Assembly: GCA_036493895.1 (NCBI GenBank)
Contig: DASXOZ010000028.1
Span: forward strand, 62,001 to 126,000
Source of the DNA: Candidatus Binatia bacterium
Lineage (GTDB): Bacteria > Desulfobacterota > Binatia > UBA1149 > CAITLU01
Reading direction: 5' to 3'
DNA length: 64,000 nt
Positions 1 to 64,000 of the stretch are shown piece after piece. The first letter of the stretch is position 1; each line of letters opens with the position of its first letter. The notes beneath the pieces were generated by a model. The model had not been told where the DNA came from. It was given only the letters and a program-made list of their open reading frames with translations, and made no database searches. The position numbers were made by a program, and so were the translations under genes.

Positions 1-1
1 C

Positions 2-634
2 ACGCGCATCAGCGTCGGCGTCATTCCTCGCGAATCGGACACCGACCAGTGGCAGGAAGGTTTTGCCGCCGACATCATCCAGTACGAAGGCCTCGGGTGC
101 CTCACGCCGCACGTGATCTTCGTCGAAGGACCGTCGCGCCGCGCCGAGCGGCTCGCCCGCCTGCTCGGCATCCAGCTGAGCCGCATCGAAGCGCTGCACC
201 CGCGCATTCCGCGCGATCTCGGCTGCGAATCGCGGCGCCGCGCATTCATCGACGCGTGCGAGATGGTGAGTCTGCGCGAGGGCGGCGGCCACCTTCTGCG
301 CGGCCGCAGCGACGGGTGGATCGTGCACTACCGGCCGATGGCTCCGGCGGCAGGCGGACCGGGGCTGCGCTGTGTCGTCGTCGCCTCGGTCGCCGATCGC
401 GCCGAGCTCACGCTGCGGCTGCGCGCTGCATCCGCTCCGCTTGCAGGTGTCGGACTCGGCCTGGTTCGCGAGCATCGCGCGTGGGAAGACCTTGAATCGA
501 CGTTCTCGCAGCTCGGGGCAACGTGGATCTGCGAGCCGGGCCAGATGCAGAAGCCGCCGATCGGCTGGGCCCAGGACGGGCAGCGGCGCCTTGCCGATCT
601 TCTCGAGTGGCGCGGAGTCGAGGACGGGGCTTGA
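2..634 (+). CDS. LuxC-type acyl-CoA reductase, C-terminal part (5' end outside window)
   Basis: Only the last 210 residues are present, in the frame that opens at base 2 and stops with TGA at 632-634. The fragment matches the C-terminal half of the LuxC family (NAD(P)H-dependent acyl-CoA/acyl-protein reductases that make fatty aldehydes). It has an opening I-x-Y-x-x-x-G-C-L-T-P-x-V-I-F-V-E stretch (about residues 29-43) and a closing C-E-P-G-x-M-Q-x-P-P-x-x-W-x-x-D-G signature (about 178-194). The catalytic Cys of the family lies upstream and cannot be checked. The next gene starts inside its stop codon (TTGA), so it is translationally coupled to a class III aminotransferase, suggesting that an aldehyde made here is transaminated. 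Family assignment is fairly secure; the substrate is unknown. Confidence 0.75.
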   Translation, partial: TRISVGVIPRESDTDQWQEGFAADIIQYEGLGCLTPHVIFVEGPSRRAERLARLLGIQLSRIEALHPRIPRDLGCESRRRAFIDACEMVSLREGGGHLLRGRSDGWIVHYRPMAPAAGGPGLRCVVVASVADRAELTLRLRAASAPLAGVGLGLVREHRAWEDLESTFSQLGATWICEPGQMQKPPIGWAQDGQRRLADLLEWRGVEDGA

Positions 635-1836
635 GCCCGGGCGAGCAGCTCGCCGCCTTCCTGCGCAACGTCGCGCAGACTTCCGACTCGCCGCTCGGCC
701 TCGTCGTCGAGAGCGCCAGCGGCTCGACGATCCGCACGGCCGGAGGCCGCGAGTACCTCGATCTTCTTGCCGGAATCGGCGTGGCCGCGCTCGGTCACGG
801 CAATGCGCGCGTTCTCGACGCGATCCGCGAGCAGACGGGCAAACACCTTCACGTGATGGTGTACGGCGAGGTCGTGCAGCACGCCCAGGTGGCGCTGGCA
901 CGCATGCTCACGCGGCTGCTGCCGGCGACGCTCGACAACGTCTACTTCACCAATTCCGGCACCGAAGCCGTCGAAGGGGCACTCAAGCTTGCCCGCAAGG
1001 CGACCGGGCGGCGCTGGCTGCTCTCGTGCAACGGCGGATTCCACGGCGACACGATGGGGTCGGTGTCGGTCGGCGGCAACCCGCTGTATCGGACGCCGTT
1101 CGAGCCGCTGCTCGGCGACGTCGCCAGGATCGACTACAACGACTTCGATGCGCTGCTGTGCATCGACGAGCGCTATGCCTGCGTGATCGTCGAGCCGGTG
1201 CAGGCCGAGGCCGGCGTCATCCTGCCGAAGCCAGGCTGGCTTGCGGCACTTCGCCAGCGCTGCACCGAAGTCGGCGCGCTTCTCGTATTCGACGAGGTGC
1301 TCACCGGGTTCGGTCGTACCGGACGGCTGTTCGCATTCGAGCGCGAAGCCGTGGTGCCCGACGTGCTCGTGCTCGCCAAGGCTCTCGGCGGCGGCCTTCC
1401 TCTCGGTGCATTCGTTGCGTCGCGGCGACTGATGCGCGCGCTGTCGCACGATCCTGCGCTGTCGCACGTCACGACGTTCGGCGGTCACCCGGTCTGCTGC
1501 GCAGCCGGCCTTGCGGCTCTCGAGGTTCTCGTCGAGCAGGATCTCGCCGCCCGCGCCGAGCGCCTCGGAACCGCATTCGCACAAGCGCTGCGGCGTCGAC
1601 TTGCGGCGCCGGCCGTGCGCGAGGTTCGCCACGCCGGGCTGCTCATCGGCATCGAGATGGATTCGCCGAAGCGGACGGCGCAGTTCACGCAGCAATGCCG
1701 CAGCGAAGGGCTGCTGGTCGGCTGGACTCTTCACGACGATCGCGTCGTCCGACTCGCTCCGCCGCTGGTCATCCACGAGGCGGAGCTCGATGAAGCGACG
1801 CTGAAGATGGAGCGGGCGCTCTCGCGCGTCGCGTAA
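631..1836 (+). CDS. Class III PLP-dependent aminotransferase
   Basis: 401 aa from the TTG at 631, whose last two bases form the TGA of the upstream reductase; the alignable sequence begins right after this codon, which decides the start. The fold-type I features of class III enzymes are visible: the S-G-T-E-A-V-E-G-A cofactor loop, the F-D-E-V block with PLP-binding Asp221, and the L-A-K-A-L-G-G-G block whose Lys250 should form the internal aldimine. Length is normal for the omega-amino acid/acetylornithine-like branch. Coupling to a LuxC-like reductase points to transamination of an aldehyde or keto intermediate, but the amino acceptor cannot be read from sequence. It converges with the SDR gene, only 5 bp between stops. 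Confidence 0.85.
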   Translation: MSPGEQLAAFLRNVAQTSDSPLGLVVESASGSTIRTAGGREYLDLLAGIGVAALGHGNARVLDAIREQTGKHLHVMVYGEVVQHAQVALARMLTRLLPATLDNVYFTNSGTEAVEGALKLARKATGRRWLLSCNGGFHGDTMGSVSVGGNPLYRTPFEPLLGDVARIDYNDFDALLCIDERYACVIVEPVQAEAGVILPKPGWLAALRQRCTEVGALLVFDEVLTGFGRTGRLFAFEREAVVPDVLVLAKALGGGLPLGAFVASRRLMRALSHDPALSHVTTFGGHPVCCAAGLAALEVLVEQDLAARAERLGTAFAQALRRRLAAPAVREVRHAGLLIGIEMDSPKRTAQFTQQCRSEGLLVGWTLHDDRVVRLAPPLVIHEAELDEATLKMERALSRVA

Positions 1837-1841
1837 CGCCG

Positions 1842-2699
1842 TCAGGCCCCCGCCGGGCTGGTGCCCCGCCCGAGAGGTTCGTGCGCTGCCGCTCGCGCAA
1901 TCTCGCGGCGAATGCTGCGCGTCATGAGCTTCTCGTAAAGAGCGGGCGCAAGGGCGTGCAGCAGCATCGTCAGTTTGCCAACGGCAGTCAGCACGAGCAG
2001 ACGACGCCCGCGCTGCGCTGCCGTGAAGACGGCCGCGGCAACGGAATCGGGATCCGCGATCCTTCCGATGGTGGACCGGGGATGAAGCGCAGCACGGCCG
2101 TGCGCGTCCAGCGCTGCGGCACCAATTCCCGTGCGCGTGAACCCCGGGCAGACGATCAGCACGTCGACACCGGTCCCGGAAAGCTCGGCTCTCAGCGACT
2201 CGAACATTCCGTGCAGCGCATGCTTGCTGGCTGCGTAGCCGCTGCGCTCGTACAGCGGCGCCAGTCCGGCAATCGAGCTGGTGACGACGACGAGGCCGCG
2301 GCGCTCGACGATGCTCGCCAGCGCGGCCTGCGTGCAGTAGAGGGCGCCGAAGACGTTGACGTCGAGGACCCTGCGGAATACCGCAGCGTCCGTTTCGGCA
2401 AAGCAGCTGCGGTGCGTAATGCCCGCGTTGTTGACGAGCACATCGATGCCGCCGAACTCGCGGATCACTTCGCCGATGGCGGCGCGGCAGTCGTCTTCGC
2501 TGGTTACGTCGCAGCGACGCGCGACGACGCGCCCGCGCGCATCCACGATCGTGCCGGCCACCTGTGCGGCAGCGTGCTCGTCGCGGTCGAGCAGCACGAC
2601 GTGCGCGCCTGCGGCCGCAAACCGGCGCGCCAGCGCCGCGCCGATTCCCGACCCGGCTCCGGTCACGACGACGACTCTTGCATGGAAATCACGCCGCAT
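1842..2699 (-). CDS. Short-chain dehydrogenase/reductase (classical SDR)
   Basis: 285 aa. Classical SDR with the T-G-A-G-S-G-I-G nucleotide motif at residues 13-20, N-N-A-G at 90-93, catalytic Ser141/142 and Y-A-A-S-K with Tyr155 and Lys159. Asp40 after the second strand (L-L-D-R-D) favours NAD(H). The C-terminal 40 residues are longer than the minimal SDR and contain a hydrophobic L-T-M-L-L-H-A-L stretch that may be a membrane-associating helix, as in lipid-related SDRs. The ATG at 2699 overlaps the end of the upstream epimerase-like gene by 11 bp, so it is the third gene of the ThDP enzyme-epimerase-SDR operon. Its substrate is probably the product of the neighbouring enzymes (inference). 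Confidence 0.85.
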   Translation of the reverse strand: MRRDFHARVVVVTGAGSGIGAALARRFAAAGAHVVLLDRDEHAAAQVAGTIVDARGRVVARRCDVTSEDDCRAAIGEVIREFGGIDVLVNNAGITHRSCFAETDAAVFRRVLDVNVFGALYCTQAALASIVERRGLVVVTSSIAGLAPLYERSGYAASKHALHGMFESLRAELSGTGVDVLIVCPGFTRTGIGAAALDAHGRAALHPRSTIGRIADPDSVAAAVFTAAQRGRRLLVLTAVGKLTMLLHALAPALYEKLMTRSIRREIARAAAHEPLGRGTSPAGA

Positions 2700-3666
2700 G
2701 GGCCCGCGCCTCGACGAACAGGTCGAACACTTCCCTCGTGGTCTTGCGCGGCACGTAGCCGAATTCTTCCTTCAGTCGCCGGTTGTCGAGCACCGGACGG
2801 TAACGCAGGAAGCCCACCTGCTCGGGTCCATATCGCGACAGGCCCACCGCGTGCAGGACGCGAAGACCCTCCCGGATGAGCGCCGGCGGGAACGGCACGT
2901 AACGCTTCTTCAGCAGCGACGCGATCTCGGCCATGCCGAGAGTACCGTCGCCGGCAAGGTTGTAGATCCCCGTTCCGCCCTCGTGGATGCCGTGGAGGAT
3001 GGCGCCGACGACGTCGACGTCCCAGACGAGGACGAACGGAGTCTGCGCTCCGCGCACGCCGATCACGAAGGCGGCGTCGAACAGGTCGGTGATCTGGTTG
3101 TGCACCGTGGCGCCGAGGATGGTGCCGGGACGCAGCACGAGCTGGAGCAGCCCGGGATGGCCGCTGCGCCACTTGGCGAGCATCTCTTCGACGAGACGCT
3201 TGTGGTGCGAATACCCGAACTCCTCGTTGCCGCGCAGCGGGTCTTCCTCGCGAAGGACCTGCGGGTTGTCGGCGTGGTATCCGTACGCTGCGCCGCTGCT
3301 CGTGTAGATGATCTTGCGCACGCCCGCAGCGATGCATCCGTACAGCACGTTGGCGGTACCGGTGACGTCCACTTCGTACTCGAGCTCGCGGCTCATGCCG
3401 CGCCCGGGGTTGACGATCGCGGCAAGGTGCACGACGAGATCGCAGCGATGGCGGCCGAGCAATTCGCCGAAATCGTCGCGGCAGACGTCTGCGCGAACGT
3501 ACTCCACGCCCGCGATGCGCTGCTCCCTGGCAGGAAGGCGAATGTCGCAGGCGACGATGGTCTCGATGCCGCGGCGGTCGTCGGCCAGGGCACGGATGAG
3601 CTGCTCGCCGATGTAGCCGGAGGCTCCGGTGACCGCGATCGATCGATAGGGCAGTGTTTCCTTCAT
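2689..3666 (-). CDS. NAD-dependent epimerase/dehydratase-type extended SDR
   Basis: 325 aa. An extended SDR: T-G-A-S-G-Y-I-G at residues 13-20, an H-L-A-A-I-V block near 80, catalytic Ser123/124 and Tyr152-x3-Lys156 (Y-S-H-H-K). The family covers sugar-nucleotide epimerases, dehydratases and hydroxysteroid/ketone reductases, and nothing in the substrate half points to nucleotide sugar specifically. The start ATG at 3666 lies 3 nt from the stop of the ThDP enzyme and is preceded by AGGAGG inside that gene, indicating tight coupling. Given the neighbours it may reduce or rearrange an acyloin or beta-hydroxy carbonyl intermediate rather than a sugar; this is inference from context only. Confidence 0.8.
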   Translation of the reverse strand: MKETLPYRSIAVTGASGYIGEQLIRALADDRRGIETIVACDIRLPAREQRIAGVEYVRADVCRDDFGELLGRHRCDLVVHLAAIVNPGRGMSRELEYEVDVTGTANVLYGCIAAGVRKIIYTSSGAAYGYHADNPQVLREEDPLRGNEEFGYSHHKRLVEEMLAKWRSGHPGLLQLVLRPGTILGATVHNQITDLFDAAFVIGVRGAQTPFVLVWDVDVVGAILHGIHEGGTGIYNLAGDGTLGMAEIASLLKKRYVPFPPALIREGLRVLHAVGLSRYGPEQVGFLRYRPVLDNRRLKEEFGYVPRKTTREVFDLFVEARAHAA

Positions 3667-3669
3667 CGC

Positions 3670-5427
3670 TCAGCCTCCTGCCGGTTCCTGGTGCATGTCC
3701 TTGAAATGCTGGAGCCCGGGCGCGAACAGGTGCGCGGTCGGCTCGACGTCGACGTGGACTACCGAGCAACGGCCCGTTGCGAGGCAGCGTCGCAGCGCCG
3801 CATCGAGATCGGCCGGATCCGAGACCCTCTCGCCATGGGCTCCCATCGCGACCGCCACCTTGTCCCATTCGATTTCGCCGAGATCGGTATTGATGGTTCC
3901 GTCTCCGTCCGGTCCGAGCGCATGAGGCAGCGCGGCGCGCGACTGGGCGAGCGCGATCATCTGGTTGATCTTCACCATGCCCCATTGGCGGTCGCAGCAG
4001 ACGACGAACACGGGCGCCAGGCCGCAGCGCACCGAGGTCTCGATCTCCTGCATCTGGAACGCCATCGCACCGTCGCCGATGATGCAGCACACCTGGCGGC
4101 CGGGCAGCGCCACCGCGGCACCCAGCGCCTGGCCGACGCCGGCCCCGAGGTGCCCGAAGTGCGCCGTATGCAGCATCGAGTTCGGCGAGCGCGCCTCGGT
4201 GAAGAAATGGCCCCAGACCGCCGTATTGCCTCCGTCGAACACGAACACCGCATCGTCGTCGAAGACGCGACGGCATGATGCCGGGACATGCCCCGTGATC
4301 ATCGGCTTGGCGCGGTTGTCGAGCACGCTGTCCAGGGCGGCCCGGTCTTTCTTCTTGTCGACGGAAAGATGCTCGACTGCGGCGCGCCGCGCCTCCAGCG
4401 GCATCGATGCGACGCGTTCTTTCAGCAGCGGCGCCAGGCGCGCGAGGAAGCGCCGCGCGTCGGCGTGCACGAGCAGCTCCGCCGGACGGTTGCGCCCGAG
4501 ACACGCCGCGTCGACGTCCACCTGGATCATCTTCTGGCGCGCAGCCGGCGCCCAGTACGGCGGCTTGCCCCACCAGTCGGTCTCGCCGAGCTCGCATCCG
4601 AGCACGAGCATCACGTCTGCCTGGTTGCGAAGGCGGGTGCAGGCTTCGATGTGCGGCATCGGCCACGAAAGCGCCGAAGTTTCGACGAAGGCGCTGCGAG
4701 CGCTCCACGACGTCGTCACCGGCGAGTGCAACAGGGCCGCGACCTCGGCCAACTCGGCGAAGGCTCCGGCATGGATGACTCCGCCGCCGGCGTGAATCAC
4801 CGGGAGCGAGGCCGCCGCGAGAAGCTCTGCTGCTTTCTCGAGAGAATCCAGGCTCGGCTCGCACGGCTCGCAGCATCGATAGCGACGCGGAAGCTCGAAG
4901 GCGCACGCGGGGCCGCTGCCGTTCAGGATCGACTCCGGCACGTCGAGGTGCACGACGCCGGGGCGGCCCTCGTACGAGACCCTCAGCGCCTGGCGCATCA
5001 ATTCGCCGAGGCGCGAGAACGACGAAACCGTCTCGGACCATTTCGACATGCCGCGGATGACCGCGACGTGGTCGAAGCACTGGTAGGTGCCGCCTCGATC
5101 CGGATACGTGATGCCGCTGCGCCGCGAGCTGGTGATCAGCAGCACGCGGTTGCCCTCAGCGTTCTCGACCGCGACTCCCGAAAGCATGTTCGCGACGCCG
5201 GGGCCGTTGCTTGCGATGCAGACGCCGAGCTTTCCCGTCAGGCGCGACCACGCGCCCGCCATGTGCGCAGCGACCGCTTCGTGGCGCGGCGACACCATCT
5301 CGATGCCGAGCTCCACGCAGTGCGCGAAGAGCTGGGTATAAGTGCCGTCGACGATACCGAAGAACTTCTCGACCCCTTCCTGCCGGAGCATTCCGGCGAT
5401 GATCGCGCCACCGGTGGTCTCGGACAT
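3670..5427 (-). CDS. Thiamine-diphosphate-dependent enzyme, acetolactate synthase-like
   Basis: 585 aa from ATG 5427, chosen because GGGAGG lies 7 nt upstream and homology begins with residue 3. It has the three-domain layout of decarboxylase/carboligase ThDP enzymes: a PYR domain with the catalytic Glu50 in S-P-R-H-E-A-V, a central domain with A-G-G-G-V, and a PP domain with Gly451-Asp452-Gly453. About 26 residues on, where most relatives have Asn-Asn, this protein has Cys478-Asp479 followed by R-Q-W-G-M-V. The second position normally supplies a metal-ligand Asn, so Asp is a conservative but unusual swap. There is no adjacent regulatory subunit gene and no ilv context, so a branched-chain role is unlikely. 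It probably forms a C-C bond with an aldehyde or decarboxylates a 2-oxoacid. First gene of a three-gene operon. Confidence 0.8.
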   Translation of the reverse strand: MSETTGGAIIAGMLRQEGVEKFFGIVDGTYTQLFAHCVELGIEMVSPRHEAVAAHMAGAWSRLTGKLGVCIASNGPGVANMLSGVAVENAEGNRVLLITSSRRSGITYPDRGGTYQCFDHVAVIRGMSKWSETVSSFSRLGELMRQALRVSYEGRPGVVHLDVPESILNGSGPACAFELPRRYRCCEPCEPSLDSLEKAAELLAAASLPVIHAGGGVIHAGAFAELAEVAALLHSPVTTSWSARSAFVETSALSWPMPHIEACTRLRNQADVMLVLGCELGETDWWGKPPYWAPAARQKMIQVDVDAACLGRNRPAELLVHADARRFLARLAPLLKERVASMPLEARRAAVEHLSVDKKKDRAALDSVLDNRAKPMITGHVPASCRRVFDDDAVFVFDGGNTAVWGHFFTEARSPNSMLHTAHFGHLGAGVGQALGAAVALPGRQVCCIIGDGAMAFQMQEIETSVRCGLAPVFVVCCDRQWGMVKINQMIALAQSRAALPHALGPDGDGTINTDLGEIEWDKVAVAMGAHGERVSDPADLDAALRRCLATGRCSVVHVDVEPTAHLFAPGLQHFKDMHQEPAGG

Positions 5428-5538
5428 CGCGCTGCCTCCCCGGCGCGGCGATCCAGACCGCGGCGCCTGTGGCGAATGAAGCAATGTTCATTCCACGATG
5501 AGATCGCCGTCTGCGCGCGCAGCAGCAGGCGAAAAAGC

Positions 5539-5580
5539 AGTTGGGGACAGGCACCAGCAGGCTGGTGCCTGTCCCCAACT
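5539..5580. repeat. REP-like perfect palindrome, 20-bp arms, 2-nt centre
   Basis: Arms at 5539-5558 and 5561-5580 are exact reverse complements around a central AG. The core GGTGCCTGTCCCC recurs with one base change at 22770-22851 and 55892-55904, always between genes. The spacing and shape fit REP/BIME-type elements, some families of which are mobilised by RAYT transposases; no such transposase lies in this window. Confidence 0.7.
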
Positions 5581-5591
5581 ACGCAAGAGTA

Positions 5592-5675
5592 GCGAACTGC
5601 CGGGCGGAGGCGCCGCCGCACGCGGGCCGGGGAGTTAGCGCGTACGACAAAACGCACGCTCCGCCGGCAGTTCGC
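5592..5675. repeat. Long imperfect inverted repeat upstream of the ThDP operon
   Basis: The left arm (5592-5609) and right arm (5659-5675) pair over 17 bp with one bulged G, enclosing about 49 nt. It sits directly beside the palindrome at 5539-5580 and 4 nt past the stop of the secreted dockerin-like gene (minus strand), so it may terminate that gene, or form part of a compound repeat with its neighbour. No U-tract follows it on the minus strand. Confidence 0.55.
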
Positions 5676-5678
5676 AGA

Positions 5679-6905
5679 CTAGGGCACGCAGTCCAGCACG
5701 ATTGGCTGGCCGACTGCGGCCTTGAGGATCCGAAGCGCATCCGATGCCGTCACGGATCCGCTGTGGTCGACGTCGCAGCGATCGAGGGCGCAGACCACCG
5801 ACCCCACCGCCGCGTGAAGCGCGACCAGTGCATCGCCCGCATTGATGTGCGTGTCGTCGTTTGCATCTCCGCAGATGGCCACCGGAACCGTCGACGACGT
5901 GGACGAGGAGGAGGTCGTAGTAGTCGTCGTGGTCGTGGTCGGGGAAACGACAGCCCCGACGTTGACGGCGGCCATCTGCGCACCGAGATAATTGCCGAGG
6001 TCGCCGGCCGCCGGATTCCCGTCGCTCACCGGCTTCGCCTCGTGGCTCTCCGCATCGTATTCGCCGGTGTACGCGTAGAATTCGTAGCGACGCGTCACCG
6101 ACTCGTTGCCTTCACCGATCTGTTTCGAAGCTTCCGCCTCGTGGGGAACTCCCACTTCCGACTGCAGCAGCTGCCATTCGGTCTCCACCTCGGCCGCTTC
6201 GTCGGGCACACGCGGATCGTCGGAAACCAGGTGGTCGAGCTCGGCCGGATCGGGGGACTCGGTGACGAAAACTTTCATCCAGATCGCATCGCCGAACTGG
6301 AATCCGAGCGGCTCCGGCGGCTCGATGACGGCCGCGACGACAGGATGAATCTGATCAGGAAGCTGCGGAGGCGGCGGCGTCACGTTCCACACCGGCGCGG
6401 GAATGTTGACGCTCGTGCCCGAAACCTTGAGCGTTCCGGGATTGGCCGGATCGGCGACCAGCCATCGATAGACGGTATTCGTCGGACTGGCGGTGAGGGA
6501 GACACCGAAGTGCTCGCAACCGCTCGTCAGGTAATCGACGGAGCCGCCGGTCCAGCAGGCGTGACCGTTGGTCGGCGTGATGACAGCCGGAGCCTGGGGC
6601 GTCGCCTGAAGAAACGCCTGGGCTCCGGCATCGAAAGCGCTTTCGTAGCGTACGTAGACCCCGCCCGCGAAATCGACGACGACCGGGTTGCCGTAGCGCT
6701 GCTGTCCGAACTCGTAGACGACGTTCTGGCTGCTGATGCCGTCGAGCTCGATTTCGAACCCGTGGCAGTCTTCGCCGGTATCGTTGAAGACGTCGAAGTT
6801 GGTCAGCTCGCCGAACGTGATCGACGCGCTTGCCGCCGCGGGAAACCCGAAGAGGAACACAGCGGCGCCGAGCAGCGCGAAATGGGGACGTCGCGAGAAG
6901 ATCAA
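5679..6905 (-). CDS. Secreted protein with C-terminal dockerin-like module
   Basis: 408 aa starting at TTG 6905; AGGAG lies 7 nt upstream and this start puts a clean signal peptide at the very N-terminus (R-R-P-H, then a hydrophobic core, with cleavage after A-A-A-S-A near residue 26). Longer in-frame starts exist but would bury the signal. The body is a beta-rich extracellular domain of no recognised family. Near residues 322-341 there is a Thr/Ser/Pro linker dominated by a run of nine Thr. Residues 344-408 form a dockerin-like pair: two calcium-loop repeats (D-A-N-D-D-T-H-I-N-A-G-D-A-L and D-V-D-H-S-G-S-V-T-A-S-D-A-L), each ahead of an L-x-A-V-G helix. Function is unknown; export and calcium binding are likely. 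Confidence 0.8.
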   Translation of the reverse strand: MIFSRRPHFALLGAAVFLFGFPAAASASITFGELTNFDVFNDTGEDCHGFEIELDGISSQNVVYEFGQQRYGNPVVVDFAGGVYVRYESAFDAGAQAFLQATPQAPAVITPTNGHACWTGGSVDYLTSGCEHFGVSLTASPTNTVYRWLVADPANPGTLKVSGTSVNIPAPVWNVTPPPPQLPDQIHPVVAAVIEPPEPLGFQFGDAIWMKVFVTESPDPAELDHLVSDDPRVPDEAAEVETEWQLLQSEVGVPHEAEASKQIGEGNESVTRRYEFYAYTGEYDAESHEAKPVSDGNPAAGDLGNYLGAQMAAVNVGAVVSPTTTTTTTTTSSSSTSSTVPVAICGDANDDTHINAGDALVALHAAVGSVVCALDRCDVDHSGSVTASDALRILKAAVGQPIVLDCVP

Positions 6906-6991
6906 TGAACCGCTCCTTTGCAGAGCCGCACGAGGCTTGCCTGGCCGCATTGGAGCAATCGTCATTCCAACGTGGGAGGACGCGGTCCCGG

Positions 6992-7015
6992 CGGCAAAAT
7001 CCGCGGATTTTGCCG
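6992..7015. repeat. 24-bp perfect palindrome
   Basis: Bases 6992-7015 (CGGCAAAATCCG and its exact complement) are fully self-complementary. The palindrome lies about 90 bp upstream of the secreted dockerin-like gene and 134 bp downstream of the DUF4336 stop on the same strand. It could be an operator for a dimeric regulator or a terminator stem; no U-tract follows on the minus strand, which favours an operator. Confidence 0.6.
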
Positions 7016-7051
7016 ATGTTCGCGCCCCGCGCCGCCGCCGCGTTCCCGGCT

Positions 7052-7080
7052 CTGGGAATACCGGCGCCTCCGATTCCCAG
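7052..7080. repeat. 8-bp inverted repeat (CTGGGAAT / ATTCCCAG)
   Basis: Arms at 7052-7059 and 7073-7080 are exact complements with a 13-nt spacer. It lies between the DUF4336 stop and the 24-bp palindrome at 6992; with that element it fills most of the 243-bp gap. A possible terminator of the DUF4336 gene, without a clear U-tract. Confidence 0.4.
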
Positions 7081-7148
7081 GTTTGAGTCCGCGACCGGCG
7101 GGAAGCCGCGGCCGCGGCGCTGCCGCCGGCTCGCGAAAACCGGCGCGA

Positions 7149-7919
7149 TCAGCCGCCCGCAAGGTACGTGTGAAACGCGTCGCGAAGCCGGGCGCCGGCG
7201 TCCTCGGCAATCACTTCGCCGTGCGCCACCACGATGCGGCGCAGCGGCCATGCGAGCAGGCGTTCCAGGAAAGCCGCGACCTGCGTGCGGTCGGTCAGCA
7301 GCAGGGTCCTTGCGGTGCGGCTCGGTCCGAATCCGGCGGGAACTCCGGACAGTCGCCACGCAACGCGATCGAACCCTCGCGCGAAGCGCGTCATGTGGAA
7401 CGCGACATCCGTCAAAATCAGCGACCCGCTTTCGCAGTGAAAGAACGCCGTCTCCGAAAGACCCCGCAGTGGACCGAGAACGGCGACCTCGATTTGCCCG
7501 TTCCACTCCTCGGGCGCCCGCGGCCCGAGCTCGATCGCTTCGGGCAGCGACGGCACGCGCTGCGACAGCCCCGGCGTCACGAGCAGGGACGCGCGCGGAT
7601 AACGGCGAAGGAACTCGGCGCAGTACACGTAGTGAAACGAGTTCGGCGCGACGACGTAGCGAACCTCTCCGATTGCATCGAGGTCGTCGGCGCCGTCTTC
7701 GGCGATGCGCGCGGGAGGCGATATGACGACGAGGCCGCCGCTCGCCAGCCGCAGGATCGTCGTGCGGCTCGGCAGCACGGGGCCGCCGGGCATGCGAAGC
7801 TGTCGCTCGAGCGTCCAGATTCCGCGATCGAGCTCGCACGCAGGCGGAGCGAAGCCGGGCACCGGCCTCGGCCTCAGGTGCTGCATCAGGCGATCGGCAA
7901 GGGAACGGTGCTGGCTCAT
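7149..7919 (-). CDS. DUF4336 family protein
   Basis: 256 aa from ATG 7919. The order of conserved blocks fits DUF4336: W-T-L-E near residue 35, R-T-T-I-L-R-L-x-x-G-G-L-V-V-I-S-P, a P-N-S-F-H-Y-V-Y block, A-F-F-H-C-E-S-G-S-L-I-L-T-D-V-A-F-H, and a C-terminal R-R-I-V-V-A-H-G-E. The layout recalls a metallo-beta-lactamase-like fold with a reduced metal site; the known family has no firmly established reaction. The gene stands alone on the minus strand, divergent from the DUF2071 gene across a 354-bp gap. An in-frame Met at residue 12 is an alternative start. Confidence 0.7.
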   Translation of the reverse strand: MSQHRSLADRLMQHLRPRPVPGFAPPACELDRGIWTLERQLRMPGGPVLPSRTTILRLASGGLVVISPPARIAEDGADDLDAIGEVRYVVAPNSFHYVYCAEFLRRYPRASLLVTPGLSQRVPSLPEAIELGPRAPEEWNGQIEVAVLGPLRGLSETAFFHCESGSLILTDVAFHMTRFARGFDRVAWRLSGVPAGFGPSRTARTLLLTDRTQVAAFLERLLAWPLRRIVVAHGEVIAEDAGARLRDAFHTYLAGG

Positions 7920-8273
7920 CGGCTCGGACCTCGAGTTCGGGAGCAGTCGCGCGGCTTCGCATCGCCCTTGCCCGGGTCCTTTCCCGCTTTCAAGGGACTG
8001 GAACCGGCTCCCGCTCCAAGGCTGGCAATCGGTCGGGAACCGGCGGCATGGACCGAAGTTGTCTATCGCTTCTACAAATCGATCGGGTTCGATCGCAACG
8101 CGAATCAGGGATTCGTCGCAAGACCATGAAGCGGCGCTAATGCCGTGTTGTTCACGCGGCTGTACGTTTGCCTGAAGAGGACCACGAACGATAGAGTTTG
8201 CCCTCGCGGAGCCGTCTCGCGCGACCTGCATCACAGCGGCGCAAGCGGCGAGCGAACGCGGAGAGCTCCTTCG
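7920..8273. other. 354-bp divergent intergenic region
   Basis: This gap separates the minus-strand DUF4336 gene from the plus-strand DUF2071 gene. I see a short inverted repeat (CGAATC-AGG-GATTCG around 8101-8115) and one sigma-70-like promoter candidate toward the DUF2071 gene. No convincing small gene or structured RNA is visible. Confidence 0.5.
8168..8197 (+). promoter_or_regulatory. Candidate sigma-70 promoter for the DUF2071 gene
   Basis: TTGCCT (8168-8173) and TAGAGT (8192-8197) are separated by 18 bp and lie about 75 bp ahead of the chosen start. Each hexamer matches the consensus at four or five positions. Confidence 0.3.
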
Positions 8274-9059
8274 ATGACTTCCAGTCCGCACGCGATCGAT
8301 GTCGGCCCTGCTTCTCCTCGTGCGATGCTGGCACCCGCATCGGAAAGCCTCGCGGCACCGCGTTTTCTCACGGCACGCTGGCTGCGGCTGGTGATGGTCA
8401 ATTTCGAAGTCGAATCTGCAATCCTGCAGGGCTGCGTGCCCGCCGGCACCGAACTCGACTCCTGGAACGGTCGCCACTTCGTCAGCATGGTCGGGTTCCG
8501 CTTCACCGATACGCGGCTGCTCGGTTTTCCGGTGCCGCTTCATCGTCATTTTCTCGAAGTCAACCTTCGATTCTACGTGCGACGCATCGTCGAGGGAGAA
8601 GAACGGCGTGGTGTGGTGTTCCTCAAGGAACTGGTCCCGCGGCGCGCCCTGGCCTGGGTAGCCAGGGCCGTCTACAACGAAAACTATGTCGCGACTGCGA
8701 TGGGAAGCCGCGATTCGGGCAACGAGATCGAGTACTGGTGGATGCACCGCGCAAACCGGCATCGTCTCGGCATCACGGTGGAGCGTGACTCGTACCAGCC
8801 GGCTCCCGATTCCGAGGAGCGATTCATCACGGAGCATTACTGGGGATATTCGCGCCAGCGCGACGGCGCGACGATGGAATATCGGGTCGAGCATCCGGTC
8901 TGGAAGGTCTGGCGGGGTACGGCTTGCACTTTCGATTGCGACGTCCGGTCTCTGTACGGACCGGAATTCGAAGAGCCGCTTCGGAGGCCGCCGTCTTCCT
9001 GCTTTCTCGCGGACGGCTCCGATATCGTCGTGAGGCGCGGCGTGCGGCTGCGCCGGTGA
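8274..9059 (+). CDS. DUF2071 (YqjF-like) family protein
   Basis: 261 aa from ATG 8274, preceded by GGAGAG. Conserved DUF2071 blocks are visible: the N-terminal W-L-R-L-V-M-V-N-F-E-V, the V-S-M-V-G-F-R-F-x-x-T-R-L-L-G-F-P-V-P block, the H-F-L-E-V-N-L-R-F-Y-V-R block, G-V-V-F-L-K-E-L-V-P, and a Y-N-E-N-Y segment. The fold is an acetoacetate-decarboxylase-like barrel by family knowledge; no enzymatic role is established. A longer frame upstream lacks homology, so the shorter start was taken. It converges with prfB; a short perfect inverted repeat lies between the two stops. Confidence 0.75.
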   Translation: MTSSPHAIDVGPASPRAMLAPASESLAAPRFLTARWLRLVMVNFEVESAILQGCVPAGTELDSWNGRHFVSMVGFRFTDTRLLGFPVPLHRHFLEVNLRFYVRRIVEGEERRGVVFLKELVPRRALAWVARAVYNENYVATAMGSRDSGNEIEYWWMHRANRHRLGITVERDSYQPAPDSEERFITEHYWGYSRQRDGATMEYRVEHPVWKVWRGTACTFDCDVRSLYGPEFEEPLRRPPSSCFLADGSDIVVRRGVRLRR

Positions 9060-9090
9060 CGAGCGTTCGGTCGGACGATCGGCGAGTCCT

Positions 9091-9107
9091 GCTACAAAAT
9101 TTGTAGC
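9091..9107. terminator. Short perfect inverted repeat between convergent genes
   Basis: GCTACAAA and TTTGTAGC are exact complements around a single A, between the stops of the DUF2071 gene (+) and prfB (-). The AT-rich centre makes a bidirectional terminator or transcription-collision site plausible, but the stem is short. Confidence 0.35.
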
Positions 9108-9110
9108 AGC

Positions 9111-10251
9111 CTAGCGCGCCGCCGCGCCGCGTACGGCGCCGATCTTGCCCTGCGACGACTGCATCAGGTACTCGGTGATGAAACCGTCGATGTCGCCGTC
9201 GAGCACGGCATCCGCATTGCCGACTTCGTAGCCGGTGCGAACGTCCTTGACGAGGCGGTACGGCGCCAACACGTAGTTGCGGATCTGGCTGCCGAAGCCG
9301 GCTTCCACTTTCGTGGTGCCGAGCTCGGCCATTTTCTGCTCCTGCTTCCGCCGTTCGAGCTCGTACAGGCGCGACGCGAGCATCTTCATGGCGAAGGCCT
9401 TGTTCTTGTGCTGGGAGCGCTCGTTCTGGCACGCGACGACGAGGCCCGTCGGAAGGTGCGTCAGGCGCACCGCCGAATCGGTCTTGTTGATGTGCTGGCC
9501 GCCCGCGCCGCCGGCGCGGTAAGTGTCGACGCGCAGATCCTCGTCGCGGATGTCGATCTCGATCGTGTCGTCGATCTCGGGCCACACCATCACCGAGGCG
9601 AACGAGGTATGGCGCCGCCCGGCATTGTCGAACGGCGAGATGCGCACGAGGCGGTGAATGCCGGCCTCGGCGCGCATGTAGCCGTACGAATACTCGCCTT
9701 CGATGATCAGCGAGGCGACCTTGATTCCCGCGCCCTCGCCGGGCTGGATCTCCGTCAGAGTCGCTTTCAGGCCGTGCCGCTCCGTCCAGCGCAGGTACAT
9801 GCGCAGCAGCATCTCGGCGAAGTCCTGGCTTTCGGTGCCGCCGGTTCCGGGGCGGATCTCGACGATCGCGTTGCTGCGGTCGTACTCGCCCGACAGCATC
9901 TGCTGCAACTCGATCTCGTCGAGCTTCTTTTCGCACTCGGCAAGTTGCTGCAGCAGCTCGGACAGCGCTTCCCCGTCGCCTTCGTCGGCGAGCTCGAGGT
10001 AGACGGCGATGTCGTCGCCCGCTTTACGGATCGACTGGAAGTGGGAGATCTTCGATTCCAGGCCCGAGCGCTCGCGCAGCACCGAGCCGGCGGCTTCGCG
10101 ATCATTCCAGAGGGAGGGGTCCTGGCTGCGCGCATCGAGCTCGTCGAAGCGCTTCCGGAGTGCGTCTACGTCAAAGGCGCCGCCCGAGGAGCTCGACTCT
10201 CTCCTCGAGGGCGGTCACTCGCGTGCGGATTTCGGGATCGACCTTCGCCAT
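9111..10251 (-). CDS. prfB: Peptide chain release factor 2, with programmed +1 frameshift
   Basis: RF2 terminates translation at UGA/UAA. The gene starts at ATG 10251, runs 26 codons to an in-frame TGA at 10173-10171, and continues in the +1 frame from GAC at 10172 to TAG at 9113-9111. The slip site reads CTT TGA C, the canonical RF2 autoregulatory site, where low RF2 promotes the shift. The spliced product is 379 aa. Counting from the start, the stop-codon recognition tripeptide Ser-Pro-Phe falls at 205-207 and Gly-Gly-Gln at 250-252, the same numbers as in E. coli RF2. The CDS should be written as join(10251..10174, 10172..9111). It is the last gene of a long minus-strand housekeeping run, 53 bp after lnt. 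Confidence 0.95.
10168..10182 (-). promoter_or_regulatory. prfB +1 programmed frameshift site
   Basis: On the minus strand the site reads CGG CGC CTT TGA CGT, with the Leu codon CTT directly before the in-frame TGA and C as the next base. A GGGCGG stretch just upstream may act as the internal Shine-Dalgarno-like stimulator, though it is weaker than the AGGGGG of E. coli. The downstream +1 frame continues without a stop into canonical RF2 sequence. Confidence 0.93.
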
Positions 10252-10304
10252 GACCCGCGCACTGTCTCACGACGGCTGCGCGCGAGCAACCAACTCTCCA
10301 ACTC

Positions 10305-11963
10305 TCAGGCGGCGGCCCTGCGGCGGCGAACGGTCACGAATACGATGGCCAACGTTGCCGCCTGGCACAGGTACAGGAACACGTCTCCATAGATCCGGTA
10401 GAACGACCACACCTGGCGTGTCTTGACCGTCTCGACTTCGTAGGCCTGCTGGAACAGGGGCGTCGTGCCGCCGACGCGTCCAGTGTCGTCGATGAACGCG
10501 GAGATGCCGGTGTTGGTCGAGCGCACCATCGGAAGTCGGTTTTCGATTGCGCGCATCGCGGCCATCGCAAGGTGCTGGTGAGGCGCCGACGTGTCGCCGT
10601 ACCACGCGTCGTTGCTGATGTTGACGAGGAAATCGAGGCCCTGAGCTGCGAATTGGCGCGTCAGCGACGGAAAGATCCCCTCGTAGCAGATCAGCGTCGA
10701 AAAGCGCGCCTGGCGCGGGTGCCCGTCCTCGGTCGGCGCTGCGCCGGCCTGCGACTGCGGCGGCGCAGAAAGATCGACGCTTTCGAACACCGTCAGGTCC
10801 TGTCCCTGGCCGAGCTGGCCGACGGCCTGCACGGCGATATCGACCATGCCGAACAGGCCGTAAAGCGGGATGTATTCGCCGAACGGCACGAGCTGGATCT
10901 TGTCGTAGGGCCCTTCGAGGCTGCCGTCGTTGCGGACGAGCCATGCCTGGTTGTACGGAGTCGGCGGCTTTCCTTCGTGCTCTTCGATGCCGGGTGCGCC
11001 GACGAGCAGGTCGATGTGGCGCTCGCGCGCGATTTTCGTCAGCTCGAGCGAATGCATGTCGCGCTGGATGTAGAACGGCAGCGCCGCCTCGGGCCACACG
11101 ACGAGCTGGGCGCCGTCGGACGCGGCCTTGCCGGTAAGATCGAGGTACGTCGTAAGGATGTGGTCGCGCAGCGTCGCGTTCCATTTCTGGTCCTGCGCGA
11201 TGTTGCCCTGCACGATGCCGATGCGCACTGCGCCCGTGTACGCAGTCGAGCTCAACTCGTGCAGGCGCCAGGTGCCGTAGGCGAACAGGAACAACGGGCA
11301 CGCTGCAGCGATCGCGACCGCGCGCGCAGCCGGCGATGCCGCTGCACCCTTGCCTTTGCCTTCGCGTGGCACTGCGCCGCGCCTGGCAACGGCCTCCGCG
11401 ATCGCCGCGTTGGCCAGCACGAGGATCGACGAAAGCAGGTAGACGCTGCCGATGTCGGCGGCCTGCGCCATCACCGGATAGACGATCTGGCTGTTGCCGA
11501 GGGGATTCCACGGAAAGCCGGCAATCACGACGACGCGCAGCCACTCGGCAAACGGCCACACCAGCGGAGCGACGACGAGGCGCGACAGGCCGGCTGCAGC
11601 GGCCCACTCGCAGGCGAACGCGAGGATCACGAACGGGTAGGCCGAGAATGCTGCGAGCATCAGCAGCAGGCTCTTGGCGATCAGCGGCGAGATGCGCGTG
11701 AAATTGCTGATCGTCGCGGGAATCCAGTAGATCGTCGATACCTGCCACAAAAAGCCGGTAATCCACGCGAGCGCCGCTGCGCGCCAGGGCCTGAGGCCCC
11801 GCATCGCAACCAGCAGGGGGACCAGGCCGATCCACGCCGCCCAGCCCTGGCTCGCGCTCGGGAACGCAGCGGCAAGAAGAAGACCGCTGAGAATCGCGAG
11901 CGCGATCCGGCGCGGCGTCGTCAGGACCACCGCCTCCGTCTGCGCGCCTGCTGTCACGCTCAC
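10305..11963 (-). CDS. lnt: Apolipoprotein N-acyltransferase
   Basis: 552 aa, an inner-membrane enzyme that adds the third acyl chain to lipoproteins. The N-terminal half holds several hydrophobic helices (roughly residues 15-215). The C-terminal nitrilase-like domain has the expected Glu-Lys-Cys triad: Glu292 (V-V-W-P-E-A), Lys355 (Y-D-K-I-Q-L-V-P-F-G-E-Y) and Cys426 (L-I-C-Y-E). A last helix is followed by an R-R-R-R tail. The start GTG at 11963 overlaps the ybeY stop (GTGA); a second GTG two codons on is possible. ybeY-lnt adjacency is common, though the usual corC/ybeX gene between them is absent. Confidence 0.93.
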   Translation of the reverse strand: MSVTAGAQTEAVVLTTPRRIALAILSGLLLAAAFPSASQGWAAWIGLVPLLVAMRGLRPWRAAALAWITGFLWQVSTIYWIPATISNFTRISPLIAKSLLLMLAAFSAYPFVILAFACEWAAAAGLSRLVVAPLVWPFAEWLRVVVIAGFPWNPLGNSQIVYPVMAQAADIGSVYLLSSILVLANAAIAEAVARRGAVPREGKGKGAAASPAARAVAIAAACPLFLFAYGTWRLHELSSTAYTGAVRIGIVQGNIAQDQKWNATLRDHILTTYLDLTGKAASDGAQLVVWPEAALPFYIQRDMHSLELTKIARERHIDLLVGAPGIEEHEGKPPTPYNQAWLVRNDGSLEGPYDKIQLVPFGEYIPLYGLFGMVDIAVQAVGQLGQGQDLTVFESVDLSAPPQSQAGAAPTEDGHPRQARFSTLICYEGIFPSLTRQFAAQGLDFLVNISNDAWYGDTSAPHQHLAMAAMRAIENRLPMVRSTNTGISAFIDDTGRVGGTTPLFQQAYEVETVKTRQVWSFYRIYGDVFLYLCQAATLAIVFVTVRRRRAAA

Positions 11964-12430
11964 GCAACGTCCTCGTCGGCGGCACAAGCGATGCCGCGTG
12001 CGGCAAGCAGCGCAATCACGCGCCGCTCCTCGGCGCGCATCGCCGCGGCGTCCGAATCCCGTTCGTGGTCGTGCCCTGCAAGATGAAGCACGCCGTGGAG
12101 CAGCAGGCGCACCGTCTCTTCGGCCTCGCTCCATCCGCCGGCGCCGGCTTGCCGGCGCATCGTCTCGAGCGAGATCACGACGTCGCCGAGCATAGGTCCG
12201 GCAACGCTCTCGCCTTCGAGCTGGGAGAACGACAGCACGTCGGTGGCAGCGTCCTTCGCGCGCCACTGGCGGTTGAGCGCGCGGATGCGGGCATCGTCGA
12301 CCAGCGAGACGCCGAGTTCCTTGTCGCGGTGGCCGAGGGCACCGAGGATCACCCCGGCCGCGGCATGGATCTGCGCGACGAGGCTGTCGGCGGCCTGCCC
12401 GCCGCTTTCATCGATGACTTCGACCGGCAT
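11960..12430 (-). CDS. ybeY: Endoribonuclease YbeY
   Basis: 156 aa from ATG 12430. YbeY is a zinc-dependent single-strand RNase in 16S 3'-end maturation and 70S quality control. The metal motif H-G-V-L-H-L-A-G-H-D-H gives ligands His112, His116 and His122; upstream is the family's R-x-L-N-R-x-W-R-x-x-D-x-x-T-D-V-L-S-F block (about 50-68). It lies 20 bp after phoH and shares GTGA with lnt, in the common phoH-ybeY-lnt order. A longer in-frame reading runs into phoH but is not family-like. Confidence 0.93.
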   Translation of the reverse strand: MPVEVIDESGGQAADSLVAQIHAAAGVILGALGHRDKELGVSLVDDARIRALNRQWRAKDAATDVLSFSQLEGESVAGPMLGDVVISLETMRRQAGAGGWSEAEETVRLLLHGVLHLAGHDHERDSDAAAMRAEERRVIALLAARGIACAADEDVA

Positions 12431-12450
12431 GGCCAGTGCGCAGAATTCGC

Positions 12451-13380
12451 TCAGGACGTCTTGCGCCGCGACGGCGTCAGCTTTTCGTAGGCGCTGATGA
12501 TGCGCTTGACGAGAGGATGCCTCACGACGTCGCGATCGCCAAATTCGACGAACGCGATGTCCTGGATGCTGCCGAGGATCTTCCACGCGTCGTGCAGCCC
12601 CGACACCTGGGCCGTCGGAAGATCGACCTGCGTGATGTCGCCGGTGACCACCGCCTTGGATTCGAACCCGAGGCGGGTCAGGAACATCTTCATCTGTTCG
12701 CGCGTCGTGTTCTGCGCTTCGTCGAGGATCACGAACGCGTTGTTCAGCGTGCGCCCGCGCATGAATGCCAGCGGCGCCACTTCGATGGTGCCGCGCTCGA
12801 TCATCGTCTGTGCCTTTTCGAGGCTGACCATGTCGTGCAGCGCATCGTACAACGGCCGAAGGTAAGGGTTGACCTTTTCGGCAAGGTCGCCCGGAAGGAA
12901 CCCGAGCTTCTCGCCGGCTTCCACCGCGGGGCGCGTCAGGATGATGCGCGAGTATTTTCCGCGGAACAGGTCGGCTACCGCCATCGCCATCGCCAGATAC
13001 GTCTTGCCGGTTCCGGCCGGCCCGATGCCGAACGTGAGGTCGTGGGTGCGGATCGCCTCGACGTACAGACGCTGGTTCGTCGTTTTCGGCGCGATCTCCT
13101 TGCCGCGCGGAGAAACGTAAACCGGCCGCCGGTACATGTCGGCCAGCGATGCGCTCTTGCTGGCGCCGAGGATCTCGATGGCGCGCGTGACGTCGTCGGG
13201 TCCGACGGTGCGCCCCTGGGTGGTAAAGCCGTACAGCTCGCGCAGCACCCGGGCCGCCAGCTCTTTCTGGTGATCCTCGCCGTCGATGCGCAGGCCGTCC
13301 TCGGTGATGGCCACGCGAACCTCGAGGGCCCTTTCCAGCGTACGCACGTTCTCGTCATGGCTGCCGAACAGCTCGTGCAA
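12451..13380 (-). CDS. PhoH-like ATPase
   Basis: 309 aa from TTG 13380, the only standard start codon I find in frame. It is a PhoH/PhoL-type P-loop protein with Walker A G-P-A-G-T-G-K-T at 120-127 and the Walker B-like V-I-L-D-E-A-Q-N-T later; relatives are RNA-linked ATPases next to ybeY. The family's usual N-terminal block (phi-x-F-x-D-x-x-x-L-x-x-L-F-G) is encoded partly upstream of this TTG: the nine in-frame codons before it read S-F-E-F-A-D-S-Q-R. Translation may therefore begin earlier at a rare codon, overlapping the end of alaS. Operon member between alaS and ybeY. Confidence 0.88.
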   Translation of the reverse strand: MHELFGSHDENVRTLERALEVRVAITEDGLRIDGEDHQKELAARVLRELYGFTTQGRTVGPDDVTRAIEILGASKSASLADMYRRPVYVSPRGKEIAPKTTNQRLYVEAIRTHDLTFGIGPAGTGKTYLAMAMAVADLFRGKYSRIILTRPAVEAGEKLGFLPGDLAEKVNPYLRPLYDALHDMVSLEKAQTMIERGTIEVAPLAFMRGRTLNNAFVILDEAQNTTREQMKMFLTRLGFESKAVVTGDITQVDLPTAQVSGLHDAWKILGSIQDIAFVEFGDRDVVRHPLVKRIISAYEKLTPSRRKTS

Positions 13381-13405
13381 CCGCTGAGAATCGGCGAATT
13401 CGAAG

Positions 13406-16048
13406 CTAGACGACGATTTCGTGGGCTTTCTCCAGGAGCGCGGGGATTCCCGCGGGGTTCTTGCCTCCGGCCTGGGCGAAGTCGGGCTTGCCGCCTCCGC
13501 GACCGTCGACCAGCGGCACGAGCTGGCGGATCAGCTCGTTGGCGTTGAACTGCGACGTAAGGTCGGGCGTGACGGCGACCAGCACCGAAGCCGCACCGTC
13601 GGCGTCCGCAGCGAGCACGACAACCGAGGAGCCGAGCCTTTCGCGAAGACGATCCGATACCGAGCGCAGCGATTTCGAATCGATTCCGTCGACTCGCGAG
13701 ACGACGACGCGAGCACCGCCGGCGGTGGAACGCGCCGAAGCGGCAAGCTCGGCGACGACGTCGCGGGACTGGCCCTGAGCCGCGCGCGCGAGCTTCTTCT
13801 CGAGCTCGCGGCCCTCGGCAAGCAGCTTCTCGACGCGGACGACGGTGTCTTCCTCGCGAATTTTCAGCAGCGCGGCGATCTCGCGCAGGATCTCGTCGCG
13901 CCGCCGCACGGCTTCGAATGCACCGGCGCCGGTGGACGCCTCGATGCGACGGATTCCGGCCGCGACGCCGCTTTCCGAACCGAGCCGCACCAGCCCGATG
14001 TCGCCGGTGCGCGAGACGTGGGTGCCGCCGCAAAGCTCGACCGAGTAGTCGCCCATCTTGACGACACGTACCACGTCGCCGTACTTGTCGCCGAAGAACG
14101 CCATCGCGCCGGCCGCAATCGCATCGTCGTACGGCATTTCGGTTTCGGTGACTGCATAGTTCGCGCGGATCGCCGCGTTGGCTTCCGACTCGATGTCGGC
14201 GAGCTTCTCGTCGGCGACCGGCCCCGAGTGGTTAAAATCGAAGCGAAGGCGCGACGGATCGACCAGCGATCCCTGCTGGTGCACGCCGGTGCCGAGATGA
14301 TGGCGAAGCGCTGCATGCAGAAGGTGCGTAGCCGAATGGTTCAGGCGAATCGCCTGGCGCCGCTCAACGTCGATCGAAAGCGAAACGGAATCGCCGACGG
14401 CGAGCTCGCCTTTTTCGACCTGCACGATGTGCACGATGACGTCAGGCGCAGGCTTCTGGGTGTCGAGCACGCGAATGCGCGCGCCGCCGGCAGCCTCGAT
14501 CCTGCCCGTGTCGCCGGTCTGGCCGCCGGACTCCCCGTAAAACGGCGTGACCTCCACCGTGAGCTCGCCCTGCTGGCCTTCGCGAAGCGCGGGAACCAGC
14601 TCCCCGCCACGCGCCAACGCGACGATGCGCGACTGCGTCGAATCGACGAAAGGTCCCGCAAAGCCGACGCCGCGCTCTCGCGAGGCCGCAACGATCAACG
14701 TGTAGTCGCGCGCGCCGCCGCGCGCAGCCTGGGCTTCGCGGCCCCGCTCGCGCTGCTGCTCGAGCGCCGCCTCGAAGCCGTCGCGATCGACGGCGATGCC
14801 GCGCGAGCGCAGGATGTCGTCGGTCATGTCGACCGGAAATCCGTACGTGTCGTAGAGGCGGAACGCGACGTCGCCGGGCAGCCTCGTCACGCCGATGGCC
14901 AGCCGCGCGACTTCGCTGTCGAGATGCACGAGGCCGCGGTCGAGCGTCACCGCGAAGCGTTCTTCCTCGTCGCGCACGGTGTCGAGGATCTTCGTGCGGT
15001 CGCGCACCAGCTCCTCGTACGCATCGCCCATCACGTCGACGACGGTGTCGCAGATACGATACAGGAACGTATCGCCGAGGCCGAGGTTCTTGCCGTGACG
15101 CGCGGCGCGACGCAGCAGGCGGCGCAGCACGTAGCCGCGTCCTTCGTTGCCGGGCTCGATGCCGTCGGTGATCATGAACGACACCGCGCGGCTGTGATCG
15201 GCGAGCACGCGGAACGAAATGTCCTTGTCGGGGTCGTTGCCGTAGCGAGCTTTCGACAGGTCTTCGGCCGTCGCGATCAGGCGGCGCAACAAGGAGCCGT
15301 CGTAGTTGCCGCCGGCACCCTCGAGCACCGACGCGACGCGCTCGAGGCCCATTCCCGTGTCGACGTGCTTGGACGGCAGCTCGTGCAGCTTGCCCGCGTC
15401 GTCACGGTGATACTGGATGAAGACGAGGTTCCACAGCTCGATGTAGCGCGCGCAGCCGGCGTTGACTGCGCAGACGTGCCCCGCAACGTGCTGCATGTCA
15501 CAGGAACCGGCGCCGCGGTCGATGTGAATTTCCGAGCACGGGCCGCAGGGGCCGGTCTCGCCCATCTCCCAGAAGTTGTCCTTCTCGGCGAAGCGCAGCA
15601 CACGCTCGTGGCCGATGTCGGTGATGCGCCTCCAGAGCTGCTCCGCTTCGTCGTCGGACTTGTAGACGGTGGCGTAGAGCTTGTCCTTCGGCAGTCCCCA
15701 CACTCCGGTCAGCAGCTCCCAGGCCCACTCGATCGCCTCGGCCTTGTAGTAATCGCCGAAGGACCAGTTGCCGAGCATTTCAAACAGCGTGTGGTGGTAG
15801 GTGTCGCGGCCGACGTCCTCGAGGTCGTTGTGCTTGCCCGAGATGCGAAGGCACTTCTGGCTGTCGGCCACGCGAGAGGCCGGAGGCTCGGCCAGGCCGA
15901 GGAAGACGTTCTTGAACTGGACCATGCCCGAGTTCGTGAACATCAGCGTCGGATCCCCGACCGGGACGATCGGAGCGCTCGGAACGATCAGGTGGCCCTT
16001 CGAACGGAAAAAGTCGAGGAAGGATTTGCGGACTTCGGTTCCAGTCAT
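13406..16048 (-). CDS. alaS: Alanyl-tRNA synthetase
   Basis: 880 aa, full length for bacterial AlaRS. It charges tRNA-Ala and edits mischarged Ser/Gly. The class II catalytic core starts directly (V-R-K-S-F-L-D-F-F, then the F-T-N-S-G-M-V-Q-F-K motif 2 region). The editing domain has His571 and His575 (N-H-S-A-T-H) plus Cys673-x3-His677 (C-G-G-T-H), and a C-Ala domain with a G-G-G-K-x-x-x-A-Q-A-G motif closes the protein. It lies 18 bp after recX, as in many proteobacteria, and is probably co-transcribed with recA-recX. Confidence 0.97.
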   Translation of the reverse strand: MTGTEVRKSFLDFFRSKGHLIVPSAPIVPVGDPTLMFTNSGMVQFKNVFLGLAEPPASRVADSQKCLRISGKHNDLEDVGRDTYHHTLFEMLGNWSFGDYYKAEAIEWAWELLTGVWGLPKDKLYATVYKSDDEAEQLWRRITDIGHERVLRFAEKDNFWEMGETGPCGPCSEIHIDRGAGSCDMQHVAGHVCAVNAGCARYIELWNLVFIQYHRDDAGKLHELPSKHVDTGMGLERVASVLEGAGGNYDGSLLRRLIATAEDLSKARYGNDPDKDISFRVLADHSRAVSFMITDGIEPGNEGRGYVLRRLLRRAARHGKNLGLGDTFLYRICDTVVDVMGDAYEELVRDRTKILDTVRDEEERFAVTLDRGLVHLDSEVARLAIGVTRLPGDVAFRLYDTYGFPVDMTDDILRSRGIAVDRDGFEAALEQQRERGREAQAARGGARDYTLIVAASRERGVGFAGPFVDSTQSRIVALARGGELVPALREGQQGELTVEVTPFYGESGGQTGDTGRIEAAGGARIRVLDTQKPAPDVIVHIVQVEKGELAVGDSVSLSIDVERRQAIRLNHSATHLLHAALRHHLGTGVHQQGSLVDPSRLRFDFNHSGPVADEKLADIESEANAAIRANYAVTETEMPYDDAIAAGAMAFFGDKYGDVVRVVKMGDYSVELCGGTHVSRTGDIGLVRLGSESGVAAGIRRIEASTGAGAFEAVRRRDEILREIAALLKIREEDTVVRVEKLLAEGRELEKKLARAAQGQSRDVVAELAASARSTAGGARVVVSRVDGIDSKSLRSVSDRLRERLGSSVVVLAADADGAASVLVAVTPDLTSQFNANELIRQLVPLVDGRGGGKPDFAQAGGKNPAGIPALLEKAHEIVV

Positions 16049-16066
16049 GCAGCGCCGACCGGAATA

Positions 16067-16615
16067 CTAGGAAACGTCCAGCAAGTCACGCACGAGGGAG
16101 GCCGGGTAACCGCGCGCGATCATGCGGCGAAACAGTCGGTTTTTCAGCGAATCCGCGCCGCGGCGAGGCCTCGTCGAGACGCCGCCGGCGGCGCCCGGCG
16201 ACGCCTGCGCGTCGCCCCGTTTCGCCTTCGCGCCGGCCTCGGCTGCGCCAACGCGGGCGCGAAGCGCATCGAGCACTCGCAAGGCCCTCAGCCTTTCGTC
16301 ATCGGCGCCGACCGCGCGCTGGATCGCGGCATCGGCAATGGCCGCGTCGATGCCGCGCACGACGAGCGCGGCGCGGATGCGGTGACGCCCCTGCCCCGCG
16401 CGCTCGAAGCGGTCGCGCGCGAAGCGCTCGGCCCACGCTGCATCATCGACCAGGCCGAGCTCGCGAAGCCGCGCGAGCGCAGCTTCGGTCTCTTCCGCGC
16501 CGTAGCGCGCACGGATCTTCTCGTGCAGATTTTTTTCGGTTCGGGAGCGCGCGGCGACCAGCGCGATCGCAAATTCGATCGCGCTGGTCGCATGCGCCTG
16601 GCCGGCCGGAGGCAT
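16067..16615 (-). CDS. recX: Regulatory protein RecX
   Basis: 182 aa from ATG 16615, 5 bp after the recA stop. RecX binds and modulates RecA filaments. The three-helix RecX repeats are visible: A-x-x-L-V-A-A-R-S-R-T-E-K-N-L-H-E-K-I at residues about 15-35, L-R-E-L-G-L-V-D-D-A-A-W-A-E-R-F-A near 50-67, and a C-terminal K-N-R-L-F-R-R-M-I-A-R-G-Y. An Ala/Gly/Arg-rich insert (about 110-145) lengthens the middle of the protein. Position after recA supports the call. Confidence 0.88.
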   Translation of the reverse strand: MPPAGQAHATSAIEFAIALVAARSRTEKNLHEKIRARYGAEETEAALARLRELGLVDDAAWAERFARDRFERAGQGRHRIRAALVVRGIDAAIADAAIQRAVGADDERLRALRVLDALRARVGAAEAGAKAKRGDAQASPGAAGGVSTRPRRGADSLKNRLFRRMIARGYPASLVRDLLDVS

Positions 16616-16620
16616 CGGGC

Positions 16621-17715
<1,095 letters not shown>

Positions 17716-17783
17716 CTTCCTGTCTCCTTTCTTCCTTCTGCCGGGCTGGCCTTGCCAGCCCTTTGCGCTATCCGGGCCGATCT

Positions 17784-17792
17784 CGTTCGACC
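17784..17792 (-). promoter_or_regulatory. Candidate LexA-type half-site upstream of recA
   Basis: On the recA strand this reads GGTCGAACG, identical to bases 27331-27339 upstream of lexA. TCGAAC is a half-site of SOS boxes in some phyla (actinobacterial TCGAAC-N4-GTTCGA). The second half here is poor, so this is only a candidate. Confidence 0.3.
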
Positions 17793-17884
17793 CGCTCCTT
17801 ATGGTTGTCCTTCTGCGCACCGCGCGGCGCACAAACTGCTGTGCCAGGACATCGCGCGGTCGCTGCCTTGCTTCGAACGCCGTT

Positions 17885-19216
17885 TCATCCGCTGCTTTCG
17901 ACGCGCGGAGCGGGCGCGATGTCGCGCGGCTCGAGCGCGGGAAGACCCACGAGGTGACGCCGGATCCAGTCGAGCGCGACCTGGGACGTCAGCATTTTGA
18001 TCCAGTCGCGCCCTCCCCAGAACCGGTAAAGACGCGAGTCGACCGATTGCGCACCGCTGCGCCCCCCGCTGGCGAGCGCGATCGCGACGGTTCCGACGGG
18101 CTTTTCCGCGGTTCCGCCATCGGGCCCGGCAATGCCGGTAGTTGCCACGGCGAGGTCGGCCGCGCCGGCTGCCAGTGCGCCCGTGGCCATCTCCCTTGCC
18201 GTCTGTTCGCTGACGGCGCCGTGCTTCTCGAGGGTTTTCACGTCCACACCGAGAAGACGTTGTTTCAGATCGTTGCTGTAGGCGACAATCCCGCCGCTGT
18301 AATAAGCCGAGCTTCCGGCAACATCGGTGATGCGGCTGCCGATCAATCCTCCGGTGCAGGACTCGGCGGTAGCGACCACCAGGCCGCGCTCCTTCAGCAG
18401 CGCGCCGACCACCTGTTCCATCGTCGAATCGTCGTCCGCGTAGACGACCTCCGCGATGCGCGAGCGCACCTCGGCCGCCAGTCCGGCGAGCCGGCGGCGC
18501 GCGTCGGCTTCGCTTCCAGCCACGCTGATGCGTACGGAAATCTTCGGGAAGCTGGCGCGAAAGGCGAGGCGGCCGCAGGAGGCAGGTACGGCGCCTCGAA
18601 GCCTTTCGTCCAGCGAAGACTCGGGAAGACCGAACGTGGCGAACGTGTGCGCGACGACGACGCGGCCCGCCTCGGTGCGAGACGCGATCCACGGCAGCAC
18701 GCCGGCGTCGAACATCGGCTTCATCTCGCGCGGCACTCCGGGCAGCACGATGCAGTGCGCGCGCCCCCCGTCGCTCGAGACGGAAAGACGGTAGCCTGGG
18801 GCCGTGCCGACGGGGTTGTCGATGACGTCGGCACCGGCGGGGATCAGCGCCTGGCGAAGGTTGTTCTCGGGCATCGTGCGGCCGCGCGCGCGAAACATCG
18901 CGCGGATGCGCTCGGCCTGCCTTTCGTCCATGCGGAGCGGCACGGCGGCCACCGACGCGACGGTCTCGCTGGTCAGGTCGTCGCTGGTGGGGCCGAGGCC
19001 TCCCGTGGAGATCACGACGTCGGCCTTTTCGATCGCGCTCTTCCAAGCCCAGGCGATGCGGTCGACGTCGTCGCTGACCGCCAGGAATGCGACGACGTCC
19101 ACACCGGCGCCCGACAGGCGGTCGGCCAGCCACGCCGAGTTCGTATCGACTGTGCGGCCTCCGACGATTTCGTCGCCTGTGGCCAGGATCGCCGCTGTCC
19201 GGATGGGCCCGTCCAT
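17885..19216 (-). CDS. cinA: CinA family protein (nicotinamide-nucleotide amidase)
   Basis: 443 aa, the long two-domain form. The N-terminal MoCF-like domain starts with [13 protein letters not shown] and has [13 protein letters not shown] near residue 69-81. The C-terminal CinA domain (about 285-430) carries A-E-S-C-T-G-G and T-G-I-A-G-P-D-G-G, the NMN deamidase signatures. Known roles are ADP-ribose/NMN recycling, with historical links to competence and damage. It lies 169 bp upstream of recA on the same strand, a common pairing, so damage-responsive expression is possible but not shown. Confidence 0.92.
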
Positions 19217-19270
19217 GAGGTTTCGCCTTTTCTACGCCATTGCGCGGATCAATGCGAGCCCCGTGCGAAA

Positions 19271-19771
19271 CTATGGCGAAAACAGTCCGGTCGCGCCGAG
19301 GGCCCGAATCGCCAGATTGGCATAAAGACCGGCAAAAAGGTCGTCCACGACGATCCCGATCCCTCCCGGCAGGCCCTCGGCCCAGCGGCACGGAGGCGGC
19401 TTCGCGATGTCGAAAGCGCGAAAAAAGAAGAATGCGGCGGCCAGCACGCGCCAGGTCGGCGGCATCAGGGCCACGGCGACGAGGTAGCCGGCAACCTCAT
19501 CGATGACGACCTGGCCCGGATCCTTCACACCGAGGCGGCCGGCGGCCACCCCGGCCGACCAGATGGCAACGGCGACTACGAGCGCGATCGCGACGAGCTG
19601 CAGCAAGGGGCTCAGGCCGAGCAGCCCGTAGCCGATCGGAATCGCCACGACGGTTCCGGCGGTTCCCGGTGCCACCGGGGAGAGTCCGGCGCCGAGTCCG
19701 GTGGCGATCACCGTCGCGATGCGCGCCGCCGGACCGTCGGCCGGCGAAAAATTCGACTGCGATTTGGCCAA
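19271..19771 (-). CDS. pgpA: Phosphatidylglycerophosphatase A
   Basis: 166 aa from TTG 19771, with GGGAG six bases upstream; this gives the usual PgpA length, while a longer reading would run into the divergent lipoprotein promoter. The enzyme dephosphorylates PGP to phosphatidylglycerol at the inner membrane. Family motifs are present: G-L-G-A-G-L-S-P-V-A-P-G-T-A-G-T near residues 24-40, D-E-V-A-G-Y-L in the middle, and F-R-x-F-D-I-x-K-P-P-P followed by the G-G-x-G-I-V-V-D-D-L block. Three to four hydrophobic helices. It precedes cinA by 54 bp. Confidence 0.88.
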   Translation of the reverse strand: MAKSQSNFSPADGPAARIATVIATGLGAGLSPVAPGTAGTVVAIPIGYGLLGLSPLLQLVAIALVVAVAIWSAGVAAGRLGVKDPGQVVIDEVAGYLVAVALMPPTWRVLAAAFFFFRAFDIAKPPPCRWAEGLPGGIGIVVDDLFAGLYANLAIRALGATGLFSP

Positions 19772-19905
19772 TCCGTCTCCCGTCTGCCGGGCTGCTGCAC
19801 CGCCCGGCGGCCGCGAAGCTAGAGAGATCCTCGACGGCTGACAACGCGTTTGGGCACACGGCGGACATTCGCCCGGCTGCATGGTATCGGTCGCCGGCAC
19901 CACTC

Positions 19906-19941
19906 ATGCGTCCTGTCATGCGTCCTGTCATGCGTCCGGCC
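19906..19941 (+). repeat. 12-bp tandem repeat over the start codon, three copies
   Basis: Two identical units ATGCGTCCTGTC are followed by a third, ATGCGTCCGGCC. Each encodes Met-Arg-Pro-(Val/Ala). Copy-number change would alter the number of usable start codons and the N-terminal length by four residues without breaking frame. Confidence 0.75.
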
Positions 19942-20412
19942 GTGCACCGCATCTGTTGCGTGGCCGTTGCGGCGCTCGCACTGCCCGCTTCGTCGTGCGC
20001 GCTGCTGGTTCCGCCTCTGGATCCGATCGTCAACGAAGTGCGCGAGGTCCGTGAGCTCTCGGATCCTGCGCGCACGATGACGTTCCACGAAGCGCGCGTG
20101 TGGTTCAACGGGCCGGTGTCTCGCGCGACCAAGGGCGTGCGGCTTCCGGACGGCGTGTACGTGCTCGAGGCCGAAGACAAGGACTACCTGTACTTTCGCG
20201 CGCCCGCGCTGATCCAGATGCGCAGGATCGAAAACCAGCAGACCCGCGAAGGCGTGGACCTGCCCGGCGGATTCGCGCTCTACAAAAGATTCGCGATCTA
20301 CCCGTTCGGCGCCGTGTACGTGGACGAGCCGCCGGGCCGCAAGGTGCTCGTCTTCCTGTTCGGCGGCGAGTTCGTCCCGCTGCGCGGCAAGCTCTGGGAC
20401 AAGAGCTTCTGA
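19906..20412 (+). CDS. Putative lipoprotein of unknown function
   Basis: 168 aa from the first of three in-frame ATGs (19906, 19918, 19930). A short basic start and a hydrophobic segment end in L-P-A-S-S-C, a plausible lipobox, so the mature lipoprotein would start at that Cys. The rest (R-V-W-F-N-G-P-V-S, V-Y-V-L-E-A-E-D-K-D-Y-L-Y-F-R) is hydrophilic and beta-rich with no family I recognise. The N-terminus is encoded by a 12-bp tandem repeat, so each repeat carries its own ATG. Divergent from pgpA and 74 bp ahead of a secreted DUF1566 gene. Confidence 0.6.
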   Translation: MRPVMRPVMRPAVHRICCVAVAALALPASSCALLVPPLDPIVNEVREVRELSDPARTMTFHEARVWFNGPVSRATKGVRLPDGVYVLEAEDKDYLYFRAPALIQMRRIENQQTREGVDLPGGFALYKRFAIYPFGAVYVDEPPGRKVLVFLFGGEFVPLRGKLWDKSF

Positions 20413-20486
20413 AGCGAACCGCATTCATCTGCGCCCCGGCCGGTGCTACTGTCCCCGGTATCGTTTGAAGGAGGGCACATCCGCAC

Positions 20487-21239
20487 ATGAGAAGGATCAC
20501 TGGCTCGCCGTCGCCGGCTTCGGTACTGCTGGCCTGCTGGACCCTGGCCTTCGCGCCGGCAGTGCCGGCCCTTGCCGCGGACGCGGTCTGCGGAGACGTC
20601 AACGCTTCGGGCAGCGTCACCGCCAGCGATGCCCTTGCCGTGCTGAAAGATTCGGTCGGCCAGCCGATCGAGCTTCGGTGCCCGCCCGACGGAACACCGC
20701 TGCAGACCGGCCAGACGTTCTGCTACGATTCGGTCGGAAAGTTCGTCTCGTGCGCGGGAACGGGCCAGGACGCAGAGTTCCAGCACGGCATCGCCCACAG
20801 CTTCACCGACAACGGCAACGGCACGATCAGCGACGGCGCCACCGGCCTGATGTGGGAGAAGCTGTCGAGCGACGGCAGCATCCACGACGTCGGCGCTACC
20901 TACACCTGGGCCGCGGCGTTCTCCTCGAAAATCGCTGCGCTAAACTCGGCGGGTTTTGCCGGCCATCACGACTGGAGGTTGCCGAACCTGGCCGAGATGG
21001 AGAGCATCGACGACGTCGGCACCGTCAATCCGTCGGCGTGGCCGCCGTTCGACTCGAACTGCGTGGCCGGCTGCTCGATTCATACGTGCAGCTGCACAGC
21101 CGTCAACGAATACTGGACGTCGTCCACGTACATCAACGATCGCTCGGGCGCGTGGTTCGTGCACTTCAACGACGGTTACGCCGGTGCGTTCCCGAAGACC
21201 GGCAGCCAGTCGGTGCGCGCGGTGCGAACGGGGAATTGA
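20487..21239 (+). CDS. Secreted DUF1566 protein with N-terminal dockerin-like repeat
   Basis: 250 aa, with AAGGAGG upstream. A signal peptide (about residues 1-31, ending A-L-A-A) is followed by one dockerin-like module (C-G-D-V-N-A-S-G-S-V-T-A-S-D-A-L, residues 35-50, then V-G-Q-P-I and a closing Cys). Residues about 109-247 are a DUF1566/Lcl C-terminal-type domain: D-N-G-N-G-T-I-S-D-x-x-T-G-L-M-W-E-K, A-G-H-H-D-W-R-L-P-N-L-A-E-M, E-Y-W-T-S-S-T-Y and a final S-V-R-A-V-R. Such domains are found on exported proteins, some binding collagen or other ligands. Function unknown. Confidence 0.8.
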   Translation: MRRITGSPSPASVLLACWTLAFAPAVPALAADAVCGDVNASGSVTASDALAVLKDSVGQPIELRCPPDGTPLQTGQTFCYDSVGKFVSCAGTGQDAEFQHGIAHSFTDNGNGTISDGATGLMWEKLSSDGSIHDVGATYTWAAAFSSKIAALNSAGFAGHHDWRLPNLAEMESIDDVGTVNPSAWPPFDSNCVAGCSIHTCSCTAVNEYWTSSTYINDRSGAWFVHFNDGYAGAFPKTGSQSVRAVRTGN

Positions 21240-21278
21240 GCACTTTTTCTGCGGAGTGCCCGGCTCGCCGCTTTCCGC

Positions 21279-22670
21279 CTACGGCGCCGGGCAGGTCAGC
21301 GTCAGCGTCGTGTCGCCCACCGCAACCTTGAGCGTGCGCAGGGCGTCGCTCGCGGTCACCAGCTGGTCGTTGTTCGTGTCGCACTCGCACAGCGCGCACG
21401 AGGACGCACCGACCGCCGATCGCAGCGTGAGAAGTGCGTCGCTGGCTTTCGGTGACGGGGCCGCGCGGCGGGTGGCGGGAGCTCCGCAGACGCATGCGTT
21501 TGCGCGATAGATCTCGACGCTCTCGTCGGCGTTGTTCGTCGCGAGGTTGCAGTCGCTGTCGAGCATCACGCGCGTTCCGTCGGCGCTGATGCCGCCGGCA
21601 GTGCTCGAGCAGTTCGGCCCACCGTCCGTGACGGCGAGAATTCCTCCCTGGGACCTGCCGACGCCGGCCTGGAAAGCCTCGATGCTGCCGTCGCCGTTGA
21701 ACTCGTTCAGGCGGCAGTAGCTCGTGAACGCCACCGCCGTGCCCGACGCGGCCATGCGCGGCTCGCCGCTCGCGCACGCAGTGCCGCTGCCGACGTTGGT
21801 GACCTGCGCGACGGTCTTCGATGCGTTGACCGTGAAGATCTCGTCGCTGTTGTCCGCATTGAAGCCGGTAAAATTGCAATCGCTGTAGAACGCGATGATG
21901 GAGCCTGCGCTGTCCATCGACGGCCGTACGCTCGAGCACGTGTCGTCCGGCGCTTTGGTCATCTGCGTTGCCGCGCCGGCCGACGTCACCGTGAAGATCT
22001 CGATCGCACGGTCTTCGTTCTCGCCCGTCAGGTTGCAGTCCGAGTCGAAGGCGACGAGGCTGCCGCTGCCGTTGATCGACGCCGAGGTGCTGTCGCAGTC
22101 GTCTGCCGAATTGTCGGTAAGACGCGTCAGCACGCCGGTCGACGAGACGCGGAAAATGCCGGAGCCGCGTACGGCATTGCTGTTCCCCTGCAGGTTGCAG
22201 GTGCTGTCGAACGCAATGAAAGTGCCCGCGCCGTTGATCGACGGCGCCAGGTTGTCGCAGCCGACCGAATTGGTGAGCTGCGTGATGGCACCGTTCTTCC
22301 ACAGAAAGATCTCGACGTTGCCGTCGACGTTCGCGCCGGTCAGGTTGCAGTCGGACTCGAACGCGACCTTGTTGCCGTCGCTGCTCATGCTCGGGCGCGT
22401 GCTCGAGCATGCCACGCCGGTCGTGAGCTGGGCAGGCGCCGAGCCGACGACGGCGCGGAAGATCTCGAGGCTGCCGTCGGGGTTGGTCGCGGCAAGGTTA
22501 CAGTCGGACTGCCACGCTGCGATGGTTCCGGTGGAGTCCGAGACCGGCGCGACGCTCGCGCAGTCGGCGTTCGAGTTGGTGACCTGGACCGGGGCAGCCG
22601 TCGCGACGCCGGCTTGAAGCACGGACGCGAGGACGGCAGCGAGGGCGGCGGGAAAACGCGTCGGGCTCAA
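21279..22670 (-). CDS. Secreted PD40-type beta-propeller with C-terminal dockerin-like module
   Basis: 463 aa from TTG 22670 (GGAG 8 nt upstream), giving a signal peptide that ends A-T-A near residue 25. The body repeats a block of about 45 residues some eight times: C-x(5-6)-S-x-x-G-x-x-V-A-F-x-S-D-C-N-L-x-G-x-N-x-D-x-x-x-E-I-F, resembling PD40/TolB-like blades but with a Cys pair in each blade, likely disulfides. Residues from about 385 hold two dockerin-like segments (K-A-S-D-A-L-L-T-L-R-S-A-V-G and N-N-D-Q-L-V-T-A-S-D-A-L). No catalytic residues are apparent; a binding or scaffold role outside the cell is likely. It converges with the DUF1566 gene. Confidence 0.8.
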   Translation of the reverse strand: MSPTRFPAALAAVLASVLQAGVATAAPVQVTNSNADCASVAPVSDSTGTIAAWQSDCNLAATNPDGSLEIFRAVVGSAPAQLTTGVACSSTRPSMSSDGNKVAFESDCNLTGANVDGNVEIFLWKNGAITQLTNSVGCDNLAPSINGAGTFIAFDSTCNLQGNSNAVRGSGIFRVSSTGVLTRLTDNSADDCDSTSASINGSGSLVAFDSDCNLTGENEDRAIEIFTVTSAGAATQMTKAPDDTCSSVRPSMDSAGSIIAFYSDCNFTGFNADNSDEIFTVNASKTVAQVTNVGSGTACASGEPRMAASGTAVAFTSYCRLNEFNGDGSIEAFQAGVGRSQGGILAVTDGGPNCSSTAGGISADGTRVMLDSDCNLATNNADESVEIYRANACVCGAPATRRAAPSPKASDALLTLRSAVGASSCALCECDTNNDQLVTASDALRTLKVAVGDTTLTLTCPAP

Positions 22671-22769
22671 GAAGACGTCTCCGGTCTGTCGGTCGCGGGG
22701 CCCGGGCCGGGCGGCCGCGACGGAACGCAAAGAATCCGCGGGAACGGCGCGCGGTGCAACCGTGTTTTT

Positions 22770-22851
22770 GGGGTCAGGCACCAGGCCAGGCTCGTGGCAG
22801 CAGCGATCCATCATTCCCTGCAGCCACAAAGTACGGCTGGTGCCTGACCCC
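22770..22851. repeat. REP-like inverted repeat, 15-bp arms
   Basis: Arms 22770-22784 (GGGGTCAGGCACCAG) and 22837-22851 are exact complements across 52 nt. The core is the same as in the palindrome at 5539-5580, with one substitution (TGACCCC for TGTCCCC). It lies between the start of the propeller gene (-) and the CysQ-like gene (+). Confidence 0.7.
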
Positions 22852-22948
22852 AGCGTTGTTCCCGGCCCGGGAACCCGTTATTCGTCGGGCCGCCGGCCGG
22901 CGCCGTCCCGCGCGGCCCCGCCCTTCCGATTTCGTCCAGAGGAACCCG

Positions 22949-23731
22949 ATGCAGCCAGAGCTCGAAGTTGCCATTGCCGCGGCCCGTGCCGGCGGCGCCG
23001 TCGTCGCCAAGTACTACAAGGGCGATTACGAGGTTCACGAGAAGGCGCCCGACAATCCCCTGACTGTCGCCGACACCGAGGCCGACGCCGTCATCAAGAA
23101 GACGGTCCTTACCGCCTTCCCCGGCGACGGCTGGCTGTCGGAGGAGACGGCCGATACGACCGAGCGTCTTTCCAAGTCCCGCGTCTGGATCGTCGATCCG
23201 CTGGACGGGACCAAGGAATTCACCCAGCACATTCCCGAATTCTGCGTCTGTGTGGCCCTCGTCGTCGACGGCGTCGTCCAGGTGGGCGTTTCCTACAATC
23301 CGGCCGAAGACCTGCTGTTTGCCGCGCGCCGCGGCGGCGGAACGACCCTGAACGGCAGGCCCGTGCGCTGCACGCCGCACAGCCGCGTAGCCGACGCCGT
23401 CGTGCTCGCCAGCCGCAGCGAAGACAAGCGCGGGGAGTGGGATGCCTACAAGAGCCTGATGAAGGTGAAGCTCACCGGCTCGGTGGCCTACAAGTTCGCG
23501 CTGATCGCCGCGGGAAAAGCCGACGCGACATTCTCGCTGACGCCGAAGAACGAGTGGGACATCTGCGCGGGAACCATGCTCGTAGAAGAAGCCGGCGGCG
23601 TCGTGACCGACCGCTTCGGCCGCCCGCTGACCTTCAACAATCCGAAGACGCTGCTGCCCGGCCTGATTGCCGCAAGCTCGGTGCTGTACGGCCCTCTTCG
23701 CGACGTGATCCGCGAGACCAGCGGGCAATGA
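22949..23731 (+). CDS. 3'(2'),5'-bisphosphate nucleotidase / inositol monophosphatase family (CysQ-like)
   Basis: 260 aa from ATG 22949 with AGAGGA upstream. The lithium-sensitive phosphatase fold is clear: L-T-V-A-D-T-E-A-D near 38-46, W-L-S-E-E-T with metal-binding Glu65/66, D-P-L-D-G-T at 83-88 and a late E-W-D-I-C-A-G. The D-P-L-D-G-T-K-E-F and V-A-Y-K-F-A-L-I-A-A-G-K-A-D blocks favour the CysQ branch, which removes the 3' phosphate of PAP. No sulfate-assimilation genes are nearby. A second family member at 53467 looks HisN-like, so the two probably have different substrates. Confidence 0.82.
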   Translation: MQPELEVAIAAARAGGAVVAKYYKGDYEVHEKAPDNPLTVADTEADAVIKKTVLTAFPGDGWLSEETADTTERLSKSRVWIVDPLDGTKEFTQHIPEFCVCVALVVDGVVQVGVSYNPAEDLLFAARRGGGTTLNGRPVRCTPHSRVADAVVLASRSEDKRGEWDAYKSLMKVKLTGSVAYKFALIAAGKADATFSLTPKNEWDICAGTMLVEEAGGVVTDRFGRPLTFNNPKTLLPGLIAASSVLYGPLRDVIRETSGQ

Positions 23732-23738
23732 GCGCAAA

Positions 23739-23794
23739 CCGGCGAGCGTTCGCTTGCCGGGCCATCGTAACCCGGCGAGCGTTCGCTTGCCGGG
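23739..23794. terminator. Tandem pair of identical 23-bp hairpins between convergent genes
   Basis: Bases 23739-23761 and 23772-23794 are identical (CCGGCGAGCGTTCGCTTGCCGGG), each able to fold into a stem closed by a TTCG loop with one wobble pair, 10 nt apart. They lie between the stops of the CysQ-like gene (+) and the M23 gene (-); an AAAATTTT stretch follows. A bidirectional terminator is the simplest reading. Confidence 0.55.
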
Positions 23795-23819
23795 CAGGAA
23801 AATTTTCAGGAGGAGGAAC

Positions 23820-25334
23820 TCAGTCGACCGAGGTGTCGGACTGCGATGCTTCGGAAGCGAGCACCAGCGTTCCGCCGGCGCGGTCGGCCGCTGCGTAGGC
23901 TGCGTCGACCTTCCGTACGAGGTCGGAGAAGCGACGGGCCGGAACTCCACTCAGCGAGTGCGAGCGAGGCGCGGCCGCGCTCAGCGGATCGATGTAGTGG
24001 TCATTCTTGTACATCACGTAGTGAAGGTGAGGGCCGGTGGCCAGGCCGGTCGAGCCGACGTAGCCGATCACGTCGCCTTTTCGCACCGTAGCGCCGGGCC
24101 GGATGTTCGATGCGAAGCGCGAAAGGTGCCCGTAGCCCGATTCGTACGTGTCGTCGTGCCGCATCTGGATGTAGCGGCCGTAGCCGCTGTACCAGCTTGC
24201 CATCTCGATGATGCCGTCGGCTACCGCATGCACCGGCGTGCCGGTCGGCGCCGCGAGGTCGACTCCGTAGTGAGGACGCGTCGTGTTGAGAATCGGATGG
24301 AGGCGGGCGAACGAGAAGGTCGAGGAGATGCGCGTAAAGGAGACCGGGAAGCGCAGATAATCGCGGCCGAGGGCCTGGCCTTTGGATGTGTAGAAACTGC
24401 CGTTTTTCTCGCCGGGCTGCTGGTACCAGATGCCCTCGTGAATCTTGCCGCTCACCTCGGTGATGCGCACGGCCAGCAGCTGGCCGGGAATGGTGCCGGC
24501 TCCGTCCGGATTTCGCAGCTCTTCGAACTGGACGCTGAAGCGGCTGCCGGCCTGGATCTTCTCGAAGTCGAGATCCCAGCCGAGCACTTCGGCCACTTCC
24601 GAGATGATCTCGTCTGGAACGTCGGCGCGCGCGGCGCTCGCGTAGAAGCTGCTGTCGATCGTGCCTTCGACCACGCGACGGACGCGGCCCATCTCGACCG
24701 ACTCGCGCTCGGCGACGACGTCTCCGTCCTTGCGGCGCGCGACGATGTAGCTCATCACGTCGATGTCGAGCTTCATCGAGACGAGGTCGGCGGCTGCGAC
24801 GTCGACGCGCATCGCGAGGTTCTGGCCGGGGTGGATCTGGCTCAGCGCGTAGATGCGGCTGGAAGCCTTGATCCACGCGGCAGCCTTGTCGTTGCTGACG
24901 CCGTTCTCGGCCAGCACCTGTGCGAAGGTCTCGCCGGTGGCGAAGCGGTGCTCGATGTCGCGGAACTCGGGAATGTCGGAAAGCGCGTCGATGGTATCGA
25001 TCGTGGACGGCGTGCCGGCCGACGAGACGACCGGGCCCGGCATAGGCGGCTCGGGAGCTGCGATCGGACTGGTAGTCGAAAGCTCGATGTTCGGGTCGGT
25101 GTTGGTGAGGCTGGGGAAAAGAACAGAAGGAAGAAGAGAAGGAACCGAAGCCGATACGACTTCCTGCGGGCCCGTCGCCGACGAAGTCGCGTCGGCGGGC
25201 GGCATGGGTTTGGTATCGGTCGTTACACGGAATCCCGCGAAGGAGACCATGCTGACGACCAGGCCGAGGGCGATCAGTCGCCCAGGCCCAACATCACCGC
25301 CCCGCGGCGGCCGTCCCAGCGTTCCCACCATCAT
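23820..25334 (-). CDS. Periplasmic M23 family metallopeptidase (murein endopeptidase type)
   Basis: 504 aa from ATG 25334; the exact start is uncertain (ATG 25331 or an upstream GTG are possible). An N-terminal signal/anchor helix (L-I-A-L-G-L-V-V-S-M-V-S-F) is followed by a Ser/Thr/Pro-rich linker, a central region with a LysM/OapA-like E-T-F-A-Q-V-L-A-E-N-G-V segment, and the C-terminal LytM domain. Zinc ligands are visible: His355-x3-Asp359 (H-Y-G-V-D) and His436-x-His438 (H-L-H-Y). The active site is therefore intact, unlike EnvC/NlpD activators, so peptidoglycan cross-link cleavage is expected. Stands alone, convergent with the CysQ-like gene. Confidence 0.87.
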   Translation of the reverse strand: MMVGTLGRPPRGGDVGPGRLIALGLVVSMVSFAGFRVTTDTKPMPPADATSSATGPQEVVSASVPSLLPSVLFPSLTNTDPNIELSTTSPIAAPEPPMPGPVVSSAGTPSTIDTIDALSDIPEFRDIEHRFATGETFAQVLAENGVSNDKAAAWIKASSRIYALSQIHPGQNLAMRVDVAAADLVSMKLDIDVMSYIVARRKDGDVVAERESVEMGRVRRVVEGTIDSSFYASAARADVPDEIISEVAEVLGWDLDFEKIQAGSRFSVQFEELRNPDGAGTIPGQLLAVRITEVSGKIHEGIWYQQPGEKNGSFYTSKGQALGRDYLRFPVSFTRISSTFSFARLHPILNTTRPHYGVDLAAPTGTPVHAVADGIIEMASWYSGYGRYIQMRHDDTYESGYGHLSRFASNIRPGATVRKGDVIGYVGSTGLATGPHLHYVMYKNDHYIDPLSAAAPRSHSLSGVPARRFSDLVRKVDAAYAAADRAGGTLVLASEASQSDTSVD

Positions 25335-25576
25335 CAGCCGCACCCCACGCTGGACCACAGCCCGCTCGGCCGGAAGTCCGCGAACGTCGTTACGTTCAAG
25401 TTCAAGTTACGTTGCCTACCAGTAACCAGCCTGTCAATGCGGACCCCTGTGCCGGGGACCGACCCCACTAAACCCGGCGGGATTGCCCGCCCGGCTCGCA
25501 TCGTTACTCTGGACCGCAGCGTAAGGAGTCAGGGTCCACAATCCGTCGTTCGCCCCAGGACCCGGTCCTCAATCGA

Positions 25577-25999
25577 ATGCGCCGCAGGCTAGCCGCACTG
25601 GACGTGGGAGACAAGCGTATTGGCGTGGCTGTAAGCGACGCGCTGCGGCTTACTGCCCAGCCCCTGGGAACCGTCGAAAGGCGCTCGATGGCCGCCGACT
25701 GCGCGGCAATCCAGCGCATGCTCGAGCCGTACGATGTCGAAAAAATCATTGCAGGACTGCCACTTAACCCTCGTGGCACCGAGGGCGAGCAGGCCGACCG
25801 CGTCCGCCACTTCTGCAAGAGGTTCGTCGTCGAGACCGGCCGGGAGCTGGTGTTCCAGGACGAAAGACTGACCAGTGCCGAGGGCGAGAGGATGCTTCTG
25901 GAGACCGGGATGCGGCGAAATCGCCGCAGGGAAGTCCGGGACCGGGTGGCCGCCGCTCTGATCCTGCAGGCCTGGCTCGACTCCCAGCCCCGCCCGTGA
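25577..25999 (+). CDS. ruvX: RuvX/YqgF pre-16S rRNA nuclease
   Basis: 140 aa. An RNase H-fold protein (YqgF) that trims the 16S 5' end and was formerly called a Holliday junction resolvase. Family motifs: A-L-D-V-G-D-K-R-I-G-V-A-V-S-D at the N-terminus with catalytic Asp9, I-A-G-L-P-L-N-P-R-G in the middle, Q-D-E-R-L-T-S near residue 94, and a late R-D-R-V-A-A-A-L-I-L-Q. Normal length. It precedes mltG by 169 bp, a frequent pairing. Confidence 0.9.
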   Translation: MRRRLAALDVGDKRIGVAVSDALRLTAQPLGTVERRSMAADCAAIQRMLEPYDVEKIIAGLPLNPRGTEGEQADRVRHFCKRFVVETGRELVFQDERLTSAEGERMLLETGMRRNRRREVRDRVAAALILQAWLDSQPRP

Positions 26000-26168
26000 A
26001 CGCGGCCACTTCCCCGCCGAATTTCCAATCCGCGCGGCCGCTTGCCGCGACGGCAGTGAAGCTCGCCACTACAACCACCTCGTCACGCCGCCGCCTGCGC
26101 ATCGGTCTCCACCTTTTGTCGCACGTCACCATGGGCCGCCCCTCGCATCGCGCTCCATCTGCCGGCCG

Positions 26169-27224
26169 ATGAGACGGGCGCTCGCCATCTTCACGGCCGT
26201 CGTCGTTGTCGCATTCGGCGCGGCCGCCGTCACTGCCACCGTTGTCATAAAGGAAGAGCTTGCTCGCAGCGTCGAGCTTGCCGGCAAGGTGGAATTCGAC
26301 GTGCTGCCCGGCGAGAGCCTGCGCCACGTCGCCGCGCACCTGTACGAGTCAGGTCTGATCGGCAGCGAGAGAGTGTTCCTCGGCGCCGCGTTCTGGAAAG
26401 GCACCGACCGCGCGATCAAGCACGGTCGTCACGAGTTCACCGGCACGGTGACGCTCGAGTCGGTGCTGGCCGAGCTCGCGAGAACACCGAAGCCGATCCT
26501 CAAGGTGACGATTCCCGAAGGGCTGACGCTGCGCGATGCCGGCGCCGTGCTCGAACAGGCCGGCGCGGTGTCCGCTTCCGCTTATCTGGCGGTGGCCTGC
26601 TCCGACGAGATGAAGCGGCTGGCGGGCTCGCCGTCGTCGGCCGGATGCGCCGAGGGCTTCCTTTTCCCGGATACCTACGACCTCGTGCCGGGGATGTCGG
26701 CCGGCGACGTCGTCGATCTCCAATGGAAGCGCTTCCACCAGGTCGTCGATCCCCTGATCGCCGCCTCGCCGTCGCTTCCCGCCGAGCTCACCGCGGCGGC
26801 GGCGGGCGGCGACGAAGCGTCTCGCGTCGCCGCCGTCGTCACGCTGGCGTCGATCGTCGAGAAAGAGACGGCGCTGGCCTCGGAAAGGCCCCACATCGCA
26901 GCCGTCTTCTACAACCGTCTGCGCGACGGCATGCCGCTGCAGACCGATCCGACCGTCATTTACGGCGTCATCGACTCCGGCGCCCCATGGGACGGCAACC
27001 TGACGCGTGCCCACCTGACGACCGCCACGCCGTACAATACGTATATGAGGAGGGGCCTTCCGCCCGGCCCGATCTGCAATCCGGGCAAGGCCTCGATCCA
27101 GGCCGTGCTGGCCCCGGACAAGTCCCGCGACCTGTATTTCGTGGCCCGCGGGGACGGGTCCCACGAGTTCAACATGAGCCTGGAAGACCACAATCGGGCC
27201 GTGCGTCGATGGCAGCTTCGCTGA
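26169..27224 (+). CDS. mltG: Endolytic transglycosylase MltG
   Basis: 351 aa. A membrane-anchored YceG-family lytic transglycosylase that cuts nascent glycan strands. One N-terminal helix (residues about 5-25) is followed by a LysM-like segment (V-L-P-G-E-S-L-R-H-V-A) and the catalytic domain with E-G-F-L-F-P-D-T-Y and the active-site Glu231 in S-I-V-E-K-E-T. The conserved C-terminal P-Y-N-T-Y-x-x-x-G-L-P-P-G-P-I-x-N-P-G block is present. Complete and typical. Downstream of ruvX, upstream of lexA on the same strand but separated by a promoter-like region. Confidence 0.93.
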   Translation: MRRALAIFTAVVVVAFGAAAVTATVVIKEELARSVELAGKVEFDVLPGESLRHVAAHLYESGLIGSERVFLGAAFWKGTDRAIKHGRHEFTGTVTLESVLAELARTPKPILKVTIPEGLTLRDAGAVLEQAGAVSASAYLAVACSDEMKRLAGSPSSAGCAEGFLFPDTYDLVPGMSAGDVVDLQWKRFHQVVDPLIAASPSLPAELTAAAAGGDEASRVAAVVTLASIVEKETALASERPHIAAVFYNRLRDGMPLQTDPTVIYGVIDSGAPWDGNLTRAHLTTATPYNTYMRRGLPPGPICNPGKASIQAVLAPDKSRDLYFVARGDGSHEFNMSLEDHNRAVRRWQLR

Positions 27225-27256
27225 GCACTTGAGATTCGCCTCATGTTCGCCTAGGG

Positions 27257-27287
27257 TTGACGGGGTCGAAGTCGTGGGGCGTGGAAT
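27257..27287 (+). promoter_or_regulatory. Candidate lexA promoter
   Basis: TTGACG (27257-27262) and TGGAAT (27282-27287) are separated by 19 bp, a little long, about 90 bp ahead of lexA. Confidence 0.3.
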
Positions 27288-27330
27288 GGGGCCGACCAGA
27301 TCACCGGCTGTGCGAATTTCGCCGCAGGCC

Positions 27331-27348
27331 GGTCGAACGGGAGTTGCG
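27331..27348 (+). promoter_or_regulatory. Candidate LexA operator upstream of lexA
   Basis: TCGAAC (27333-27338) is followed after 4 nt by GTTGCG, matching the TCGAAC-N4-GTTCGA SOS box of some phyla at 10 of 12 half-site positions. GGTCGAACG also occurs upstream of recA. It lies about 30 bp before the lexA GTG, a fitting place for autorepression. Confidence 0.4.
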
Positions 27349-27377
27349 CAACGGAAGTTGCGAAAAGGAGAAACGCG

Positions 27378-27986
27378 GTGGCCACACTGACCAAGCGGCA
27401 GAAAGAAATTCTCGACTACATCGAGCAGAGCATCGCCGAGAACGGTTACGCCCCTACCCTCGAGGAAATCGGCGAGCGCTTTGCGCTTCGCTCGATGGCG
27501 ACAGTCCACAAGCACCTTTCCAACCTGGAAACGAAAGGGCTGATCCGCCGCAAGTGGAACCACAGCCGCGCGATCGAAGTCACCGACGACAGGCGACGCC
27601 CCGCGTCCGTGACGATTCCGCTTCTCGGCCGCGTCGCCGCCGGCCGTCCGATCGAAGCGATCGAGAGCAAGGATACCATCGACGTGCCCGAGTCGCTCGT
27701 GCGAAAGCGCGACAGCTACGCGCTGCGCGTGGCCGGTGACTCGATGATGGAAGAAGGAATTCTCGACGGCGATCTCATCGTCATCGAGGAGAGGGCAGAC
27801 CCTCGCAACGGCGACGTCGTCGTCGCGACCATCGACGGCGAGGCCACCGTCAAGCGGTACTACCGCGAGAAGAACGGCAGCGTCCGGCTGCAGCCTTCCA
27901 ATGCCGCGTACAAGCCGATCGTCGTCGAAGGCGGAGATTTGAGAATCCGCGGAGCGGTGGTCGGACTGGTGCGCCGCTACCACTGA
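27378..27986 (+). CDS. lexA: SOS repressor LexA
   Basis: 202 aa from GTG 27378, with AAAGGAG upstream. The N-terminal winged helix (residues 1-65: P-T-L-E-E-I-G-E-R-F then V-H-K-H-L-S-N-L-E) and C-terminal S24 peptidase domain are complete. The self-cleavage bond is Ala88-Gly89 (R-V-A-A-G-R-P), the nucleophile is Ser122 (G-D-S-M) and the general base Lys159 (A-T-V-K-R), close to E. coli numbering. It should repress SOS genes and be inactivated by the RecA encoded at 16621. A candidate operator lies just upstream. Confidence 0.97.
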   Translation: MATLTKRQKEILDYIEQSIAENGYAPTLEEIGERFALRSMATVHKHLSNLETKGLIRRKWNHSRAIEVTDDRRRPASVTIPLLGRVAAGRPIEAIESKDTIDVPESLVRKRDSYALRVAGDSMMEEGILDGDLIVIEERADPRNGDVVVATIDGEATVKRYYREKNGSVRLQPSNAAYKPIVVEGGDLRIRGAVVGLVRRYH

Positions 27987-28030
27987 CCGCCAGGCTACGG
28001 CCGCACGTTCGGCGCCGCCGGTCCGTCCCG

Positions 28031-28096
28031 GCAGGTTGCGCAAAAGCCTCGCTGCAGGGTTTTTCCGCAACCTGCGGGCTCTCCCGTGCAGGTTGC
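28031..28096 (+). promoter_or_regulatory. Mutually exclusive hairpins between lexA and hemW
   Basis: Three arms alternate: A GCAGGTTGCG (28031-28040), B CGCAACCTGC (28066-28075) and C GCAGGTTGC (28088-28096). A:B can extend by AAAA/TTTT inside; B:C forms a 9-bp stem with a 12-nt loop. Only one can form at a time, as in attenuators. Neither stem has a clear U-tract, so the role is uncertain; it lies 72-137 bp before the hemW start. Confidence 0.45.
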
Positions 28097-28167
28097 CCGG
28101 TTCGGCGGCCTGTTTCGTGCCCGCCTTGCGCGCCGAGGGCTGCGCGTGCAATGCAGGGCGCTCGCCG

Positions 28168-29394
28168 ATGCCTGAGTCTTTCTCCGTCTACGTCCACCTT
28201 CCGTACTGCAGCCGCCGCTGTCCTTACTGCGACTTCAACACGTACGTCGTCCATTCGATGCCCGAGCAGCGCTACGCCGAGACGCTCGGGCGAGAGGCGG
28301 CTTTTGCGGCGCGTTCGGATGCGTGGCGAGGCAGGCGCATCGAGACCGTGTTCTTCGGCGGCGGCACTCCGTCGTTGTTCTCGCCTGCGACGATCGCGAC
28401 GCTGCTCGCGACGTTCGACAGGCTCTGGGGCATCCAGGCCGATGCCGAGATTTCGCTGGAAGCCAACCCCGGCACTCTCGAAGGCGGAGGCGAAGACAAG
28501 CTGCGCGGGTTTCGAAGTGCGGGCGTGAGCCGCATCAGCTTCGGTGCGCAATCGTTCAACGCGCAGCACCTTGCGACTCTCGGTCGCATCCACTCGAGCG
28601 ACGAGACGCGCGATGCGTTCGGTGCCGCGCGCCGTGCCGGCTTCGACAACATCTCGTGCGACCTGATCTACGGCATTCCCGGCCAGAGCATTGCCGACTG
28701 GCGAAGCGACCTGGACGCCGCCATCTCGCTCGGCAGCGAGCACGTTTCGGCGTACTGCCTCACTTACGAAGACGGCACGCCGATGACGGGGATGAAAAAG
28801 GCCGGGCTGGTGGTCGCGGCGGACGAGGACACCGAGCTCTCGATGTTCCACCTGGCGCGCGAAACGTTCGCGCAGGCCGGACTGGCGGCCTACGAGATCT
28901 CCAATTACGCGCGGCCCGGACGCCAGTGCCGCCACAACCTTGCGTACTGGACCTGGCGCGATTACCTCGGCCTCGGCGCCGGGGCCCACGGTTTCTGCTC
29001 GGACGGCGCGGCCGCGGGCCCCGCTGCCGGCGCATCTCCAAGCCTGTCTCCAAGCCCATCCACAGCACCGGCGCAGTCGTGGGGGCGACGTTACGCGAAC
29101 CTGCGCCTTCCCGAGCTGTTCATGTCGGCGGCCGACGGCGCCTGGCACGCGAGCGAAGAGAGGCTGACCCGCGAAATGGCCATCGCCGAGTACCTGATGG
29201 TCGGGCTGCGGCTGTCGCGCGGAGTCGATGCGCAGTCGTTCCTGCAGCAGTTCGGCATTGCGCTCGAGGCCGCGGTGCCGTCCCTTCGCGACTTCGTCGT
29301 CGGCGGATTCATCGAAAGGCACGGCGAGGCGTTCAAGCTGACGACGCGAGGTCTCGAGATCGCCGACGCGGTGATCCCGCGCCTTCTGGCGTAA
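28168..29394 (+). CDS. hemW: Radical SAM protein HemW (heme chaperone, HemN-like)
   Basis: 408 aa from ATG 28168; homology starts with S-V-Y-V-H-L-P-Y-C. The radical SAM cluster motif C-x3-C-x2-C is Cys14, Cys18 and Cys21, followed by F-F-G-G-G-T-P-S and E-A-N-P-G-T. HemW lacks the extra cysteine of true HemN coproporphyrinogen oxidase before the motif, as here, so heme trafficking is more likely than oxidation. A Ser/Pro/Ala-rich insert (A-G-A-S-P-S-L-S-P-S-P-S) interrupts the region near residue 285-305, a low-complexity oddity. The C-terminal HemN domain (M-V-G-L-R-L-x-x-G-V-D) is complete. Confidence 0.9.
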   Translation: MPESFSVYVHLPYCSRRCPYCDFNTYVVHSMPEQRYAETLGREAAFAARSDAWRGRRIETVFFGGGTPSLFSPATIATLLATFDRLWGIQADAEISLEANPGTLEGGGEDKLRGFRSAGVSRISFGAQSFNAQHLATLGRIHSSDETRDAFGAARRAGFDNISCDLIYGIPGQSIADWRSDLDAAISLGSEHVSAYCLTYEDGTPMTGMKKAGLVVAADEDTELSMFHLARETFAQAGLAAYEISNYARPGRQCRHNLAYWTWRDYLGLGAGAHGFCSDGAAAGPAAGASPSLSPSPSTAPAQSWGRRYANLRLPELFMSAADGAWHASEERLTREMAIAEYLMVGLRLSRGVDAQSFLQQFGIALEAAVPSLRDFVVGGFIERHGEAFKLTTRGLEIADAVIPRLLA

Positions 29395-29411
29395 GCGCTG
29401 CGGCGTCGCGC

Positions 29412-31028
29412 TCAGGCGCCGGGAGAAGGTGCAGCGGGAGTGGCCGCTACGCCGGCGGGTGCGTTGGTGCCCTTGCCGGACGTGTTTTCACCGGCGCCCT
29501 TCGTCCCTGCATTGCTCGCGCCGGCAGCGACGGCGCCTGGTCCCGCACCGCCGGTGCCTGACCCCGATGCGCTGTTGCCCGGCGCCGCGTCGGCGCTCCA
29601 GCCGGCGCCGAGTGCCTTGTAAAGTGCGATCGCCTGCTCGGCGACGCGGGTGCGGCTGCCGGCAAGCTCGTCCTCGGCAATGTAGCGCGATCGCTCGGCG
29701 TCGAGCACGTGCAGCAAGTCGGTGAGGCCGCTCTTGTAAAGATCGCGGCTGGCGGCGGCCGCAAGCGCCTCGTCATCGGCCGCGCGGCGAAGAGCCTGCT
29801 CCCGCTCGCGCTCGTGAACGAGCCCGGCCATCGCGGTTTCCACTTCGGCGATCGCCTGGCGCACCGCGCTCTCGTAACGCGCAGCCGCCGCTTCGGTCCT
29901 CGCGTCGGCAGCCTTGACGGCATTGCAGAGGCGGCCTGCGCTGAAGATCGGCCACTGCACGCCGGGTCCGACGGACCAGAAGCGGCTCTCGCTCGTCAGC
30001 AGGTCGCTCGAGTTCTGGCTCTGCACGCCGAAGCTGCCGGTCAGCGAAAAGCGCGGCAGCAGCTCGGTGCGGGCGACGCCGGCGCGTGCGGTGGCCGCTG
30101 CCAGCTCGCGTTCGGCATGCGCGATGTCGGGCCGGTGCAGCAGCAGCTCGGACGGAAGCCCGGCGGCGGGAAGAACCGACGGCTGCGGGATTTCGCTCTT
30201 CCCGGCAAGGTCGGCGTCCAGCGTTCCGGGGCTGGCGGCGACGAGCGTCTCGAGGCGATGCAGGGACGCGGCGCGCTGGCCGCGCAGCATCGCCGCAACC
30301 GACTCCGTCGCAGAAAGCTGGGCGTCCCCGCGTGCGACGTCGGCGTCGCTGGCGATGCCGACCCTGCGGCGGTCGCGCAGCACGTCGAGGGTCTCGCGCT
30401 GCGACTCGCTGTTTTCGGCGGCGATCCTCAGCCTCTCGTCGAAGCTGCGAAGCTCGATCACTTCGCGCGCCGTCTCGGCCATCAGCGTGCGCTCGACGTC
30501 GGCCGCCGACGCCTGCGCGGCGCCGACCTCGGCGCCGGCGGCTTCGACGCTGCGACGAACGTGGCCGAATACGTCGATCTCCCACTGCGCATCGAATCCG
30601 AGCTGATAAAGGCCGATGGGCTGGAACACCGCGCCGGCCGGACCGGTGGCCACCGCACCGGCAAGGGCTTCGAAGAACCCGTGCTGGCTGATGCGCGACT
30701 TGCTCCAGCCCGCATCGACATTCCCCTGCGGAAAGAACTCGCCGATCTGCGCAGCACGAAGCGCGCGCGCTTCGCGAACGCGTGCGACAGCCTCGCGCAT
30801 TCTCGGCGAAGCCGTGCGCGCACGCTCGACCATCTGCGCGAGCGCCGGGTCGGAGAACGATTGCCACCACTGGCTGTCTTCGGGAGCCGTTCCCGCGTAG
30901 CCGTCCGCCTCGACCCAGCCCGGCGCCGTCTCGATGACCGGCCGCTTCTCGTACGGGCCGATGCAGCCGCAGGCGGCCACGCAGGCGAACACGAGCACGG
31001 CGCCCTTTCCTGCAAAGCGGCACTTCAT
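29412..31028 (-). CDS. Outer-membrane efflux lipoprotein, NodT/TolC-like
   Basis: 538 aa. A signal peptide ends in a lipobox-like A-A-C-G-C (residues 18-22), and the mature part opens with Y-E-K-R-P-V and W-W-x-x-F-x-D-P-A-L, typical of NodT-family outer-membrane channels. Two OEP repeats of long helices follow (roughly 70-260 and 285-470) with L-P-x-F-S-L-T-G-S-F-G between. The last 60 residues are a low-complexity Gly/Ala/Pro tail that is unusual for the family. The start ATG shares ATGA with the upstream permease gene. It should complete the tripartite pump with the next two genes. Confidence 0.9.
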   Translation of the reverse strand: MKCRFAGKGAVLVFACVAACGCIGPYEKRPVIETAPGWVEADGYAGTAPEDSQWWQSFSDPALAQMVERARTASPRMREAVARVREARALRAAQIGEFFPQGNVDAGWSKSRISQHGFFEALAGAVATGPAGAVFQPIGLYQLGFDAQWEIDVFGHVRRSVEAAGAEVGAAQASAADVERTLMAETAREVIELRSFDERLRIAAENSESQRETLDVLRDRRRVGIASDADVARGDAQLSATESVAAMLRGQRAASLHRLETLVAASPGTLDADLAGKSEIPQPSVLPAAGLPSELLLHRPDIAHAERELAAATARAGVARTELLPRFSLTGSFGVQSQNSSDLLTSESRFWSVGPGVQWPIFSAGRLCNAVKAADARTEAAAARYESAVRQAIAEVETAMAGLVHEREREQALRRAADDEALAAAASRDLYKSGLTDLLHVLDAERSRYIAEDELAGSRTRVAEQAIALYKALGAGWSADAAPGNSASGSGTGGAGPGAVAAGASNAGTKGAGENTSGKGTNAPAGVAATPAAPSPGA

Positions 31029-32722
31029 TCGGCAAGCGCCTGGGCCGGACCGAGTGGAATCTTCGGCGGCTTCCGCATGAGGAGGACAACAGGGAGGATC
31101 ATCAGGAATGCGATCGACAGGAGCCGGAACAGGTCGACGAACGCGAGCGCACGTGCCTGCGCCGAAACGACCTGCGCAGCCATCGCTTCGGCGCGAAGCA
31201 CCGCCTCGACGCGGTCGGACGTCTGCGCGCCGAGCGCGCCGGACATCGACTGGATCCAGCCGTTCCACGCGGGATTGTACGGCGTCGCGTTCGCGACGAG
31301 GTAATTCTGGTGGATCTGGGACTGGTGTGTGAGCAGCGTCGACATCAGCGCGATGCCGATGCTCGCGCCGATGTTGCGCGCCAGACTGATCAGGCTCGAG
31401 GCCGCACCGCGGTTGGCAGGATCGACGTACGCATACGCGAGCGTGTTGACCGGCACGAACAGGAACGCCAGCCCGAAGCCCTGCACCATGCGCGCCGACG
31501 TGATCGTCCAGAAGCCCGCGTCCAGGTTGAAGCCGGCCATGAGCTGCAGCGACAGCGAGATCACGACCGAGCCGAAGCAGATCATCCAGCGCGGGTCGAA
31601 GCGCGAGATCATCCAGCCGACCAGGGGCATCAGCGTCATGATGACGAGAGCGCCCGGCGAAACCGCCAGCCCGCTGAGCAGCGCCGTGTAGCCGAGCAGC
31701 GTCTGCATGAAGAGCGGCAGCAGCACGGTGCTGCCGTACAGCACGAAGCCGAACAGCAGCATGATGAACACCGAGAAGCCGAAGTTGCGGTCCTTCAGCA
31801 GGCGAAGCTGCACCACCGGCTCCTTCTGGCGAAGCTCCCACCACACGGTGAACACGAAGCCGATCACGCAGGTGGCAGCCAGCGCCTGGATGAAGCCGGA
31901 CTCGAGCCAGTCGCGGCGCTCGCCGATGTCGAGCATCATCTGGCCGGCGCCGATCGCCAGGCTGAGCGCGCCGAGCCCCATCCAGTCGATCCTGCCGCGC
32001 TCGCCGCGGCGGCGCCGCGGAAGGAACGGCGGATCGCTGATGAAGCGCGACGACAGCAGCATCGAGAGGATCCCGACGGGCACGTTGATGAAGAAGATCC
32101 AGCGCCAGCTCGAGTTGTCGGTGATCCAGCCTCCGAGCGTCGGACCGATGACCGGCGCCGCGACGACCGTCATGCCGTACATCGCCATGCCCATGCCGCG
32201 CTGCTCGATCGGGAAGGTGTCGATGAGAATCGCCTGGGTGCTCGGCTGCAGGCCGCCGCCTCCGAGTCCCTGCAGCAGGCGGAAGAACACGAGCATCCCG
32301 AGGTTCGGCGCCATGCCGCAAAGGCAGGAACTGGCGGTGAACATCGCGACGCAGGTCAGGTAGAAGTTGCGGCGGCCGAACAGGGTTGCCATCCATCCGC
32401 TGATCGGCAGCACGATGGCGTTGGACACCAGGTACGACGTCAGGATCCACGTGCTGTCCTCGACGCCGGCGCCGAGGCTGCCGGCGATGTGGGGCAGCGC
32501 CACGTTGGCGATGCTCGTGTCGAGCACCTCCATGAAAGTTGCCAGCGTCGCGACCAGCGCGATCAGCCACGGATTGTGAGGAGCGTAGCTGTGGTACGCC
32601 GCCGGGTGTGCGCCTTCTGCGCCCGCGGGCGGCGCGGCATCGGCCGGCAACGACGATGCCGGAGCGGCCGGATCGCCGGGCACCGCGGGCGCCTCGCCGC
32701 CAATGCTTCCCGCCGTGCTCAA
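31025..32722 (-). CDS. DHA2 family MFS multidrug exporter, EmrB-like
   Basis: 565 aa from TTG 32722, which overlaps the preceding gene's stop (TTGA). A proline/alanine-rich cytoplasmic leader of about 50 residues precedes 14 predicted membrane helices. Family motifs: L-D-T-S-I-A-N-V-A-L-P-H-I-A-G in helix 1, the G-x-x-x-x-x-x-G-R-R loop motif (A-T-L-F-G-R-R), R-L-L-Q-G-L-G-G-G-G-L-Q-P, and motif C G-P-T-L-G-G-W-I. It is the proton-drug antiporter of an EmrA-EmrB-TolC type system; substrates cannot be predicted. Confidence 0.93.
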   Translation of the reverse strand: MSTAGSIGGEAPAVPGDPAAPASSLPADAAPPAGAEGAHPAAYHSYAPHNPWLIALVATLATFMEVLDTSIANVALPHIAGSLGAGVEDSTWILTSYLVSNAIVLPISGWMATLFGRRNFYLTCVAMFTASSCLCGMAPNLGMLVFFRLLQGLGGGGLQPSTQAILIDTFPIEQRGMGMAMYGMTVVAAPVIGPTLGGWITDNSSWRWIFFINVPVGILSMLLSSRFISDPPFLPRRRRGERGRIDWMGLGALSLAIGAGQMMLDIGERRDWLESGFIQALAATCVIGFVFTVWWELRQKEPVVQLRLLKDRNFGFSVFIMLLFGFVLYGSTVLLPLFMQTLLGYTALLSGLAVSPGALVIMTLMPLVGWMISRFDPRWMICFGSVVISLSLQLMAGFNLDAGFWTITSARMVQGFGLAFLFVPVNTLAYAYVDPANRGAASSLISLARNIGASIGIALMSTLLTHQSQIHQNYLVANATPYNPAWNGWIQSMSGALGAQTSDRVEAVLRAEAMAAQVVSAQARALAFVDLFRLLSIAFLMILPVVLLMRKPPKIPLGPAQALAE

Positions 32723-33867
32723 CGAATCCTCACCTCGGGCTCCACGGACATGCCCGGCCCGAGCGAATAGACGGCAGGATCGGGCTGCTCGTCGAAGACG
32801 ATCTTGACGGGCACCCTCTGCACGACTTTGACGTAGTTGCCGGTCGCGTTCTCGGGAGGCAGCAGGCTGAAGCGCGATCCGCTGCCGGACTGCAGGCTGT
32901 CGACGTGGCCGCGGAACTTCGCGTCGGGATACGCATCGACACGTACTTCGGCCTCGGCGCCCGGACGGATGCCGCCGAGCTGGGTTTCCTTGAAGTTCGC
33001 GATTACCCAGCGCTCGTCGGGGACCAGCGCGAACATGATCTGGCCGACCTGCACGTAGTTGCCGACCTGCACCGTCTTGCGCGTGATGCGCCCGGTCTCG
33101 GTCGCGGTGATGTGGCAGTACGCAAGGTCGATCTCGGCCTGGTGCACGGCAGCGCCGCTCTTTTCGATGGCGGCGTCCGCCTTGGCCACTTCCGCTTCGC
33201 GCACGGCGATCTCGTGCGGTGCGGCCTCGGCCGATGCGACGTCTCCCTGCGCAGCGCCGACGGCGGCGCGCGCGGCGGCGATGTTCTTTCGGGCGGCTTC
33301 GAGCTTCGAGCCGGCCGCCTTCGACGTCGATGCGGCAAGATCGCGCTGCTGCTCGGAGACCGACCGGCTGTCGAGCTTCGCGTAGCGCGCAAGATCATCG
33401 CGGGCCTGCTCGGCCTGGCTCGCCGCTGCCTGTTCTTCCGCTTCGGCTTCGGTGACTCTCGCTTCGGCAGCGGCCTGTCCTGCCTTCGCGCGCTCCATCG
33501 CCGCAGCGGTCGTCGTGCGCGATGCTTCCAGGGCGGCGCGCGATGCGCTGGCGGCCGCTCGCGCCAGCGCGAGATCGGCACGCGCCGCGTCCAGACGTGC
33601 CTGAGGCTGGGCCGGATCGATCTCGACGAGAGTCGTCCCTGCCTGCACGTGCTGGTTGTCCTCCACGGCGACCGTCAGCACTCGCCCGGCGATCGACGGC
33701 GCGACCTGCACGATGCGGCTCTCGATGAACGCATCGTCGGTCGAAACCCACGCAGACCAGCGCTCCCACAGGAAAATGCCGGCCAGCAGAAGAATGCCGG
33801 CGGGGATCGCGACGGCCGCGAGCGCGACGCGCCCGCGCGCCGATTTGCGCAGCTCGCGCAGGTTCAC
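32719..33867 (-). CDS. HlyD/EmrA-type membrane fusion protein
   Basis: 382 aa from GTG 33867, sharing GTGA with the TetR gene stop. One N-terminal membrane helix (V-A-L-A-A-V-A-I-P-A-G-I-L-L-L-A-G-I-F-L) precedes a lipoyl half (G-R-V-L-T-V-A-V-E-D-N-Q-H-V), a long Ala/Glu-rich coiled coil (about 85-225), the second lipoyl half (I-T-R-K-T-V-Q-V-G-N-Y-V-Q-V-G-Q) and a beta-barrel with V-I-A-N-F-K-E-T-Q-L-x-x-I-R-P-G. This is the periplasmic adaptor bridging the MFS pump and the outer-membrane channel. Confidence 0.93.
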   Translation of the reverse strand: MNLRELRKSARGRVALAAVAIPAGILLLAGIFLWERWSAWVSTDDAFIESRIVQVAPSIAGRVLTVAVEDNQHVQAGTTLVEIDPAQPQARLDAARADLALARAAASASRAALEASRTTTAAAMERAKAGQAAAEARVTEAEAEEQAAASQAEQARDDLARYAKLDSRSVSEQQRDLAASTSKAAGSKLEAARKNIAAARAAVGAAQGDVASAEAAPHEIAVREAEVAKADAAIEKSGAAVHQAEIDLAYCHITATETGRITRKTVQVGNYVQVGQIMFALVPDERWVIANFKETQLGGIRPGAEAEVRVDAYPDAKFRGHVDSLQSGSGSRFSLLPPENATGNYVKVVQRVPVKIVFDEQPDPAVYSLGPGMSVEPEVRIR

Positions 33868-34595
33868 GACCGCCTCCGCGGCTTGCGGGCGCCGAGGCCG
33901 TGCAGCGAAAAGCGCACGATGTGTTTCGCGAGCACCGCTACGTCCATCGATGCACCGGGGTGCATGACCTTCAGCAGGGCCCTGGCATTGCGGTGCACCG
34001 TGCACTGGCCGATCACGCTCGAGACGCAAAGGCGGATGTGTTCGCTGCTCTCCTTTTCGCCGGTGAGCCTGGCCAGGATCGCCGCGCACTCGGCGAACAT
34101 CGGCCGGGCCATTTCCTCGGAAAGAATGTGGAACGCGGCGCTCGGCTCGGCCATCTCGCGCGTCATCAACTGGCCGTGCCAGGCGGGGCGGCCCGTATCG
34201 AGAAGTCGGCGCAGCAGCGTTTCGACGAAGCGGCCGAGCGCGGCCTCAGCATCGACGGCCGCGGCATCGCCGAGTCCCGCGATCGGATAACGTTCGGCGG
34301 CATATTCCTGCGCGCGACGCATCACCGCCTCGTACAGCGCGGCTTTTGATCCGAAGTGGTATGCCACGGCCGCGACGTTCGCGCCGGCGCGCCCGCAGAT
34401 CTCGCGCACGGTGCCTTCGCGGAATCCGCGCAGCGCGAACACTTCGCCGGCGGCCTCGAGCAGGCGACCGTGGGTTTTCGCAAAGTCGTCGTCGCCGCGC
34501 GCCCGCGCCGCGGGCAGAGGGGGCGAGGCCTTCGTGGATTTTCGCACCGCAGGGGCGGGCCGGCGCGAGGGGTTGCGCGAAAGTCGCGTACTCAT
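33864..34595 (-). CDS. TetR family regulator, CecR-like (CerR/DUF1956 type)
   Basis: 243 aa. After a basic, Pro-rich leader of about 35 residues, the HTH is clear: L-L-E-A-A-G-E-V-F-A-L-R-G-F-R-E-G-T-V-R-E-I-C, then A-N-V-A-A-V-A-Y-H-F-G-S-K-A-A-L-Y-E-A-V. The C-terminal domain with R-E-M-A-E-P-S-A-A-F and V-I-G-Q-C-T-V-H-R resembles CecR-type ligand domains. The gene heads the efflux operon, coupled to the adaptor by GTGA. Two palindromes immediately before its start codon are probable operators, so it likely represses itself and the pump until an inducer binds. Confidence 0.9.
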   Translation of the reverse strand: MSTRLSRNPSRRPAPAVRKSTKASPPLPAARARGDDDFAKTHGRLLEAAGEVFALRGFREGTVREICGRAGANVAAVAYHFGSKAALYEAVMRRAQEYAAERYPIAGLGDAAAVDAEAALGRFVETLLRRLLDTGRPAWHGQLMTREMAEPSAAFHILSEEMARPMFAECAAILARLTGEKESSEHIRLCVSSVIGQCTVHRNARALLKVMHPGASMDVAVLAKHIVRFSLHGLGARKPRRRS

Positions 34596-34633
34596 TCAAA
34601 CACCTGTTTGACGGATTAAAACATCTGTTTGAA
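34596..34633 (-). promoter_or_regulatory. Tandem palindromic operator for the TetR regulator
   Basis: Site 1 (34596-34611, TCAAACA-CC-TGTTTGA) is a perfect palindrome; site 2 (34616-34633, TTAAAACA-TC-TGTTTGAA) differs by one pair. Both share AAACA-YC-TGTTT, and their centres are 21 bp apart, two helical turns. They abut the TetR start codon, as expected for an autorepressor, and face the divergent TSUP gene. Confidence 0.75.
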
Positions 34634-34802
34634 TCGTGCAAACGCGGGCGCGCCGCCGACCGCGGGTAGCGGGACCGCCCCAAAAGGCGAGTCTGGCAAG
34701 GGAAGGACCGCCGGTCGCGATCACCCGTCCTGCGGCGTGCGTTCCTGCGCCGGGCGCACGCCCGCGCGCTGCGAAGCTTTGCCGGCATGGCAGGATGGCC
34801 TC

Positions 34803-35513
34803 GTGCCCCCGCTAGCCGCCCACCTCGCCGTCGCTGTCAGCGCGTGGATCCAGGGATCGGTCGGGTTCGGCTACGCGCTGGTATCGGCCCCGCTGCTGGC
34901 GCTGCTGGATCCCGCACTCGTGCCTGGACCCGTCATGGTCAGCTCTCTTCTGCTGTCGCTGTCCGGAGCGGTACGCGAAAGGTCGAGCATCGACCGGCGC
35001 GGCGTGCTCCTCGGCCTCGTCGGTCGCCTGCCCGGCGTCGCGCTCGGCGCCGCCGCGCTGGCCTGGCTGCCGGACAAGCAGACGAGCGTCGTGTTCGGCG
35101 TGCTCGTGCTCGTCGCCGTCGCGCTGAGCGTTTCGGGACTGCGTCTTGCGCTGACGACGCGCAACCTGCTCGTCACCGGATTCGCGTCCGGCGTGATGGG
35201 AACGATGACGTCGATCGGCGGGCCGCCGGTCGCGCTCCTCTACCAGCACCACGAGGGACCGAGGCTGCGCTCGACGCTCAATGCGTACTTTGCGCTGGGC
35301 AGCGCGATGTCGATCCCGGCGCTCGCGCTGGCGGGACATTTCGGAGCGTCCGAGCTGCTCGCCGGCTCGCTGCTGCTGCCGGCAACGATGGCCGGATTTG
35401 CGCTGTCGGCGTTCACGCGATCCTGGATCGACGACGGCCGCACGCGCGCCGCCGTGCTCGCGGTCGCGAGCGCATCGGCGCTGGCCGTCGTGGTGCGCGA
35501 GCTCGCGCCGTAA
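34803..35513 (+). CDS. TSUP family (TauE/SafE) membrane permease
   Basis: 236 aa from GTG 34803; longer frames add a Pro/Arg-rich stretch with no homology. About seven or eight hydrophobic helices. Family features: an opening W-I-Q-G-S-V-G-F-G-Y-A-L-V-S-A-P in the first repeat and the matching G-F-A-S-G-V-M-G-T-M-T-S-I-G-G-P-P in the second, the inverted-repeat hallmark of TSUP proteins, which move sulfite, sulfonates or other organic anions. Divergent from the TetR gene, with the operator pair about 170 bp before it, so co-regulation with the pump is possible. Confidence 0.82.
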   Translation: MPPLAAHLAVAVSAWIQGSVGFGYALVSAPLLALLDPALVPGPVMVSSLLLSLSGAVRERSSIDRRGVLLGLVGRLPGVALGAAALAWLPDKQTSVVFGVLVLVAVALSVSGLRLALTTRNLLVTGFASGVMGTMTSIGGPPVALLYQHHEGPRLRSTLNAYFALGSAMSIPALALAGHFGASELLAGSLLLPATMAGFALSAFTRSWIDDGRTRAAVLAVASASALAVVVRELAP

Positions 35514-35541
35514 CGGCAATGCCGGGAAAAAGCTGTGGAAA

Positions 35542-36543
35542 TCAGGCGCCGCGCGAAGCTTCGCGCCTGGCCAGCTCGAGGTCGCTCTCGACCATCACGC
35601 GAACGAGATCGTCGAACAGCGTGCGCGGCTCCCACTCCAGGACGCGCCGCGCCTTGGACGAATCGCCGAGCAGCATGTCGACCTCGGTGGGCCTCTCGAA
35701 GCGCGAGTCCGTGACGACGTGGCGCTTCCAGTCCAGATCGAGAAGCGAGAACGCCCGATCGAGGAAATCGGCGATCGAGTGCGTCTCGCCGGTCGCGATC
35801 ACGAAGTCGTCGGGTTCGCGGTGCTGCAGCATGCGCCACATCGCCTCGACGTAGTCGGGCGCGAAGCCCCAGTCCCGCCTCGCGTCGAGATTTCCGAGCA
35901 CCAGGGTCTGCTGCAGCCCGAGCTTGATGCGCGCCGCCGCGCGCGTGATCTTGCGTGTGACGAAGCTCTCACCGCGCCGGGGCGACTCGTGGTTGAACAG
36001 GATGCCGCTGGCCGCGAACAATCCGTACGCCTCGCGGTAGTTCACCGTCTGGAAATGCGCGTAGACCTTCGCGCAGCCGTAGGGGCTGCGCGGGTGGAAC
36101 GGCGTCTTCTCGTTCTGCGGCACTTCGGCGACCTTGCCGAACATCTCGCTGGAAGAAGCCTGGTAGAACCTGGCCGGGTTCTTCATGCGCCGCACGGCTT
36201 CGAGCAGGTTGACGGCACCGAGCGCGTCCACCTGGGCGGTAAACGCCGGCTCGTCGAAGGACACGCGCACGTGCGACTGCGCGGCGAGGTTGTAGATCTC
36301 GTCCGGCGCGATCGTGTCGACGAGGTCGCGCAGCCTCAGCGCATCGGTCATGTCGCCGTAGTGCAGAAAAAAGCGCGCCCCGGGCTCTCGAGGGTCGACG
36401 TACAGATGGTCGATCCTGGTGCGCGTCACGGTGCTCGTGCGGCGTACCAGCCCGTGAACTTCGTAGCCGTGGCGCAGCAGGTACTCGGCCAGGTACGACC
36501 CGTCCTGCCCCGTCACTCCGGTAATGAACGCGCGTTTTGCCAC
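35542..36543 (-). CDS. gmd: GDP-mannose 4,6-dehydratase
   Basis: 333 aa. An extended SDR converting GDP-mannose to GDP-4-keto-6-deoxymannose, a precursor of fucose, rhamnose and perosamine units in surface glycans. Signature sequence: [14 protein letters not shown] near residues 7-20, Y-N-L-A-A-Q-S-H-V, the S-S-S-E-M-F-G-K block, and Y-G-C-A-K giving catalytic Tyr and Lys. F-N-H-E-S-P-R-R-G and [14 protein letters not shown] are diagnostic for GMD. No downstream reductase or epimerase is adjacent. Convergent with the TSUP gene. Confidence 0.95.
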
Positions 36544-36679
36544 GACGACCGCCGACGCGAGTACGGCACTGCCCGGACGGTGTCAAATTTCGAGTCGGGG
36601 CCGGCCGCGCGAAGTCTGCCCGTCGCTTTGGCGCAGTCCGGCTTGTCCTGTTCGCCGGTCCGCTTCACCTTCGTCAGGC

Positions 36680-37561
36680 ATGGGCAGCGGCAGGCACGGA
36701 GCGGGTTGGGGCGCGATCCTGCTCGCCGCAATGCTCGTTTTCCTCGGCTATTGGCTGAGGGTATTCCTCGCGCCGTGCGGCACGCCGCTGCACTACCGCA
36801 TCGGAACCATCGACGGTCGCTTCCGGGTCACCCGAAGCGAGCTGCGCTCGGCGCTGGAGAAGGCCGAAGCGATGTGGGAGGGCCCGCTCGGCCAGAACCT
36901 GTTCGAGTACGACGAGAAAGCCACGCTGGTCGTCAATCTCCAGTTCGACACGCGCCAGGACCAGACGCAGGACACCAATCGTCGCAAGGCCGACATCGAT
37001 TCGACCAGCACCTCGGCCGCGGATGCACGAAGCCGCTACGACGCGGCCAACTCGCGCTACGAGTCGGACAAGTCCGCGTACAGCGCAGCCGAAGCTTCGC
37101 TCAACGCGAAGATCGACGAATTCAACCGGGAGGTGCAGACCGGCGTGGGCGACGACGTGCAGGTCCAGGCCCGCCGCGAGCAGCTCGACCGCGGGCGCAT
37201 GGACCTGGATGCGAAACGCCACGACCTCAACGATCTCGGGGAGCGCGTCAACACGCTTCGCCGTCGTTACAACGAGCTGGCCGACTCGATCAACACCGAC
37301 ATCGCCGCGATCAACCGCAACTCGGGGCGCGAGTTCGAGCAGGGACTCTACACGCGCAACTCCGAAGGAACGCACATCGACATTTTCGAGTTCCAGGATC
37401 GCGACGACCTGGTGCGGGTGCTCGCCCACGAGCTCGGCCACGCGCTCGGCCTCGAGCACAGCACCGATTCCGATTCGCTGATGTACGCACTGCACACCCA
37501 GGAACACGCGACCGTCACGGCGCCGGACCTCGCGGCACTTCGCAGGCGCTGCCGTCTCTGA
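36680..37561 (+). CDS. Membrane-anchored matrixin-like metalloprotease
   Basis: 293 aa from ATG 36680. One N-terminal helix (A-I-L-L-A-A-M-L-V-F-L-G-Y-W-L) acts as signal or anchor. The middle (about 95-215) is strongly helical, rich in Asp/Ser/Arg/Glu, and looks like a coiled coil. The C-terminus carries H-E-L-G-H-A-L-G-L-E-H, the elongated metzincin zinc site with His250, catalytic Glu251, His254 and His260, followed by S-L-M-Y-A as the Met-turn. The presence of a long coiled coil inserted into the catalytic domain upstream of the zinc site is unusual. Substrate unknown; active outside the cytoplasm. Confidence 0.75.
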   Translation: MGSGRHGAGWGAILLAAMLVFLGYWLRVFLAPCGTPLHYRIGTIDGRFRVTRSELRSALEKAEAMWEGPLGQNLFEYDEKATLVVNLQFDTRQDQTQDTNRRKADIDSTSTSAADARSRYDAANSRYESDKSAYSAAEASLNAKIDEFNREVQTGVGDDVQVQARREQLDRGRMDLDAKRHDLNDLGERVNTLRRRYNELADSINTDIAAINRNSGREFEQGLYTRNSEGTHIDIFEFQDRDDLVRVLAHELGHALGLEHSTDSDSLMYALHTQEHATVTAPDLAALRRRCRL

Positions 37562-37732
37562 TCGGGCCGGGCCCGCGTCCGGACAACGTCGCACGACACG
37601 GCGGCTCCGGCGACGGATGCGCAGACCGGGTCCTCGCCGGCGCCGCGATGGCACTTTTCGCGCGCACGAGGTGTCGGCGCCGGCAGTAGCGAGAGCGCGG
37701 TGCGCAGCCCCGGCTCCGGCGCCGGCGCCGCT

Positions 37733-37762
37733 TTGACTTCGCGATGCCGGGCTCTGTATACC
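37733..37762 (+). promoter_or_regulatory. Candidate sigma-70 promoter of the kds-lpt-rpoN operon
   Basis: TTGACT (37733-37738) and TATACC (37757-37762) are separated by 18 bp and lie 30 bp ahead of the kdsB ATG. It is the best promoter-like sequence before a run of twelve closely spaced genes. Confidence 0.45.
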
Positions 37763-37792
37763 CGTCCGGAGCGGTCCCTGCCGCGCCTCCCC

Positions 37793-40313
<2,521 letters not shown>

Positions 40314-40314
<1 letters not shown>

Positions 40315-41156
40315 TGGAGGTCGAGCCGTTCCGCATCGGCAGGGGCGCGCGCAGCGTCGAGGTCGGCGCCGGCCGCCTCTTCCTCATCGCGGGCCCTTGC
40401 GTGATCGAGTCGCGCGACTCGGTGATGCGCCACTCCGAAGCGCTCGCGAAAGTGAGCGACGAGGTCGGCGTTCCGATCGTGTTCAAGGCGTCGTTCGACA
40501 AGGCCAACCGCACGTCGCACGCGTCGTTTCGCGGCATCGGCATGGACGAAGGCCTGCGTATTCTTTCCGACGCGCGAAGCGCCACCGGTCTTCCGGTTCT
40601 GACGGACGTGCACGACGCCTACCAGGTCGGGCCCACCGCCGAAGCCGTGGACGTGCTGCAGATTCCCGCGCTGCTGTGTCGCCAGACCGACCTCGTGCAG
40701 GCAGCGGCGGCAAGCGGCAAGCCGGTCAACATCAAGAAGGGCCAGTTCCTCGCGCCGTGGGACATGAAGAACGTTCTCGGCAAGGCGCGCGAGGTGGGCG
40801 GCAAGAACATCCTGCTGACCGAGCGCGGCGCTTCGTTCGGCTACGGCAATCTCGTCAGTGACTTCCGCTCGCTCGAGATCATGCGCGAGGCCGGCGCGCC
40901 GGTCGTCTTCGATGCGACGCATTCGGTGCAGCTTCCCGGCGGCGGCGGTGACAAGTCGGCCGGAGAGCGCCGCTTCATCCCCGCGCTGGCAAGGGCCGCG
41001 GTCGCCGTCGGCACCGACGGGCTGTTCATGGAAGTGCACGAGAATCCCGACCAGGCGCTGAGCGACGGGCCGAATTCGCTGCATCTTTCCGACCTGGCGC
41101 CGCTGCTGCGCCGCCTCCTCGCCATCCACTCCGCGCGCACGGCTGCGCTTTCCTGA
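40314..41156 (+). CDS. kdsA: 3-deoxy-8-phosphooctulonate synthase
   Basis: 280 aa. It condenses arabinose 5-phosphate with PEP to Kdo-8-phosphate. Conserved blocks: [51 protein letters not shown] and [12 protein letters not shown]. The Asn after Lys (K-A-N-R) and the A-G-P-C-V cysteine should be compared with metal-dependent and metal-independent KdsA types. The start overlaps the pyrG stop. Confidence 0.96.
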
Positions 41157-41164
41157 TAACGACG

Positions 41165-42154
41165 ATGGCCCGCAAGCTGGACCCGAATGCCGCCGTCGAG
41201 ACGGCCCGACGCGTGATCCGCATCGAGAGCGAGGCTCTCGACGAAATCGCCTCGCGCCTCGACGACGGTTTCGCGCGCGCAGTCGATCTCGTGCTGCGAT
41301 GCAAGGGGCGCGTCGTCGTCACAGGCATGGGCAAGTCGGGACAGATCTGCCGCAAGATCGCCGCGACTCTGTCGTCGACCGGCACGTCTTCCTTCTTCCT
41401 GCACGCCGGCGAGGCCGTGCACGGTGACCTCGGGATGTTCGCGCGCGGCGACGTCTGCATCGCGATCTCCAACAGCGGCAGCACCCAGGAAGTGCTGGCG
41501 CTGCTGCCCGGTGTCAAGCGACTCGCGCTGCCGCTGATCGCGATCACCGGAGGCATCGACTCTGCGCTCGCGCAGGCTGCCGACGTCGTGCTCGACGTGC
41601 GGGTGCGCATCGAGGCCTGTCCGATGAACCTCGCACCGACCGCGAGCACGACCGCCACGCTGGCGATGGGCGACGCCCTGGCCGTCGCGGTGCTGGAAGC
41701 CAAAGGCTTCGGCGACCGCGATTTCGCGCTGCTGCATCCCGGCGGCGCGCTCGGCCGCAAGCTGATGCGCGTCGAGGAACTGATGCACCCCGACGCGCAG
41801 GTGCCGCTGATTGCGCCGACCGCCACCCTGGCTGACACTCTGCGCGCAATGACCGAAGGCGGACTCGGGACGGTCGGCGTCGTCGACGACGGCACTGCCG
41901 AGCAGCTGGTCGGCGTGATCACCGACGGCGACCTGCGCCGCGCGCTGCTGCGCCAGGGCGACGTGTCGGCAAGCACCGCATCCGACCTGATGAGCACCAG
42001 GCCCAAGACCGTCGCTGCCGAAGCGCTGGCCGAAGAAGCGCTCGCGATCATGGAGAAGCACTCGATCACGTCGCTGTTCATCCTGGAGACAGGCAGCCGG
42101 CGCCCGATCGGGATCGTGCACCTTCACGACCTGCTCAAGGCCAGCGTGGCCTGA
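41165..42154 (+). CDS. kdsD: Arabinose-5-phosphate isomerase
   Basis: 329 aa, KpsF/GutQ type: an N-terminal SIS sugar isomerase domain (V-V-V-T-G-M-G-K-S-G-Q-I-C-R-K-I, F-L-H-A-G-E-A-V-H-G-D-L-G, S-N-S-G-S-T-Q-E-V) and two C-terminal CBS repeats (about 205-325). It converts ribulose 5-phosphate to arabinose 5-phosphate, the KdsA substrate encoded just upstream, so the Kdo route is nearly complete here; only the Kdo-8-phosphate phosphatase (kdsC) is missing from the cluster. Confidence 0.95.
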   Translation: MARKLDPNAAVETARRVIRIESEALDEIASRLDDGFARAVDLVLRCKGRVVVTGMGKSGQICRKIAATLSSTGTSSFFLHAGEAVHGDLGMFARGDVCIAISNSGSTQEVLALLPGVKRLALPLIAITGGIDSALAQAADVVLDVRVRIEACPMNLAPTASTTATLAMGDALAVAVLEAKGFGDRDFALLHPGGALGRKLMRVEELMHPDAQVPLIAPTATLADTLRAMTEGGLGTVGVVDDGTAEQLVGVITDGDLRRALLRQGDVSASTASDLMSTRPKTVAAEALAEEALAIMEKHSITSLFILETGSRRPIGIVHLHDLLKASVA

Positions 42155-42160
42155 GGCACG

Positions 42161-42751
42161 ATGACCCGTCGCGCGTGGCGCTACGTTCTCCTGGTTGCGC
42201 TGCTGCTCGCGCTCGGTGGCATCGGCGTCTCGATGAGCCGGCGCGCGCTGGTGCAGCAGATCCCGTCGTTCCTGGCCACCCAGGCTCTTCCCGAGCTGCT
42301 GCAGCGCATCCGCAACTTCCACCGCGTGATCACGCGCGAAGGCCGCAAGGTGCTGGAACTCTCGGCGAGCGAAGCCAGTTACTTCAAGAACGACAAGGCC
42401 GTCGAAGTGATGCAGCCCAAGGTAACGTTTTTCCAGGAAGGAGAGCAGATCGGCGAAGTGACGGCGGAGAAGGGGCGGCTCTACCTCGACAGCACCGAAG
42501 GCACCGAGGTGCAGACCGTCGAAGTCACCGGGTCGGTGGTGTTCACGATCGGCCGGCTCAGCATCTACAGCGAGCGCATGACGTACGACCGGGAGACGGG
42601 CATGGTCACCGCGCCGGGGGACGCACGGGTCGAGGCAGCCGAGATGACACTCACGGGTACAGGCATGTCGGTGGACATGCTAAAGAACATCGCCGTGGTT
42701 CCGGCCAACGTGAAAATGTCGCTGCGCCCGAAGGAGGACGCTGCCCCGTGA
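42161..42751 (+). CDS. lptC: LPS export system protein LptC
   Basis: 196 aa. One N-terminal membrane helix (Y-V-L-L-V-A-L-L-L-A-L-G-G-I) and a periplasmic beta-jellyroll domain; the L-S-A-S-E-A-S-Y-F-K and V-T-F-F-x-E-G-E-Q-I-G-E-V-T-A-E-K-G blocks match LptC. Sequence is poorly conserved in the family, but the order kdsD-lptC-lptA-lptB is decisive. It carries LPS from LptB2FG to LptA. The stop overlaps the lptA GTG. Confidence 0.88.
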   Translation: MTRRAWRYVLLVALLLALGGIGVSMSRRALVQQIPSFLATQALPELLQRIRNFHRVITREGRKVLELSASEASYFKNDKAVEVMQPKVTFFQEGEQIGEVTAEKGRLYLDSTEGTEVQTVEVTGSVVFTIGRLSIYSERMTYDRETGMVTAPGDARVEAAEMTLTGTGMSVDMLKNIAVVPANVKMSLRPKEDAAP

Positions 42752-43485
42752 AGGCGGTCGTCGTCACCGCCCTCGTGCTCGCGGTCGCCGTCGCGGGCGG
42801 GTCCGCGTACGCGCAGGGTACGACGCAAAAAGCGCCGCCGCGCCCCGCGGGCGCCGCGGCGCCTCACAAGGAAGATGCCGCGCACAAGACCGACGACATG
42901 CTCGACTCGGTGGCCACGGCCGCACGCGACCTCGAGATGGCAGACGTTCCCTCGCCGGTCGACATCAGCGCCGACCGCATGGAGTACAACTACGGGCAGG
43001 GCCTGTTGCACTACGAAGGCAACGTCGTCGTCGACCACGCCGGCGCCCGCATCAAGTCGCGCTCCCTCGACGTCACGTTCGAGCCGGGCGGACAGAAACG
43101 CCTGAAGAAGATCACGGCGCGCGGATCGGTCGAGCTCACGCGCGGCGACGAGTCGGCCCACGGCGAGGTCGCCGAGTACGAGCCGACCACCGCGACCGTC
43201 ACGCTCACCCAGAATGCCCGCCTCGGCTCGGGACCCAACTCGGTTGCCGGCGAGAAGGTCGTCGTCTACCTCAACGAGAAGAGGGCCGTCGTCCTCGGCG
43301 GCGGCGCCCCCGCAACGGCGAGCGCGGCTGCGGGCGAACAGGGCGCGGGCCCGGCGGCAGCGCCGGGTAGGATCCGCGCGATACTGATGCCAGATTCGCT
43401 GAACAAGGAAGTCCAGAGCGGCAAGTCGGTTGGGAAGACCGAGCCCGCAAAGCCCGCCACCACCCCCAACGGAAAAGCCAGGTGA
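42748..43485 (+). CDS. lptA: LPS transport periplasmic protein LptA
   Basis: 245 aa from GTG 42748 (GTGA overlap with lptC; AAGGAGG nearby). Signal peptide ends A-Y-A near residue 22. A disordered Pro/Ala/Lys linker (23-55) leads into the OstA-like domain: [31 protein letters not shown] and A-E-Y-E-P. This builds the periplasmic LPS bridge. The C-terminal 50 residues are low complexity, longer than in E. coli LptA. Confidence 0.9.
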
Positions 43486-44216
43486 CTTCCGCCCCGATGC
43501 AGCTCGCCGCCCAGGACCTCGTCAAACGCTACGGGGGCCGCAGCGTCGTCGACCAGGTCTCGGTGGACGTCAAGCAGGGTGAAGTGGTCGGCGTGCTCGG
43601 CCCGAACGGCGCCGGCAAGACGACCACCTTTCACATGGTCGTCGGCTTCGAAAAACCCGACGCCGGGCGCATCCTGCTCGGCGACAAGGACATTTCGTCG
43701 CTGGCCATGTACGAAAGGGCCAGGGCGGGGATCGGTTACCTGCCCCAGGAGCCGTCGGTATTCCGGCGCCTGTCCGTCGAGGACAATCTTCTGGCGATCC
43801 TCGAAACCCTCGACATCGACCAGACTGAGCGACGCGAGCGCCTGGAGACTCTGCTCGAGGAGCTCGGCGTCACGCACGTCCGCAAGACCATGGGATCGGC
43901 CCTTTCCGGAGGAGAAAGGCGCCGCGTCGAGATCGCGCGCGCGCTGGTCATCTCTCCGCGTTTCATGTTACTCGACGAACCGTTCGCCGGTGTCGATCCG
44001 ATCGCGGTGATCGACATCCAGAGCATCATCGCGCAGCTGAAGGCGCGAGGGATCGGAGTGCTGATCACGGACCACAACGTCCGGGAGACCCTCGGGATCT
44101 GCGACCGGGCCTACATCCTGAACGAAGGCCGCATCCTCGAGGAGGGCAGCCCCGAATCGATCGCTTCGAGCCGCCAGGCGCGCGAGATATACCTCGGCGA
44201 ACGCTTTCGTCTCTGA
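43482..44216 (+). CDS. lptB: LPS export ABC transporter ATP-binding protein LptB
   Basis: 244 aa from GTG 43482. Complete ABC ATPase: Walker [10 protein letters not shown] near 40-48, the Q-loop [10 protein letters not shown], signature [13 protein letters not shown] and Walker [12 protein letters not shown]. The block Y-L-P-Q-E-P-S-V-F and the C-terminal E-I-Y-L-G-E are typical of LptB. The permeases lptF/lptG are not in this window. Coupled to lptA by GTGA and just upstream of rpoN, the classical order. Confidence 0.97.
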
Positions 44217-44263
44217 TAGAGGCGGGCAGCGGGCGCCCGGCGTAACCGGCGTAGCGACAAGCG

Positions 44264-45760
44264 ATGGCCCTCGAACAGCGACTCCTTCTCAAGCAGACCC
44301 TGCAGCTCAGGATGACGCCCCAGCTGCGGCTGGCGATCAAGATCCTGCAGCTTTCCAGGCCCGAGCTGGAAGTGATGATCGCCGACGAGCTGTGCCAGAA
44401 CCCGGTGCTCGAGGAATCGACGGACACCGTCCCGGAGCGCGAGACCGAACAGCGCACCGGCGATCTCGAGACCACCGAGGCCGAGGCTACCGAAGCGCCC
44501 AGCGCCGAGAACGAGCGCGATGCCGCACAGGAAGTCGGCCAGCTCGACATCGACGAGTACCTCGACCGCCACTCCGCCGACCTGCACGGATCGGTGGGAG
44601 CCGGCTCGGACCGCGACGACAATCGCGACCGCCTCTTCGAGAACGCCAAGGCGCGCGAAGACACGCTGGCGGACGCGCTCGTCGACCAGCTCGGCCTGCT
44701 CGCGATGAGCGACGACGAGCGGCGCCTGGCCGGCATCATCGCGAACAACCTCGACGAGGACGGCTACCTCGCGAGCACGGTCGAGGAGATCGCGTTCCTG
44801 ACCGGAGCCTCCGTGGAGGCGGTGCAGGAAGCGCGCGAGATCGTCCAGGAGCTCGAGCCTCCCGGCTGCGGCAGCATCGATCTTCGCGAATGCCTGCTCG
44901 TGCAGCTGCGCCTGATCGGCTACGAGAGCGACGACTACGTCATCGCGGTGGCCGACCGCTTCCTGAAGGAGCTCGAGTCCCAGAAATACGAGAAAATCGC
45001 GCGCGAGCTCGGCACGACGGTGGCCGAGATCATCGAGGCACACCGGATCATCCGCTCGCTCGACCCGCGCCCCGGCCGCGGCTTCGGCGGCACCGAGACG
45101 CGCTACATCACGCCCGATGCCTACATCGTGCGCATCGGCGACGATTTCCAGGTCGCGCTGAACGACGAGGGAATTCCCGCCCTGCAGGTCAACTCGTACT
45201 ACCGCAGCATGATGAAGGGACGCGAAGGCGGCGGCGAGGCTACCGGCTACCTGCAGGAGCGCGTGCGCGCGGCAAGCTGGCTCATCAAGTCGATCGAGCA
45301 GCGCCAGCGTACGCTGCGCAAGGTCGTCGAGAGCATCGTGCGCTTCCAGCGGGAATTCCTGGTGCGAGGCGTGTCCGCGCTGCGCCCGATGGTGCTCAAG
45401 GACGTCGCCAACGACATCGGCATGCACGAGTCGACGATCAGCCGCGCGACTTCCGGCAAGTACGTGCACACGCCGCAGGGGATTTTCGAGCTGAAGTGGT
45501 TCTTCACGAGCAGCCTGCATTCGAGCTCGGGCGACGACGTGTCCTCCGAAAGTGTTCGCCGCAAGATCCTCGACATCGTCGCCAGGGAAGACCCGCGCCA
45601 GCCGTTCAGCGACCAGTACATCTGCGAGCAGCTCGGCAAGGAGAACATTGACATCGCGCGCCGCACGGTGGCGAAATACCGCGAAGGCCTGGGGATCCTT
45701 CCCTCTTCCAAGCGAAAGAGGATGGTGGCGCTGACGGCCAACGACGCGCGCCGCAGGTGA
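44264..45760 (+). CDS. rpoN: RNA polymerase sigma-54 factor
   Basis: 498 aa. Region I is the Gln/Leu-rich N-terminus (L-L-L-K-Q-T-L-Q-L-R-M-T-P-Q-L-R-L-A-I-K-I-L-Q-L) that contacts activators and the -12 element. An acidic region II (about 45-110) follows. The core-binding and DNA-binding regions contain D-I-G-M-H-E-S-T-I-S-R-A-T-S-G-K-Y, and the RpoN box A-R-R-T-V-A-K-Y-R-E is near residue 465-475. All parts are intact. Downstream hpf and ptsN follow the common rpoN-hpf-ptsN order. No enhancer-binding protein is in the window. Confidence 0.97.
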   Translation: MALEQRLLLKQTLQLRMTPQLRLAIKILQLSRPELEVMIADELCQNPVLEESTDTVPERETEQRTGDLETTEAEATEAPSAENERDAAQEVGQLDIDEYLDRHSADLHGSVGAGSDRDDNRDRLFENAKAREDTLADALVDQLGLLAMSDDERRLAGIIANNLDEDGYLASTVEEIAFLTGASVEAVQEAREIVQELEPPGCGSIDLRECLLVQLRLIGYESDDYVIAVADRFLKELESQKYEKIARELGTTVAEIIEAHRIIRSLDPRPGRGFGGTETRYITPDAYIVRIGDDFQVALNDEGIPALQVNSYYRSMMKGREGGGEATGYLQERVRAASWLIKSIEQRQRTLRKVVESIVRFQREFLVRGVSALRPMVLKDVANDIGMHESTISRATSGKYVHTPQGIFELKWFFTSSLHSSSGDDVSSESVRRKILDIVAREDPRQPFSDQYICEQLGKENIDIARRTVAKYREGLGILPSSKRKRMVALTANDARRR

Positions 45761-45788
45761 ACCCGGTCGCACAGGGAGAACCGATTCT

Positions 45789-46340
45789 TTGCAAGTCAAC
45801 GTGACATTCCGACACATGGACGTCAGCGACGCGCTGCGCGGCTATGCCGCCGAGAAGGTCGAGCGCATCGTCTCGAAGTACCTGAAGAACGCCGTCGAGG
45901 CGCACGTCATCCTGGCGTCCAACCGCCACCGCCAGCACAACACGGCGGAGATCCACATCCGTGCCTCGCAGTTCGACATCGCCGCGCACGCCGAGAACTC
46001 CGACCTCTACGCCGGCATCGATTTCGCGGTCGACAAGGTCGAGGCCCAGCTTCGCAAGCACAAGGACCGCATCAACGACCGCAAGGGCCGCGCGAGCCTG
46101 CACGAGATCGCGACGATGATCCCGGTCGACGTGGTTTCGAGCCACGACGACAGCGGCTCGACCAAGGTCATCGAGACCGAGACCCTGCAGGCCAGGCCGC
46201 TGACCGTCGACGACGCCGTGATGCAACTCGAGCTGAGCCACTCGGAGTTCCTCGTCTTTCGCAACTCGGCCACCAGCGCCATCAGCGTCGTCTACCGGCG
46301 CCGTGACGGACACTACGGACTGATCGTTCCCACGGCCTGA
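45789..46340 (+). CDS. hpf: Ribosome hibernation promoting factor, long form
   Basis: 183 aa from TTG 45789, preceded by GGGAGA. The N-terminal S30AE domain (V-T-F-R-H-M-D-V-S-D-A-L-R-G-Y-A-x-E-K-V) binds the small subunit; the C-terminal domain with E-F-L-V-F-R-N-S-A-T-S-A-I-S-V-V-Y-R-R-R-D-G promotes 100S dimers, marking the long type rather than the short E. coli HPF. Standard place directly after rpoN. Confidence 0.95.
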   Translation: MQVNVTFRHMDVSDALRGYAAEKVERIVSKYLKNAVEAHVILASNRHRQHNTAEIHIRASQFDIAAHAENSDLYAGIDFAVDKVEAQLRKHKDRINDRKGRASLHEIATMIPVDVVSSHDDSGSTKVIETETLQARPLTVDDAVMQLELSHSEFLVFRNSATSAISVVYRRRDGHYGLIVPTA

Positions 46341-46348
46341 GGCCCGCA

Positions 46349-46846
46349 GTGCGCCTGTCGACGATCCTCGATCCGAGCTGCATCGTCCTGGACGTCGCCG
46401 GCGGCGCCAAGAAAGACGTCCTCTCGCGCATCGCCGCGCCCATCGTCGCGCGCCGGCCCGAATTCGACGGCGACGCTGTCGTCGCCGAGCTCGTGCGCCG
46501 GGAGGAAGAAAGCAGCACCGCGATCGCCGACGGCATCGCGATCCCCCACGCCAGGCCGAAGACGGGCGGCCCGAGCGCCGCCGGCCTCGGCCGTGCGCCG
46601 CGCGGCATCGACTTCGATTCGATGGACGGAAGGCCGACGACGTTGCTGATGGTGCTCGTCTCGCCCGTCGGCGGCGACGGCGACCACGTCGCCTGGCTCG
46701 CCCACGTCGCGCGCGTGCTCGGGGACGCCGCGACGCGACGGCGCATCCTCGAGGCCGCCAGTGAGCGCGACGTCATGGACGTGATCGAGCGGCGCGAACG
46801 GGAACTGGACGACGCTGCGCACGGCGCGATCAAGGACTGCCGATGA
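46349..46846 (+). CDS. ptsN: PTS EIIA-Ntr-like protein (PtsN)
   Basis: 165 aa from GTG 46349. EIIA fold with the phosphorylatable His67 in A-I-P-H-A-R, preceded by R-R-E-E-E-S-S-T-A-I-A-D-G-I-A. No IIB or IIC transport domain is encoded nearby, so it belongs to the regulatory PTS-Ntr. An insert after the His (K-T-G-G-P-S-A-A-G-L-G) enlarges that loop. rpoN-hpf-ptsN-rapZ-HPr is the classical arrangement. The stop overlaps the rapZ ATG. Confidence 0.9.
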   Translation: MRLSTILDPSCIVLDVAGGAKKDVLSRIAAPIVARRPEFDGDAVVAELVRREEESSTAIADGIAIPHARPKTGGPSAAGLGRAPRGIDFDSMDGRPTTLLMVLVSPVGGDGDHVAWLAHVARVLGDAATRRRILEAASERDVMDVIERRERELDDAAHGAIKDCR

Positions 46847-47736
46847 CGCAGCCGGCCGACCAGCCCTCGCGCGTCGACGTCGCCGTCGTGACCGGAATGT
46901 CCGGTTCCGGACGCTCCACCGCGATCAACGTCCTCGAAGACCTCGGCTACTACTGCATCGACAACCTTCCGAGCGCCCTGGTCGAGCAGTTCGTCGCGCT
47001 GTTTGCCGGCTCCCACGGTGCCCGCTCCCGCGTCGGCCTCGGCATGGACGTGCGCGACGAAGGCTACATCGGCGCGTGGCCGTCGGTGCGCAAAGCCCTG
47101 GAAAAAGCCGGCCACCGCGTCACCGTCGTCTTCCTCGATTCCGACGACGCCACGCTCATCCGGCGCTACTCCGAGACGCGCCGCGTGCACCCGCTCGGCG
47201 CCGGCCGCGACCTGCACGAGGCGATCCGCGCCGAGCGCGAGCTGCTCGCCCCGCTCGAGCGCGCCGCCGACATCGTCGTCGACACCAGCGCGCTCACCGT
47301 ACACGACCTCAAGCGCCGTCTTCGCTCCTTTGCCGAAGGCGGCGAGGCCTGGCAGGGGCCGTCGATCACGATCAAGAGCTTCGGGTTCAAGTTCGGCAGC
47401 CCTTCGGACGCGCACCTGCTGTTCGACGTGCGCTTCCTGCCCAACCCGCATTTCATCGGCGAGCTGCGACCGCTGACGGGCCTCGACGAGCCCGTCGCGC
47501 GCTACGTACTCGACCACGAGCAGGCCCGCGCCTTCCTCGCGCGCCTGGTGGATTTCCTCGGCTTCCTGCTTCCGCACTTTGCCGAGGAAGGACGCGCCTA
47601 CCTGACGATCGGCATCGGCTGCACCGGCGGTCGCCACCGTTCGATCGCGATCGCCGAAGAATGCGCGCGCCAGCTTCGCCAGCACGGGGCCACCGTGATC
47701 GTGCGACACCGGGACGTTGCGAAGGAGTCGATATGA
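46843..47736 (+). CDS. rapZ: RNase adapter RapZ
   Basis: 297 aa. A P-loop protein: V-V-T-G-M-S-G-S-G-R-S-T at residues 15-26 (Arg replaces the usual Lys of G-x-G-K-S, as seen in RapZ), Y-C-I-D-N-L-P, V-F-L-D-S-D-D, T-R-R-V-H-P-L, and the C-terminal I-G-C-T-G-G-R-H-R-S signature. In enterobacteria RapZ delivers small RNAs to RNase E and senses cell-wall precursor; the role elsewhere is less defined. Coupled to ptsN and HPr by short overlaps. Confidence 0.95.
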   Translation: MTQPADQPSRVDVAVVTGMSGSGRSTAINVLEDLGYYCIDNLPSALVEQFVALFAGSHGARSRVGLGMDVRDEGYIGAWPSVRKALEKAGHRVTVVFLDSDDATLIRRYSETRRVHPLGAGRDLHEAIRAERELLAPLERAADIVVDTSALTVHDLKRRLRSFAEGGEAWQGPSITIKSFGFKFGSPSDAHLLFDVRFLPNPHFIGELRPLTGLDEPVARYVLDHEQARAFLARLVDFLGFLLPHFAEEGRAYLTIGIGCTGGRHRSIAIAEECARQLRQHGATVIVRHRDVAKESI

Positions 47737-48005
47737 GCCAGAAGGCCAGCGCCGAGTTCGTCGTGGGCAACCAGCTCGGACTGCACGTCAGAGCAGCGGC
47801 AATGGTGGTACGGACGATGACGCCGTTCTCGAGCCGGGTCTCGATCCGGGCCGGATCGAGCGCAGCCGACGCGCGAAGCGTGCTCGACCTGCTGACCCTT
47901 TCGGCGAGCAAGGGCACCCGCATCGTCGTCGAGGCCGAAGGGGACGATGCCGAGCAGGCCGTCGCCGTGCTCGGCGACCTCATCGCCCGCAATTTCGCCG
48001 AGTGA
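47733..48005 (+). CDS. HPr family phosphocarrier protein
   Basis: 90 aa, start ATG overlapping the rapZ stop (ATGA). The active-site region reads L-G-L-H-V-R-A-A-A with phospho-His18; the usual form is G-L-H-A-R-P-A, so the Pro and the first Ala are replaced. The regulatory serine region is R-S-V-L-D-L-L with Ser49, where kinase-regulated HPr has K-S-I-M-G-V-M. It is probably the NPr-type carrier for the adjacent EIIA. EI is not in the window. Confidence 0.9.
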   Translation: MSQKASAEFVVGNQLGLHVRAAAMVVRTMTPFSSRVSIRAGSSAADARSVLDLLTLSASKGTRIVVEAEGDDAEQAVAVLGDLIARNFAE

Positions 48006-48050
48006 GGCGTGAGGCGTGAGCCGTGAGCCGCGAGCCGTGAGCCGCGAGCC
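48002..48050 (+). repeat. Seven tandem 7-bp repeats (G-T/C-GAG-G/C-C)
   Basis: Seven consecutive heptamers, GTGAGGC x2, GTGAGCC x2, GCGAGCC, GTGAGCC, GCGAGCC, start on the HPr stop codon. A second small direct repeat, CGAAGCTCCCCGCC, follows at 48081-48094 and 48098-48111. Both lie in the 200-bp gap before metK; no gene is seen there. Confidence 0.7.
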
Positions 48051-48168
48051 GGCGAGCGGCGAACATCCAGACACCACTCTCGAAGCTCCCCGCCCTTCGA
48101 AGCTCCCCGCCTCGCGATCCCGCCTGCTGAAACATCAAAAACCTCGCTCCACTGCTGCAATCGGCCGT

Positions 48169-48197
48169 TTGACCCCCCACCCCGCGCCTTGTACGTA
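48169..48197 (+). promoter_or_regulatory. Candidate metK promoter
   Basis: TTGACC (48169-48174) and TACGTA (48192-48197) are 17 bp apart. The -10 match is weak. It would place the transcript start within a few bases of the metK ATG, and no Shine-Dalgarno sequence is visible before that ATG. Confidence 0.3.
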
Positions 48198-48205
48198 GGC
48201 CGGCC

Positions 48206-49360
<1,155 letters not shown>

Positions 49361-49474
49361 CCGATCCAACTTCCGCACCTACGGAGTGCTCCAGTGACGC
49401 TACGAAACGAACGCGAGTCCCGCGAGACCTCATCCACGACCCCGGCAGGCGGGGCTAACGCGCGCAAGGGCAGC

Positions 49475-50758
49475 ATGGCCAAACACAGCGAAACCTCCGA
49501 CATCAAGGATCCCAAGCTCGCCGAAGCCGGCAAAAAGCGCGCCGACTGGGCCGGGCGCGACATGCCGGTGCTCGGCCTCATCGCCGAGCGCTTCCGCAAG
49601 GAGAAGCCGCTCAAGGGCGCGAAGATGACGGCGTGCCTGCACGTCACTGCCGAGACGGCCAACCTCATGCGCACGCTCAAGGCGGGCGGCGCCGACGTCG
49701 CGCTGTGCGCGTCCAATCCCCTGTCCACGCAGGACGACGTTGCGGCGACGCTGGCGATCCACGACCAGATCCCCACCTGGGCAATCCGCGGCGAGGATGC
49801 CAAGACCTACTACCGCCACCTCCAGCTCGGCGTCCAGCGCCAGCCGAACCTGACGATGGACGACGGCGCCGACCTCGTGTCGCTGCTGCACACGAACATG
49901 AAGGAGCACGCCTCGCGCGTCGTTGCGTCGATGGAAGAGACGACGACCGGCGTGATCCGGCTGAAGGCTCTCGAGCGCGACGGCCGCCTGACGATCCCCG
50001 TCGTCGCGGTCAACGACGCCGACACCAAGCACCTGTTCGACAACCGCTACGGCACCGGCCAGTCGACGATCGACGCGATCATCCGCTCCACGGACGTGCT
50101 GGTGGCCGGCAAGGTGTTCGTCGTCGTCGGTTACGGCTGGTGCGGCCGCGGCGTCGCTTCGCGCGCCTCCGGCGCGGGCGCTCAGGTCATCGTCACCGAA
50201 ATCGACCCGATGAAGGCGCTCGAGGCGGCGATGGACGGCTTCCGCGTGTTGCCGATGGCCCAGGCTGCACGCTTCGGCGACATCTTCGTCAGTGTCACCG
50301 GCAACATGCACACGATGGCGGAGAAGCACTTCCCGCTGATGAAGGACGGCGCGATCATCTCGAACGCAGGCCACTTCGACATCGAGATCGACGTCAAGGC
50401 GCTCGCGAAGATGGCCAAGAAGATCAACCGCAACGTGCGCCACTGCGTCGACGAGTACGTGCTCGCCGGCGGCAAGCGCATTTTCCTGCTGGCCGAGGGG
50501 CGCCTCGTCAACCTCGCAGCAGCCGAAGGCCATCCCGCCTCCGTGATGGACATGAGCTTCGCGACCCAGGCTCTGGCCGCCGAGTGGGCGTGGAAGAGCG
50601 CGCAGAAGGGCAAGCTCGACGTGCGCGTGCACGCGGTTCCGCGCCGCATCGAGGAAGACGTCGCGGCGCTCAAGCTCGCGGCGATGGGCATCACGATCGA
50701 CAAGCTGACGGCAGAACAGAAGAAGTACCTGTCGTCGTGGGAGTTCGGCACGTCCTGA
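49475..50758 (+). CDS. ahcY: S-adenosylhomocysteine hydrolase
   Basis: 427 aa from ATG 49475, chosen because family homology starts with D-I-K-D-P-K-L-A-E-A-G. A GTG at 49394 with GGAG upstream would add 27 residues and cannot be excluded. It hydrolyses SAH to adenosine and homocysteine. Motifs: L-H-V-T-A-E-T-A-N-L, the NAD-binding V-V-V-G-Y-G-W-C-G-R-G-V-A-S-R-A, A-I-I-S-N-A-G-H-F-D-x-E-I-D, and the C-terminal L-T-x-E-Q-x-K-Y-L. Adjacent to metK, consistent with SAM recycling. Confidence 0.95.
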   Translation: MAKHSETSDIKDPKLAEAGKKRADWAGRDMPVLGLIAERFRKEKPLKGAKMTACLHVTAETANLMRTLKAGGADVALCASNPLSTQDDVAATLAIHDQIPTWAIRGEDAKTYYRHLQLGVQRQPNLTMDDGADLVSLLHTNMKEHASRVVASMEETTTGVIRLKALERDGRLTIPVVAVNDADTKHLFDNRYGTGQSTIDAIIRSTDVLVAGKVFVVVGYGWCGRGVASRASGAGAQVIVTEIDPMKALEAAMDGFRVLPMAQAARFGDIFVSVTGNMHTMAEKHFPLMKDGAIISNAGHFDIEIDVKALAKMAKKINRNVRHCVDEYVLAGGKRIFLLAEGRLVNLAAAEGHPASVMDMSFATQALAAEWAWKSAQKGKLDVRVHAVPRRIEEDVAALKLAAMGITIDKLTAEQKKYLSSWEFGTS

Positions 50759-50852
50759 ACGCGAGCTGTCCCGGCCCGGCCGGGCAGCGTTCGTCGAAGC
50801 TGTGCCACAGCGACCTGCGGGAAAGCCCGCCCGTCGCGCTCGCGAAAAAGCG

Positions 50853-51266
50853 TCAGCGAGCTTTCGGGTTGTCGACCGCGAGCTTTTCGGCGACGCAGGC
50901 GCGCAGGTGGGCAAGCACCTGCTCTCGCCACGGACCTTCATCCGCTTCTCCCCCGTCGATCCGTTCGCACAGCTCGAAGAACAGGCGACGGACCGCCGCG
51001 GCCGTGTCCTCGTTCGATGCGGCCGGCTTGTCGGGGCGCGACCCGCGATCCCGTGCGCCGGCCCGATCGAGCAGCGCCGTCAGTCTTTCGCGCTGCGCGC
51101 GGTCTTGCGACCCCGCCAGCGCGAGCTCTCTTGCGATGATGCCGGCGACGTTGGTCGCCACCAGCACTTTGAAGCGAAGGCCGCCTTCGACGTGCGGCGC
51201 GACCTCTTCGCGCAGAAACGCTTCGAGGGCTTCGAGAAGCTCGATCGCCGTCGGCTTGTCCTGCAT
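50853..51266 (-). CDS. DUF6285 protein, partner of a kinase-like protein
   Basis: 137 aa from ATG 51266, 2 bp after the stop of the kinase-like gene. An all-helical protein (A-I-E-L-L-E-A-L-E-A-F-L-R-E-E-V, then F-K-V-L-V-A-T-N-V-A-G-I-I-A-R-E-L) matching DUF6285, a small family usually encoded beside aminoglycoside-phosphotransferase-like genes and acyl-CoA dehydrogenases. No function is known. The DUF number is from memory and should be confirmed. Confidence 0.6.
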   Translation of the reverse strand: MQDKPTAIELLEALEAFLREEVAPHVEGGLRFKVLVATNVAGIIARELALAGSQDRAQRERLTALLDRAGARDRGSRPDKPAASNEDTAAAVRRLFFELCERIDGGEADEGPWREQVLAHLRACVAEKLAVDNPKAR

Positions 51267-51268
51267 CG

Positions 51269-52294
51269 TCAGCGTCCTTCCGCTTCGTCGAGAAGGGCCA
51301 GGATTTCCTTCTCGGTCTCGGCGATTCGCCGCCCGATGGCCGCCAGCTCGAGGTCGGGCCGTTTGCCGGTCTTGTGCCGCTCTGCCTGCATGCGGCAGAT
51401 GATCGCCCACTTCCAGTTTCCGAACAGCTCCCACCAGCGCAGCGCCACCGGATCCACCTCGCGGCCGCCCGCACTCTCGTAGGCGCGCACCAGCTCTTCG
51501 CGCGAGCACAGGCCGCCCGCCGGCTGCGAATCGTTGCCGAAGCGCCACGTGCGCACGCAGAGCCAGCCGAGATCTTCGACCGCGTCGCCGACGTGGGCCA
51601 GCTCCCAGTCGAGCACCGCCGCAAGGCCGGTCTCGTCGAACATCACGTTGCCGACGCGAAAATCGCCGTGCACCAGCGCGGGCACTCCGGCCGCCGGCGC
51701 GTGGCGATCGAGCCAGCGGCCCACGAGGCGAAGCAGCGGATACGGATGATCGCCGAACGCATCGAGGATCTGCCGGTACCTGCCGGTTTCCGCCCGCGCA
51801 AAGCGCTCGGGCCCCGATCCGCCGGCCGCGCGAGCGTGCAGGAAGGCGATGGAGGGATCGGCAACGTCGATGGCGTGCAGCCGCGCCAGCTGGGTCGCGA
51901 GCTGGCCGGGCAGTCGCGCCCGCGCCTGCGAATAATGCTGGTCACGCAGGAGACGGCGTGCCAGCGCTTCGCCCCGCACGAGGTCCATCACGAAGAACGC
52001 GCCGCCGAGACCGTCTTCTTCGGTTCCGCATTCATGGACAGCGGGTACCGTCATCCCCGCGCGCCGCGCCAGAGCGAGCAGCGCGAACTCCTCTTTCCTC
52101 GTACCAGCGGTGGCACCGGGCGAATCGAGCCGGAGCACTCGACTGTCGCGTTTTCCGTCCAGCTCGAAATCGAACGCGTAGACGCGGCAGGAAGCGCCGC
52201 CGGAAAGCTGGCGCAGCGCGCAGACCTTCGTCCCGGGCTCGCTGCGCTTCCTCAGGAAGCCTTCCAGGGCGGAGCGAAGCTCTTCGTCGTTCAC
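51269..52294 (-). CDS. Aminoglycoside phosphotransferase-like kinase family protein
   Basis: 341 aa from GTG 52294; the next longer frame adds a basic stretch without homology. Kinase-like fold of the APH/choline kinase type: L-S-G-G-A-S-C-R-V-Y in the glycine loop, F-V-M-D-L-V-R-G near the hinge, the catalytic V-H-G-D-F-R-V-G-N with His209 and Asp211, and the metal-binding V-L-D-W-E-L-A-H-V-G. Relatives such as ACAD10/11 N-domains phosphorylate 4-hydroxyacyl-CoAs; with the DUF6285 partner, a role in acyl or hydroxy-acid catabolism is plausible, and drug resistance less so. Confidence 0.78.
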   Translation of the reverse strand: MNDEELRSALEGFLRKRSEPGTKVCALRQLSGGASCRVYAFDFELDGKRDSRVLRLDSPGATAGTRKEEFALLALARRAGMTVPAVHECGTEEDGLGGAFFVMDLVRGEALARRLLRDQHYSQARARLPGQLATQLARLHAIDVADPSIAFLHARAAGGSGPERFARAETGRYRQILDAFGDHPYPLLRLVGRWLDRHAPAAGVPALVHGDFRVGNVMFDETGLAAVLDWELAHVGDAVEDLGWLCVRTWRFGNDSQPAGGLCSREELVRAYESAGGREVDPVALRWWELFGNWKWAIICRMQAERHKTGKRPDLELAAIGRRIAETEKEILALLDEAEGR

Positions 52295-52462
52295 GGCCTC
52301 ACGCAAGCGGTGGCGCGGCCTGCGTGCCTCGCGCTCGTGGCGCGGCGACACGGGCCGCCTTGTCTTTGCGGTGGGTAAAGAGTTACATCCCTCCAGTCAA
52401 TCGGCTCTCCCGCGCACGGCGTATTCGGGGAACACGGGGGCATCCGGCGGACTTCTGGCCGC

Positions 52463-53467
52463 ATGAAACTGCCGTTCTTCAAGTCGCGCAAGCGCAAGGC
52501 TGCGGAAGCCGAGGCCAAGCAGGCCGCCGAGGCCGCAGCAGCAGCCGCCACCGAGCCGGAGCCGCAGGCAACGCCTGCAAAGCCCGAAAAAACCGCAAAG
52601 ACCGACCGCAACTCCAGGTCGCGACGCGTGCCTGCCGAGCAGGTCGTCGATTCGATCGGCTACGCGCTGGCCGCCGTGCCGTCGCTCGGGCCGACCGTCA
52701 AGGCGTGGCGCAAGCTCGGGTTCGCGGTGAGCGAGACCTACGCCTGGCAGGGCTGCAACGCTGCACACGTCGACCTCGATGGCGGCGGCATCCGCTTCCT
52801 CGCCGTCGACACGCACGCGCAACCGACGACCGTGGTCGACCTCGTGCGCGAGCGGCTGATCTTCGGTGCAGGCCTGTTCGGATGGACGTGGGCGTGCCGC
52901 GAGCCCCACCGCTCCGCTCTCGCCATCGGCCAGCTCGCCGAAAGCGAGTTTCACGCCGAGTGCGAAGACTGGGGCGACGCTCTCGTGCAGATCCCGACGG
53001 AGCTGACGCCGGGTGCCGCGACGTGGCTCGAAAAAACGGTGGAGACCACGACGCCGTCGCATGCCAATTCGATCACGCGCCTGGACCACGTCGTGCTGCA
53101 GGTCAGCGCATCCAAGGCCGCCGCGCAGGTCTACGAGAAGCACTTCGGCCTGAAAGGGCGCACCTCGGCGATGAACGAGCGCTACTACGCGTTCCTCAAG
53201 GCCGGCACCTCGCTGCTCGAGATCGTCGGTCCGCTCAAGCCCGCGGAAGGCGGCGACGGTAAACCTTCCCATGCCGCGCAGGGCACCCGCATCACCGGCG
53301 GCCCCTGGGGCGTGGCGTTCGGAAGCGCGAACATCGACGCCACCGTCACGTTCCTCAAGATGGCGAGCGTCGAGATCAGCGAACCGCATCGCGCGGTGCA
53401 GGGCGGTCGCATCACCGGCATGCCGGCTCCACTCGGCGGCATCCAGATCGCGTTCATGGGCGACTGA
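52463..53467 (+). CDS. VOC superfamily protein with two glyoxalase-like domains
   Basis: 334 aa. A Lys/Ala-rich N-terminal extension (1-50) precedes two vicinal-oxygen-chelate halves (about 60-185 and 195-334); the second begins I-T-R-L-D-H-V-V-L-Q-V. Its His and a Glu in T-S-L-L-E-I-V-G could bind metal, while the first half keeps fewer ligand-like residues. The family includes glyoxalases, dioxygenases and binding proteins. The ATG of the HisN-like gene overlaps its stop (TGATG). Function not assignable. Confidence 0.7.
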   Translation: MKLPFFKSRKRKAAEAEAKQAAEAAAAAATEPEPQATPAKPEKTAKTDRNSRSRRVPAEQVVDSIGYALAAVPSLGPTVKAWRKLGFAVSETYAWQGCNAAHVDLDGGGIRFLAVDTHAQPTTVVDLVRERLIFGAGLFGWTWACREPHRSALAIGQLAESEFHAECEDWGDALVQIPTELTPGAATWLEKTVETTTPSHANSITRLDHVVLQVSASKAAAQVYEKHFGLKGRTSAMNERYYAFLKAGTSLLEIVGPLKPAEGGDGKPSHAAQGTRITGGPWGVAFGSANIDATVTFLKMASVEISEPHRAVQGGRITGMPAPLGGIQIAFMGD

Positions 53468-54261
53468 TGCCGCGACGTCCGTCGGCCGAACGCGACCTCG
53501 AGAGCTACGCAGCGGTAGCCCGCAAGCTTGCCGAGACTGCGGGCGCCGTCTCCCTTCGCTACTTCCGCAACGAGTTCGTCACCGAAACCAAACCCGACCA
53601 GACTCCGGTGACGATCGCCGACCGCGAGTGCGAGCGGCTGATGCGCGAGCAGATCCGCAAGGCCTGTCCCGACCACGGCATCATCGGCGAAGAAGAGGGC
53701 AGCGACCGACCCGATGCCAGCTACGTGTGGGTCCTCGATCCGATCGACGGCACCAAGGCCTTCGTGAGCGGGCGCCCGCTGTTCGGATCGCTGATCGCGC
53801 TGTGCCGCGAAGGCACGCCGGTCGTCGGCATCATCCATTGTCCGGCCGTCGACGACTGCTGGGTCGGAATCGAGAACAGGCCGACGACCCACAACGACAT
53901 GCCTTGCCACACGCGTCGCTGCGGGCGCCTGGAAGACGCGCTGATGTACTCGACCTCGCCGTACATGTTCCGCGGCGACGAATCGGTGGCCTACGAGCGG
54001 CTGCGCCCGCTCGTCAAGTACCCGCTGTTCGGCGGCGATTGCCACAACTATGGCCTGGCGGCCAGCGGCTGGATCGACCTTGTCGTCGAAGCCGGTCTCG
54101 GGCTCCACGACTGGGCCGCGATGGTCCCGATTGCCTACGGCGCCGGCGGCCGGATCACCGACTGGAACGGAAAGCCGCTCGGATTCGAAAGCGACGGCCG
54201 GGTCGTCATGGCCGGCGACGAGCGGATCCACTTCGCCGCGGTCCAGGCCCTCGACGCCTGA
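53467..54261 (+). CDS. Inositol monophosphatase family enzyme, HisN-like histidinol-phosphatase
   Basis: 264 aa. Metal sites: I-G-E-E-E-G with Glu75-77, D-P-I-D-G-T at 91-96 and a late H-D-W-A-A with Asp215. The F-G-G-D-C-H-N-Y-G-L-A-A-S-G-x-I-D and V-P-I-A-Y-G-A-G-G-R-I-T-D-W-x-G blocks resemble the HisN branch that makes histidinol from its phosphate. No his genes are adjacent, so the substrate is less certain; other phosphatases of this fold are possible. Translationally coupled to the VOC gene. Confidence 0.8.
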   Translation: MPRRPSAERDLESYAAVARKLAETAGAVSLRYFRNEFVTETKPDQTPVTIADRECERLMREQIRKACPDHGIIGEEEGSDRPDASYVWVLDPIDGTKAFVSGRPLFGSLIALCREGTPVVGIIHCPAVDDCWVGIENRPTTHNDMPCHTRRCGRLEDALMYSTSPYMFRGDESVAYERLRPLVKYPLFGGDCHNYGLAASGWIDLVVEAGLGLHDWAAMVPIAYGAGGRITDWNGKPLGFESDGRVVMAGDERIHFAAVQALDA

Positions 54262-54377
54262 TCCCGAACACCCGGACTGGAACACGTTTCACCTGACACC
54301 GGATTGACGTAAGCAGGGGCGGATTTCGTCCCCGGCGGCGCGAAATGCGCACCCCAGACTGGAGAGAGAACAACGGC

Positions 54378-55838
54378 ATGCAGACCCAGGACAAGCTTTT
54401 CATCGGCGGCCAGTGGCGCTCCCCGTCGTCGTCGTCGACGATCGACGTGATCTCCCCGCATACCGAAGAGGCGATTGCGCGAGTTCCCGAAGGCCGCGAA
54501 GCCGACGTCGACGCCGCGGTGGCCGCGGCGCGCAGGGCGTTCGACGAAGGGCCGTGGCCGCGCATGGCCGCCGCCGAACGCGCCGCCCACATGGCGCAGC
54601 TTTCGGCGATCCTGCAATCGCGCAGCGAAGAGATCGCCGAGACGATCACGCGCGAGATGGGCTCGCCGATCAGCTTCTCGAACCTCGGCCAGGCGATGGC
54701 GGCCAACATGGTGCTCGACTACTTCACCGGCCTCGCGCGCGACTTCGCGTTCGAGGAGCTCCGGCAGGGAATGATGGGACCCTGCGTCGTGCGGCACGAG
54801 CCGGTAGGCGTGGTCGCCGCAATCGTGCCGTGGAACGTCCCGCTGTTCACGATCATGCTGAAGCTGGCTCCCGCGCTTGCTGCCGGCTGCACGATCGTCG
54901 TCAAGCCGGCACCCGAGACACCGCTCGACGCCTACATCCTGGCCGACGCGTGCATCCAGGCGGGCATTCCCGAGGGCGTCGTCAGCATCGTTACCGCGGG
55001 CCGCGAGGTCGGCGAATACCTCGTGCGCCATCCAGGCGTCGACAAGGTTTCGTTCACCGGCTCGACGGCTGCCGGCCGCCGCATCGCCTCGCTGTGCGGC
55101 GAGCAGCTCAAGCGCGTGACGCTCGAGCTCGGCGGCAAGTCGGCGTGCATCGTCATGGAAGACGCCGACCTCGATACGGCCATTCCCGGCCTGATGGGCG
55201 GCGCGATCATGAACAACGGCCAGGCCTGCGTAGGACAGACGCGCATCCTTGCGCCGCGATCGCGCTACGACGAAGTGGCCTCGCGCCTTTCGGCCGCCGT
55301 CGGCGCGATGCGCGTCGGCGACCCGATGGACCCGACTACCGAATGCGGGCCGCTGGTCACGCAGCGCCAGCGCGATCGCGTCGAAGGCTACATCGCCATC
55401 GGTCGCGACGAGGGAGCCCGCGTCGCGGTCGGCGGCGGAAGGCCGTCGTCGCCCGGCAAGGGCTGGTACGTGGAACCGACGCTGCTGACCGGCGTCACCA
55501 ATGCCATGCGTGTCGCGCGCGAGGAGATCTTCGGCCCCGTGCTCGTGCTGATCCCGTTCGACGACGAAAACGACGCCGTCGCGATCGCGAACGATTCCGA
55601 ATACGGACTTGCCGGCTCGGTGTGGACGGCCGACGTGGGCCGCGGCCTCGACGTCGCGCGCCGCGTGCGCACCGGCGTCTACACCGTCAACGGCTTCATG
55701 ATGGAGTTCGGCTCTCCGTTCGGCGGCTTCAAATGCTCCGGCGTCGGCCGCGAGCTCGGTCCCGAGGGACTGCGCGCCTATCTCGAGTCGAAGCAGGTGA
55801 ACCTGCCGTGGGGCTACGACCCGGCGCTCAGGCAGTAA
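54378..55838 (+). CDS. NAD(P)-dependent aldehyde dehydrogenase
   Basis: 486 aa from ATG 54378, with GGAGAGAG upstream. Full ALDH fold: P-W-N-V-P at the cofactor site, K-P-A-P-E-T, F-T-G-S-T-A-A-G, catalytic Glu250 (L-E-L-G-G-K) and nucleophile Cys284 (G-Q-A-C-V-G-Q). The C-terminal F-G-G-F-K-C-S-G block is typical. Substrate unknown; medium-chain or betaine-type aldehydes are common in this branch. It ends just before a strong bidirectional terminator. Confidence 0.9.
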   Translation: MQTQDKLFIGGQWRSPSSSSTIDVISPHTEEAIARVPEGREADVDAAVAAARRAFDEGPWPRMAAAERAAHMAQLSAILQSRSEEIAETITREMGSPISFSNLGQAMAANMVLDYFTGLARDFAFEELRQGMMGPCVVRHEPVGVVAAIVPWNVPLFTIMLKLAPALAAGCTIVVKPAPETPLDAYILADACIQAGIPEGVVSIVTAGREVGEYLVRHPGVDKVSFTGSTAAGRRIASLCGEQLKRVTLELGGKSACIVMEDADLDTAIPGLMGGAIMNNGQACVGQTRILAPRSRYDEVASRLSAAVGAMRVGDPMDPTTECGPLVTQRQRDRVEGYIAIGRDEGARVAVGGGRPSSPGKGWYVEPTLLTGVTNAMRVAREEIFGPVLVLIPFDDENDAVAIANDSEYGLAGSVWTADVGRGLDVARRVRTGVYTVNGFMMEFGSPFGGFKCSGVGRELGPEGLRAYLESKQVNLPWGYDPALRQ

Positions 55839-55891
55839 GGACGGCCACGCACCAGCCGCGCGTCATTCGTCGGCGACGCGAATGGCTGGTC

Positions 55892-55904
55892 GGTGCCTGA
55901 CCCC
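55892..55904. repeat. Single REP-like core next to an imperfect inverted repeat
   Basis: GGTGCCTGACCCC matches the core of the palindromes at 5539-5580 and 22770-22851, here as a lone copy. Just before it, ACCAGCC (55851-55857) pairs with GGCTGGT and CATTCG with CGAATG, a degenerate palindrome. Confidence 0.55.
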
Positions 55905-55927
55905 CATCCCGAGCCGCGACGCTGCGC

Positions 55928-55968
55928 AAAAAAAAGCCCCGGCGGTACGACACCGCCGGGGCTTTTTT
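55928..55968. terminator. Bidirectional Rho-independent terminator
   Basis: A perfect 10-bp GC stem (55936-55945 with 55953-55962) and 7-nt loop are flanked by eight A on the left and six T on the right, so it works in both directions. It lies between the aldehyde dehydrogenase (+) and the propeller gene (-). Confidence 0.9.
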
Positions 55969-55986
55969 CATGCATCGCAGGGCGCC

Positions 55987-58152
55987 CTACGGCGCCGGCG
56001 GCAGCCCGTACGCAACGACGCCGCCGTGGGCGAGATTGCTGCTGAACGGATCGCCGTACGGGACGTAGATCACGCCGTTGTCGATCGCGGCGCCGCCCAT
56101 CACGGTGCCGGCCGGCACCGTCAGAGTCGCAAGCCGCGCGCCGCTCTGGATGTCGTACGCGTACAGAACGCTCGCCGACAACGTGCCGGCGAACACCATC
56201 CCGTTCGCCACCGTGACGCTGCTCCAGCTCTGGCCGATCTCGTCGGACCACGCGATGGTGCCGTCGGCTCCCGTGAATCCGAACATGTGGTCGGTCCCCG
56301 AGTACGTCGAGATGTCGTCGAGCGCCGCCAGGAAGCGGTCGGTGGTCTTGTCGTAAGCGAGCGCACCGTCGAACAGACCGAACCCGGCAAACGGAGGCGG
56401 GGAGGCCATCGTGTTGTGCCATACCAGCGCGCCGGTCTGCTGGTCCACGGCGTACATCGTTCCATCCTTGCCTCCGCCGACGGCCACGGCGTGAGTTCCC
56501 ATTCCCTCGGTGACATCCGCCAGGATCGGCCCGTTGAGGAAGCCGTAGTCGTGGTACGTCGGACCTCCGGGCCAGAACGTGAACTGCTCGATTCCCTCGG
56601 TGCGGTACACCCATTCGACTGCACCGGTGGCAGCGTCGAGCTTGAAGATGCTGTCGGAGTCGCCGACCGAAGGCCTCGACAGGCAGCCGACACTCGACAT
56701 GTAGACGTCCTTGCCATCGGGCGAGACGCTGGCCGTCGCCGTCACTCCGCCTCCGACGGCCGGCACGCACGCCGGGCAGTCCGCGTTGGAGGTGCAGGTG
56801 ATCGAGCGCTCGAGCCAGCACTGGCCGGTAGTCGCCGGCGGCGGATCGACGCATTCGCCCGGCTTGAGGAACGTGAACGGACAGTCGGCGTTCGTCATGC
56901 ACGCATGTTGAGGCTGGCTGTCGCAGGTGCCCAGCAGGCACGGCGAGCCTGGCGCCGTGCAATCGGAGTTGGCCGCGCACTCGTTGCCCGTGTCGTTGAA
57001 GCAGATGCGCTCGGGCATCGTGAACTGCTGCCACAGCTTGGTGCCGGTATCGAGATCGTACGCGAGCAATGTTCCGCGCACGCACGGTGCGTCGTTGTGC
57101 GACGCGATGCCCACCAGCACGCGATTGCCGACGACAACCGGGCTCGCCCACGCATGCGACGCCGCCGGATCGTCCACGCCGGCATCAGCGGTCCACAGAA
57201 GGGTCCCTTTCTTGCCGTCGAGGCAGTAGACAAACCCGAGGCTGTCGCCGACGAGCACGCGCCCGTCTGCAAGGATCGTCACCGAGCTCTGCACGCCGAG
57301 GCCGGGGTCTTGGGCCGCGCCGTTCGGCGTCGCAAAGTCCCACTTCACCTTGCCGGTCTTCTTGCTGAGCGCGTAGACGTGGCCGTTCCACGACGACGTG
57401 TAGACGAGCTTGTCTCCGACGGTGACGGTGGAGGAAATCGTCTTGCCGTGAGGCTGCTCCCCGCTGCCGAGGGTCGGCGGCACGAAGCTCCATTTCTGCA
57501 CGAGCGTGGCGACGTTGGCCTTCGTGATCGCCGTCTCGAGCGGATTGGCGCGGGTATTGGTGCGGTCGTAGCTGTGGACCGGCCAGTCGCGGGGCACGCA
57601 GACGAAGCTGAAGGAGTCGTCGTCCTCGCTCGTGCCGCTGATCGCCGTCACCTTGAACGAGAGCTTGGCGGCCTTGAATGCTCCGGTCCCGCTCGGCCCC
57701 TTCAGGGGCACGACAACGGACTGGTTCGTCGTGCAGACATTCGTCGTTGCCGGCAGCAACGCGGAAACCGCCGTCTGAAGCGAGTCGAGCCCCTTGCCGA
57801 CCACGGTGACTGCCGAGACGTCGCCGGGCGTGCACGAAGCCAGCGAAGGATCGGCGTTGCGCAGGCACAGGTCGACGTCGAACGTGCACGAGTTGTTGAC
57901 GACTCCGTCCAGGTCGCACCCCGGATCACCGTCGAAGCAGCGGATCGTCTTGGCGGGTTTCGGATTGGCCGGATTGTGGAATGGCGAGTTCAGGTGCAGC
58001 GCATCGCTGGCCAGCTCGGCGTAGCAGTCGGTGTTGGTGTCGCCTCCTCCCTTGACGGGACAGTCGGGCGGGCACTGGGCCCGGGCGAGGCCGGCGGTCA
58101 TCGCGGCAGCGGAGGCCAGTACGAATGCGAGAATGCTTCTGCGGTATGACAT
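55987..58152 (-). CDS. Secreted PQQ-type beta-propeller protein
   Basis: 721 aa. Signal peptide 1-25 (ends A-R-A) followed by C-P-P-D-C-P. After a 170-residue N-domain rich in Cys, PQQ-like repeats appear: V-Y-A-L-S-K-K-T-G-K-V-K-W, V-Y-C-L-D-G-K-K-G-T-L-L-W, L-A-Y-D-L-D-T-G-T-K-L-W and M-Y-A-V-D-Q-Q-T-G-A-L-V-W, about seven blades. Between two blades lies a Cys-rich insert (about 380-465) with repeated C-x(3)-S/A-D-C and C-x-x-x-x-C spacing, likely disulfides. True PQQ-dehydrogenase residues were not confirmed. The N-terminal calcium-loop-like D-T-N-T-D-C resembles the dockerin-like modules elsewhere in the window. Confidence 0.78.
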   Translation of the reverse strand: MSYRRSILAFVLASAAAMTAGLARAQCPPDCPVKGGGDTNTDCYAELASDALHLNSPFHNPANPKPAKTIRCFDGDPGCDLDGVVNNSCTFDVDLCLRNADPSLASCTPGDVSAVTVVGKGLDSLQTAVSALLPATTNVCTTNQSVVVPLKGPSGTGAFKAAKLSFKVTAISGTSEDDDSFSFVCVPRDWPVHSYDRTNTRANPLETAITKANVATLVQKWSFVPPTLGSGEQPHGKTISSTVTVGDKLVYTSSWNGHVYALSKKTGKVKWDFATPNGAAQDPGLGVQSSVTILADGRVLVGDSLGFVYCLDGKKGTLLWTADAGVDDPAASHAWASPVVVGNRVLVGIASHNDAPCVRGTLLAYDLDTGTKLWQQFTMPERICFNDTGNECAANSDCTAPGSPCLLGTCDSQPQHACMTNADCPFTFLKPGECVDPPPATTGQCWLERSITCTSNADCPACVPAVGGGVTATASVSPDGKDVYMSSVGCLSRPSVGDSDSIFKLDAATGAVEWVYRTEGIEQFTFWPGGPTYHDYGFLNGPILADVTEGMGTHAVAVGGGKDGTMYAVDQQTGALVWHNTMASPPPFAGFGLFDGALAYDKTTDRFLAALDDISTYSGTDHMFGFTGADGTIAWSDEIGQSWSSVTVANGMVFAGTLSASVLYAYDIQSGARLATLTVPAGTVMGGAAIDNGVIYVPYGDPFSSNLAHGGVVAYGLPPAP

Positions 58153-58230
58153 GTGGTCCTCTGCGGCGGGTCCGTCCGACGCGTGCGGAATGCTCGCGCC
58201 CTCTCCCCGGACTCCATCAAGCTAACGGCG

Positions 58231-58710
58231 CTTGCAGTGGCGATGCAAGAACCTAACTCCACCGGGGAACTTTTCCCCGAAAAACCCCGTCATTGCGGAG
58301 CCCTTCGCCCGGACCCCGTCCCGATCGCACATCGGGAAATCTCGACTTGCGATCATCGCGAGCGTACTTTGAGCACCTCGGTTGCTTGCCTGGTCGGGGC
58401 GTACACAGGCCCCATAGCCGGTTTTCGCCGGTGACCGGGGTCGAGGGGGGACACCGGCGGTCCTTTCTGCGACAGCGGTTTCAGGGACCGCTCCTCTTCC
58501 ACCGCCGATAACAAAGGAGGTGATCCAGTGATCTATTTGTCCAAGGTGAACTGTGAGGTGGTGTCCTCTTAGGAGGACCGCGCTCCAGCACATCGCTGGG
58601 TCGCCCCTTTGACAGGGGACCCAAACACCACCGAACTCCGGCAGTCCCGCTTTCACCGGCGGGCCGGGCATCAAAACCCCGGAAAATCTGCCGGAGTTTG
58701 TGTTTCTTCC
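58231..58710 (+). ncRNA. Candidate highly structured RNA containing a 16-nt complement of the 16S 3' tail
   Basis: Exact stems include 58231-58236/58244-58249, 58263-58269/58273-58279, 58319-58325/58331-58337, 58396-58400/58409-58413, 58457-58463/58485-58491, 58557-58564/58625-58632, 58563-58568/58573-58578, 58585-58589/58595-58599, 58604-58608/58614-58618, and 58634-58644/58688-58698 enclosing two more hairpins (a three-way junction) followed by a T-rich stretch. Bases 58513-58528 are complementary to the universal 16S end CUGGAUCACCUCCUUU. The strand is not certain: on the minus strand the RNA would itself carry that 16S tail. CTCCT at 58491-58495 could hide the Shine-Dalgarno region. No known RNA family was recognised. 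Confidence 0.45.
58528..58572 (+). CDS. Possible 14-residue leader peptide with an extreme Shine-Dalgarno sequence
   Basis: GTG at 58528 follows AGGAGG by 7 nt, ideal spacing, within a 16-nt complement to the 16S tail. The reading frame is M-I-Y-L-S-K-V-N-C-E-V-V-S-S and stops at TAG (58570-58572). The stop lies in the TTAG loop of an exact 6-bp hairpin (GTCCTC/GAGGAC) that also contains a second AGGAGG. This resembles translational attenuator layouts, but no regulated gene follows on the plus strand, so it may be chance or part of the RNA structure. Confidence 0.3.
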   Translation: MIYLSKVNCEVVSS

Positions 58711-58795
58711 CTCGTCTCCCCGTTGCACTGCCCCAAAGATGGGCGCCCGGCGCACCGGATGTTACGACGTTGCGCCGGCGGCCGTTGCCTGCCGG

Positions 58796-60121
58796 TTACC
58801 AGAAGTGCCGCGGCACCAGCGCCAGCTCGCGGGCCTGGCGCGCCAGCTCCTCTCGAAAATCGGGATGCGCGAGCGAGATCAGCGCGGTAGCCCTCTCGGC
58901 CACCGACTTTCCCTTCAGGTTGACGCTGCCGTACTCGGTGACGACGTGCATCACGTCGGTGCGCGGCGTCGTCACGATGTTGCCGGGCGTGAGAGTGGGC
59001 ACGATGCGGCTCTTTCTCTGTCCGTGCCTTTCGTAGGTGGAAGCCAGGCAGAGGAACGACTTGCCGCGGTCCGACATGTAGGCGCCGCGGACGAACTGGA
59101 GTTGTCCGCCGGTACCGGTCAGGTGGCGGTGCCCGTCGCTTTCGGAAGCCGCCTGGCCCTGCAGGTCGACCTGCGTCGTGTTGTTGATCGATACCACCCG
59201 GTCGTTGCGCGCGATCTGCGCGGGCAGGTTCGTGTAGTCCACCGGATAGCTGCGCACCACCGGCGATTGCCCGAGGAAGTCGTACTGGTGACGCGAGCCG
59301 CCGGCGAACGTAAAGACGACGTGGCCCCGGTCCATCTGCTTGCGCGACCCGTTGACGACGCCGGATTCGATCAGGTGCACCATCGCGTCGACGAACATCT
59401 CGGTGTGGATCCCGAGGTCGCGCAGGCCCGAGTCCTTCAACATTTCGCAGACGGCGTTCGGCATGCCGCCGATGCCGATCTGCACGCAGGAGCCGTCCTC
59501 GAGCTGCCCGGCGATCAGCGTCGCGACCTTGCGGTCCACCTCCGTGATCGGCGGGTTCGAAAGCTCGGGCAGAGGATTTTCGCCGCCGTCGATCACGTGC
59601 GCGACTTCGTCGATGTGGACGGCGCACTGCTCGCCGTGCACGCGCGGCATCGCCTCGGAAGTCTCGACGACGAGGATGCGGGCCTTTTCGGTGACGGCCT
59701 TGAGATGGCAGTTGGCCGCGCCGAAGTGGAACCAGCCCTCGTCGTCCATCGGCGTCGTCTTGATGCAGACGACGTCGATCGGGTCGAGGAAGCGGCGGTA
59801 GTACGACGGCGCCTCGCCGAAGTTCATCGGAATGTAGTTGCAGCGGCCGTCCGAGTTCTTGCCGCGGTCGTATGCGGAGAAATGCCAGTTGAACCAGAGG
59901 AAGTGCTCGCCGTCGGGATCGGCTTCGACGACCGCGCGCGGCGACATCGACACGCAGGCACGGATGCGAACGCCGCGAAGCTCGTCCTTGCGCGCCGCCA
60001 GCGCGCGATCGAACAGGTCGGGATGGGACAGCGCCGCGCCGTAGTCCACCCAGTTCCCCGACCGCACCAGCGCGGCGGCTCCTTCCGCAGAAATCGTTTT
60101 CTCGCGCAGCTTTGCGTTCAT
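58796..60121 (-). CDS. Acetyl-CoA hydrolase/4-hydroxybutyrate CoA-transferase family protein
   Basis: 441 aa from ATG 60121, with GGGAG just upstream. Class I CoA-transferase fold in two related halves. The proposed catalytic Glu241 is in G-I-H-T-E-M-F-V-D, preceded by Q-I-G-I-G-G-M-P-N-A-V. Other family blocks: F-N-W-H-F-S-A-Y-D-R and the C-terminal T-E-Y-G-S-V-N-L-K-G-K-S-V-A-E-R-A. It moves CoA between short acyl groups (acetyl, butyryl, 4-hydroxybutyryl, propionyl). The exact pair is not readable. A 23-bp palindrome lies 12 bp upstream of the start. Confidence 0.88.
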   Translation of the reverse strand: MNAKLREKTISAEGAAALVRSGNWVDYGAALSHPDLFDRALAARKDELRGVRIRACVSMSPRAVVEADPDGEHFLWFNWHFSAYDRGKNSDGRCNYIPMNFGEAPSYYRRFLDPIDVVCIKTTPMDDEGWFHFGAANCHLKAVTEKARILVVETSEAMPRVHGEQCAVHIDEVAHVIDGGENPLPELSNPPITEVDRKVATLIAGQLEDGSCVQIGIGGMPNAVCEMLKDSGLRDLGIHTEMFVDAMVHLIESGVVNGSRKQMDRGHVVFTFAGGSRHQYDFLGQSPVVRSYPVDYTNLPAQIARNDRVVSINNTTQVDLQGQAASESDGHRHLTGTGGQLQFVRGAYMSDRGKSFLCLASTYERHGQRKSRIVPTLTPGNIVTTPRTDVMHVVTEYGSVNLKGKSVAERATALISLAHPDFREELARQARELALVPRHFW

Positions 60122-60132
60122 CGGCTCCCCGG

Positions 60133-60155
60133 GCGCGTCTGCCTGGCAGACGCGC
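60133..60155. promoter_or_regulatory. 23-bp palindrome upstream of the CoA-transferase gene
   Basis: GCGCGTCTGCC and its exact complement flank a single T, ending 11 bp before the CoA-transferase start codon. The position fits an operator or a 5' hairpin that limits ribosome access. The gap to the divergent EIIA gene (60398) is 276 bp, with no other clear element. Confidence 0.55.
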
Positions 60156-60397
60156 AAATGGCAGTGCGGCCGGGCCGCGACGTCCCTGCCGTCTTCATCG
60201 GATACGCTCGCAAGCGTTCGCGCTCACGTCGCCATCCGCCCGCAAGAGACTGCCGCAGGCGCCGGGCGAGGCCAAGGCCCCCGCCGACCGCCGCCGCGAC
60301 GCGAAGAAATCGGCTGCTGCACGGCGCACGCCGCCCGGGCGTGTGCTACAAGACTTCGATCCGGGACCACAGCGGGACCACAGGTGGTGAAGTGAAG

Positions 60398-60847
60398 ATG
60401 GAAGACGTGTTGCCCGAAGGCGCCGTGCTGCTCGATATCGACCTGGTCGACAAACCCCGCGCGATCTCCCATGTCGCCGGGCTGCTGGCTGCATTGGCAG
60501 GAACCGCGCCCGAGACGATCGAAGGTGCCCTGCTCGCGCGCGAAGCGCTCGGATCGACCGGGGTCGGCGGAGGCGTCGCGCTCCCTCACGCGAGGCTGCA
60601 CAGCCTGCGCAAGACCCACGCGATCTTCGTGCGCCTGGTCTCTCCGATTCTCTACGAGTCGATCGACTCGATGCCGGTCGACCTCCTTTGTGCGATCGTC
60701 GCGCCCGACGAGCCGAACTCGGATCTGCTGACGGCAGTGTCGGCGCTGGCGCGGCCGCTGCGCGACCAGTTGAAGAAGTCGGTGCTGCGCGAGACCCGCG
60801 ACGTCGCGCAGGCCCGCAAGGTGCTGCTCTCGGGCGAAGCGCCCTGA
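60398..60847 (+). CDS. Second PTS EIIA-Ntr-like protein
   Basis: 149 aa from ATG 60398 (GTG at 60392 is an alternative). EIIA mannitol/Ntr fold with His64 in A-L-P-H-A-R, preceded by L-L-A-R-E-A-L-G-S-T-G-V-G-G-G-V. No IIB/IIC partner is adjacent. It differs clearly from the PtsN at 46349 (short His-flanking loop, different N-terminus), so it is a paralogue rather than a recent copy. Probably regulatory; beyond this I cannot say. Confidence 0.82.
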   Translation: MEDVLPEGAVLLDIDLVDKPRAISHVAGLLAALAGTAPETIEGALLAREALGSTGVGGGVALPHARLHSLRKTHAIFVRLVSPILYESIDSMPVDLLCAIVAPDEPNSDLLTAVSALARPLRDQLKKSVLRETRDVAQARKVLLSGEAP

Positions 60848-60877
60848 TCGGCGCAGCGACGCAGTCGTCGTCTGCCG

Positions 60878-61237
60878 TCAGGATGCAGGGCTGAGCGGCC
60901 GGGTTCCGGCCGCGTACTTGAGCACCCGCACTTTTTCCATCGTGACCAGCCCTTCGGCGACCATTTCGTCGAGGATCGGCGTCAGCCGCTCGACGTGCTC
61001 CGGGGTGTCGACGATTTCGATCACGATCGGCAGGTCCTCCGAAAGCCGCAGGATGTGCGTCGTGTGCAGCACGCTGCGCGCGCCGAAGCCGGCGACGCCG
61101 TGAAAAACCGTCGCGCCGGCAAAGCCTTCCTTCCTCAGACGCTCGATGAGCGCGACGTGCAGGGGCTGGTGATGCCACCTGTCCGACTCGCCAATGAAGA
61201 TCCGGACGAGAACCTGTTCGCCGGTCAGTACTCGCAT
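60878..61237 (-). CDS. DUF190 family protein
   Basis: 119 aa. Small ferredoxin-like protein matching DUF190 (PII-like fold): V-R-I-F-I-G-E-S-D-R-W near the start, L-H-V-A-L-I-E-R-L-R-K-E-G-F-A-G-A-T-V-F-H-G-V-A-G-F-G, then L-P-I-V-I-E-I-V-D-T-P-E-H-V. These genes are commonly paired with crcB, as here (34 bp after its stop), so a link to fluoride export is likely though the mechanism is unknown. Confidence 0.88.
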   Translation of the reverse strand: MRVLTGEQVLVRIFIGESDRWHHQPLHVALIERLRKEGFAGATVFHGVAGFGARSVLHTTHILRLSEDLPIVIEIVDTPEHVERLTPILDEMVAEGLVTMEKVRVLKYAAGTRPLSPAS

Positions 61238-61271
61238 GGCAGCACTTTCTCCTTGCGTGCCGGCACGATCG

Positions 61272-61658
61272 TCAGAACGTGCCGAACAGCGACCGCGCCG
61301 TCATCCAGCCCGCGATGCCCGCGCTCATGCACCCCGCGAACGTCACCAGCAGGTTGAGCGCGGCGACACCGAACGCACCGTCCTGCAGGTAGCGCATCGT
61401 CTCGTAGTTGAACGTCGAGTAGGTCGTGAAGCCGCCCATGACTCCGGTTCCGAGCACCAGGCGCGCGGTCGGCGAAATCGCCGACGCTTCGACGCTGGCG
61501 TACAGGACGATTGATAGCAGGAAGGATCCGATCGAGTTGACCGCCAGGGTCCCGAATGGGAACGCGGGACCAACCACGTCCATCACCCACCCGGACAGCA
61601 GGTAGCGCGCACCGGTACCGGCCGCTCCACCGAGACAGATCAGCAGGAATCGACTCAT
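61272..61658 (-). CDS. crcB: Fluoride channel FluC (CrcB)
   Basis: 128 aa, four membrane helices. Diagnostic motifs: G-G-A-A-G-T-G-A-R-Y, G-T-L-A-V-N-S-I-G-S-F with the conserved Asn, and G-G-F-T-T-Y-S-T-F with the fluoride-path Phe and Thr/Ser. Works as a dual-topology dimer that lets fluoride leave the cell. In an operon with the DUF190 gene. No fluoride riboswitch matching the known core was found in the 200 bp upstream. Confidence 0.95.
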   Translation of the reverse strand: MSRFLLICLGGAAGTGARYLLSGWVMDVVGPAFPFGTLAVNSIGSFLLSIVLYASVEASAISPTARLVLGTGVMGGFTTYSTFNYETMRYLQDGAFGVAALNLLVTFAGCMSAGIAGWMTARSLFGTF

Positions 61659-61828
61659 CGCGTTCGCATCTTTGCGGCGCTCGCCGGCATGCCGGTCACG
61701 GCGGAAGCGTTCGCCTGCGAGCCCGTGTGCGCTGCTATCAGGTTTTCAGATCGATCGCAGCGACGGGCGGTTGCGGCCCCCAGCCGGGGCCCCGGGGTCA
61801 CCCTTTGGGTGCTGCATCTGCATCATTA

Positions 61829-61858
61829 TTGACGCTATGGATGATTCAGTTGTATCTT
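61829..61858 (+). promoter_or_regulatory. Candidate promoter of the chromate operon
   Basis: TTGACG (61829-61834) and TATCTT (61853-61858) are 18 bp apart and only 7 bp before the chrB ATG, so the transcript could be leaderless; no Shine-Dalgarno sequence is visible. ATCAT/ATGAT half-sites flank the -35 element at 61822-61826 and 61841-61845. Confidence 0.45.
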
Positions 61859-61865
61859 TTTCTGT

Positions 61866-62906
61866 ATGGGTTCTGCCGGGTCTGTTGACGCGCCCTCTCT
61901 CGCTGGCCCCCAGCGCTCGCGCGACGCGCGCATTGCAGGACCGGCATCCAAAACGGCCCGCTGGCTGCTGCTGATTCACCAGATTCCGCCGCTGCCCAAC
62001 TACCTGCGCGTCAAGGTCGGCCGCCGCCTCGCGCGCGTCGGCGCCGTCGCGATCAAGAGCACCGTGTACGCGCTGCCGCGCACCGACTCGGCGCTCGAGG
62101 ATTTCGAATGGATCCGTCGCGAAGTGACCGGCGCCGGCGGCGAGGCCGTACTGCTGGCGGCCCATCTTCTCGATGGGCTCTCGGACCGCGACGTGGAGAA
62201 GCTTTTCGGCGACGCCAGGGACCGTGACTACGCCGTCGTCGCCGACGAAGCGCGCCAGATCCTCAAACGCGCAAAACACGACGGCGACGCCGGAACCCAC
62301 CGCCAGCTGGAGGCGGAAGCGCATCGTCTTCAGCGTCGCCTGGAGGAAATCCTGTCGATCGATTTCTTCGATGCTCCCGCGCGCGAGCCGGCTCGCGCCC
62401 TGGTCGCATCGCTTCGCGATGCGATCGATCCGCCTCGCAAGCGCTCGCCCGACGCCGTTTCCTCGCAGGACACAGCGATGCGCGGGCGCACCTGGGTCAC
62501 TCGCACGGGAATCAAGGTGGACCGCATCGGCAGCGCGTGGCTGATCCGGCGCTTCATCGATGCCGGCGCCCGATTCAAGTTCGTGCCCGCCAAGGGCTAC
62601 TTGTCCCAGCCGAGCGAGCTGCGCTTCGACATGTTCGAGGCCGAGTACACGCACGAAGGCGACCTGTGTACGTTCGAAGTGCTGTGTTCGCGCTTCGAGC
62701 TGCAGGTTCCCGGCCTCGCGCGCGTCGCCGAGCTGGTCCACGACGTGGACCTGAAGGACGGAAAGTTCGGGCACCCGCAGACGGCGGGACTCTCTGCGCA
62801 GATCGACGGCATTGCGGCGCTGCACCAGGACGACGAGACGAGGCTGGAACGCGGCAGCGCGGTATTCGAGAGCCTGCTCGCCTATTTCGCGAAAACAAAA
62901 GGATGA
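61866..62906 (+). CDS. chrB: Chromate resistance regulator ChrB
   Basis: 346 aa from ATG 61866. The N-terminal domain begins W-L-L-L-I-H-Q-I-P-P-L-P-N-Y-L-R-V-K-V-G-R-R-L after a 30-residue leader and matches ChrB, with V-Y-A-L-P-x-T. The C-terminal ChrB domain has T-W-V-T-R-T-G-I-K-V-D-R-I-G-S-A-W-L-I-R-R-F-I-D. ChrB is a chromate-sensing regulator of chr operons. Two related genes (SOD-like, chrA) follow at 4 bp and by overlap, so all three are probably one transcript. Confidence 0.9.
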   Translation: MGSAGSVDAPSLAGPQRSRDARIAGPASKTARWLLLIHQIPPLPNYLRVKVGRRLARVGAVAIKSTVYALPRTDSALEDFEWIRREVTGAGGEAVLLAAHLLDGLSDRDVEKLFGDARDRDYAVVADEARQILKRAKHDGDAGTHRQLEAEAHRLQRRLEEILSIDFFDAPAREPARALVASLRDAIDPPRKRSPDAVSSQDTAMRGRTWVTRTGIKVDRIGSAWLIRRFIDAGARFKFVPAKGYLSQPSELRFDMFEAEYTHEGDLCTFEVLCSRFELQVPGLARVAELVHDVDLKDGKFGHPQTAGLSAQIDGIAALHQDDETRLERGSAVFESLLAYFAKTKG

Positions 62907-62910
62907 ATCC

Positions 62911-63771
62911 ATGACTGCATCACGCGAAGACGATCGAACGCCTCATGAACCGGTGTCGCAAAGGCCGGACGCGCCGCCTCACGATGAAGCGCTGCGCGGG
63001 CCCGATGCGTCCCTGACGCGCCGCCAGGCGCTCGCCGTCCTGGCAGCCGGCACTGCCGCGCTCGCCGCCGGGTCCGGCAACTTGGGCTCCGCTTTCGCCG
63101 CCGATGATTCCGCCACGGGAGCATCTGCGATGAGTACGCCCCGGGCTCTCGCGGGCACCAACGCGACCGTCCCGTTGCCATTCGCCGCCGGATCGCTTGG
63201 CGGCCTTTCGGAGCGGTTGATCTCGTCGCACTACGACAACAACTACGGCGGCGCAGTGCGCAACTTGAACCGCCTCGAGCAGGAGCTCGCGAAGATCAAC
63301 TCCGAAACGCCGCCGCCGATCGTCGCGGCCCTGCGTGACCGCGAGCTGGCGTTTCGCAACTCGAAATCGCTGCACGAGGCGTATTTCGCGAACCTCGGCG
63401 GAAACGGGAAACGGTCGGGCGCGATCGAAGCGGAGATCGCCGGCGCCTACGGGACCACCGCGCGCTGGGAAGAACAGATGCGCCAGACGGCGCTTGGCCT
63501 CGGCGGCGGCAGCGGCTGGGCAATTCTCGCGTATGAGCTCGACACCGGCGCGCTTCGCACCGTCGCCGGAGGAAACCACACGCAAGTGCTCGCGCTCGGC
63601 GCACCGCTTCTCGTGCTCGACATGTACGAGCACAGCTACCAGATGGATTACGGCGCTGCCGCCGCGAAATACGTCGATGCGTTCTTCGCGAACGTCACCT
63701 GGGACGAGGTCAACCGGCGGCTCGAGCGTGCGCGCAGCGCTTCGGCCGCGATTCGAGGCGCGAAGGCGTGA
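62911..63771 (+). CDS. Tat-exported Fe/Mn superoxide dismutase-like protein (ChrC-like)
   Basis: 286 aa from ATG 62911. A leader contains T-R-R-Q-A-L-A-V-L-A-A-G with a hydrophobic core, ending about residue 60: a Tat-type signal, fitting a metal protein folded before export. The SOD domain keeps four metal ligands: His of S-H-Y-D-N-N, His of L-H-E-A-Y-F, and Asp and His of D-M-Y-E-H-S-Y. Most second-shell residues differ: positions for His30, Tyr34, Gln69, Trp77 and Trp158 (E. coli FeSOD numbering) hold Asn, Ala, Ser, Phe and Tyr. It lies between chrB and chrA, as does ChrC in some chromate operons, but catalysis is doubtful. Confidence 0.82.
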   Translation: MTASREDDRTPHEPVSQRPDAPPHDEALRGPDASLTRRQALAVLAAGTAALAAGSGNLGSAFAADDSATGASAMSTPRALAGTNATVPLPFAAGSLGGLSERLISSHYDNNYGGAVRNLNRLEQELAKINSETPPPIVAALRDRELAFRNSKSLHEAYFANLGGNGKRSGAIEAEIAGAYGTTARWEEQMRQTALGLGGGSGWAILAYELDTGALRTVAGGNHTQVLALGAPLLVLDMYEHSYQMDYGAAAAKYVDAFFANVTWDEVNRRLERARSASAAIRGAKA

Positions 63772-64000
63772 GCCCGATGCCCTCGTCGCAGGCGGCCGGC
63801 GCGGTTGCCGCCGAAGAGCTGCGCCCGTGCACGCTCGGGCAGCTGGCCCTGTACTTCCTGCGGCTCGGCACTCTCGGATTCGGCGGCCCGATCGCGCTGG
63901 TCGGCTACATGCAGCGCGATCTCGTCGAGGAGCGGCGCTGGCTGTCCAAGGAGGATTACCGCCAGGGACTTGCGCTGGCACAACTCGCCCCGGGGCCGCT
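63768..64000 (+). CDS. chrA: Chromate transporter ChrA, N-terminal part (cut by window end)
   Basis: The GTG at 63768 overlaps the SOD-like stop (GTGA); an ATG at 63777 is an alternative. Only the first 77 residues are visible: a short leader and L-G-Q-L-A-L-Y-F-L-R-L-G-T-L-G-F-G-G-P-I-A-L, then Q-R-D-L-V-E-E-R-R-W-L-S, and A-Q-L-A-P-G-P-L, the CHR domain signature. ChrA exports chromate using the proton gradient. The rest lies outside the window. Confidence 0.92.
   Translation, partial: MSPMPSSQAAGAVAAEELRPCTLGQLALYFLRLGTLGFGGPIALVGYMQRDLVEERRWLSKEDYRQGLALAQLAPGP

Follow-up and report, generated by a model that had tools for sequence, protein, structure and literature searches.

A divergent relative of Ms_IGR-5 RNA with a conserved short reading frame and mutually exclusive helices

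The RNA gene and its neighbours

The window, a 64,000-nucleotide stretch of Candidatus Binatia DNA, contains between two minus-strand genes a region (58231-58710) that a first-pass annotation had described as 480 bp filled with structure. Our analysis places in this region, on the plus strand, a structured RNA gene with a predicted length of about 330 nt. The locus comprises the following elements.

55987-58152, minus strand: PQQ beta-propeller gene, flanking the RNA gene
58342-58370, plus strand: probable promoter, with −35 TCGACT (58342-58347), a 17-nt spacer and −10 TACTTT (58365-58370)
58377-58705, plus strand: predicted RNA gene as a whole
58633-58708, plus strand: intrinsic terminator, a 12-bp stem (58633-58644/58688-58699) around two hairpins, followed by a T-rich tail
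58796-60157, minus strand: acetyl-CoA hydrolase/transferase gene, next downstream and convergent with the RNA

The RNA gene as a whole is supported by the positions of the promoter and terminator, by DNA similarity within the class and by the fold z score, and its ends were placed from the elements along it. Within the region described earlier, the RNA proper is placed at about 58377 to 58705, and 58231-58376 is promoter and upstream sequence. The putative promoter aligns with the motif TGGACA-N17-TAnnnT conserved in class members, and transcription probably starts near 58377. The plus strand of 58231-58710 folds with a z score of −6.1, the minus strand with −3.05. The earlier proposal of a structured RNA is upheld, on the plus strand; homologues and covariation, which had been named as tests of it, are described below. 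The stem around two hairpins that had been recorded as 11 bp proved to be the terminator and to have 12 bp; in the class alignment 100% of its cells are paired, and four of nine pairs have changed on both sides. The minus strand had been read as carrying a copy of the anti-Shine-Dalgarno tail, but a role for it was rejected, since the conservation of coding, promoter and terminator all lies on the plus strand.

The genes beside the RNA vary across its relatives, and those downstream differ in kind and strand with none shared, although these gene calls are rough. Given these varied neighbours and the RNA's own terminator, comparison shows that the RNA is a free-standing unit, as far as gene order and sequence can indicate.

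Six Rokubacteria-type loci (L081, L084, L129, L156, L172 and L185) each have, downstream of the RNA, a gene of 61-66 codons that points towards it from the other strand (6/6); the one at L129, the sole one of the six tested, encodes a cold-shock protein (Pfam CSD). The presence of this short facing gene may be simple synteny. In mycobacterial loci such as L183, the RNA sits between genes for a class IV aminotransferase and a THAP4-like heme-binding barrel, which we take to be the equivalents of Rv0812 and Rv0813c.

Kinship with Ms_IGR-5 and spread across phyla

Small RNAs of the Ms_IGR-5 type are already known. Rfam labels the family (RF02471) "Actinobacteria sRNA", function unknown; relatives have been seen in RNA-seq as a small RNA in Streptomyces lividans (PMC8079986) and as an sRNA transcription unit in S. 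avermitilis (PMC8780764), and the M. smegmatis IGR-5 overlaps ncMSMEG15794c (PMC10454040). At the Rfam gathering threshold nothing in the window was matched, and its score against RF02471 was 17.6 bits (E 0.11), under the cut-off of 45 bits. When 58 genomes of the class were searched with RF02471, the same locus was returned in most of the genomes matched. The best score, 49.1 bits, came from a genome (G029) that matches the window RNA by DNA similarity at E 3.2e-15, and a locus of the same phylum (L131) scored 49.1 bits against the family by cmscan. DNA similarity finds the region, whole or in part, in 29 of the 58 class genomes. Membership of the CC2171 family (RF01867) was rejected, its score being 18 bits in the window and at best 31 in the class against a cut-off of 75.

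Homologues were also found in other phyla. A pattern scan of named genomes detected loci of this layout among Actinomycetota (Mycobacterium, Streptomyces, Brachybacterium, Saccharopolyspora and others), and likewise in Rokubacteria, one member of the Manganitrophaceae (Nitrospirota), one of the Solibacteraceae (Acidobacteriota), a Zixibacteria record and records titled Deltaproteobacteria, the title that records of the window's class bear. A looser pattern yielded, with the starting genomes counted, 17 true cases among 50 Zixibacteria-phylum genomes and 6 among 80 from the Acidobacteriota phylum. A covariance model built from Zixibacteria only reported matches in 50 of 61 loci, and in the 64 kb of the window its single match was this locus (E 0.0077). 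Outside the class, a phylum-wide scan with a one-mismatch pattern gave mostly chance matches, and the strict pattern found no copies in viral contigs.

The window RNA shares with Ms_IGR-5 an extended Shine-Dalgarno sequence, a short open reading frame (ORF) ending E-V-x-x-x-stop, long-range complementarity that can form a helix, and a terminator. We conclude from sequence comparison that it is a divergent relative of RF02471, with homologues in Actinomycetota, Rokubacteria, Acidobacteriota, Zixibacteria, Nitrospirota and the window's own class, at least six phyla. The suggestion that this might be an undescribed structured RNA therefore needs amending: a relative was already in Rfam, and what stands is the divergence from it.

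The short reading frame and its ribosome-binding site

The first-pass annotation had pointed to a 14-codon frame that follows an extreme ribosome-binding site and has its stop codon in a hairpin loop, and each of these elements is found.

58513-58528, plus strand: extended Shine-Dalgarno sequence, all 16 nt of which match the universal 16S 3' tail by complementarity
58528-58572, plus strand: ORF of 14 codons plus TAG with a GTG start (MIYLSKVNCEVVSS); stop position conserved, starts in frame
58555-58561, plus strand: GAGGTGG inside the ORF (codons E-V), Shine-Dalgarno-like, nearly invariant, and making up the greater part of the ORF-side strand of the long-range helix
58564-58568/58573-58577, plus strand: stop hairpin TCCTC-TTAG-GAGGA, with the stop codon in the loop

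The sequence at 58513-58528 is AAAGGAGGTGATCCAG, complementary to CUGGAUCACCUCCUUU at every base; by chance about 3e-5 exact matches to a 16-mer would be expected over the two strands of 64 kb (2 x 64000 / 4^16). The first 14 bases of the match, AAAGGAGGTGATCC, have this one site in the 4.5-Mb assembly, also when a mismatch is tolerated, and the sequence AGGAGGTGRTC is conserved across phyla. The 16S 3' tail is near-universal, and it is on this that the match to the organism's own 16S rests, because the class genomes tested for the tail (G000 and seven others, a one-contig genome included) did not yield it. The rRNA may be absent from, or masked in, these genome copies.

Frame and stop of the ORF are strictly conserved. 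In all 109 non-redundant loci the stop codon lies exactly six codons past a TGT codon (TAG in 96, TGA in 7, TAA in 6), and 107 of them have an in-frame ATG, GTG or TTG. Start codons located 5-11 nt past AGGAGG are in frame in 66 instances and out of frame in none. Sequences of the same clade are not independent, so that such counts overstate the number of separate events. For many of the 109 loci, moreover, the scan pattern demanded TGTGAGGTGG, and part of that block's invariance therefore comes from the search itself; loci obtained through DNA similarity and through the Rfam model nevertheless agree on GAG GTG G with one exception, a class member (L202) in which GAG has become AAG (Glu to Lys). 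The 23 Acidobacteriota and Zixibacteria cases found without the Cys (TGT) requirement, of which 21 are new and two were already among the 109, all end at the same codon, and their Cys position is often Ser, Ala, Arg, Thr or Met; about ten chance matches in the same scan were without the stop pattern. The shared end of the ORF is x-E-V-[A/V/T]-x-x-stop, and the distance from GAGGTG to the stop is fixed. The stop hairpin was rejected as a universal element: 70% of its pairing is preserved across the class, and some mycobacteria have lost it.

Because the stop codon is fixed and nearby start codons occur solely in frame, comparison indicates that the conserved ORF is translated and that the RNA is not non-coding, although a mycobacterial relative has until now been classed as a non-coding sRNA. 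Ribosome-protected reads have been recorded on Ms_IGR-5 homologues in M. abscessus and M. smegmatis (PMC4974804).

Competing helices and possible roles

Besides the terminator and stop hairpin, five elements make up the structure considered here.

58389-58439, plus strand: 5' structured domain, with stems 58389-58395/58433-58439, 58396-58400/58409-58413 and 58417-58422/58427-58432
58557-58564, plus strand: first strand of the long-range helix, GGTGGTGT, inside the ORF
58625-58632, plus strand: second strand of the long-range helix, ACACCACC, pairing with 58557-58564, with compensatory changes within and across phyla
58592-58611, plus strand: internal mimic of the 16S 3' tail, ATCGCTGGGTCGCCCCTTTG, pairing with 58512-58532 and covering the Shine-Dalgarno sequence and start codon
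58597-58623, plus strand: hairpin H2, in which mimic bases pair with 58615-58623, competing with the mimic/Shine-Dalgarno pairing

The 8-bp long-range stem noted earlier corresponds to the helix that joins the ORF bases GGTGGnnn to the strand just before the terminator. It is 96% paired within the class and 97.8% paired in mycobacteria, where one pair is GC in 21 sequences, CG in 12 and UA in 2. In controls on the class and mycobacterial structures, the observed covariation score was reached in 0 of 500 shuffles and slid partner strands scored far lower. Partner strands also change together across phyla (GGTGGCTGGG/CCCAGTCACC, GGTGGCGTC/GACGTCACC and GGTGGCTACG/CGTAGCCACC), although these pairs were chosen by complementarity and serve as illustration, not as a test. 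The helix is bulged in Zixibacteria and some Acidobacteriota. The Rfam consensus of Ms_IGR-5 leaves the strand GcAGuCACC unpaired.

As a side observation, the RF02471 structure pairs the Shine-Dalgarno sequence with the ORF end, whereas our data favour pairing of GGTGGCTGC with GCAGYCACC.

Two further elements set the window RNA apart from Ms_IGR-5. The 5' domain, with 92-100% of pairs kept and compensatory changes in all three stems, is present in the window's clade and absent from actinobacterial members, and the 16S-tail mimic was seen in the window's clade only. Pairing of the mimic with the Shine-Dalgarno sequence is the minimum-energy fold, with a calculated opening cost of 16 kcal/mol; this helix is 96% paired in 15 members, and of the 15 class sequences folded, 11 favour the closed Shine-Dalgarno in the calculation. 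H2 is conserved as well (95% of cells paired in 15 members), and Zixibacteria carry an equivalent hairpin, TTGGG/CCCAA. At computed equilibrium the closed form is more stable than the alternative in which H2 and the long-range helix are present. Because these two conserved pairings of the mimic bases exclude each other, we propose a switch, and their conservation suggests that the RNA may alternate between the two states.

At roughly even odds (a probability of about 0.5), we favour a model where this free-standing RNA of about 330 nt doubles as a very small mRNA and a structured regulator, its fold being set by whether or not a ribosome is translating it. As the RNA emerges, a free 30S subunit would compete with the internal mimic for the Shine-Dalgarno sequence. 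A ribosome, once loaded, would translate through to the stop, where GAGGUGG would sit at an ordinary Shine-Dalgarno distance behind the terminating ribosome and could hold it for a while, keeping the long-range helix open; with no ribosome loaded, the RNA would fold into the closed form. The fold would in this way report ribosome availability or termination, and candidate outputs are the stability of the RNA, a 3' segment acting in trans or the retention of ribosomes. More tentatively, the homologues may together constitute a widespread class of ribosome-sensing RNAs in which being translated fixes the fold, with the mimic pitted against the 30S subunit in this clade and the core present in at least six phyla. 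If the switch idea is true, the RNA would be a compact ribosome sensor made of a message and, in this clade, a 16S-tail mimic.

Other readings account for part of these data. The RNA might simply be a small mRNA whose peptide of 11-17 residues, ending x-E-V-[A/V/T]-x-x, is the functional molecule, with structure controlling only translation and stability. Strict conservation of frame and stop and the extended Shine-Dalgarno sequence are in keeping with this, but most residues vary freely, with Ser, Ala, Arg, Thr or Met found in place of Cys and, once, Lys in place of Glu, and the part of the peptide that is fixed is encoded by bases engaged in the long-range helix; we regard it as unlikely. 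Still less probable is a trans-acting base-pairing sRNA in which the short ORF protects a seed such as CAGUCACC/CACCACC or times its exposure: the RNA is indeed a stand-alone unit with a terminator and varied neighbours, yet the conservation of the 3' strand of the long-range helix, which might mark a seed, is accounted for by its pairing with the ORF. A ribosome-titrating RNA, as the first-pass annotation had suggested, would capture and hold 30S subunits through the 14-16-nt Shine-Dalgarno sequence and the GAGGUGG near the stop. The uniqueness of the extended Shine-Dalgarno in the genome, the fixed GAGGUG-to-stop distance and the ribosome-protected reads on Ms_IGR-5 (PMC4974804) agree with titration, which we nevertheless rate slightly below the trans-acting reading, the Shine-Dalgarno being buried at computed equilibrium in this clade and very high RNA abundance being required. 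A cis-acting leader or attenuator of the adjacent gene, also raised earlier, was rejected as highly improbable: the short ORF, competing helices and terminator resemble leader-peptide attenuation, but the next gene here is convergent, leaving no same-strand gene directly downstream, among the relatives the gene that follows varies in type and orientation, and the terminator stem lies outside the competing helices.

The favoured reading, of a message whose translation sets its own fold, can be placed beside known systems. Attenuators of the trp type contain a very short translated ORF with codons in competing helices. The window RNA likewise has a tiny ORF whose codons join competing helices, but it has no downstream gene and its terminator is not among the competing alternatives. 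SgrS/SgrT is a dual-function sRNA, structured and stand-alone, that has a terminator and encodes a short peptide; the window RNA resembles it in these features, but the bases of its ORF themselves form a helix strand and it has no known pairing target. New with respect to the described Ms_IGR-5 RNAs are, on comparative grounds, an ORF that is conserved and apparently translated, occurrence outside Actinobacteria, a long-range helix that the Rfam consensus lacks and, in this clade, the added 5' domain and the masking of the Shine-Dalgarno sequence. None of these points was found in the openly available literature searched, and a literature search for the peptide or the RNA motif returned nothing relevant. 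That an RNA classed as an actinobacterial sRNA encodes a conserved mini-ORF and extends well past the Actinobacteria makes its function testable in laboratory strains of Mycobacterium smegmatis or Streptomyces.

The Caulobacter sRNA CC2171 bears some likeness to these RNAs in that its consensus contains, at the start, AAAGGAGGUGAUCCAGUG, but the readable part of that consensus is without the GAGGTG-x-x-x-stop motif; CC2171 may likewise combine an extended Shine-Dalgarno sequence with a short ORF.
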